From a virus: a stretch of DNA of 30,602 nucleotides. Each line of letters opens with the position of its first letter. Positions within the stretch are counted from its first letter, which is position 1. The notes under the pieces are model-generated. The model saw only the letters and a list, made by a program, of their open reading frames with translations. It was not told where the DNA came from and did no database searches. The position numbers were made by a program, and so were the translations under genes. The stretch is from positions 1 through 30,602 of IMG/VR virus record IMGVR_UViG_3300035689_000061, one strand, 5' to 3'. Shown here piece by piece: positions 1-30,602 of the stretch.

Positions 1-255
1 ATTCCTTCTCCCTTAGAGATCGTTATTGAGGTGGTAGGTAACGTGGTCGTCGATCTTGGTCCGAACGTCACGCACCTCGGACTCGATACGGTTGAGTTGA
101 TCCTTCACCGACGTACCGCCGTTCGGTTGCAGCGTCTTCGATATCGCAATCTGCGTGCGGATCAGCCACAGGATGCCGCCGAGGATGGCGGTCGTCAGGA
201 TCACCAGCGGCACGATGTCGGCGGGAGCGTTGAAGGTCACGCTTCCAGCTCCGGC
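1..255. repeat. Left copy of the contig-end overlap
   Basis: The first 255 bases match positions 30348-30602. Five bases differ, at 52, 73, 88, 115 and 139, and positions 140-255 are identical. All five changes are silent in the 75-residue gene they fall in. This is what a circular or circularly permuted genome looks like when assembled from a mixed population. It is less likely to be a true terminal repeat, because genes run straight through the junction in one operon. Confidence 0.93.
13..240 (-). CDS. Small one-TM protein with coiled-coil tail (lysis-module candidate)
   Basis: This encodes 75 residues. The hydrophobic helix at about residues 10-26 (VPLVILTTAILGGILWLI) is followed by a charged, probably coiled-coil tail (about 43-70) ending in HLNNDL. 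The GTG start overlaps the stop of the upstream gene as GTGA (237-240). A holin-like gene starts directly downstream across the contig junction. Small single-TM proteins with a coiled-coil tail are common beside holins in actinophages, where they may be a second holin or membrane partner. The exact role here is inference. The same gene appears again at 30360-30587 with an identical protein and five silent differences. Confidence 0.8.
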   Translation of the reverse strand: MTFNAPADIVPLVILTTAILGGILWLIRTQIAISKTLQPNGGTSVKDQLNRIESEVRDVRTKIDDHVTYHLNNDL

Positions 256-497
256 TCTGGCTCGGGTGCGATGAAGGCGTCAGCCTCAGCGTCGAACCGG
301 AACCCGATCCCCGCGTAGGTCGATCTGAAGTTTGAGTTGTAGGACGTCTGCCGCCACTCGCCTGTGAGACCGATGCTGGCGATGAAAGCCTGACCGATCG
401 GCTCAGACTCCGGGAAGTCTCCGCCGCCGCAGTCGTCGTTCCCGACCACGATCACTTCACGGACGATGCCGTCCTCGATGCGTGCAAAGTGCGCCAT
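237..497 (-). CDS. Conserved phage protein of unknown function (aquatic-phage type)
   Basis: This encodes 86 residues starting MAHFARIEDGIVREVIVV, with a central QTSYNSNFRSTYAGIGFRFD block and an acidic, proline-rich tail (APEPEPELEA). From memory, the N-terminus and the TSYN...YAGIG block match a small protein widespread in marine and freshwater phages, usually next to tail-fibre genes. Its function is not known. A GAAAGGAAC ribosome site precedes the ATG. It lies between the glycine-rich adhesin and the lysis genes and is coupled to the next gene by a GTGA overlap. A tail-fibre accessory role fits the position but is unproven. The right-hand contig end holds only the last bases of a second copy. 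Confidence 0.8.
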   Translation of the reverse strand: MAHFARIEDGIVREVIVVGNDDCGGGDFPESEPIGQAFIASIGLTGEWRQTSYNSNFRSTYAGIGFRFDAEADAFIAPEPEPELEA

Positions 498-518
498 GTG
501 TGTTCCTTTCGAGTTGAG

Positions 519-2342
519 TTATGCGGTGCGTACGCGAACGATCACGACACCGGAGCCGCCTGCGGCTCCGCTTGTGGCAAGCCCGCTACCGCCGCCGCCG
601 CCACCAGTATTAGCGGTGCCTGCTGTACCTCCGGCTGTGCTTCCTGCACCACCGCCACCTGCACCACCGCCACCCGGTGTATAGGAAGTTCCTCCCCCAC
701 CGCCACCCGCCCGGGTAACCGACGAGTTTGTTATTGAGTTGGCTAGTCCAGCTCCACCAGCACCAGAGGATGTTGCGGCGACTCCTGCTCCACCTACTGC
801 ATTGGCACCTCCGCCGCCGCCACTAACTAGGTTGGCTCCAGCACCGCCAGCGTTGCCCGATAATGCGAGAGCAGGTCCCCCGGTAGTCACGTTGGCGGCA
901 CCACCACCACCGTTGCCGCCGCCCGTTGCGGGGTATGCGCCATTGACTCCATTGGACCCATAGCCCCCACCGATGGCCGATAGGGAATCGAGCCGACTGA
1001 AGTTTCCATTGGCACCCACGCCGGCAATGGAGTTACCGCCACCCGCGCCACCTGCGCCGACCGTGACAGTCAGTGCCTGTGCGGGTAAATATTCATTAGT
1101 TAGGTAGAGATGTTGGCCGCCGCCACCGCCGCCGCCTGCACCGCCGCCGCCACCTCCCCCTCCCCCCACGACCAGCACGTCGGCGAACCCGGCCTGATTG
1201 ACAGTCAGCGTTCCCGAGGACGTGAACTCAAACCAAGCGAACGTGGACCCACCCGAGGTGTACGTCCCGGACGCCGTGTTACCGATCGACGCCGCACCAG
1301 CGACAGCCGTGTACGGACGGGCAACACGGACGATGACAACACCGGAGCCGCCAGCGCCACCAGCGCCAGTTAGTTGATCGCCGGTAGTCTGCTGCCCGCC
1401 GCCGCCGCCACCACCACCAGTATTAGCGGTGCCTGAAGTTGCAGTTGTATTTGTTCCGGTTCCGGCTCCACCGCCACCAGAGCCACCCGAACCACCAGTG
1501 CCACCTCTCGCACCACCGCCACCGCCGCCGCCGTAAGTAACTGATGACCCGGTGAAACTGTTGGCAAGCCCTGCTCCGCCCGCACCACCAGTTCCTGATG
1601 TTGCTGCGCCACCGACAGCATTAGCACCGCCGCCGCCGCCACCGCCCGTCAACCCACTAGAGTTGCTTCCGCCGTCATTTCCTTGACCTGAAACTGAACC
1701 GCCACCTGTGCTGCTCGAAATGTTGTAGGCAGCGCCGCCACCCGACCCCCCGAACAGGCCATTCTTGCGGCTTGACGAAGCGCCACCGCCTGAGCCTCCA
1801 CCGACGGCATAGTAGGAACCCACACGAGATGCTTGACCAGCAAAGCCGTTGCCATTACTAGACGCCGCTGCCCCCGCACCTCCGGCCCCAATAACGACGG
1901 TTAGGGCTGCGGCCGGCAAGTAGGCGTTTGTTGTTACCAACACACCGCCAGCGCCGCCACCGCCGCCGTCTGCACCGCCAGCGCCGGCGCCTACGACGAG
2001 CACGTCGGCCAGCCCCGCCGTCGAGACGTTGAGCGACGAACTGCTATTGAAAGTCCAGAAATCGTAGGTGACGCCGCCACTCGTGTAGTTGCCTGTCGGA
2101 GTGTCAGAGATAGCGGCTCCACCAAGTGCTCCGCCAAGTGACTTCCATGTGCTGCCGTCGTAGACCTGCACCGTGCCGCCACCGATGTGCGTGACCATGC
2201 CGGTAGACGGTGACGGCAACGCGGAACCACGCGCCGCCGTGCCGTTGAAGTTCATCACGGCCTGGTCCATGAAGAAGTCCTGGACGTTAGCCGCCGTTAG
2301 GACTTCACCAGCGGTGAATGTGCGGAACCCGCCACCTGTCAT
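519..2342 (-). CDS. Glycine-rich tail adhesin with two tandem polyglycine repeats
   Basis: This encodes 607 residues from the ATG at 2342, which follows AAGGAGCATGAG. Residues 1-66 are an attachment-type domain (FRTFTAGEVLTAANVQDF...VQVYDGSTW). Two long repeats follow, at about 82-340 and 355-604. Each opens with a Y-T-S-G-G / F-x-F-x-S-S-x-x-L-x-V segment and ADVLVVG. Each continues through glycine runs and a YLP..ALTV.VGAGGAG stretch, and closes with GGSGVVIVRV. Glycine-rich phage adhesins such as Salmonella phage S16 gp38 fold as polyglycine-II sandwiches with variable tips that bind the receptor. That model fits, so this is probably the receptor-binding tail tip or fibre. The repeats differ mainly between the glycine runs, where host-range variation would be expected. 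Confidence 0.85.
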   Translation of the reverse strand: MTGGGFRTFTAGEVLTAANVQDFFMDQAVMNFNGTAARGSALPSPSTGMVTHIGGGTVQVYDGSTWKSLGGALGGAAISDTPTGNYTSGGVTYDFWTFNSSSSLNVSTAGLADVLVVGAGAGGADGGGGGAGGVLVTTNAYLPAAALTVVIGAGGAGAAASSNGNGFAGQASRVGSYYAVGGGSGGGASSSRKNGLFGGSGGGAAYNISSSTGGGSVSGQGNDGGSNSSGLTGGGGGGGANAVGGAATSGTGGAGGAGLANSFTGSSVTYGGGGGGGARGGTGGSGGSGGGGAGTGTNTTATSGTANTGGGGGGGGQQTTGDQLTGAGGAGGSGVVIVRVARPYTAVAGAASIGNTASGTYTSGGSTFAWFEFTSSGTLTVNQAGFADVLVVGGGGGGGGGAGGGGGGGQHLYLTNEYLPAQALTVTVGAGGAGGGNSIAGVGANGNFSRLDSLSAIGGGYGSNGVNGAYPATGGGNGGGGAANVTTGGPALALSGNAGGAGANLVSGGGGGANAVGGAGVAATSSGAGGAGLANSITNSSVTRAGGGGGGTSYTPGGGGAGGGGAGSTAGGTAGTANTGGGGGGSGLATSGAAGGSGVVIVRVRTA

Positions 2343-2352
2343 CTCATGCTCC

Positions 2353-2562
2353 TTAGAGTGAAACCCAAGCCGTGCCGTTGTAAACCGTGACCGTGCCGCC
2401 GCCAACGTGAGCGACCATTCCCGCAGTAGGGAAGGGAAGTGCCGAGCCGCGTGCCGCAGTCCCGTTGAAGTTCATTACCATCTGATCCATCAAAAAATCC
2501 TGCACGTTGGCAGCGGTCAGAACCTCGCCAGCGGTGAACGTGCGGAAACCAGCACCAGACAT
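2353..2562 (-). CDS. Stand-alone copy of the adhesin's N-terminal attachment domain
   Basis: This encodes 69 residues starting MSGAGFRTFTAGEVLTAANV. It is nearly the same protein as residues 1-66 of the next gene, with shared blocks NFNGTAARGSALP, GMV.H.GGGTV.VY and W.SL. GGGAGG-type ribosome bases (GGGAGGCGTG) precede the ATG at 2562. A GTG one codon earlier is too close to that site. The gene ends 11 bases before the adhesin starts. A tandem duplication that kept only the attachment domain explains it. It could occupy the same docking site on the tail tip, as a stub or adaptor, or be a remnant of an older adhesin whose glycine-rich part was lost. Confidence 0.8.
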   Translation of the reverse strand: MSGAGFRTFTAGEVLTAANVQDFLMDQMVMNFNGTAARGSALPFPTAGMVAHVGGGTVTVYNGTAWVSL

Positions 2563-2571
2563 CACGCCTCC

Positions 2572-3786
2572 CTAGAAGCCAAGTTGGTCGTCGTCGAGTT
2601 GCCCGAACAGCGACGAATCAAGAATGAAAGACGCCTCCGCGCGAGACATCGTTAAAGTCACGTTGTGCTCCCCTGGGGAAATGTTGTGACTAATCCTATC
2701 CAAAACCGCATATTGGGTAATAGCGGATCCGACCGTCGGAGTGAACGTCACCTGCAGCGGGGAACCGACATCGAGCCGGGCCACCGTCGATTGTTGCGCC
2801 GTTCCAAGGGCATCCATCGAAACCGTGACTTCGTTAATTCGAAGTGAAGGATCCTTATACCGGGCCAGAAGATAATCCCCGAGAGTCCCCATATCGGCAT
2901 CCGTGTTAAACAGAAGCCCCGTTTTTGAGAGCTCACTAACCCCGTAGGTTGTCTGCGAAGTAGCGTCGACATCGACGGCGGTTCCACCGTTATTCCGCGT
3001 TAAAGTGATTTCGTTATAGATCTGCTCGGATCCGTAATCGATGCTTACTTCACGGAAAGGGATCCCGGTGCCACCGAAAACCGTCGGATTCGAGAAGTTT
3101 TGGGATGCCTGCCGATCAGCGAAGGCAGCATTCCCGGCCCGGTCCATGAAGAACGTCCCGAATTCGGTATCGGAAACGGTTTGCAGATAATCCAGAATGC
3201 TTGTGTTTGCGGCCGGTGAATCGGCCTGCAATGTCACTTGCCCCGCGTCAAGATCCCGTTTCCCGGTCGGCCATGAAGCTTCCGTTAGGGCAACCCCGAC
3301 CCGGGCCCCTGACAATTGGGAGGTTTTCGCGGCCGTCCCGATCGTCACTTGGGAAAGCAGAAGGAACCCATCGACGCATTCCGCCGTAGTCGTATAGTCC
3401 CCGTCATTACGGAACTCGAGGTTCCAATCATCGACCAGGCCGTTAAAGATTGGTTCGCTATTGAGAGTGATCGAAACGTTTTTTCGGGGCACGATGCTCG
3501 AGGAATACGGGCTAACGGCGGTGCCGGCCGTCGGATCGAATAATCGGGCCCGGTTGTCGAGGACGATCGAAGCGTTACCGGCCTGGGGCCTGTCGAGAAC
3601 CCTCGACCGGCCGCGGCTAATACTCACCGACCGAACATATTGGGTAACGTCGACCAGGGAGAAAGCCCCGCCCAAGGTGAAAACCGTATTATCCAATACG
3701 CCTTGAACGGGATCATTGAGGGTAAAGAAATTAGTTACCCCGCCGGCACCCTCATCGAAAGCGAAAACTACTTCCGTATTCGTCAT
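2572..3786 (-). CDS. Minor tail protein (distal tail/baseplate-hub type)
   Basis: This encodes 404 residues and is coupled to the tape measure gene by an ATGA overlap at 3783-3786. It has the features of actinophage minor tail proteins that follow the tape measure. These are an early VTQYVRSVSISRGRSR segment, then A.IVLDNRARLFDP, SI.PRKNV.I and the D-W-N-L-E stretch near residue 120, with beta-rich sequence throughout. In siphoviruses the genes just after the tape measure build the distal tail and hub. The exact part (distal tail protein or hub) cannot be told from sequence alone. Confidence 0.82.
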   Translation of the reverse strand: MTNTEVVFAFDEGAGGVTNFFTLNDPVQGVLDNTVFTLGGAFSLVDVTQYVRSVSISRGRSRVLDRPQAGNASIVLDNRARLFDPTAGTAVSPYSSSIVPRKNVSITLNSEPIFNGLVDDWNLEFRNDGDYTTTAECVDGFLLLSQVTIGTAAKTSQLSGARVGVALTEASWPTGKRDLDAGQVTLQADSPAANTSILDYLQTVSDTEFGTFFMDRAGNAAFADRQASQNFSNPTVFGGTGIPFREVSIDYGSEQIYNEITLTRNNGGTAVDVDATSQTTYGVSELSKTGLLFNTDADMGTLGDYLLARYKDPSLRINEVTVSMDALGTAQQSTVARLDVGSPLQVTFTPTVGSAITQYAVLDRISHNISPGEHNVTLTMSRAEASFILDSSLFGQLDDDQLGF

Positions 3787-5981
3787 GACGTAACCGAAAT
3801 TGGAACCGGACCATTCCTCCGTTGATACTGCCGAAGGGCATCCACGATTAGACGACCAACCTCGGCCCCATCCGTACCCATGCCGGCATTCACGGTGAGA
3901 TTAATTGTCGTCCCCATACCGCCACCGCGGGACAACGGTACGACGGCCTCCGGGCCTGCCTCACCGATCATCGCCAGAGTAGGCCGGTAAACGATGCCAC
4001 CGTCGGCAAGCTCCGGGATGTTTGGCAGCTGGGCGACACCGACGCGCTGCCCACCTACAGTCCCGAGGAACGGAACCGTTACTTCCGGGATCGAGAAGGA
4101 AAGACCATTCCAGGCATTAATGATCCGGTTGATTCCACGGATCACGAAGTTAACGGCATTACGGATCGTGTCGACAATCGTGTTATAGATATTGTCGAAT
4201 ATTCCCTTAATGAAATCTTTCACCGTATTAAAGGTTGAAGTGATCCCATCGAAAATAGCGGTCCAGAATTTTTGGAATGTCTCAATATAAAGTGCGACAT
4301 ATTGAACAATAATCGCGCCGACTTCAATCAGCTTCGCCACGAATTGCACAAATGCCGAGATAATTCTGATAATTGTTGTCGCGATAAATCCTAGTACCTC
4401 GATCAATGCCTTGAGATAATTTCCGACGAACGTAACCAGAAACGGCACCACATAGGCCATTAAGAAATCGACGAATGCCTGGAATCCTGACCGAAGCCTT
4501 TCGATAGTTTCCCGGTTTTCTTCGAGTAACCTTTTCACTTCTCCGACGACCCGGCCGATAACATGTTGGATTGTGGCCCACACTTCGGCAACGGTATCCC
4601 GCAAGATTTCGCTATTATTCCAGAGATAAACGAATCCAGCGGCGAGTAGTGCAACAGCAGCGACAATGCCAGCAATAACTAATGTTGCGGGATTAATGGC
4701 CGCAACTATGCCACCGATCACGGCAATCAATTTGCCGACAATGAACAGGACCGGTCCGATTGCTGCCGCTATTGCCGCGAATTGGACGATAAACCTTTGC
4801 ACATCCGGATCGAGAGCCGCAAAACGGTTTGTCATTTCGGTAAGGAAATTCGCTATCGATTGAATCGTGGGAGCAAGAACATCCCCGAGCATGATTAGAA
4901 CACTATCGATGGATCCCTTGAGAGCTTCAATCGCGCCGGCGGTTCCCGACATTCTGGCATTAGCAAGATCGGCAGCGATACCCGTTTTTGTTACTGCCGT
5001 ATTTAGATCGTTGAAACCTTGAACGCCTTGCTCGATCAGAATATTCGCGGCCCGCATACCTTGGACGCCGAAGATTTTCTTTAAACTAAAGGTCCGAGTA
5101 GCGTCATCCATTCCTTGGAATGTTGTCGTCAACCGTTCGACCACTTGATTAAATGGGATTACATTTCCGCTACTGTCAAGAAACGTAAGCCCAAGATCCT
5201 TCATAACTTCACTAGCTGCCCTAGTCGTCGGGACGAGACCGAGAAGCATTTGATTAAGTGATGTTCCTGCAGTTGAAGAATCGATGCCGGCATTATTGAG
5301 AGCTGCTATACCCGTCACGACATCCGACAATGGGAGACCCATTGTGTTAGCGGTGGATCCAACAAACTTCAAAGCCAAGGCGAGATCCTGCACCCCGGCC
5401 GTTGAAGCGACAGCACCAGCCGCAAGAATATCGACCACCTTATTTGTGTCGGCCGCCGAAACTTCGAACGTATTCATCGCGTTACTAATGATTGTTGCCG
5501 CATCCGCGAGGGCCATGCCTTCGGTGGCGGCAAGGTTCATTGTTGCGGCTAATGCACCGGCCTCGATATCTGCGACAGTCAAGCCGCCTTTCGAAAGCTC
5601 GAGCATCGCATCCGCGGCCTCACCTGCAGAGAAAACAGTATCGGCACCCATTTTCAAAGCAAGCTTCGAAAGAGACTCCATCGATTCCGCGCTAGCATTC
5701 GCGTTAACTTGGAGACTATTCATAGTTGTTTCGAAATCAGCTGAGGCCATGACAGCGGCCGTGCCGATACCAACTATTGGAAGCGTAACCCCTAGCGTTA
5801 AGGTTTTGCCGACGCTGGAAATTTTCTCTCCGGCCTTCTGCATTTCCTGGCCGAAGTCATTAATTTTCTTAGTCGTCGATTCGGATGCCGCTTGCATCCG
5901 CTCGAGATCCTTGATGGCACGGTTAATATCTTTATCGTCGTATTCACCCTTAACGACTACATCGATCGAATTTCGCGCCAC
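3783..5981 (-). CDS. Tail tape measure protein
   Basis: This encodes 732 residues from a GTG preceded by AGGAGTATCG. The N-terminal 60 residues look coiled-coil. A PhageMin_Tail/TP901-type region follows (FETTMNSLQVNANA, then ALKFVGSTANTMGLPLSDV and later FGVQGMRAANIL). There is a long hydrophobic stretch at about 395-470 and again near 515-590, typical of tape measures that insert into the membrane at ejection. The C-terminus has ADGGIVYRPTLAMIGEAGPE, a common tape-measure ending. At roughly 1.5 angstroms per residue the length suggests a tail of about 100-110 nm, which is an inference. Confidence 0.95.
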   Translation of the reverse strand: MARNSIDVVVKGEYDDKDINRAIKDLERMQAASESTTKKINDFGQEMQKAGEKISSVGKTLTLGVTLPIVGIGTAAVMASADFETTMNSLQVNANASAESMESLSKLALKMGADTVFSAGEAADAMLELSKGGLTVADIEAGALAATMNLAATEGMALADAATIISNAMNTFEVSAADTNKVVDILAAGAVASTAGVQDLALALKFVGSTANTMGLPLSDVVTGIAALNNAGIDSSTAGTSLNQMLLGLVPTTRAASEVMKDLGLTFLDSSGNVIPFNQVVERLTTTFQGMDDATRTFSLKKIFGVQGMRAANILIEQGVQGFNDLNTAVTKTGIAADLANARMSGTAGAIEALKGSIDSVLIMLGDVLAPTIQSIANFLTEMTNRFAALDPDVQRFIVQFAAIAAAIGPVLFIVGKLIAVIGGIVAAINPATLVIAGIVAAVALLAAGFVYLWNNSEILRDTVAEVWATIQHVIGRVVGEVKRLLEENRETIERLRSGFQAFVDFLMAYVVPFLVTFVGNYLKALIEVLGFIATTIIRIISAFVQFVAKLIEVGAIIVQYVALYIETFQKFWTAIFDGITSTFNTVKDFIKGIFDNIYNTIVDTIRNAVNFVIRGINRIINAWNGLSFSIPEVTVPFLGTVGGQRVGVAQLPNIPELADGGIVYRPTLAMIGEAGPEAVVPLSRGGGMGTTINLTVNAGMGTDGAEVGRLIVDALRQYQRRNGPVPISVTS

Positions 5982-5989
5982 CGATACTC

Positions 5990-6517
5990 CTAAACCTTAT
6001 TAACTGCCGCTTGGATTAATTGCCCGATTTCCTTCGCCGCCTCCGGGCCTTTCGCATACCAGGCCGGAGTAAGCAACCGCGGCCACATGCCCACATTGCG
6101 GGCACCTTCTTTTGTGCCGGTTTGCTTATTGATATTTCGGTTGAATGGATGCCGCGACTTATTCACGGAACCGGCAAGCGTGAAGATAGCGACCGCCGGA
6201 TCCGTTTTGTCGAGCACGGCTCGGCCTTCGACCTGACGGAAACCTGATTTCACCCTGGATCGGAATCGAGTAGTGAACCGGAATTTCCCTTGATCGTACG
6301 ATAGATCCCGGCCGTCCCTGGAATAAATCCATTTGCCCCATCCAGTGCCTCTCCGCTTGGGAGTCAAACCCATGAACGGAACTCGAGCCTTAGCGTCCTG
6401 AGTGACAGCATCCGTCGCAGTCTTTACACCTTTTTGAATGTCCCGCCACGCTTCCTTATCGAAACGTTTCAAGGCATCGATTTTCGCGGCAGCTCCCCGC
6501 ACTTCAACTTTCATCAT
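5990..6517 (-). CDS. HK97 gp10-like tail/head-tail joining protein
   Basis: This encodes 175 residues from the first of two adjacent ATGs. It starts inside the stop of the frameshifted chaperone product (ATGA, 6514-6517), which supports this start over an ATG 60 bases earlier. The N-terminus MMKVEVRGAAAKIDALKRF and the basic middle (TRFRSRVKSGFRQVEGRAVL) resemble the HK97-gp10_like family. The C-terminus has a GPEAAKEIGQLIQAAVNKV helix. The position is unusual: gp10-like genes normally precede the tail tube gene, while this one lies between the chaperone and the tape measure. A minor tail role is therefore possible. Confidence 0.72.
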   Translation of the reverse strand: MMKVEVRGAAAKIDALKRFDKEAWRDIQKGVKTATDAVTQDAKARVPFMGLTPKRRGTGWGKWIYSRDGRDLSYDQGKFRFTTRFRSRVKSGFRQVEGRAVLDKTDPAVAIFTLAGSVNKSRHPFNRNINKQTGTKEGARNVGMWPRLLTPAWYAKGPEAAKEIGQLIQAAVNKV

Positions 6518-6923
6518 TTCCGGGCCGCCTTTTTCTCTTGCACGATTCTCCATTGCAAATATTTCTGCATCGTCCAAAGCATCCGTGGAGACTCATGCAC
6601 CAGCGTCGACGGGGCCACCCCGAATTCGTATGCTAAATGGCAGATCAGGAAATGGACAGACTCGGCCCCAAAGGGACAGGTTCCGCCGCTTCTTGAATCT
6701 CCACCCCGTCGAGTCGATTAAGCCACATATCGAAATCAGCGGTTTCCCCGGCCCGCTTCAAACGATGCCAAGCAAGCCAACAAATATCCGTGAACCGGAT
6801 TTCTGTTCCAAGCTTCGCAACACTTCGATTAAATTCACTTTCGAAGGCGACGAAATCCGGTGCCGACACGGTGACATCAGCACCGGATCCGTCTGCGTAG
6901 GTGACTCTTAAATCCATTTTCAA
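6514..6923 (-). CDS. Tail assembly chaperone, long form made by -1 frameshift
   Basis: This is the predicted 136-residue product when ribosomes slip back one base at CCCTTTG (6669-6675). After the slip, reading continues GAESVHFLICHLAYEFGVAP and ends with IVQEKKAARK before a TGA at 6514-6516. The second-frame piece has no start of its own. It fills the gap between the short chaperone and the next gene and ends in an ATGA overlap with that gene. This is the standard arrangement of lambda gpG/gpGT-type chaperones that coat the tape measure during tail assembly. The shift itself is inferred from the slippery site and the open frame. Confidence 0.85.
6645..6923 (-). CDS. Tail assembly chaperone, short form
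   Basis: This encodes 92 residues between the tail tube and tape measure genes, the usual chaperone position. I chose the TTG at 6923 because AGGAG lies six bases upstream. An ATG two codons later (6917) is the alternative. The protein contains ADVTVSAPDFVAFESEFNRS and a helical WLAWHRLKRAG stretch, similar in layout to actinophage gpG-like proteins. The final codons carry the overlapping slippery heptamers. The zero-frame reading ends GPSLSIS, while a -1 slip gives the long form. Confidence 0.85.
   Translation of the reverse strand: MKMDLRVTYADGSGADVTVSAPDFVAFESEFNRSVAKLGTEIRFTDICWLAWHRLKRAGETADFDMWLNRLDGVEIQEAAEPVPLGPSLSIS
6669..6675 (-). promoter_or_regulatory. Programmed -1 frameshift site
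   Basis: On the minus strand the site reads CCCTTTG in the phase C CCT TTG, a perfect X-XXY-YYZ heptamer. It overlaps a second valid heptamer, TTTGGGG (T TTG GGG). A -1 slip at either one joins the short chaperone to the 52-codon second frame. Slippery heptamers at this gene position are a conserved feature of siphovirus tail genes. Confidence 0.85.
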
Positions 6924-6938
6924 GGCAGGCTCCTAACG

Positions 6939-7352
6939 TTACGGGGTTACGTCGCGTACGACTGTGCCGGTGATCGGGAAAGAAACGGAAATCGTCGCAA
7001 GATCCCCAACCGCACTATCGATTGGATTTGCCTGAGCAACCAAACAATCGAATTGGTATTCGGCATTCGATGTTGAGATTGCAGCGGTTCCACCTGGACG
7101 AATACGAACCGGGACCACCGAACCAAGCTGATTGAAAATAAGCTCGTCGATTGCACCCGAAGCCATATCCTGATGAAACTCGAAGTCGACAGTACCGGAC
7201 TTCAAACCGCCCACGCGGGTCCGGTAGGTGGAACCGAAAGCCGTTGTTTCTACATCGTCGGCCTCGATATTCACCGTCACGGAAGCACATGAGCTCGTCA
7301 CCGTTGATCCGTTGAAAACGATCACCGGCTCGATTACTACGAACTTTGCCAT
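6939..7352 (-). CDS. Major tail (tube) protein
   Basis: This encodes 137 residues after an AAGGAGAAATAA ribosome site. The sequence is beta-rich (VIVFNGSTVTSSCASVTVNIEADD, written here in part) with ETTAFGSTYRTRVGGLKSGTVDFEF, a pattern seen in short siphovirus tube proteins. The order connector, tail terminator, tube, chaperone, tape measure is the standard one and supports the call. No Ig-like extra domain is present, so this is the minimal tube fold. Confidence 0.85.
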   Translation of the reverse strand: MAKFVVIEPVIVFNGSTVTSSCASVTVNIEADDVETTAFGSTYRTRVGGLKSGTVDFEFHQDMASGAIDELIFNQLGSVVPVRIRPGGTAAISTSNAEYQFDCLVAQANPIDSAVGDLATISVSFPITGTVVRDVTP

Positions 7353-7370
7353 TTGATTATTTCTCCTTCA

Positions 7371-7775
7371 TCAAGCGTAAACGGTGATCGAGAGATCCGC
7401 CGCAACGTATGTTATTTCACCTACTGCCAGCTCACGAAGGTTATCGCCGCTGGTAACTCGAAGGTCGTTTGCTTCGCCTCCGAGAGTCCTATCCGATTCG
7501 ATAGCCTCTTTAAGGCTATTCGTGCCCGTGCCCGAAAGGTATCCGTCTAGCGCGGTTTGTGCCCCGCGTGTATCGACACGGCCGACAATCACGATCACGC
7601 GGAAAAGGTAAGTATCGAGGGCCCGGCCCATCGACGTATCGAAATCGACCCGTTCGAAAGTGACTATCGCTATCGGCGGTTTCGGATCCTCCGGAATGAC
7701 GGAATTAGTTCGAAGCCCGGGCACCGTGGCAAGGTTCGTTGCCAAAGCCTGCCGCATCGTGGTAATCGATGCCAT
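7371..7775 (-). CDS. Tail terminator / tail completion protein
   Basis: This encodes 134 residues, with the start overlapping the upstream stop as TAATG. The layout starts ITTMRQALATNLATVPGLR, goes on to KPPIAIV, then has a strand-rich YLFRVIVIVGR. The last part is DSLKEAI-like (NSLKEAIESD) with Y.AADLSITVYA at the end. This is the pattern of HK97 gp10/gp17-neighbourhood tail terminator proteins in actinophages. The terminator ring caps the tail tube and docks to the head connector. Family assignment rests on pattern and position. Confidence 0.75.
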   Translation of the reverse strand: MASITTMRQALATNLATVPGLRTNSVIPEDPKPPIAIVTFERVDFDTSMGRALDTYLFRVIVIVGRVDTRGAQTALDGYLSGTGTNSLKEAIESDRTLGGEANDLRVTSGDNLRELAVGEITYVAADLSITVYA

Positions 7776-8392
7776 TAGGCTACGCCCGGATTAGAACGCC
7801 TAAATGGGGCTAGAAGCATCTGCATATCCGGATCGAATCTTGATACCCGTACGGCCCCGATATCCCCGAATCCGGCCACCCCGAGGGGAGAGTCGTAACG
7901 CTTAAATTGGCGGAGGGCGATAATTATTGTTGCCTGTTGAACGGACTTCGGGACCGCCGTACCGAACCCATAAACGCCGGTCACCTTCACGGCCGTTTCC
8001 CCAACATAATCGTAAGGGAAAATATAGTCACCGACTGCGCGAAGTTGAGTGATCGGGAAAGACAATCCGGAAGCCGTACGGTTCAAAGGCTCGAGCTGAT
8101 AATCCGTGACCGCCCAGGTTTCGTCATAGATCCCATCAAGGCCGCTTGAGGTTTGCACCGTGATAGCGGTTCCCGCAAGATCGTCGACGACACACACATA
8201 CGAATTACGGGCCGAGAAAAATCTAGTTTCCGTTCCCGCCGTGAAAAACCGACGCTCACAATATCCATCAATGAGACGGGAAGCGGATTCGATAGCGATT
8301 TCTAGAAGGTCATCATCGACGGTATCCGCCGTTCCGATGCGGGCCGCCGCCTTAACCTGATTCAAGGTGGCATAGCCGTTACTAATCGCCAT
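7775..8392 (-). CDS. Head-tail connector (gp6-like adaptor)
   Basis: This encodes 205 residues from the ATG at 8392, which follows TTAGGAGAATTC. A longer reading to 8446 lacks such a site. The N-terminus YATLNQVKAAARIGTADTVD is followed by DDLLEIAIESASRLIDGYCE, a helical pattern typical of HK97 gp6-like connector proteins. The rest is beta-rich with a C-terminal helical stretch QATIIIALRQFKRYDSP. The adaptor ring forms below the portal. The gene directly follows the sugar cassette, so that cassette separates capsid from connector. Confidence 0.8.
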   Translation of the reverse strand: MAISNGYATLNQVKAAARIGTADTVDDDLLEIAIESASRLIDGYCERRFFTAGTETRFFSARNSYVCVVDDLAGTAITVQTSSGLDGIYDETWAVTDYQLEPLNRTASGLSFPITQLRAVGDYIFPYDYVGETAVKVTGVYGFGTAVPKSVQQATIIIALRQFKRYDSPLGVAGFGDIGAVRVSRFDPDMQMLLAPFRRSNPGVA

Positions 8393-8400
8393 GAATTCTC

Positions 8401-9090
8401 CTAATGATATCTCTGCAATCCAGGTTGCCGGCCGTGATCGGGCCATAATGTTTCATCGCTCGTCGCGTGGCCCCACTCATGTTCACAAATAGTCTCGTCA
8501 TAGATTCTTTGCGGTTGCATGGGAAGCCACGGATTACAAAACCGGGCCGGCAAAATCAGGGCATCCGGGGCTAACTCATTCACGATTCGAGTCAACAATC
8601 GAGGACCCGTCACATAGTCGACGCCGCCCTTGACCGTTTTGATGCTTTCCGGAATCGCATCGATCACGGCACCGATCACCGGATTACCTGGGGCACAAGC
8701 CATAAACGCATTGCTTATTAATGTGCCGTCGACTTCGTAAGAAAGAATAAGATCATGATCATCGAATAATTCGGGTAAAGGGTTTATCGGCCGCATATCA
8801 CAATTCACATAAAGACCGCCGAATTGGTAAATCAACTCATATCCGGCGATATCCGCTTTCGTGACTTGGATAAGGCTTGCTTGCTTCGAATCACCTCGAC
8901 CAGGAATCCAACTCCAACCGCATTCATCGAAAGCTTCTTGATTCTCAAGCCTCGGCAAATCGGTTTCGTCGTAATCCTGCAAAACCCATTCCGGATTAAG
9001 CTCAATCCATTTTGCGGCATTCTCTTTATACCGATCCGGCATGATCCGGGGCCCGAACCATTGTCGATGGATCAGCTTGGGAATCGCCAC
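8401..9090 (-). CDS. Glycosyltransferase, DXD sugar-binding (GT32-like)
   Basis: This encodes 229 residues from a GTG at 9090. MAIPKLIHRQWFGP is the typical opening of GT32/Gly_transf_sug proteins (IPK.IH..W). The core KADIAGYELIYQFGGLYVNC is the family's acceptor/nucleotide-sugar block. The usual D-x-D appears as N-x-D (NCD), a conservative change whose effect on metal binding is unknown. Cytoplasmic GT32 enzymes move a sugar from a nucleotide donor to an acceptor. It is the last gene of the five-gene sugar cassette and overlaps the epimerase gene by 19 bases. A protein acceptor on the virion is plausible but not shown. Confidence 0.82.
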   Translation of the reverse strand: MAIPKLIHRQWFGPRIMPDRYKENAAKWIELNPEWVLQDYDETDLPRLENQEAFDECGWSWIPGRGDSKQASLIQVTKADIAGYELIYQFGGLYVNCDMRPINPLPELFDDHDLILSYEVDGTLISNAFMACAPGNPVIGAVIDAIPESIKTVKGGVDYVTGPRLLTRIVNELAPDALILPARFCNPWLPMQPQRIYDETICEHEWGHATSDETLWPDHGRQPGLQRYH

Positions 9091-10082
9091 GTTATGCCCT
9101 GATTATCCCGGAACCAATCGACCGTCACCCGGATTCCATCCTCGAGGGTAGTGAACCGTTCCGATTCGATGCCGACATTCCGCATGGTAGCCGGATCCGC
9201 CGCGACAACTGTTCCCAACAATTTAACGGCCCGACGAATATCAATTGGATTCAATTCCGGTACGGAATTCTGTACAGCTTCGGCGATTCGATCCACGACA
9301 TCGACGGATGAAACCGGGCCTCCGTGCGGTTCTCCCAATCGCATTGGTAGATCATCGATCGTTGCGGATGGGATTTCTTGCCGGATTTGTTCCGCTACTT
9401 GCCGCACCGAAACAGGCTCGAGATTTCCGATGTCGATCGGATGATTCGGAATCTGCCCATCCTTGAGAACCTCGAGTGTTTTCAAGAATGATTGGGCAAC
9501 ATCACGAACAAAAACGGCATCGGATATTTGCGTCCCACCGCCATAAAGCGGCATCGGAATATCCGATAATGCGGAACACACAAACGAAGGAACTATCTTT
9601 CGAACCTTGCTCGGACCGAACGGCGCCGGTGCCGACTGACGCGGGCCATAAGCATTCATCGGCCGAACGGCCGCAATAATCGAGCCCCGATCTTCCCGAT
9701 ACATTTTCACGAATTCTTCGCCACAAGCTTTCGTGATGCAATAGGTTCCGCGGCCGATCCCGGAATTCCCGACGGCCGCGTAAACGATTGGGATCCTGTA
9801 TCTATCCGCCGCCTCGAATACATTCAATGTGCCGAGAATATTTATGTTTGCTGCGGGAAGCGGATTATCAATCGTTTCCGCCGTTCCAAGCACGGCCGCT
9901 AAATGAATGATCCCGTCGACGTGGGCCGCGAATTCGTTAACGATCGTCGGATCCCGGACATCCCCAAGCAATCCCCCGCGGTGCTTGTGGTCAAGAATTA
10001 AGACTTCGTATCCGCGTGCTTCTGCTTCTTGGCGGATCCATGATCCGATGAATCCATGCCCGCCTGTGATCCCGATAATCAT
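9072..10082 (-). CDS. NAD-dependent nucleotide-sugar epimerase/dehydratase (extended SDR)
   Basis: This encodes 336 residues starting MIIGITGGHGFIGSW; the ATG overlaps the upstream stop (ATGA, 10079-10082). The dinucleotide motif T-G-G-x-G-F-I-G lies at residues 6-13. The catalytic pair Y114-x3-K118 is in GTYCITKACGEEF, and an acidic residue at the end of strand 2 (D31) suits NAD binding. The family converts nucleotide sugars by epimerisation or dehydration. The substrate cannot be read from the sequence. Sitting inside a run of glycosyltransferases, it most likely makes the donor sugar for them. Confidence 0.88.
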   Translation of the reverse strand: MIIGITGGHGFIGSWIRQEAEARGYEVLILDHKHRGGLLGDVRDPTIVNEFAAHVDGIIHLAAVLGTAETIDNPLPAANINILGTLNVFEAADRYRIPIVYAAVGNSGIGRGTYCITKACGEEFVKMYREDRGSIIAAVRPMNAYGPRQSAPAPFGPSKVRKIVPSFVCSALSDIPMPLYGGGTQISDAVFVRDVAQSFLKTLEVLKDGQIPNHPIDIGNLEPVSVRQVAEQIRQEIPSATIDDLPMRLGEPHGGPVSSVDVVDRIAEAVQNSVPELNPIDIRRAVKLLGTVVAADPATMRNVGIESERFTTLEDGIRVTVDWFRDNQGITWRFPS

Positions 10083-10708
10083 AATGACCGGATCTGTTCG
10101 TGAGCAATTGACGAATTTATTTTGTGACTTATCTGTTCCGGATGCACCGAATAAACATAGTCGACTCGGCCCGTGTGATCGAAGGTTGCTCCGGCTCGAG
10201 CTGCCCCAATCCAGAAAGCCCAATCATCGAAAAACAAATCTTGGAACCGATTATTTTCCCAAACGGTTTTCCGGAAAGGTGAGCATGATCCCATCGGATT
10301 ATTTTCTTTTTCCAGGATTCGTTCCGCCGTGACGGGCCGTGATGGAAACTGATTATCGCCAATCCGGTAACCGAAGTTAACGATATCTGCCGGATTCGAT
10401 TCAATGCCGTTCAAGGCATGAGGCAAAAGCCGATCATCGATATCAGCTTTAATAATCCATTCCGTATCCGTTATGCCGATCACGTCATTAACGTGAACCT
10501 GGGGATGGAATACATCCCCGCGATTCTTATAAACCCACGAAACGTTTACATATTCCTCGGCCGCCGATCGGATTTGATCCGGGATTCCATCATGAATCAC
10601 CGTTATCATGTGCGGTTTAGTTTCCAAACCGGCGAGAGCTTCCGACCATCCCAACACGAACCCGTAATATTTCGGGCCGAATACGGAAGAAACAATTCCG
10701 ATACTCAT
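10079..10708 (-). CDS. Glycosyltransferase family 2-like (GT-A fold)
   Basis: This encodes 209 residues, coupled to its neighbours by ATGA overlaps at both ends. The N-terminus MSIGIVSSVFGPKYYGFVLG and the ITVIHDGI strand fit a GT-A nucleotide-binding half. WIIKADIDDRLLP carries the D-x-D-D metal motif. Later FFDDWAFWIGAARAG resembles the ED-x-x-W acceptor/base motif. This is probably a cytoplasmic transferase in the virion-sugar cassette. It is short for GT2, so the C-terminal part is minimal. Confidence 0.8.
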   Translation of the reverse strand: MSIGIVSSVFGPKYYGFVLGWSEALAGLETKPHMITVIHDGIPDQIRSAAEEYVNVSWVYKNRGDVFHPQVHVNDVIGITDTEWIIKADIDDRLLPHALNGIESNPADIVNFGYRIGDNQFPSRPVTAERILEKENNPMGSCSPFRKTVWENNRFQDLFFDDWAFWIGAARAGATFDHTGRVDYVYSVHPEQISHKINSSIAHEQIRSL

Positions 10709-11442
10709 AGATACGACCAGAACTTAGGGGCCTGGGCCGCCATGACTTCCCAAAAATCCCCGGGATCCCGGCGGCCGGCATAGCCGTTCGTGTGAATCTT
10801 GCACCCGTACGCCTCGGCCTCAATCAAGGTTCGAGGGCATGAGTCGAAACCCTGCGGGAGAAACACGAACCATTCATGTTCGGTCATCGCTTGCAGCACA
10901 ATCGACCGGTCCACGTTCGACAATTCGGTTAGGTAGAAACCCTTTTCACGGGCCCACCGTCGAGCCGGAAGCAAACCTTTTTGAGCATGTTGCCGGGCCG
11001 CCCACAATGCTTCCTCCGTGCGTTCACCCTCGAGCTCCGGTAAATCGATATGGCCGTGACACCATTCCGATAACACCCCGAACCGTCGGGCCTCAAGCTC
11101 CGAATGGGCCTGGCTCATGGTGATGAACGGATCCGCGTGCTCGAAAAGTGTTCTTCGGGCCTCCGTCGGGAACTGTTCGTGATGCACCCACACGACCGGC
11201 TTAACTTCTCCTAGGCCTATCAGAGCTTCATCCGGGAGAAGATCCGTACCGGTAATGATTACCCGGTCGAAGTCGAAAGCCTGCCGCCATTCACCCGGCC
11301 CGATCACCTGGACATCGATCCCGGCGGGGGCCTGCCGGATCATGGCCGCATCTGTCATTTCTGCGCCGCCGACACCGCCCGGAAGTAGCCAATCTTCGGA
11401 ACGGCCCCTGGGCACATGATGGGTAAGCCACGCTACCTTCAC
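10705..11442 (-). CDS. Glycosyltransferase, GT4-like (short)
   Basis: This encodes 245 residues. I chose the GTG at 11442 because it overlaps the upstream stop as GTGA; longer readings extend back into the upstream gene. VKVAWLTHHVPRGRSEDW and GGVGGAEMTDAA are typical GT-B N-terminal elements. Near the C-terminus LPQGFDSCPRTLIEAEAYGC stands where GT4 enzymes have their E-x7-E donor-binding block. At 245 residues it is shorter than a usual GT4 enzyme (about 350-400), so it may be a compact variant. Confidence 0.78.
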   Translation of the reverse strand: MKVAWLTHHVPRGRSEDWLLPGGVGGAEMTDAAMIRQAPAGIDVQVIGPGEWRQAFDFDRVIITGTDLLPDEALIGLGEVKPVVWVHHEQFPTEARRTLFEHADPFITMSQAHSELEARRFGVLSEWCHGHIDLPELEGERTEEALWAARQHAQKGLLPARRWAREKGFYLTELSNVDRSIVLQAMTEHEWFVFLPQGFDSCPRTLIEAEAYGCKIHTNGYAGRRDPGDFWEVMAAQAPKFWSYL

Positions 11443-12650
11443 GGCAGATCCTCGAGCAGCGGCCGCCACATGTTTTCGTAAACCGTGTCGGCATCGTAGT
11501 TGTCGACAATGTGCCGGCGGCCCATCGTGGCCCGCTGCCCGCGCCTCTCATATGTTTCTTCGAGGGCTTTATATATTTCCGAGATTAGCGGGATTTGGAA
11601 CCAGGCTCCTTGTGTCGGATCCCAGGAAGGTTGCCCGGCAACCGCGACACCTTCACCGACTAGTTCCGGTTGGGCCGAGAAATTATTGACGATCACCGGG
11701 GTTTCACATGATTGAGCTTCGGCAACCGTGATCCCGAAACCCTCACCTAAAGTTGGGGCCAGAAGGCAATCCATCCCCGTATAACAGGCGGCAAGGGCAT
11801 CCGCCGGGAAACCTAACCGGTTCTGATATTGATTAACAAATTTTACTTTTTCTTCCGGGATCCCACATGCGGCAATCAGCGGATCCAGAGGAATCCCGCC
11901 CATCCCGCCGTACCGTTCCGTATGCATATACAGAACCGCATCATCGTGCTTTTCGGCAAACATGGCGAAGGCTAATAGTTGGGCATCAAAGGCTTTCCGT
12001 AAAGGAATTTGGCCTTTGTTAGCGTTGACGATCCCCACGACGAAAGCATCATCAGGGACACTCATCAATTGCCGCCCGGTTTTCGTGACTCCAAGGTCAT
12101 CAGTTACCGACGCGGTAGGTTTGAAAATATCGGTTTCGATTCCGTGCGGAATATAGGAATGCTCGAGCTTCGCTTTTGCCATTTGATCCGCGCCATATTT
12201 GCTCATAGCGACCGGATGAATATTCGGTTTCTGTAGAACCGTCAGAACCATTCCAGGGATCGGTAAATGATCGATCGGTGTCCAGGCAACCACCGGCATT
12301 TCATCCCACTTCGGATGTTTCAAAACCCACACATCGTAAAGCGTGAAAACGTGATGCCGGTGATTCGGATGCTGCCGTGACCAATCCACGAAATACGGAT
12401 GCACCATGTCTTGGGAATAAGCATCATAGCCGCGGGGCAAATGTTCGATGCCTTCCCAGCTACTCGAAGTTGCCTCGAGGCCGTAGTTACAGGCAACCGC
12501 GATATCGTGCCCATCCGCAAGCATTCGGGAAACTACTTGCTTAGTTTGCGTACCGTATCCGGTTTGTGCGAAAGCAGCATTCGAATACCAAATGCCGGCA
12601 ATCGGCGGTGTTCCGTTCCTTGCTCGTCTACGCCTCTCAGCGCGGTCCAC
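11439..12650 (-). CDS. Glycosyltransferase family 4 (GT-B fold)
   Basis: This encodes 403 residues from a GTG after GGAGGAAAC. The N-terminal domain begins with GIWYSNAAFAQTGYGTQTKQ. The donor domain contains GEGFGITVAEAQSCETPVIV, the E-x7-E motif of GT4 enzymes, and PHGIETDIFKP, a common GT-B linker. It is the first gene of the sugar cassette, directly after the capsid gene and its hairpin. Phage-encoded glycosylation of capsid or tail proteins has been reported for mycobacteriophages; a similar role here is inferred from position. Confidence 0.87.
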   Translation of the reverse strand: MDRAERRRRARNGTPPIAGIWYSNAAFAQTGYGTQTKQVVSRMLADGHDIAVACNYGLEATSSSWEGIEHLPRGYDAYSQDMVHPYFVDWSRQHPNHRHHVFTLYDVWVLKHPKWDEMPVVAWTPIDHLPIPGMVLTVLQKPNIHPVAMSKYGADQMAKAKLEHSYIPHGIETDIFKPTASVTDDLGVTKTGRQLMSVPDDAFVVGIVNANKGQIPLRKAFDAQLLAFAMFAEKHDDAVLYMHTERYGGMGGIPLDPLIAACGIPEEKVKFVNQYQNRLGFPADALAACYTGMDCLLAPTLGEGFGITVAEAQSCETPVIVNNFSAQPELVGEGVAVAGQPSWDPTQGAWFQIPLISEIYKALEETYERRGQRATMGRRHIVDNYDADTVYENMWRPLLEDLP

Positions 12651-12683
12651 GTTTCCTCCGATGGGGCAGGTTTGGCAGGTGAG

Positions 12684-12721
12684 AGGGGAACCGGGCCGCC
12701 TGCCTTCGGCCCGGCTCCCCC
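12684..12721 (-). terminator. Strong hairpin after the capsid gene
   Basis: A 15-bp GC-rich inverted repeat (12684-12698 with 12707-12721, two G-U pairs on the RNA) has an 8-base loop. It lies 15 bases past the capsid stop. There is no U-run after it, so it may slow rather than stop transcription or protect the 3' end of the capsid message. It marks the border between the capsid gene and the sugar cassette. Confidence 0.65.
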
Positions 12722-12736
12722 GTTTGCTTCAATCGG

Positions 12737-13921
12737 TTAAGCAGCGTTACCGATGAAGTATTTCACGGCGTCGGCCTGGCCGAGGTCGCCCCACAGGCGG
12801 AGGGTAACCCGGAAGCCGATTTCGTCGCTCTCGAAGTAGGCATCGTCGCTTCGTGCGATTTCGATCCCGCCAACTTGACGAACATGGTATGAACCGAACC
12901 AGCCGAAAAGAACCGACTTTGCGCCGAGTGCAGTCGCCGCGACGTCGGGGTTTTCGATGATCGGGAAGCCCATGAAAACGTCCGGAGCCCCCACGGTAGC
13001 GGCCGGCACATACAGGTAATTACCTGCAGTATCCTTGAGCTTCCGGAGAGCACCCATCGAGGTGCGACGCATCATGAACCCGGCCCCGAGACGGACGTAA
13101 GCACCGTCAACGGAATGCGCGAGATCAATCAGATTATCGGCAGAAAACGCACCTGAGACCGCCGTCGATCCCGTGATACCGCTGCCGGCCGCCGTCACAA
13201 TTCCGTTAGCCTCGTTTGTGCCGGTTCCGACCGTCAGCAAATTATTTGCCTTGATCCCCACGGACGTTCCCAGGGTACGGGCAAGGTACGACGGAATATC
13301 GATCCCGGAATCCGTGAGAATCTCTCGGGAAACGATCGTGAGGGCCGCCACCTTCTGGGCCTTCAAGGTCAGAGAAGTGAACGTAGGATCGAGGGCAACA
13401 ATCGTTGTACCCTCGTTAATCGCGGTGCCGAGAGGCCGAGTCGACTCCACCGGAACCTTGATGTCCTCACCGGTCGCGGTGTTGAGCAGAGTCACAACGG
13501 ACCCGTCGAGCATCGGTCCGACCGTGACCAATTTCTCTTGAAGGACATCATAAAATGTCTGTGGGAGAAGGCTTGAATCGTCGGACTTGTTAAGGTCACG
13601 ACGCTCGAAGGTAGCGGAACGAATCTCCCCGGAAACCAGCTTCCGGAGGGTATCGAAGTCCGAGCCACGGCGGGCCGCCGCAACCTCACGAACCTCGGGG
13701 GCATCGATCATCGAAGCTTCGATATCCTTCGCCCGCATCTCTGCCGCACGAAGATCCTCGATCTTCTGTGAACGTGCGTCGATGTCCTCGTTAATGCGGT
13801 CGTACTGTGCTTGCTCCTCTGCGGTGAGATCACGCTTCTCGGCGGCAGCAGCATCGAGCAAACTCTTAGCCGCGTGCCAAGCCTCCTGACGCGCCTCCAC
13901 CTGACGCTTCAAATATTCCAT
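12737..13921 (-). CDS. HK97-fold major capsid protein
   Basis: This encodes 394 residues with an AGGAGAA ribosome site. Residues 1 to about 85 are helical and charged (delta domain, e.g. LTAEEQAQYDRINEDIDARS), the scaffold-like part normally removed by the prohead protease. The HK97 fold follows, with LLPQTFYDVLQEKLVTVGPM, KVAALTIVSREILTDS in the P-domain and a GFPIIENPDV segment near the C-terminus. Cleavage probably lies between residues 85 and 115, but I cannot place the exact site. The gene follows the structured RNA stretch and has its own strong ribosome site, as expected for the most abundant virion protein. Confidence 0.95.
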   Translation of the reverse strand: MEYLKRQVEARQEAWHAAKSLLDAAAAEKRDLTAEEQAQYDRINEDIDARSQKIEDLRAAEMRAKDIEASMIDAPEVREVAAARRGSDFDTLRKLVSGEIRSATFERRDLNKSDDSSLLPQTFYDVLQEKLVTVGPMLDGSVVTLLNTATGEDIKVPVESTRPLGTAINEGTTIVALDPTFTSLTLKAQKVAALTIVSREILTDSGIDIPSYLARTLGTSVGIKANNLLTVGTGTNEANGIVTAAGSGITGSTAVSGAFSADNLIDLAHSVDGAYVRLGAGFMMRRTSMGALRKLKDTAGNYLYVPAATVGAPDVFMGFPIIENPDVAATALGAKSVLFGWFGSYHVRQVGGIEIARSDDAYFESDEIGFRVTLRLWGDLGQADAVKYFIGNAA

Positions 13922-13984
13922 TTCGGAATTCTCCTAAAGAATTGTTGGGATTGTTTATGCTCCGGCGCGGCTCCGCACACGGTA

Positions 13985-14010
13985 CGAAAAAACCGGCTCC
14001 GATTTTTTCG
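13985..14010. terminator. A-run/T-run flanked hairpin, bidirectional terminator candidate
   Basis: The element is an 8-bp inverted repeat, CGAAAAAA and TTTTTTCG, around the 10-base core CCGGCTCCGA, which can itself close as CGG/CCG. On the minus strand it lies directly after the tRNA-like element and ends in six U's. It is symmetric and so could work on either strand. It may release the RNA element or reduce read-through into the capsid gene. Confidence 0.55.
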
Positions 14011-14013
14011 CGG

Positions 14014-14093
14014 TGGACATGCCCGGAATTGAACCGGGGTTTGGACAAATTAAATTTTTTGGATTTGTTTTGTCCACTTATCCTGTCATGCCC
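14014..14093 (-). ncRNA. tRNA-like element without a D-arm
   Basis: The element is 80 nt on the minus strand. The 5' end GGGCATG (14087-14093) pairs with CATGTCC (14015-14021) as a 7-bp acceptor stem with one G-U pair. The T-arm (14022-14038) is canonical: a CCCGG/CCGGG stem and a TTCAATT loop. Between them an 8-bp stem, TGGACAAA (14069-14076) with TTTGTCCA (14042-14049), takes the place of the anticodon arm; inside it AAAT/ATTT can close a 7-base loop. The ten linker bases cannot form a D-stem. An A stands at the discriminator position, followed by CC. The overall shape resembles the tRNA-like domain of tmRNA more than a working tRNA. Function is unknown; a decayed tRNA or an integration core are alternatives. 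Confidence 0.6.
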
Positions 14094-14098
14094 GAGTC

Positions 14099-14141
14099 CC
14101 CTAACCGGCCCGTCATATGTGACGACCTAATCCGGTTAGGG
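14099..14141 (-). other. Long two-part hairpin after the protease stop
   Basis: A 10-bp stem (14099-14108 with 14132-14141, CCCTAACCGG on the RNA) encloses a second perfect 5-bp stem, CGTCA/TGACG (14111-14115 with 14120-14124), with a 4-base loop. It begins four bases past the protease stop codon and ends five bases before the tRNA-like element. It could be a processing site, a message 3'-end protector or part of a larger structured RNA with its neighbour. Confidence 0.65.
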
Positions 14142-14145
14142 AAAA

Positions 14146-14838
14146 CTAGATAGCTTTCGCCAATAGGTCGATTTGCTTCATCAGCAAACTAACCGGGATC
14201 TTTGCCACCGGTTCATCGACACCGGCCGCACGGTCGACAACCTTACGAAGGATGCCGGCCTGATCTTCGTTCAATTCGCCGGCCTCGAGTGCGGAGATAG
14301 CATCCGCGAGAGCCGTCGGATCCGTTTCCGTACGCTTCGCAATCACCCGAAGATTACGAACCGAAGCGGTCGTGGATGGATAAGCCGGCACCGCGGTGAC
14401 CACGCTTACTTCATGGAGACGCACCTCGAGTAGTGTTCTCTCACCGCCGTCCGATGACCAAGAATCCTTCACGGTTGAGAAACCGAAACTCATGCCGGTG
14501 ATATCTCCCCTTGAAACCAAAGCGCGGATATCGCGGCCGGCCGTCGTATCGGGTAGATCGATCTCCACATAACCGCCCTCGGCACGGTCCTCGATCCGCA
14601 GAGTCTTAGCCCGCGTCGATCCGAGCAGCATCGTATCGTCGTGATTGACGTAAGCCCGAATATCATTCTTCGACTTGAGGGTCCGGGTGAATGCGCCTGG
14701 CGCGATACGCTCCGTGAACGGTAGCGGCAGCGAAGGTTCGTTGTATCGCCATGCGTAGCCGGCGAATGTCATCCCGTCACCTTCGGACCGGACTTCGCAA
14801 ACCGTCGCCTCGAAGGTACGGATTTCGACGTTACTCAT
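14146..14838 (-). CDS. Prohead protease made from an internal start
   Basis: The ATG at 14838 (M487 of the long form) follows GAAAGGAACATA, a good ribosome site inside the larger gene. The 230-residue product starts MSNVEIRTFEATVCEVRSEG. It holds the whole HK97-family protease: a histidine in AYVNHDD, serine in GMSFGF and an LHEVSVV strand, with the usual family length of about 180-230. A long and a short form in the same frame resembles nested protease/scaffold genes such as lambda C/Nu3. The internal start is inferred from the site and the domain border; both forms may be made. Confidence 0.7.
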   Translation of the reverse strand: MSNVEIRTFEATVCEVRSEGDGMTFAGYAWRYNEPSLPLPFTERIAPGAFTRTLKSKNDIRAYVNHDDTMLLGSTRAKTLRIEDRAEGGYVEIDLPDTTAGRDIRALVSRGDITGMSFGFSTVKDSWSSDGGERTLLEVRLHEVSVVTAVPAYPSTTASVRNLRVIAKRTETDPTALADAISALEAGELNEDQAGILRKVVDRAAGVDEPVAKIPVSLLMKQIDLLAKAI

Positions 14839-16296
14839 TATGTTCCTTTCGCCGCGGATCATCTCGGCAGTACGTTCCAGCCATGCCCGGGCCGGTTCGG
14901 GATCCAAAGGATCGATTCCCCACAAGTAATGTGCGACAGCGCCGGCACCGGGCCAGCCGTCATCGTCGGGATCGGAATTAGACGGCGCCTCAAGGTCGAC
15001 AGCGTGGCGGGCCGCCCAAGCATTAGCCCGGATCACTTTGTCGTCCGACATTTCCCCATCCGCCATTAAACGGGCCTCCCGGATTGTTCGGTCGGTGAGG
15101 CCGTCACCTCCGAAGCCTTCCGCCCGAAGCTCGAGCCCGCGGGCCGCGGCCGCCTGGATATATTCCGGCGGGGTTTGCTGCCGGATCTCGATACCGCGGA
15201 TTTCCTCCGGGTCGAGGGTAGGAATCCCGAGCTCCTGGAAAACCGCAATATTGTCCGGATCATTATCTATCGCTAGAAGCACGTTATATGTTTCCAGGAT
15301 TGTTTCCGCTACGGATTTCTTCCACGCCGGGGTTTCTTCGTTCGAATCTTTCATGAAAAGGAAATCGAAATCGATGTCGAAGGATTCCAGCTGATCGAGG
15401 GTTTCCGATCGTTCTGATTCTGGTCTCGCCGTCACGATGAAAATTTCGGCATCCTGAGAATCAAGGTAATCGATTAATTCGAGATTCGGTCGGCCTGCCG
15501 TTATTAGGGTGCCGTCGATGTCGACAATGATTGCCGGTTCCCCATCGATATTTCGTTTCGCGGTTCTCGTCGACTTTGGATGATCCTCCGGGAGAAGATC
15601 ATTATCGGTGACGTAGTTAGGGTTTTCCGGTGAACCGGTTCGAAGCAAGAAAAGAAAAGAATTAACTCGGGCCATAGCCCAAGCCCCGCGAGTCTGGCCC
15701 GGCCGGTGGCTAGTCGAATAAGCCCCGGCACCGCGGCGGTATACGGCGGCCAGCATCCCGAATGTTGCCCGGGTCCAATCCGGCCGGTCATCCTCCGCCA
15801 TTTGATCGTTATGTTCGGAGACTTTATTTCGAAGGGCCGTTTCGGTTGCCTCCGATAATTCGATATCCCCACCCGGGCCGCCGCCGGATCCCGGTTCGTT
15901 TACGTCACTACCAGAAATCTGGTCAGCTTCCGGGGCCGGTGTATCCGCTTGCCGTTCCTCACCCTGCCAAGCATTGCAATAGTAGGCACCGGAAACGAAA
16001 GCTTCCCACCTCGAGCACCACGCTAAATCCTCTTGTATTTGTGTCTCGTCATAGAAAACACAATTGCCGCAAGCCCGACCATCCGGGACATCATCCGCTA
16101 AAGCCGGCCGATAGTTCGATGGGAGCTCACGGTAGGATCCGCCCGGTTCCATATCCTCGGCAATCGAGATAGCGACCATTTGATCGATTGCGTCTTGCTG
16201 CGTTGTATGACACCCGATTACTTCGCCGTCCTCTTTCACGACAGCGTAACCCGGGCATCCTTCGGCCTCACCTTCACCGGTAACGAAGTAAGGCAT
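14146..16296 (-). CDS. Multidomain head protein: Cys-rich, HAD phosphatase-like and HK97 prohead protease
   Basis: This encodes 716 residues with the start overlapping the upstream stop (TAATG). Visible parts, in order: residues 1-45, a small YFVTGEGEAEGCPGYAVV domain. At 76-111, a Cys-rich module (C76, C79, C94, C107). At 148-240, a helical block with AVYRRGAGAYSTSHRPGQ, seen in other phage head proteins. At 253-370, a HAD-type domain with DIDGT (259-263), a T/R in IVTARPE, K in AWKKSV and DNDPDN (344-349). At 388-480, a second helical block. From 487, the prohead protease with NHDD and GMSFGF. Fusing a phosphatase-like domain to the maturation protease is unusual. The phosphatase target is unknown. 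The N-terminal part may be co-packaged as a scaffold-like extension. Confidence 0.88.
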   Translation of the reverse strand: MPYFVTGEGEAEGCPGYAVVKEDGEVIGCHTTQQDAIDQMVAISIAEDMEPGGSYRELPSNYRPALADDVPDGRACGNCVFYDETQIQEDLAWCSRWEAFVSGAYYCNAWQGEERQADTPAPEADQISGSDVNEPGSGGGPGGDIELSEATETALRNKVSEHNDQMAEDDRPDWTRATFGMLAAVYRRGAGAYSTSHRPGQTRGAWAMARVNSFLFLLRTGSPENPNYVTDNDLLPEDHPKSTRTAKRNIDGEPAIIVDIDGTLITAGRPNLELIDYLDSQDAEIFIVTARPESERSETLDQLESFDIDFDFLFMKDSNEETPAWKKSVAETILETYNVLLAIDNDPDNIAVFQELGIPTLDPEEIRGIEIRQQTPPEYIQAAAARGLELRAEGFGGDGLTDRTIREARLMADGEMSDDKVIRANAWAARHAVDLEAPSNSDPDDDGWPGAGAVAHYLWGIDPLDPEPARAWLERTAEMIRGERNIMSNVEIRTFEATVCEVRSEGDGMTFAGYAWRYNEPSLPLPFTERIAPGAFTRTLKSKNDIRAYVNHDDTMLLGSTRAKTLRIEDRAEGGYVEIDLPDTTAGRDIRALVSRGDITGMSFGFSTVKDSWSSDGGERTLLEVRLHEVSVVTAVPAYPSTTASVRNLRVIAKRTETDPTALADAISALEAGELNEDQAGILRKVVDRAAGVDEPVAKIPVSLLMKQIDLLAKAI

Positions 16297-16559
16297 TAGC
16301 TCGTTTGCCTCAACCAGGAAACCGTGTGAGAACCGGAATCGCTCACCGCATAAACGGATTCATTTGGATAAAGATCAAATTGGATTGTTGATTCCTTAAC
16401 CAATAGAAGTCCTGTCGCAATCGTCACCGATTGATTTCCCAGGAATAATGCTTTCGTATTGTCATTGTTATGAACAATGATTTTGCTTGCTCCTGGATAC
16501 GCTCCGCCGATAAGTACCGGGGTAGCCGTGCCGACCGTGACTTGCCCACTAGTAATCAT
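16296..16559 (-). CDS. Small beta-rich virion protein candidate
   Basis: This encodes 87 residues with a GGAG site inside the portal stop region. The protein is beta-rich (QVTVGTATPVLIGG, KIIVHNNDNTKALFLGN, ESVYAVSDSGSHTVSWL). Proteins with an I-V-H-N-N-D...A-L-F-L-G-N block are found near the portal and capsid genes of many phages and are probably structural, perhaps a decoration or head-fibre protein. The gene starts one base after the portal stop and shares a TAATG overlap with the protease gene. Confidence 0.72.
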   Translation of the reverse strand: MITSGQVTVGTATPVLIGGAYPGASKIIVHNNDNTKALFLGNQSVTIATGLLLVKESTIQFDLYPNESVYAVSDSGSHTVSWLRQTS

Positions 16560-16560
16560 T

Positions 16561-17919
16561 TCACTCCACCGGATACGCTGCTGAGGGATTCAAAGGATCG
16601 AAGGCGGCCGCCTGCTGCAGCTGCACCGAAGGCAAACCGGTATGGTCAATTTGCGGCAGGCCCATAGCCTGCAAAACCTGTTCCGGCGTGAACCCGGAAG
16701 TAATCAAACGGACCGCATTCTGGACCCGCTTTTCTGTTTCAACAATATTTGCGGCCGCAAGATTCACGTTAGCAAGGCTCACCCGGTATTGATCCCCGTC
16801 CTCAACCGGCGGTAAATCCTCGAGCCGGTGAATATCATTAATCGACAGGAACCCGGCCTGCATCGCAATCGAATAGGCCGAGAATCGATCTTGAAGGCTT
16901 GCCCGCAAAAGCGAATCCACATTGATCCGGAGAAAAGCATCACCCGGGAGAAGCTTTGTGTAGGCCGCCTCAATCTTCGAGATATACGGCAGCAGCGTAT
17001 AGGTGACAAATTGCCGGGAAGATTCCTCCACCGACGCATACGACATAGCGCCTTGCCGGGTCGACTGCAGCATATGAACCGGGATGCGGAAGATTCTCGC
17101 TACTTCCTCCACCGCGAATTCACGGGACTCGAGGGCCTGGGCGTCCGTCGGATCTACCGAAGTTTGAGTGTATTTCGCGCCGGCGGAAAGGATCCCGGGT
17201 CGATGGGATTTCCTCCAGCCCTTGTGTCCGGCCTCCCAGGAATCCTGCAAAGTCTGGGCCTGTTCCTGGGTAAGCTCATACGGCACTTCGATGATGCCGG
17301 CCGTTGTGCTGCCGGATCCGAAAAACGTAGCCGCGAATTCCTCAAGTGCCTTCGTTAAACCAAGGGTTTCCCGAAGCTCCGTGATTCGTGAAGTGCCACG
17401 AAGTTTCCCCGGTTGCCGTAGCTCCGTGATATGAACTACGTCCTCCTCCGGGAGAATGAACCGGCCGTTATCGATCCGGAATTCGATCCGCATCGTTTCC
17501 CGGTTACGGACAACCTCGACCCGGCGGGGATCCATCACATGAAGGGCGATAATGTCACCGCGGGAATCACGAATGATCCGGCTAAACGAATTACCGTCCA
17601 CAAGCAAAGAAACCAAAAGGGCCTGGTAATGGTCGGATCGTTGCATCGATGGATCCGGTTCCGGGCTATCCACCCACACGGGCCGCGGGCGATATGGCCG
17701 CCGCTGCCCATCATCCCGGATAAACGTATCCATCGGCATAGTCGAAATCGAATCCGAAATCAAACGGATAGCGGCATACACCGGGCCGATCGTGAACGAA
17801 TTCTCTTGAGTGATCCGGACACCGGAACGTGTCCCGGCCGGGACATCGGCACCCATCTCGAAAAGCTTCTGGAAAGTAATAGCCCGCTTCTCTGGAGAAG
17901 AAAACAAATTGTTAAGCAT
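16561..17919 (-). CDS. Portal protein, HK97 family
   Basis: This encodes 452 residues. Typical HK97-type portal blocks are visible. These are SFTIGPVYAAIRLISDSIST near residue 45, LLVDGNSFSRIIRDSRGDI, the long-helix region with IFRIPVHMLQSTRQGAMSYA (about 280-300) and EESSRQFVTYTLLPYISKIE. The dodecameric portal ring is the channel for DNA entry and the docking site for terminase. The gene overlaps the membrane protein gene by 8 bases. Length is normal for the family. Confidence 0.95.
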   Translation of the reverse strand: MLNNLFSSPEKRAITFQKLFEMGADVPAGTRSGVRITQENSFTIGPVYAAIRLISDSISTMPMDTFIRDDGQRRPYRPRPVWVDSPEPDPSMQRSDHYQALLVSLLVDGNSFSRIIRDSRGDIIALHVMDPRRVEVVRNRETMRIEFRIDNGRFILPEEDVVHITELRQPGKLRGTSRITELRETLGLTKALEEFAATFFGSGSTTAGIIEVPYELTQEQAQTLQDSWEAGHKGWRKSHRPGILSAGAKYTQTSVDPTDAQALESREFAVEEVARIFRIPVHMLQSTRQGAMSYASVEESSRQFVTYTLLPYISKIEAAYTKLLPGDAFLRINVDSLLRASLQDRFSAYSIAMQAGFLSINDIHRLEDLPPVEDGDQYRVSLANVNLAAANIVETEKRVQNAVRLITSGFTPEQVLQAMGLPQIDHTGLPSVQLQQAAAFDPLNPSAAYPVE

Positions 17920-18052
17920 TCTTGCTCCGTTCGATTGCTATTCCAATCAGCACCAGGAAAATTCCGCCGGTGATGAATCCGGCCGCCGGCTCAATCAGGG
18001 CCGCACCCGCAGTAACGGATACCGCGCCGATCAGCTGCACAATAGCGGCCAT
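17912..18052 (-). CDS. Small hydrophobic protein between terminase and portal
   Basis: This encodes 46 residues from the ATG at 18052, which follows GAGAGGGAAATC. The sequence has two hydrophobic stretches: AAIVQLIGAVSVTAGAALI at about 2-20 and GFITGGIFLVLIGIAI at about 24-40. Small membrane proteins are common at this position in actinophages and their function is not known. A longer reading exists but starts inside the terminase gene and lacks a ribosome site. Confidence 0.75.
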   Translation of the reverse strand: MAAIVQLIGAVSVTAGAALIEPAAGFITGGIFLVLIGIAIERSKNA

Positions 18053-18062
18053 GATTTCCCTC

Positions 18063-19577
18063 TCATGAAAAGAACATAGGAACAGACGGTTTCGGTGCTT
18101 CCCGGTACATCGTTGCCCGGTCGAAGGCACCCACGGCACAAACCGCGCCGTCGATTTTGCGTAAACTCCAACGGTTTTCCTTAACGATCCTCGGCCCTAA
18201 CCGGTCCGTTTTCACGACCGCGTTAGCGATATGCCGTGATAATTGCGGATCGTGATCGTGGGATAAACCGTTACTCATGACAGCATCGAAAAACTTTGCA
18301 CAACTAGGAACCATTCGGGCCGGTGAGGAAGTCGGATATTCCACGATCGGAATACCGGACTCCGCTAGAATCTGCATCGACCGTTGCCACCGGAACGGAT
18401 CGAAGGGCACTTCCACGACCCGGAATTTCTTGCAAGCTTCCATCACGGCGGTTTCAACTTCGGATATTTCTACCCGCCATTCGTCCGAATCTTCCGGTTG
18501 CTTTTCCCATGCGGCAACCTTGAATATTCGCGGTTTCGGTTCCACCGTACAACCAGCGATAAATGTTGAGTCACCGGAAAAAGATCCGTCCACGAAAAGC
18601 ACGACGGGAATATCAGGGCCGGGAATATCGCACCGGTCGAGGGAATCCCAGGCACCGGCAGGAAGCCAAGCCGTCGAGGATGCAACCCATTGATTCATTC
18701 GCTTCGTGCGAAACTCATTCTCCGGAGTCCGACGAACCGCCGAATCGAAATCCTCCGGATCCTGCAAAGTCCCGAAACCAGGATTCGCAATCATCCACGA
18801 TTTCGGATCCCGGTGATCCGCATCCGGTCCGGCCTGCCACCAGGCCATGAAAAAACTAGGATCATCCTGCTCACCGGCGGCAATCCTCGAGCCATATTGA
18901 AAGAGCCGGTAACACACGGAATCCTGACCGGCAGAATCCGTACGAACCCCGGCTGTGGTGATCCCCAAAACCAGGGCATCGACGCGGGCCGCCTGTGCCA
19001 GGCTCATTACATTCCAAAGATCATCATTCGGGGCAGCATGCAACTCGTCGTAAATAACCAGGGTCGGGGATAAGCCTTCCTTCGTGAAAGCTTCACTCGA
19101 CAGCACCCGGTATACCGAACCGGTTTGAACATTCTCGATAGCGTCCCGGTAAACCTTCGTAACCTCGACCAGCTCCGGGGACCGTTCTACCATTTGACGG
19201 GCCGAACCGAAAACGATCCGGGCCTGATCCCGATCAGCTGCACATGAATAAATCTCGCCACCGTTCGGGCCAAGCATCAAACCATAAAGACCGATACCCG
19301 AACCCAGGGCCGATTTACCATTCTTTCGCGGCAAACCAATAATGCCCGTCCGGTGCCGAAGCTTTCCATCTGGCCGCCGAGCAAACAAAGCACCCAAGAC
19401 CTTTTTCTGCCACGGCAACAAGAGCAACGGATCACCGGCATGACCACCCACCGAATCTTTCACTTGGGGGCAAAGCTGCTCAATGAAATCCACAACGTGG
19501 CCGCCGGAGCCCCGGCGAATATCGGCCACCGGAACCGGAGTGATAATCGCCGGCGGCCACCCTTTAACGGCAGGCAT
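18063..19577 (-). CDS. terL: Terminase large subunit
   Basis: This encodes 504 residues. The ATPase half has Walker A GLPRKNGKS at 81-89, Walker B LVIYDE at 173-178 and the motif III region GITTAG at 205-210. The nuclease half has the acidic residue D330 in VVLFVDGSFSGDST and later VPFDPFRWQ and an HDHDPQLSRH stretch. The enzyme drives DNA into the prohead and cuts the concatemer. The gene begins six bases after the small subunit stop, with no strong ribosome site visible, so coupled translation is likely. Its type resembles TerL of HK97-like phages with P27 small subunits. Confidence 0.96.
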   Translation of the reverse strand: MPAVKGWPPAIITPVPVADIRRGSGGHVVDFIEQLCPQVKDSVGGHAGDPLLLLPWQKKVLGALFARRPDGKLRHRTGIIGLPRKNGKSALGSGIGLYGLMLGPNGGEIYSCAADRDQARIVFGSARQMVERSPELVEVTKVYRDAIENVQTGSVYRVLSSEAFTKEGLSPTLVIYDELHAAPNDDLWNVMSLAQAARVDALVLGITTAGVRTDSAGQDSVCYRLFQYGSRIAAGEQDDPSFFMAWWQAGPDADHRDPKSWMIANPGFGTLQDPEDFDSAVRRTPENEFRTKRMNQWVASSTAWLPAGAWDSLDRCDIPGPDIPVVLFVDGSFSGDSTFIAGCTVEPKPRIFKVAAWEKQPEDSDEWRVEISEVETAVMEACKKFRVVEVPFDPFRWQRSMQILAESGIPIVEYPTSSPARMVPSCAKFFDAVMSNGLSHDHDPQLSRHIANAVVKTDRLGPRIVKENRWSLRKIDGAVCAVGAFDRATMYREAPKPSVPMFFS

Positions 19578-19583
19578 CAGACA

Positions 19584-19997
19584 CTACTTCTGTTTTTCCC
19601 GAAGGGCCTCGAGCTTAGTTTTCGTTTTCACTTCCGCCAAACCAAGGCGGGCCCGCGCCGCCGGATCGAAACCAAGATTAGAAAGCAAACCGATAATCTG
19701 CTTATCAAGATCCCGCAAATGCTTCCGGCATTCCGGGGCACCATTCAAAGCAAGCTCCCGCAAACCCTCACGTTCCTCAAGCATCGACCGAAGCAAAGCC
19801 AAAGCCGGGGCATCAGTCCGAGCCAACCAAACCACACCGTCGGCCATGACCTGGGCAAACGCATCCGCGGCCGTAAATTCATGCGGCAAAGCATCCGCCG
19901 CCGGCACAAGGGCCAGACTCGAGGAATGCCGATCGGCACGATACGAACCTAGTTTCTTGTGAGCTTCGGTCGGTTTCCTCGGCCGGCCTCGAGTCAC
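19584..19997 (-). CDS. terS: Terminase small subunit, P27 family
   Basis: This encodes 137 residues from a GTG with GGAGG seven bases upstream. MTRGRPRKPTEAHKKLGSYR is the usual P27 opening. The middle is helical (oligomer part) and the C-terminus carries LGFDPAARARLGLAEVK, the family signature. P27-type subunits recognise the packaging site, here most likely in the 244-bp non-coding stretch upstream, and hand it to TerL. Confidence 0.92.
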   Translation of the reverse strand: MTRGRPRKPTEAHKKLGSYRADRHSSSLALVPAADALPHEFTAADAFAQVMADGVVWLARTDAPALALLRSMLEEREGLRELALNGAPECRKHLRDLDKQIIGLLSNLGFDPAARARLGLAEVKTKTKLEALREKQK

Positions 19998-20241
19998 GCG
20001 AAAACCTCCAAATCCCAGAATCTAATTTTGCCACCGTCCCTGCCTGTGGAGGGCCCGGGTGCCCGCCGCCCGCTATGTCCGATTTTTGCACCCACCCGGG
20101 GGTTTAGTCCCCGGTGCCCCCGGTGGTGATGGGGATCGAGGTTGAGTAATTTTTTTCTGTTTAATTTTTTTTGTGTGCCCGCGCCGGCCCCGCTAGAGGC
20201 TTGGTAGGTGGTGGGTATCGGTCGTGTTTATTGCGTTTTGT
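19998..20241. other. Non-coding stretch between HNH and terS; packaging-site candidate
   Basis: I see no convincing gene in these 244 bases. They contain a CCGGGG/CCCCGG hairpin with a 7-base loop (20096-20114), CCCGGTG-rich near-repeats around 20109-20127, and T-runs of 7 and 8 (20150-20156, 20165-20172). Such a GC-rich block next to an AT tract, between an HNH gene and terS, is where cos sites lie in several HNH-carrying cos phages. A 33-codon GTG frame touching the terS start lacks a ribosome site. Confidence 0.45.
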
Positions 20242-20565
20242 TTATCGTTCCGGTGGTGGAGTGTTGCCGCGGCGAATGTTGCAGCTTCGGTGGGCAGCTA
20301 GTAATGGGGAGTCTTTATCGCCGGGATAGTAATGATCAGCTTGGAATGGATCGTTTCCTCGTGGGCCCCCCCCGCAGATCCAACATTGTTTCGCGGTTTC
20401 TCGGACTTGTTTTGCCCGCCGTTTGTAGGATCCGCCATAGTGGGGGCGGGGTCCCCGTGCCTGGTCGATTTTTTGTTGGAGTAGCCCCCGGCATTCGGGA
20501 CAACGATTTTTTTCGTAAATTAATTTTCCGCAATCCAAGCAGGGTCGGGGGATTCCGGGGATCAT
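20242..20565 (-). CDS. HNH endonuclease next to terminase
   Basis: This encodes 107 residues and is coupled to the upstream gene by an ATGA overlap. The N-terminus is a zinc ribbon (C9, C12, C22, C25). The HNH part has C61 and C64, then D77-H78, H92 and C95-N96. HNH proteins beside terminase genes are known to work with the terminase in making or trimming cos ends. A run of eight C's on the plus strand (20366-20373) codes for the glycines after C64. That run is a place to suspect sequencing or biological frameshifts, but the frame is intact here. Confidence 0.88.
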   Translation of the reverse strand: MIPGIPRPCLDCGKLIYEKNRCPECRGLLQQKIDQARGPRPHYGGSYKRRAKQVRETAKQCWICGGGPRGNDPFQADHYYPGDKDSPLLAAHRSCNIRRGNTPPPER

Positions 20566-20738
20566 TCCTTTTCGGGGGTTTCCTCCGCCGTGATGATACG
20601 GTTTTCCTTATCGGCCTTCGGGTAAACCAGGCGGTGGATTGCTTGGGCGATTGTGGTCGCGTTGTCGTGGATCGGGCCGACCGAAGGATTCCCGCATGAC
20701 CAGAGAATCGTTTTCTCGATATCCTTTTCGCTGATCAT
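20562..20738 (-). CDS. Hypothetical small protein
   Basis: This encodes 58 residues from the ATG after GGGAGGAAACG. It starts MISEKDIEKTILWSCGNPSV and ends with an acidic tail (EETPEKE). There is one helix-like KDIEKTIL stretch and a second around TTIAQAIHRLV. I recognise no family. It sits in a tight chain: its start overlaps the stop of the gene upstream, and its stop overlaps the HNH start. Confidence 0.72.
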   Translation of the reverse strand: MISEKDIEKTILWSCGNPSVGPIHDNATTIAQAIHRLVYPKADKENRIITAEETPEKE

Positions 20739-20890
20739 CGTTTCCTCCCTGAGAATTCCGGTTCGAGGTTTGTTTTGCGCTTCTCGAGTATGGCATTCAT
20801 ATAGGCGTGCCATGCTTCGCCGCGTTCGTCAGCGGGGACCAGGCTCAAATGACGTAGAGCCTCGTCGAGCTCATCGAGGGTTTCGGTCAT
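20735..20890 (-). CDS. Hypothetical small protein, first gene behind a promoter candidate
   Basis: This encodes 51 residues starting MTETLDELDEALRHLSLVPA. The ATG follows AAAGGTAGGAA and the stop overlaps the next start (ATGA, 20735-20738). The N-terminus is acidic and helical, the C-terminus basic (EKRKTNLEPEFSGRKR). I recognise no family. It is the first gene after the promoter-like site at 20930-20957, so it may open the HNH/terminase transcript. Confidence 0.7.
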   Translation of the reverse strand: MTETLDELDEALRHLSLVPADERGEAWHAYMNAILEKRKTNLEPEFSGRKR

Positions 20891-20929
20891 TTCCTACCTT
20901 TGGACATAGTTCATGTGAGACTAGCAAAC

Positions 20930-20957
20930 ATAATAGGCAGATTTTCCGTTTTGTCTA
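20930..20957 (-). promoter_or_regulatory. Sigma-70/SigA-type promoter candidate, leftward
   Basis: On the minus strand TAGACA (20952-20957) and TATTAT (20930-20935) are separated by 16 bases; each matches the consensus at five of six positions. The site lies in an 84-base gap, 40 bases ahead of the 51-residue gene, and would drive HNH, terminase and the head genes. This is the best promoter-like sequence I found on the leftward strand. Confidence 0.65.
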
Positions 20958-20974
20958 GTTCCTTCTCTGCGTGT

Positions 20975-21193
20975 CTACATTCCTCGGGCTATCGTGATTC
21001 GGCGGTGTAATTCGGTGAGGCCGTCCGGTGTTAGGCAGATTGCCGCGGAACCTTCATTATCTTGAACGATTATTCTAACCTTCTGGCCGAGTGTTGTAGC
21101 GATATCGAAGGATCCATTCGATTCGACTCGCTCACCATCTTCCGAGTCGTAAACGATCGGATCGGGTCCCGGGATCGAACTCCATATGCTCAC
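20975..21193 (-). CDS. Hypothetical small protein
   Basis: This encodes 72 residues from a GTG that overlaps the stop of the 28-residue gene (GTGA, 21190-21193). It starts MSIWSSIPGPDPIVYDSEDG. The sequence is beta-rich in the middle (QKVRIIVQDNEGSAAICL) and ends with a helical LTELHRRITIARGM. I recognise no family. It is the last gene before the promoter gap, so it probably closes the middle transcript. Confidence 0.72.
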   Translation of the reverse strand: MSIWSSIPGPDPIVYDSEDGERVESNGSFDIATTLGQKVRIIVQDNEGSAAICLTPDGLTELHRRITIARGM

Positions 21194-21276
21194 GGTTTAA
21201 CCTTCCTAAATTTCCATTTCCAAATCATGCACTTACGTTTCTTCGAATATTTCCAGCGGCCGCCGAATTCTTTCAT
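21190..21276 (-). CDS. 28-residue, highly basic protein in a coupled gene chain
   Basis: The protein starts MKEFGGRWKYSKKRK and ends KFRKVKP. Nine lysines and three arginines in 28 residues, with four tryptophans or tyrosines, give a strong positive charge. The ATG overlaps the upstream stop (ATGA) and its own stop overlaps the next start (GTGA); GAGGTG lies ahead of it. Both overlaps fit the coupling used through this genome, which is the main evidence for translation. It could bind DNA or RNA, or membranes. I recognise no family. Confidence 0.65.
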   Translation of the reverse strand: MKEFGGRWKYSKKRKCMIWKWKFRKVKP

Positions 21277-21482
21277 GATTGCACCTCGAATTGATGCTGC
21301 CAAATATGGGACACCCAATCGGTGGCATCCCCGGATACTTCAACATTCACGGATCTTTTCCATCCCCGATTCACCGTCACGCGAATGAAAATAATCGGGA
21401 CTACGGTTCCGCAGATCGGGCACTTACCCATAATCGGGTAAGGCTCATTCGGTTCGATCTTGCACGAATTAATGGGCATCAT
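21273..21482 (-). CDS. Small C2H2-type zinc-knuckle protein
   Basis: This encodes 69 residues. C21-x2-C24 and H59-x3-H63 could bind one zinc ion. Between them lies a beta-rich stretch (PIIFIRVTVNRGWKRSVNV). The start overlaps the upstream stop (ATGA), and a second ATG follows after one codon, so the exact start is open. Probably a small nucleic-acid-binding or adaptor protein; no family recognised. Confidence 0.72.
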   Translation of the reverse strand: MMPINSCKIEPNEPYPIMGKCPICGTVVPIIFIRVTVNRGWKRSVNVEVSGDATDWVSHIWQHQFEVQS

Positions 21483-22261
21483 GAGGCGGCCGCTATTGCT
21501 TCCCGGATCGAATGGGATTCATAACGGTTACGGTGCCGGCGGATCCGTCCAGCTGCCGCCCACCGGCGAAGATCCCTAGTCGGGATCCCGAAGAAAGTTG
21601 AAGCCGCCTCCGGGTCGAGCCACAATTCCGCATGCCTTGAGGATGCCACAACCATCAGTAAGCGGGCAATCGTCCAATTCGTACGGCAACCCGGGCAGGA
21701 CACGGAACCTCCGAAATCCTCTCCCGTGATCCGGATCGGCCGGCCACACTCCCCATCCGTGGAATCCGCGGGACACGTCACCGACCAGGCCGAACGGGGC
21801 TGTTGGCCTGCAGCTGCCTGGGCCTGCCGCCACAAGCCGGCAATCTCCCGCCCGAAGTCATCGATAGCGGGATGCCGGTCACAAGCCTTATCAAGCCACG
21901 AATTAAGGAAACCGATCGATCCGTTCATTCGCACCCCGACGGGATCCGCATCCGGGCCCGCCTCATTAAACCGGAGAATCGATGCCGGCCCGAACGGGGC
22001 AAGCTCGAAAAACCGCCGCCAATCCTTCTCCCACGCCTCAAGCACCGGGACAATATCGAACCCCGCCACGAAATCAAGGGCATCAATCCGGACACCGATC
22101 TGTATTTCCTTTGACCTCGAGCCGCCAACCTTCCCCGGCATCAAAGCCCCACCCGCGTCATACAGGAAGTTAGGAAGATCCTCCAATTGGGAACGCATCC
22201 GAGAACCACACTTCACACAAACCCGGGATTCCTGATCCCTCGAACAAACTTCACATTTCAC
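21479..22261 (-). CDS. Zinc-ribbon and helix-turn-helix protein, regulator candidate
   Basis: This encodes 260 residues from the GTG at 22261, which follows GGGAGG; a GTG four codons earlier lacks spacing for that site. There is an N-terminal zinc ribbon (C3, C6, C15, C18), a long middle part and a second Cys cluster (C163, C172, C189, C192). A C-terminal winged-HTH of the MerR/excisionase sort ends the protein (ELWLDPEAASTFFGIPTRDL, then RRWAAAGRIRRHRN). Proteins of this layout are frequent in actinophages just ahead of the late genes. A role in switching to late expression is inferred from its place between early and late blocks. Confidence 0.78.
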   Translation of the reverse strand: MKCEVCSRDQESRVCVKCGSRMRSQLEDLPNFLYDAGGALMPGKVGGSRSKEIQIGVRIDALDFVAGFDIVPVLEAWEKDWRRFFELAPFGPASILRFNEAGPDADPVGVRMNGSIGFLNSWLDKACDRHPAIDDFGREIAGLWRQAQAAAGQQPRSAWSVTCPADSTDGECGRPIRITGEDFGGSVSCPGCRTNWTIARLLMVVASSRHAELWLDPEAASTFFGIPTRDLRRWAAAGRIRRHRNRYESHSIREAIAAAS

Positions 22262-22276
22262 GGACCCTCCCACCGT

Positions 22277-22396
22277 TTATAAGTAGTTTCTAAATCTAGG
22301 CAGACTCCTGGGAAACCCCCCCAAAAGCCGGAGCCCTCGTTTCCGCCCAGGGCATGACTTTAGGCCGCCTGGCACTAGGCCGAGCAGCTTTAGCAT
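22277..22396 (-). CDS. 39-residue basic ORF with a strong ribosome site
   Basis: The frame starts MLKLLGLVPGGLKSCPGRKR and ends PRFRNYL. AAGGAG lies four bases ahead of the ATG, and nine residues are basic. It fills half of what would otherwise be a 254-base gap, and its stop lies 15 bases before the zinc/HTH gene. A run of seven G's in its message (plus-strand 22316-22322) could allow slippage. No family is recognised and codon evidence is weak at this length, so it remains a candidate. Confidence 0.45.
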   Translation of the reverse strand: MLKLLGLVPGGLKSCPGRKRGLRLLGGFPRSLPRFRNYL

Positions 22397-22515
22397 GCGA
22401 CTCCTTCCGCCCGATCGTGGCGGTTAGTCCGTTAGCCGGTTAACGGATTCGGTCACTCCTATTCCGGCACGCATCTAGTTAATGTCGGGATGCGTTGAGA
22501 CGACGGTTAAGACAT
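22397..22515. other. Short intergenic stretch with two inverted repeats
   Basis: The 119 bases between the nuclease-like gene and the 39-residue frame contain two inverted repeats. The first is TCCGTTA/TAACGGA with a 6-base loop (22428-22447). The second is ACGCATC/GATGCGT with a 13-base loop (22469-22495). Neither is followed by a U-run. They could end the early transcript or bind a regulator. I see no clear promoter here. Confidence 0.5.
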
Positions 22516-23001
22516 CTAACAGGGTTGAAGTGTTCGAGTCAAGAACAAAGGTAGTTCATCGATCGAAGCTAGGTATTCGCTGGGAACGAACCATGCAGCT
22601 GCCCGGCCGTTTGGTGATCGAACCCACGCGGGATCCTGGGCCTCGAGCCCGAGGATGAATCCTTGGATGGTCATTGTCGGCATTTGCCCGGTCACTAGGA
22701 CGTAGAAATGATCGGCCGGATCGGATGGTCGAACGATTAGGGAATTGTCGTGTCGTCGTGTCCACCTTACTTGGATGTTCGTTCCGATATCGGGATCACC
22801 GACATCGGTTTCCAGATTCCAAAACACGTTTAAGTATTTAGCGACGATTAATTCCGCGGCGGCACCTTCGATATCTTCATCCCAACCAAGATCCTTTGCA
22901 CCATGGCTATCGACCGATTCACGCCGCATGGCGGTAAGCCGTCGCATCTGGCCGACATTAGCGGCCATGATTCTTTCCCGTAAACCTAAAGTAATCTGCA
23001 T
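22516..23001 (-). CDS. PD-(D/E)XK nuclease-like protein
   Basis: This encodes 161 residues with the start overlapping the upstream stop (TAATG). EGAAAELIVAKYL (E50), DPDIG (D71) and NIQVRWT (Q77-V-R79) stand where PD-(D/E)XK nucleases have their E, D and E-x-K. Here the last motif reads Q-x-R, so catalysis may be weak or lost. SLIVRPSDPADHFYVLVTG follows, as in similar phage proteins. It pairs with a small ribbon-helix-helix gene just upstream. Role unknown; a nuclease-fold DNA-binding protein is the cautious reading. Confidence 0.6.
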   Translation of the reverse strand: MQITLGLRERIMAANVGQMRRLTAMRRESVDSHGAKDLGWDEDIEGAAAELIVAKYLNVFWNLETDVGDPDIGTNIQVRWTRRHDNSLIVRPSDPADHFYVLVTGQMPTMTIQGFILGLEAQDPAWVRSPNGRAAAWFVPSEYLASIDELPLFLTRTLQPC

Positions 23002-23129
23002 TATTTCACTCCCGTTATTTGGGCCCGTATCCATTGAGATAACGTCATGCCCGCTTCAATCGCGGCACCGCGAATCATTTCCGCTTCCTTCTCGGTGACA
23101 CGAAATGACAACATTACGCCTTGAGTCAT
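23001..23129 (-). CDS. Small ribbon-helix-helix protein
   Basis: This encodes 42 residues. The strand LSFRVTEKEAEMI is followed by two helices, IRGAAIEAGMTLSQWIRAQI, the Arc/MobC-type RHH layout. Start and stop are both TAATG overlaps, with SSB upstream and the nuclease-like gene downstream. RHH proteins bind DNA as dimers and often control their own operon. Paired with a nuclease-like partner it recalls small two-gene modules, but that reading is a guess. Confidence 0.72.
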   Translation of the reverse strand: MTQGVMLSFRVTEKEAEMIRGAAIEAGMTLSQWIRAQITGVK

Positions 23130-23566
23130 TAGAAACCGATTTCGTCCGGTGCCGACCAAGGATCTTCGATCGAAGCTTTTGCTTCCTGGAATGCCTTTCG
23201 GCCTTCCTGGGGCCGATCTACTTTAATGATCTTCACGGGATCGTATTCGATTGATGCCCCAACATAATCTGCCGTTATTTCGGTGCGATTTCTTTTCTCA
23301 CCATTAGCAGTTTCATAATTCTCGATTTTCGCTTTGCCTAGAACAATAATGCGGTTACCTTTTGCGAATGATTCGCAAATATTCTCGGCAAGTTTATTGA
23401 AGGCCGTCACATTCCAAAATGTCGTATCAATCTCTTTCCATTCATTATCGACTTTTTTGTTTCTTGATGAGACAACAGTAAATTTTGCTATCGGTTTCCC
23501 TGATGCCGCAAAACGGATTTCTGGATCCGCAGACAATCGGCCGACGATAGTGATATTTGCACTCAT
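23129..23566 (-). CDS. ssb: Single-stranded DNA-binding protein
   Basis: This encodes 145 residues after TAGGAGGAAATC. The OB-fold begins ITIVGRLSADPEIRFAASGK and continues FTVVSSR, FWNVTAFNKLAENI and KGNRIIVLGKAKI, all standard bacterial-type SSB blocks. The linker is short, and the C-terminus PDEIGF keeps the acidic tip with a final phenylalanine that SSBs use to call partner enzymes. It is likely to work with the annealing protein and the resolvase-like nuclease of the same transcript. Confidence 0.95.
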   Translation of the reverse strand: MSANITIVGRLSADPEIRFAASGKPIAKFTVVSSRNKKVDNEWKEIDTTFWNVTAFNKLAENICESFAKGNRIIVLGKAKIENYETANGEKRNRTEITADYVGASIEYDPVKIIKVDRPQEGRKAFQEAKASIEDPWSAPDEIGF

Positions 23567-23575
23567 GATTTCCTC

Positions 23576-23845
23576 CTACGCTGACAAGCCCGCGACATAG
23601 TCACGGACCCTGATAAGCCGTTGCCTTTCTTCCCAATCCAACCCGCCATAAATACCGAACGGGATCCGGTTCGAGACTGCATATTCTAGGCATTTGTCGA
23701 CAACGGGGCAAACATAACAAACCCTTTTGGCATCCTTCATTTTCCGCCGTGAAGCGTTATCGGTTGGCTCTGCGAAGAATAGTTCCGGGTCGACGGTACG
23801 GCATGAAGCATCATCCATCCAGCCTTCCCAACCGGTCCTATACAT
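23576..23845 (-). CDS. whiB: WhiB-family iron-sulfur regulator
   Basis: This encodes 89 residues. The four cluster cysteines C15, C43, C46 and C52 have WhiB spacing (C-x27-C-x2-C-x5-C), followed by the GIYGGLDWEER turn at 64-74. WhiB proteins occur only in actinobacteria and their phages, so this is strong host evidence. Phage WhiB of mycobacteriophage TM4 is known to interfere with host WhiB2 and cell division. A similar host-takeover role here is inference. The gene overlaps the resolvase-like gene by 8 bases. Confidence 0.95.
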   Translation of the reverse strand: MYRTGWEGWMDDASCRTVDPELFFAEPTDNASRRKMKDAKRVCYVCPVVDKCLEYAVSNRIPFGIYGGLDWEERQRLIRVRDYVAGLSA

Positions 23846-24284
23846 ATGACCACCGTTCCTTCATTACCCAAAGGAAACCGCCAAGCGGGAACATTCCGGG
23901 GACCCCGAGCTCGAGGGATCCTTCCTGATCGTCGGGGAGGGACCAAACGCACCAATCTTCGACACGGCCGATGCCGTAACCGCGCCTTTGTGTGACTAGG
24001 AAGCCGTGAAATGGGGATTCCTTATCGTTGTGGGCCCGCCATGCCGCGTCCCGTTCCCGCATTGTTTCTTTCATCCACGCTTGGATCTGATTCCAGGAAG
24101 CATCCTGGGCAGTCTTGCCGGCCTTGACTTCGAGGATCACTAGCGGCCGCCGGCATAGCCGGATATCGCCGTGATCGTCGGATCCTTTTAATGCTAACCG
24201 TTCGGCCTCGTGGAATCCTAGACCGCGGGCGAAATTCACGACGGCGGTTTCTGCTCGAGTACCAATAACTTTAGGTCGATTCAC
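23838..24284 (-). CDS. Holliday-junction-resolvase-like PD-(D/E)XK nuclease
   Basis: This encodes 148 residues from a GTG that overlaps the HNH stop (GTGA, 24281-24284); an ATG five codons earlier is possible. GTRAETAVVNFARGLGF is followed by SDDHGDI (D40) and LEVKAG (E52, K54), the PD-(D/E)XK core of Hjc-like phage resolvases. A WNQIQAWMKET helix and the GFLVTQRRGYG strand complete the pattern seen in actinophage proteins. It probably resolves branched DNA before packaging. It lies in the recombination block with SSB and the annealing protein. Confidence 0.82.
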   Translation of the reverse strand: MNRPKVIGTRAETAVVNFARGLGFHEAERLALKGSDDHGDIRLCRRPLVILEVKAGKTAQDASWNQIQAWMKETMRERDAAWRAHNDKESPFHGFLVTQRRGYGIGRVEDWCVWSLPDDQEGSLELGVPGMFPLGGFLWVMKERWSYV

Positions 24285-24577
24285 GGTTGCCCGTCCCATT
24301 CGTGGAGATACCGATTCCATGACCAATCCGACCAGCCCGATTCGACCGCGGCCGCCGGATTCTCCGTGACCCACCGGTGACACGGCCGGCACAAAGCCCG
24401 AAGATTCCCAAGCTCGAGGATCCCATCCCGCCATTGAGAACGGCGGATAACCTCATGCACATCCGTCGAGGCCGCCCGGTGGCAGCGTTCACACACCGGG
24501 CGGGCCTCCAACAAGTCGGCAACGATCCGCCGCCGTTGACGGTATTGAGCTTCACGCTTCTTCGACCGGTGCCGCAT
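24281..24577 (-). CDS. HNH endonuclease
   Basis: This encodes 98 residues from the ATG at 24577. The HNH core has C29-x2-C32, H41-E, N59, and C63-x2-C66-H67 (ALCRPCHRWVTENP). The first 25 residues are very basic (HRSKKREAQYRQRRR). It overlaps the Lsr2-like gene by 26 bases. Unlike the HNH next to terminase it sits in the early block, so a DNA-processing or homing-like role is possible. An upstream start at 24685 exists but would cover the Lsr2-like gene. Confidence 0.85.
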   Translation of the reverse strand: MRHRSKKREAQYRQRRRIVADLLEARPVCERCHRAASTDVHEVIRRSQWRDGILELGNLRALCRPCHRWVTENPAAAVESGWSDWSWNRYLHEWDGQP

Positions 24578-24707
24578 CCGGGGACCATTGAACAGGCTTC
24601 TTTGAAGCCTCAAACGCTTCAACAATGCGACCGGGCAACCGGCCCCGCTTCCCGACCTCGATACCATTAGCCTTCGCCCATTCACGGGCCTCCATTTGAC
24701 TAGCCAA
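24552..24707 (-). CDS. Lsr2-type DNA-binding domain protein
   Basis: This encodes 51 residues from a TTG four bases after AAAGGAGG; an in-frame ATG lies four codons on. REWAKANGIEVGKRGRLPGR (residues 7-26) is the Lsr2 C-terminal AT-hook-like helix pair, with the R-G-R that enters the minor groove. Only the DNA-binding half is present and the N-terminal dimer domain is missing. Such proteins are specific to actinobacteria and their phages. It may compete with host Lsr2 or silence AT-rich DNA. It was too short for a 60-residue cut-off but is clear. Confidence 0.85.
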   Translation of the reverse strand: MASQMEAREWAKANGIEVGKRGRLPGRIVEAFEASKKPVQWSPDAAPVEEA

Positions 24708-24717
24708 TTTTCCTCCT

Positions 24718-25083
24718 TTAAGTGTCCTGGCCGACAGGTTCCGCCAGGAATTGACTTCTAATCGCCGCCGAAAGGGTTTGCCCGATCGACAGTTGGGAAC
24801 GGATCGTATTGATCCTTTCCCTCACCGCACGGTGCTTTTGAAAGGCAAGCTCATACTCAAGCCTTTCCGCCTGGGTGCGGATTGTTGCCTCATGCTTTCG
24901 GTGATCCACCGAACCTTCGCAGTTGATGAAAGCTCGAGCGTAGGCCACTTCGAAAGCCTGTTTCGCTAAGACGGCAGCTTCATCCGCCACCGCGATATCG
25001 TCCGTTGCCCGGTCAAGAATCTTCGACAATTCCGATAACCGTTTAACAATCTCAATCTGATTAGGAAGCATGACCGGTTCCAC
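24718..25083 (-). CDS. Helical protein of unknown function
   Basis: This encodes 121 residues from a GTG after CGGGGA; an ATG four codons on is the alternative. Almost the whole protein is predicted helical and coiled-coil-like (QIEIVKRLSELSKIL, then ADEAAVLAKQAFEVAYARAF, and ERLEYELAFQKHRAVRERIN). Proteins of this pattern are common beside recombination genes in actinophages, without a known role. It overlaps the small zinc gene upstream. Confidence 0.7.
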   Translation of the reverse strand: MEPVMLPNQIEIVKRLSELSKILDRATDDIAVADEAAVLAKQAFEVAYARAFINCEGSVDHRKHEATIRTQAERLEYELAFQKHRAVRERINTIRSQLSIGQTLSAAIRSQFLAEPVGQDT

Positions 25084-25204
25084 ATTCCCCGATCATCCAA
25101 GCCCCACATTTCCCGCACCGTTCTAGGCCGGATTCACGATCCGGAAGAATGGGCTCGGGAATAATGGTCGTAGAAATCAGCGGTTCCGCCTGATCCTTTT
25201 TCAC
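25061..25204 (-). CDS. Small zinc-knuckle protein
   Basis: This encodes 47 residues from a GTG (KKDQAEPLISTTIIP follows). C30-x2-C33 with C41 and H45 could bind zinc (ERCGKCGAWMIGECGTGH). No strong ribosome site is visible, so the start is less sure. The end overlaps the next gene by 23 bases in another frame. It is one of a run of very small Cys-containing proteins in this block. Confidence 0.55.
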   Translation of the reverse strand: MKKDQAEPLISTTIIPEPILPDRESGLERCGKCGAWMIGECGTGHAS

Positions 25205-25228
25205 CGCACACCGCGCAAGTCCATGACC

Positions 25229-25369
25229 CTATTCGCCTTCCTTGCCGAACATTTCGACCGGATCGGATAGGTCCCTTTTCTGGCCGCACATTTGGCATTT
25301 AAATACCAAGCTTTCCGTTTCGGTCATTTCCTGCCGGCCGTAGCATGACCAGCACCACAAATTAGGCAT
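25229..25369 (-). CDS. Small zinc-ribbon protein
   Basis: This encodes 46 residues starting MPNLWCWSCYGRQEMTETES. C6-x2-C9 and C25-x2-C28 form a classic zinc ribbon. The start overlaps the upstream gene by 8 bases. No family can be named. It resembles the short zinc proteins scattered through actinophage early regions. Confidence 0.7.
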   Translation of the reverse strand: MPNLWCWSCYGRQEMTETESLVFKCQMCGQKRDLSDPVEMFGKEGE

Positions 25370-25697
25370 TCCGCTCCGCCATGATTTGCCGAAGAATGAT
25401 CCCCATATTCCGTTTCAATTCTTCTTCTTCGGCCTCGAGGAATTCTTCACGGGCCTCCTGTATCGCTTTCGCTTCGATCCGGGATTCGAGCATTTCGATA
25501 GCCCAATGCGCTGCCCACCGCGATAAATGCGAGATAGATATAAACCCATCGCCGAAAAGATCGGGAGCTTTGATTCCTTCCCACGACAAAAGTTCTTCCA
25601 GCTTTTGCCGCTGCCGATAACTGCACCCGATCTTTGCCGCGTGTGCCCATTCAATATTCCTTACCGGGGGGACGTTGCCGGGATTTAGTTCACTCAT
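25362..25697 (-). CDS. Hypothetical protein with acidic coiled-coil tail
   Basis: This encodes 111 residues with an ATGA overlap at its start. The first half has KIGCSYRQRQKLEELLSWEG, possibly a small HTH-like segment. The second half is a long acidic helix (AKAIQEAREEFLEAEEEELK) that ends with MGIILRQIMAERNA. I recognise no family. It may be a partner or oligomer protein of the recombination block. Confidence 0.7.
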   Translation of the reverse strand: MSELNPGNVPPVRNIEWAHAAKIGCSYRQRQKLEELLSWEGIKAPDLFGDGFISISHLSRWAAHWAIEMLESRIEAKAIQEAREEFLEAEEEELKRNMGIILRQIMAERNA

Positions 25698-25876
25698 TCC
25701 GCACCTAGCCCGGAACCCATGACCAGGGAATCAGCGAAGACGGATTGGTCGGCCGGCAGCATTTCGGTAGCGTGTGCCCAACAGTAGACACGTTCGATCA
25801 TGCCGTTATCGGTTCTGATAAACCATTGTTCCTTCGCTTCGTTATCACATGAAGCGATTAGGCATTTAATCCGCAT
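25694..25876 (-). CDS. Small zinc-finger protein
   Basis: This encodes 60 residues. C5 and C10 with C32 and H35 fit one zinc site around an ASCDNEAKEQWFIRTDNG strand pair, a layout seen in short actinophage proteins. The ATG overlaps the annealing-protein stop by 11 bases, and its own stop overlaps the next start (ATGA). Confidence 0.72.
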   Translation of the reverse strand: MRIKCLIASCDNEAKEQWFIRTDNGMIERVYCWAHATEMLPADQSVFADSLVMGSGLGAE

Positions 25877-26447
25877 CGGAATCCGCCTTTAATTCCGCGT
25901 GCCGGCCCATCCACATGGCCCGAAGTTCCTCCCGCAAATCTTCCGTTAAGTGATATCCGGTGATGTCATCGGAGATTCCCTTTAGGTGGACTAAATCGGG
26001 GGCCGTCGATATGGCGGCCGTCCATTCCACTATTTGATCCTCGGACGCTACCGGTTTCGGATGCTCGATCGGTTGTAAGGTTGCTAATTCTTCCTTCGAC
26101 CAAAGATCCAGCGCGACACCGAATCGCATAGACGCGACGCGGATAGCGTTTGAAATGGCACCTTTCCGCCGATCGAAGAAGTCGGATCCTTGCGGTTCCC
26201 CGTATCCCAATCGGGTAACCCCGCATACGGTGAGCCGGATCCAGAGGCCGCCTTTTTCGTCGAGTTGGGGCAATCCTTGATCGTCGAAGGAAAGCGGTTC
26301 CCAATTCCATGCGGGATCCACCTGTAATAGTCGGTCGGTGACGGCCGCGTGATCGACATAGGCAAGATTTATCCCCGCCTTCGGAAGCTTCCGAATAACC
26401 GAAGCCGGGAAGGGTTCCCGAAGCTTTGCCGCCTGTTCCGGTGTCAT
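25866..26447 (-). CDS. Rad52/Sak-like single-strand annealing protein
   Basis: This encodes 193 residues starting MTPEQAAKLREPFPASVIRK; the ATG overlaps the transglycosylase stop (ATGA). Typical family features are the early LREPFP...I.K block, YVDHAAVTDRLLQVDPAWNW, a strand-rich LWIRLTVCGVTRLG, and KGAISNAIRVASMRFGVALD, where Rad52-like proteins have their K-x-A..RA...FG helix. It anneals complementary single strands and works with SSB and a resolvase, both encoded nearby. Distant families (RecT, Erf) are less likely. Confidence 0.78.
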   Translation of the reverse strand: MTPEQAAKLREPFPASVIRKLPKAGINLAYVDHAAVTDRLLQVDPAWNWEPLSFDDQGLPQLDEKGGLWIRLTVCGVTRLGYGEPQGSDFFDRRKGAISNAIRVASMRFGVALDLWSKEELATLQPIEHPKPVASEDQIVEWTAAISTAPDLVHLKGISDDITGYHLTEDLREELRAMWMGRHAELKADSDAD

Positions 26448-26842
26448 ACGCAATCCCTGACCTTCGCCCCGATTGTTAGGGCATGAACCGCTGACCAATG
26501 GTGCAAACCCTCGAACCCGGGGCGCTTCGGAAATGGATTCAAAACGAAAGCGAAAACCTCATCCTGGACATAACGTGGGGCATTACTAGCCCGCTTATCT
26601 GCCCACTCCGGATAACCCGCCTCCGTTGCGTAATGCTTCCAGGTCGACTGTATGAATTGGTAAGCCCCCGAACCGTAAGGCCCGTCAGCTTCATAGTTGC
26701 CGCGGGATTCCCGCCACATGATGCACTTACGAACCCTCTCGAATCTTTCCGAATTCGAGTAGTGAGCTCCCCGATATTGAGAATCGGGAAGATCGTTCGG
26801 GCCTTGAGCTACAACGGCAGCGAAAATCAAACTATCCAACAT
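26444..26842 (-). CDS. Rpf-like transglycosylase (peptidoglycan lysis domain)
   Basis: This encodes 132 residues from the ATG at 26842, which follows AAGGAAGGAAC. RKCIMWRESRGNYEADGPYG carries the catalytic glutamate E45 in the W-R-E-S-x-G-N form, and GSGAYQFIQSTWKHYA completes the transglycosylase/Rpf fold. The N-terminus has a short hydrophobic LIFAAVVAQ stretch that could be a weak export signal. It is coded in the early block next to the annealing protein, far from the holin and M15-like endolysin. It may therefore serve entry, the virion, or growth-state control rather than final lysis; this is inference. Confidence 0.8.
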   Translation of the reverse strand: MLDSLIFAAVVAQGPNDLPDSQYRGAHYSNSERFERVRKCIMWRESRGNYEADGPYGSGAYQFIQSTWKHYATEAGYPEWADKRASNAPRYVQDEVFAFVLNPFPKRPGFEGLHHWSAVHALTIGAKVRDCV

Positions 26843-26963
26843 GCACGTTCCTTCCTTGATGGGCATCATCACCGCCTCGAGTGAGGCATCGGGCGTATCC
26901 GATCGAGTAGGACCAATACGCAAGCAGAGCTGACCAGGTGAGAAACGACAGGATTTCAATCAC
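26832..26963 (-). CDS. 43-residue membrane protein
   Basis: The GTG at 26963 follows GGGAGG. One hydrophobic helix (IEILSFLTWSALLAYWSYSI, residues 2-21) is followed by a short hydrophilic tail. It overlaps the Rpf-like gene by 11 bases, so the two are probably made together. A membrane partner or holin-like helper for the transglycosylase is a reasonable guess. A longer reading up to 27215 has no ribosome site and crosses the structured leader, so I reject it. Confidence 0.7.
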   Translation of the reverse strand: MIEILSFLTWSALLAYWSYSIGYARCLTRGGDDAHQGRNVHVG

Positions 26964-27193
26964 GGTTTTCCTCCCGTTGTGACCGGCCCCGCAGGAAGGC
27001 AGATACGGGGCCGGCCACGCTATGGAATTTTCGTGCCTTCCAGGTGGCGGGCCGAAGGGGGATCGACCCGCCACGGAAATATTATGGACTCCGTATGACA
27101 ATCCGCAAGCGACACGCCGGGAAAATAGGAAATGCCCCCGGGGAAAGCGGGCCGGGGGCATTCCAGCGGGAGGAAACCGCAAAGCGGATACTA
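26964..27193 (-). other. Structured leader: three strong hairpins, no gene
   Basis: The stretch is 230 bases long. The hairpins are 27131-27162 (11-bp AATGCCCCCGG stem, plus a flanking GG/CC), 27044-27074 (8-bp GTGGCGGG stem) and 26983-27014 (9-bp CCGGCCCCG stem, ending 20 bases before the GTG). A small CCGCAAAGCGG hairpin lies at 27177-27187. A weak promoter-like pair, TTGCGG (27103-27108) and TAATAT (27079-27084), has an 18-base spacer. This could be a terminator followed by a new leader, an attenuator, or a stable small RNA. No open frame in it has a ribosome site. Confidence 0.6.
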
Positions 27194-27430
27194 CTATGGT
27201 GCTTCTTCGAACCATTCTTCTAAGTCCGGTTGCAGGTTCCGTTCCGGATCCAGCTCGAGGTGAGCCGTGAATCCTAGGGATTTCGGTTCCTCTTTTTCCT
27301 CCGGGGCATCGGCGGCCACGAATGCCGCCACGGACGCACCTAGCCTTATGAGGCGGTAAATGTCCCGCTTCGATAGTTCGAGGCCGTCGATCAAGATTTC
27401 GACCTCTCCGACCGTTATTTTCGTTTTCAC
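27194..27430 (-). CDS. Hypothetical acidic protein
   Basis: This encodes 78 residues from a GTG that overlaps the upstream stop (GTGA, 27427-27430). It starts KTKITVGEVEILIDGLELSK, has a small helical KRDIYRLIRLGASVAAFVAA part and ends with an acidic stretch (PDLEEWFEEAP). I recognise no family. A longer reading to 27733 covers the DUF6378-like gene and is rejected. The message ends directly before the hairpin at 27131-27162. Confidence 0.7.
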   Translation of the reverse strand: MKTKITVGEVEILIDGLELSKRDIYRLIRLGASVAAFVAADAPEEKEEPKSLGFTAHLELDPERNLQPDLEEWFEEAP

Positions 27431-27684
27431 CGGTCGAGGGCCTCCGCTATCAGGATATATCCGATTGAGTCTAGGTAATGGTCCCGGTCGTACCGGTTTC
27501 GGGATCGGGCTAGTTTCATGAGGACTAGCATTTTTGCGGCATCTCCGGGCGTAATGTCCGTTTTGAGGTAGGCGGTCCACATTTGGGCGATTCGGGTAAG
27601 TGTGTCCCCGAAGTCTCCGTGAGTTTCCGCCCGGGGTCCATGAATGGCGGCTATCGCGTCGCTTGTGAGCTTGTGATCGAGCAT
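27427..27684 (-). CDS. DUF6378-like phage protein
   Basis: This encodes 85 residues from the ATG at 27684, which follows GGGAGGATCC. RAETHGDFGDTLTRIAQMW is followed by MLVLMKLARSRNRYDRDHY and DSIGYILIAEAL, the pattern I recall for DUF6378, a short helical phage family of unknown function. It is the first leftward gene after the divergent control region and so probably the first early gene. A longer start would run back into that control region. Confidence 0.78.
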   Translation of the reverse strand: MLDHKLTSDAIAAIHGPRAETHGDFGDTLTRIAQMWTAYLKTDITPGDAAKMLVLMKLARSRNRYDRDHYLDSIGYILIAEALDR

Positions 27685-27721
27685 GGATCCTCCCGAAAAA
27701 TATTTTGAAAAATCTTGGAAA

Positions 27722-27762
27722 TTGACTTGACACCGGTTCCTCATCGTGTAGTCTGATCTACA
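27722..27762 (+). promoter_or_regulatory. Rightward promoter with overlapping dyad (operator candidate)
   Basis: TTGACA (27727-27732) and TAGTCT (27749-27754, the T-A-n-n-n-T form used in actinobacteria) are 16 bases apart; a second TTGACT precedes (27722-27727). A perfect dyad TGTAG-6-CTACA (27747-27762) lies across the -10 box, where a repressor could block entry. A GGGGAGG ribosome site and ATG follow at 27780-27797. No leftward promoter is as clear in this gap; the AT-rich tract 27690-27725 may help one. Confidence 0.6.
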
Positions 27763-27794
27763 TAAGGCAAGACCAACTAGGGGAGGAACCCAAA

Positions 27795-27971
27795 ATGGAC
27801 ACAACAAAGCTCCGCTGGGTGAAGTCGGTAAGCGGTGGAGAATTCACCTTCACCCCCGACGGCCGGGCAATCCGGGAAATCGCCGGCGCATATTTCGTAT
27901 TCGATGCGGATGATTTCGTGACCGGCCGATACGCAACCCGTGAGGAAGCGGTTAAGGCGGTGACGGCATGA
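27795..27971 (+). CDS. Hypothetical small protein, first rightward gene
   Basis: This encodes 58 residues starting MDTTKLRWVKSVSGGEFTFT; GGGGAGG lies eight bases ahead of the ATG. It is beta-rich in the first half, with a C-terminal helical RYATREEAVKAVTA. This is a common form for small phage proteins without a known role. Its stop overlaps the next start (ATGA, 27968-27971). It is one of three rightward genes opposite the early block. Confidence 0.75.
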   Translation: MDTTKLRWVKSVSGGEFTFTPDGRAIREIAGAYFVFDADDFVTGRYATREEAVKAVTA

Positions 27972-28117
27972 TCACCTGCACAACTTGTGGAGCAGACACG
28001 GACAAGCTCGAAATCTTTCCCGGGAATGTGTGTCTATCTTGTTGGGCCGTTAGTCCGGAAGGAATGCGTATGCCTACTGCCGAGGAATTAATAACAATGT
28101 GGGGAGGTGGACGATGA
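27968..28117 (+). CDS. Small zinc-ribbon protein
   Basis: This encodes 49 residues starting MITCTTCGADTDKLEIFPGN. C4-x2-C7 and C22-x2-C25 form a zinc ribbon. ATGA overlaps link it on both sides. Together with the HTH gene that follows it could form a small DNA-binding unit. No family can be named. Confidence 0.75.
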   Translation: MITCTTCGADTDKLEIFPGNVCLSCWAVSPEGMRMPTAEELITMWGGGR

Positions 28118-28308
28118 ACGAACTAATCGACCGGATGACCGAAGCCGGGCACGAATGGACCGAAGCCCGCGAGAAGCTACGACGACACGGCACCTACGCC
28201 TACGGCCTAATCGTCGCCGCCCACGCCCAAGGGATCCCAGAAACCCGCATAGCCGCACTCATGCAATGCGACAGAATGACCGTTAGAAGGGCACTCGGGA
28301 AACGTTAA
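28114..28308 (+). CDS. Small helix-turn-helix protein
   Basis: This encodes 64 residues from the ATG at 28114 (ATGA overlap, with GGGGAGG ahead); an upstream ATG gives five more residues but lacks a ribosome site. The C-terminal half AQGIPETRIAALMQCDRMTV is a clear HTH (turn around G-I-P-E-T). It could read the dyad upstream of its own operon. It ends tail-to-tail with the phosphoesterase, the two stop codons sharing TTAA. Confidence 0.78.
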   Translation: MNELIDRMTEAGHEWTEAREKLRRHGTYAYGLIVAAHAQGIPETRIAALMQCDRMTVRRALGKR

Positions 28309-29474
28309 ACGATAGCGAAATCCTGCCACCGCCGGCCGGCCGTAACGAAAGTTATAGCCGCCGGCGGTGCATCATGATTCCCCTTGTGACTCCACCACAC
28401 GGAACCACCATCGAGGGAACCGGTTTGCATCCAAGTGACTTCCGCAAACTGTTCGATCCGCAAATGGTGATAATGACCGCTTATCACGATGTCGGCCTGC
28501 CCGATCGGATCCCGGGCTAGAGCCTTATTCGCAAGCCATCCGGCCATTTTGTTTTTCGTTTGATGACCGTGAAGGATGCCGATCCGGGTGCCCTCGAGGT
28601 CGACGCACAAGTGCAGCTGGTCACGGCCCGGAAGGAACCAGGTCACTTCCCGGCCGGCGGCCGCCATAACGTCGGCAACCTGGGCCGCCCCCTCAACGGC
28701 CCAAGAATCGTCATACCGGGATGCCATTTGATTACCGACCCGTAGGGCCTCGTCATGATTTCCACCGACGACGATCACGGAAAGCTCATCAGTCATATCG
28801 GAGAAGGCTTGCACCTGATCTAGAAGCAACCGCCGGTATACCCGGATTTGTTCGGTGAGCGTTAAATCGAGCCGGCCGATCAGATTCCCGCCCTGAGAAT
28901 TCACGCCCTCGATACAGTCACCGGCCCACGCTAATAGAACCGGGCCCGCCTTCCCCGCCTTCCGAAGCTTCCTGTACCGGTCAGCGGCCCGTTCCAGGGA
29001 TCCATAGAACCGGCCCACCGTGCCTTCCGTGCCGTCCCCATCCGGTTTCCCCAGCTGCAAATCACCGGCCGCAAAAACAAAAAGCCCCGGCCCACCGGCC
29101 GGGGATTCCCTAGTTTTCTTTTTCGCATTCTTCAACAAATCTTCGACGTCGATCGATCGAATCGACGGTTCAATCACCCACCGGCATCGAACAATCGGCA
29201 CCGTGACCGCGTCATCACCTTGAGCCTGTCGAGTCCAAGCGGCCGGATCATGCCGCACCTCGACCAGGCGGGCCCGGAAACCGTCCGGGATATCGACACC
29301 CATAGCCGGCAGCAATCCCGCGGGATCACCGTCCGGAATCGGGCCGCTTGTGACGATCCTCGACCCGTCCGGTTCAAACCGTATTCCCGGTTCCCAACCC
29401 CGCGGGACCGCCTCGGAATGCCGACCCGTATTCCCGGCCGCCGCCAAATCGTTAAGGCTTTTCGCTAGGCCCAT
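28305..29474 (-). CDS. Calcineurin-like metallophosphoesterase
   Basis: This encodes 389 residues. The two-metal motifs are in order: AAGDLQLG (D138), AGDCIEG (D186), VGGNHDE (N239, H240), LHGHQ and SGHYHH near the C-terminus. The first 125 residues are an extra, less ordered part. These enzymes cleave phosphodiesters, often as DNA exonucleases (Mre11/SbcD type) or cyclic-nucleotide esterases. The substrate here is unknown. It is the last gene of the long leftward operon, behind the lysis genes. Confidence 0.88.
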   Translation of the reverse strand: MGLAKSLNDLAAAGNTGRHSEAVPRGWEPGIRFEPDGSRIVTSGPIPDGDPAGLLPAMGVDIPDGFRARLVEVRHDPAAWTRQAQGDDAVTVPIVRCRWVIEPSIRSIDVEDLLKNAKKKTRESPAGGPGLFVFAAGDLQLGKPDGDGTEGTVGRFYGSLERAADRYRKLRKAGKAGPVLLAWAGDCIEGVNSQGGNLIGRLDLTLTEQIRVYRRLLLDQVQAFSDMTDELSVIVVGGNHDEALRVGNQMASRYDDSWAVEGAAQVADVMAAAGREVTWFLPGRDQLHLCVDLEGTRIGILHGHQTKNKMAGWLANKALARDPIGQADIVISGHYHHLRIEQFAEVTWMQTGSLDGGSVWWSHKGNHDAPPAAITFVTAGRRWQDFAIV

Positions 29475-29691
29475 ACCCTAGACATTCCTTCCGCCGGTGA
29501 CGTTTCACCGATCCAGAAAGCACCGGGAAACCTTCATCCTTAAGAATCCGCGTAATCTCCGCGGAAGATATCGGCCCATCGAGAGCCCGAAGTAGAGCTT
29601 CCCGATCCTCACTAGACATCACAACCAGCATTCGGCAAACCGAACACTTAGGCAGAAGATCCACGGCCGCAAACCGATCGGCAAGACTCAT
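29452..29691 (-). CDS. Small zinc/HTH-like protein
   Basis: This encodes 79 residues from the ATG at 29691 (ATGA overlap with the endolysin stop). C16-x2-C19 and H65-x4-C70 could bind zinc. Between them a helical EDREALLRALDGPISSAEIT, then RILKDEGFPVLSGSVKRHRR, looks like a winged or simple HTH. Similar short proteins occur in actinophages without known function. It overlaps the phosphoesterase by 23 bases, so the pair is likely to be made together. Confidence 0.68.
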   Translation of the reverse strand: MSLADRFAAVDLLPKCSVCRMLVVMSSEDREALLRALDGPISSAEITRILKDEGFPVLSGSVKRHRRKECLGYGPSEKP

Positions 29692-30176
29692 AGCCCGAGA
29701 GCCGCCGCCCATTCTTTCCGTTCATCCGGATCCGTCGACAGAATCGGCAGCGGGAAAAGATCACCGTTCCGGTCACCGGCCTTCGTGAAAGAAACGTGAA
29801 TATGGGCCGTGTGACCGTAGCCCTTACCCCGCCACTTCCAGAACCACCGGCGATAGGTCCCCGAGGCTATTTGATTCTCATAGACGACATAAAGAATCCG
29901 ATCGGCACCCGGCAGACTCGAGCCCGCATAAGCCACCAGCTGATCCGCTAATTCCTTCGCCGTGGCACCGTTACGGTCCCGGCCCCGGCCCATGTTTTCG
30001 TCGATGTCGATAGCCCGAACCCAACCGTTTTCGTCCGGATTATGTTGCGAGGCGGAACCCTTCTTGCGGTGCCGTGCATCACCGATCCACCCATCACTAC
30101 GGCGGGAACGGTTCGGGAACCTCTGATTAATTTGCAGTCGGAGAGTTATTCCGGCCGAACATAGACGCGGATTCAT
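29688..30176 (-). CDS. Endolysin, peptidase M15-like
   Basis: This encodes 162 residues with an ATGA overlap to the holin candidate. GSASQHNPDENGWVRAIDID holds H45 and D57 or D59, and GHTAHIHVS holds H125 and H127, in the order H...D...H-x-H of M15 D,D- or L,D-peptidases. It would cut peptide cross-links in the cell wall. There is no separate wall-binding domain and no signal peptide, so the holin must let it out. The holin-then-endolysin order fits a lysis cassette. Confidence 0.82.
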   Translation of the reverse strand: MNPRLCSAGITLRLQINQRFPNRSRRSDGWIGDARHRKKGSASQHNPDENGWVRAIDIDENMGRGRDRNGATAKELADQLVAYAGSSLPGADRILYVVYENQIASGTYRRWFWKWRGKGYGHTAHIHVSFTKAGDRNGDLFPLPILSTDPDERKEWAAALGL

Positions 30177-30349
30177 GACTCGGGATGGGTATTCGCAAAC
30201 GCAAGGCCACCGATAAACACGGCATTAGCCAATCCGAGAAGGGCCACGCCTAATTCATCGGACACCCAACCGGCAATAACAAGTACCGGGATCGAGGCCG
30301 CAGAAATTCCGTAAAGATACTTCCGCCATTTCGTGGGAATATTCGGCAT
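30173..30349 (-). CDS. Holin candidate, two membrane helices
   Basis: This encodes 58 residues from the ATG at 30349, which follows AAGGGAGAAGGA. The basic N-terminus MPNIPTKWRKYLYG is followed by two hydrophobic helices (about 14-28 and 34-50, GVALLGLANAVFIGGLAF) and a short tail. Small two-helix proteins just ahead of the endolysin are the usual actinophage holins. The start region lies on the contig junction. Confidence 0.8.
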   Translation of the reverse strand: MPNIPTKWRKYLYGISAASIPVLVIAGWVSDELGVALLGLANAVFIGGLAFANTHPES

Positions 30350-30602
30350 TCCTTCTCCCTTAGAGATCGTTATTGAGGTGGTAGGTAACGTGGTCGTCAA
30401 TCTTGGTCCGAACGTCACGAACCTCGGACTCGATCCGGTTGAGTTGATCCTTCACCGACGTGCCGCCGTTCGGTTGCAGCGTCTTGGATATCGCAATCTG
30501 CGTGCGGATCAGCCACAGGATGCCGCCGAGGATGGCGGTCGTCAGGATCACCAGCGGCACGATGTCGGCGGGAGCGTTGAAGGTCACGCTTCCAGCTCCG
30601 GC
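30348..30602. repeat. Right copy of the contig-end overlap
   Basis: This is the second copy of positions 1-255 (offset 30347). Compared with the left copy, the five changes are G52A, C73A, A88C, A115G and C139G (left-copy numbering). The copy with the larger coordinate continues into the intact holin gene. For one circular map, remove either copy. Confidence 0.93.
30360..30587 (-). CDS. Second contig copy of the 75-residue one-TM protein gene
   Basis: This is the same gene as at 13-240, here placed directly upstream of the holin gene as it stands on the circle. The protein is identical; all five base changes are at third codon positions. It confirms the operon order 86-residue protein, one-TM protein, holin, endolysin. 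Confidence 0.85.
   Translation of the reverse strand: MTFNAPADIVPLVILTTAILGGILWLIRTQIAISKTLQPNGGTSVKDQLNRIESEVRDVRTKIDDHVTYHLNNDL

Follow-up and report, generated by a model that had tools for sequence, protein, structure and literature searches.

Why should a phage join a phosphatase-like domain to the protease of its head, and does that domain still work as an enzyme? These questions are raised by one open reading frame in a 30,602-nucleotide stretch of DNA (here called the window) from the IMG/VR record IMGVR_UViG_3300035689_000061, which belongs to a virus of water bacteria. A sequence-only reading, which named no strand, had described a HAD-type phosphatase domain fused in frame to a complete HK97-type prohead protease, and our analysis bears this out. 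Read on the minus strand from 16296 to 14146, the ORF encodes 716 amino acids in the order LEAD-CYS-CBLK-HAD-EBLK-S78-C-terminal tail, so that five N-terminal modules, HAD among them, precede a complete S78 prohead protease in one frame. An assembly artefact or a mis-joining of genes is scarcely credible as the source of this protein. The frame is open in the window and in contig L002 (99.98% identical), and all 716 codons are open in an independent contig, L003, whose DNA is 96.4% identical; neither a stop nor a frameshift splits the genes. The same in-frame fusion is also found in dozens of divergent contigs, and structure models of UniProt 'Prohead protease' entries match the HAD domain as well. 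These independent occurrences refute a frameshift or mis-assembly.

The identity of the protease is clear from matches to Pfam Peptidase_S78 (E=6.3e-41, residues 501-647; 140.7 bits against a cut-off of 21) and TIGR01543 (4.6e-30; 104.7 bits against a cut-off of 59). The S78 domain covers residues 487-655 (14332..14838; all features of the window given here are on the minus strand) and starts at an internal ATG (M487). It is followed by a C-terminal helical tail that is common to relatives (residues 656-716; 14149..14331). The gene is located between those of the portal protein (16561..17919; Pfam Phage_portal 1.7e-79) and an HK97-type major capsid protein (12737..13921; Phage_capsid 5.8e-51), and the large terminase gene is at 18063..19577 (TerL_ATPase 4.6e-24). 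The catalytic-domain HMM and this position between portal and HK97-fold capsid genes identify an HK97-family prohead protease.

The protein begins with LEAD (residues 1-56; 16129..16296), a predicted short beta-hairpin and helix with two Cys, modelled by AlphaFold2 (AF2) at a pLDDT of about 82-88 across residues 1-40. Its HMM is common to our locus set, and mapping of modules by HMM places LEAD at the N terminus of most relatives. The Cys-rich module of the earlier description, CYS (residues 58-114; 15955..16125), has a C-x2-C...C...C pattern whose four Cys are invariant in nine relatives. Seven of the nine match Pfam HIPIP, all weakly (best 9e-4), and the top PDB match is the HiPIP 1hpi (weak, E=0.084). 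The module therefore looks like a HiPIP-type [4Fe-4S] domain; if so, a prohead protease would be an unusual carrier for an iron-sulphur module. The two helical blocks noticed earlier are also present. CBLK (residues 144-244; 15565..15867) is DUF5824-like (Pfam DUF5824 5.2e-7) and shifts its position among relatives, and EBLK (residues 375-484; 14845..15174) is predicted as confident helices by AF2. A PDB sequence search with EBLK returned no relative, and the match to phrog_80 begins at residue 373. The full-length AF2 model consists of separate domains joined by low-confidence linkers, and its pTM of 0.29 means that it is trustworthy per domain only.

The HAD module occupies residues of about 250-372 (15181..15549). 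Its motifs are at the places first proposed for them: DIDGT at 259-263, VTARP at 288-292, the motif III lysine K326 and IDNDPDN at 343-349, the last containing D344-N345. With the whole protein as query, Pfam Acid_phosphat_B was matched above the cut-off (5.1e-7) and HAD_PNKP below it (3.7e-4); with the HAD domain alone, HAD_PNKP was just above the cut-off (3e-6). The PHROG for polynucleotide kinase matched residues 252-371 at 4e-16. AF2 predicted a compact capless HAD fold (pLDDT 91, pTM 0.84), for which the best Foldseek match in the PDB was the T4 Pnkp 3'-phosphatase (5uj0; E 4.4e-7, TM 0.75), followed by Pnkp1 (4xrp; TM 0.79); the PDB HAD matches had a probability of 1.00. A profile of 40 head-linked HADs found the same two proteins in the PDB (Pnkp1 8e-10, T4 Pnkp 3'-phosphatase 2e-7). 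Chance motif matches are rejected by these HMM, AF2 and Foldseek results, and the domain shows what is expected of a HAD superfamily member of the phosphatase type, namely a Rossmannoid fold, a DxDGT motif I, a motif III Lys and an acidic motif IV. In a viral structure library, five of the nine best matches were UniProt 'Prohead protease' entries from uncultured Caudovirales, which supports the fusion independently.

The kinship with phage PNK phosphatases that had been suggested for the domain stands as a relationship and fails as a membership. PNK phosphatases and head-linked HADs share the capless fold, DxDGT, an Arg after motif II and the motif III Lys, and no other group gave a better structural or sequence match. 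In contrast to T4 Pnkp and phage PNK, however, the head-linked HADs have no kinase domain, and their motif IV is [DE]N[DN]xxxR where the PNK domains compared have DDR, the second Asp being replaced by Asn. Head-linked HADs mostly have Ser or Thr at the position, four residues ahead of the motif III Lys, where PNK domains carry Asp, and they lack the segment that follows motif I (PYD... in the PNK domains). The DDR motif IV and motif III Asp residues are essential in T4 Pnkp. A tree also separates the head-linked clade from PNK and other HADs (SH-aLRT 97); the clade includes S78-fused domains, a portal-linked one (L152), an XkdF-linked one (L163) and two solo proteins (L147 and L154). We therefore reject direct membership in the PNKP 3'-phosphatases; by motifs and tree, the head-linked HADs are a sister group of that family. 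Since two typical PNKP residues are changed, the substrate may differ. Among the HAD matches listed for isolates (INPHARED), the genes were polynucleotide kinases or hypothetical or unannotated, none being annotated as a head gene. A scan of cellular genomes, made with one peptide pattern and so not exhaustive, gave 16 relatives of the HAD, and the stretch fetched for each contained neither S78 nor LEAD nor EBLK.

Is the fused HAD an enzyme or a structural part? Most of the 40 fused, non-redundant HADs compared share 28-51% identity with that of the window. Across this set, D259, D261, T263, R291 and K326 are invariant (as is L303), N345 and T299 are nearly so, and positions 344 and 345 are D/E and N/D, respectively. 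Median pairwise dN/dS is 0.13 for HAD and 0.12 for S78. Because the catalytic residues do not vary and the domain is constrained as strongly as the protease, we favour a working enzyme over a structural relic, and the HAD module is probably a small, active, capless phosphatase. On the contrary view, the modules at the N terminus together form a scaffold or an aid to assembly, and the HAD fold, comparable to a scaffolding or delta domain, serves for binding or spacing in the prohead with no need of catalysis. We consider this unlikely, given the invariant catalytic residues of such divergent copies. It is consistent with the fact that every module precedes the protease while number and order vary, and with the window's Ile350, at a site occupied by Arg in 63 of the 67 fused HADs. 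Foldseek also matches the LNS2 domain (Nir2), a HAD type whose structure was solved with bound phosphatidic acid, which makes a binding role possible.

Further evidence comes from the recurrence of the fusion. IMG/VR was scanned with the EBLK-S78 part and with HAD, and modules were then mapped by HMM. A search for the same fusion in related phages had been proposed earlier; HAD and S78 share one ORF in at least 65 distinct IMG/VR contigs, in many module orders, and uniqueness to the window's phage is rejected. HAD may immediately follow LEAD, stand behind CBLK or EBLK, or precede CYS/CBLK. The EBLK-S78 scan, which was not selected for HAD, supplied the best 80 of at least 577 loci, that is, the relatives nearest the window; of the 64 proteins whose N terminus is complete, 27 carry HAD, a proportion that describes these near relatives and is no global frequency. 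In two contigs (L139 and L140) array and protease are two consecutive ORFs, and in two others (L151 and L153) LEAD-HAD is a gene of its own between the protease and an apparent capsid gene. The loci L020-L034 have LEAD at the head of a protease fused in one ORF with an apparent major capsid protein. The array of a close relative contains another module (L011:4196-4336; Hva1_TUDOR 1.3e-6, residues 67-112), so the five modules described are not the full set.

The closest comparison is with eight contigs (L005-L010, L012 and L013) that lack HAD only and have flanking DNA 93-96% identical to the window. Junction alignment and blastn breakpoints (15171/15569) show that a stretch of 397 nt (15172..15568) is missing from them and is replaced by about 28 nt. 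Phages so alike, some having the module and others lacking it, amount to a natural experiment. On the protease-domain tree, the presence of HAD requires 13 changes, of which at least 10 are forced by well-supported branches. HAD is one module of a shuffled set and has often been gained and lost, and in environmental phages the prohead protease, commonly regarded as no more than a maturation enzyme, offers its N terminus as a platform for such shuffling. A required scaffold is odd in this light, because array length varies widely between near-identical phages and HAD can be missing with no other change. High turnover and clean module borders would also fit passenger modules that have no selected function and spread by recombination at gene borders; the dN/dS of about 0.13 and the invariant active-site residues disfavour this, and we regard it as very improbable. 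Instead, the turnover of HAD suggests a conditional benefit, for example in countering a nuclease or a nucleotide-signal defence of the host, and not a role in assembly on which every phage depends.

Where would such an enzyme act? Judged by sequence, members of the same HAD clade also sit on three other head proteins: a portal protein, a protease of the XkdF type and one that is effector-like. The portal protein (L152:2435-4636; portal 1e-26) has EBLK and HAD at its C terminus. The XkdF-type protein (L163:2549-4846; Peptidase_S78_2, 3.3e-11) has an EBLK-like block, and HAD precedes its protease. In L134, TerL and portal are followed, up to the contig end (3337-7029), by a LEAD-HAD-EBLK ORF, a protein with a HEWGH zincin-like motif and a Zeta-toxin-like kinase (3.2e-17); an LPGxHxQxxHG-like motif is common to these three proteins, and an S78 gene was not found in this contig. 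The C-terminal region of the LEAD-HAD-EBLK ORF matches ART-PolyVal below threshold (Pfam E=0.063) and nothing relevant in the PDB, which makes an ART reading weak. The two solo members of the clade (L147:1082-1486 and L154:3995-4399) lie between glycosyltransferase genes, near ribonucleotide reductase and outside the head cassette.

These solo members are what one would expect if HAD acted in the cytoplasm of the infected cell, in RNA or DNA end repair or nucleotide supply, with fusion to a late, abundant protein merely setting its expression level. The closest relatives of the domain, the phage PNK phosphatases, are indeed cytoplasmic repair enzymes, and LEAD-HAD is a separate gene in L151 and L153. 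However, that gene still lies between the protease and the apparent capsid gene, and repeated fusion to three unrelated head proteins (S78, portal and XkdF) makes a cytoplasmic role hard to sustain; we think it improbable. That a phosphatase clade tied to head proteins occurs on three unrelated carriers is of interest in itself.

The earlier reading had also predicted that the protease is made alone from an internal start at 14838. A Shine-Dalgarno-like AAGGA (14844..14848) precedes this ATG by 5 nt, and starts at the junction are conserved beyond chance in relatives. Each of the 24 protease clusters contains an in-frame ATG or GTG within the 20-codon junction window, as do 56% of the controls (p=8e-7); Shine-Dalgarno matches of 4 nt or more occur in 17 of the 24, compared with 16% of the controls (p=4e-9). 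The clusters were formed at 80% identity and treated as independent, which is true only in part. Some clades have no Shine-Dalgarno at the junction. The pattern indicates that the internal start is likely used, with the caveat that a relic of an ancestral gene start would look identical.

With these observations in mind, our preferred reading, which we hold at about an even chance, is a prohead protease with a swappable N-terminal module array whose HAD phosphatase acts in the head or in the next host. The long form would assemble with the portal and capsid protein and bring its modules inside the prohead, while the internal start at 14838 would give extra protease that is free of the array. 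During maturation, the protease may release the array by cleavage, and the freed phosphatase could then act within the head or be carried into the next host. By analogy with PNKP phosphatases, which remove 3'-phosphates, nucleic-acid ends or nucleotides would be the likely class of substrate. HAD is probably a cargo or tool loaded into the head, because dozens of related uncultured viruses carry it as a swappable part; if the module is packaged, this would be a compact way of loading an enzyme into a capsid. A more specific possibility, which we put forward tentatively and think rather doubtful, is a head-specialised capless HAD clade, detachable from protease or portal, that is injected with the DNA and strips 3'-phosphates or the phosphates of defence signals at entry. 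If true, the virion would carry a counter-defence enzyme that phages gain and drop by swapping modules.

Compared with known HK97-family prohead proteases (Peptidase_S78, TIGR01543, PHROG 80), the window protein has the same complete catalytic domain and the standard TerS-TerL-portal-protease-MCP cassette, but it adds a long modular N-terminal array. Isolate relatives among the matches listed align mainly with the protease part, and searches with whole fusion proteins gave no INPHARED record with a coverage of 80% or more. The exception in alignment and the nearest isolate is Pontimonas phage phiPsal1 (MG835450), whose prohead protease reads LEAD-CYS-EBLK-S78 in the same cassette order; it lacks CBLK and HAD, whereas the window has both. 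Glycosyltransferase and NAD-dependent epimerase genes directly follow the capsid gene of the window (8401-12650), and glycosyltransferases in this position are common to the window and phiPsal1. The combination had been thought new. In the literature searched, which covered few subscription journals, no paper describing a HAD-prohead protease fusion was found; the combination is not a one-off, however, and the fused domain is already in the sequence databases under UniProt 'Prohead protease' entries, unremarked.

The broader parallel is with polyvalent proteins (Iyer et al. 2017; PMC5512222), in which an assemblin-like peptidase is always C-terminal and embedded peptidases are proposed to release the other domains. 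The main text of that paper mentions no HAD (as a domain), haloacid, PNKP, polynucleotide kinase or phosphatase (PMC5512222). Both systems have a multidomain head-associated protein with mobile enzymatic modules and a C-terminal maturation peptidase, and the HAD carrier of L134, with its sub-threshold ART-PolyVal match, adjoins a Zeta-toxin-like gene. In the window and its relatives, multiple domains are rearranged within one head-associated protein that ends in S78, which we take to belong to the assemblin-like fold. Unlike polyvalent proteins, the window protein is a prohead protease of ordinary type apart from its small modules and the internal start of the protease. On balance, we read its HAD domain as a new module in the phage 'polyvalent', head-borne polyproteins.
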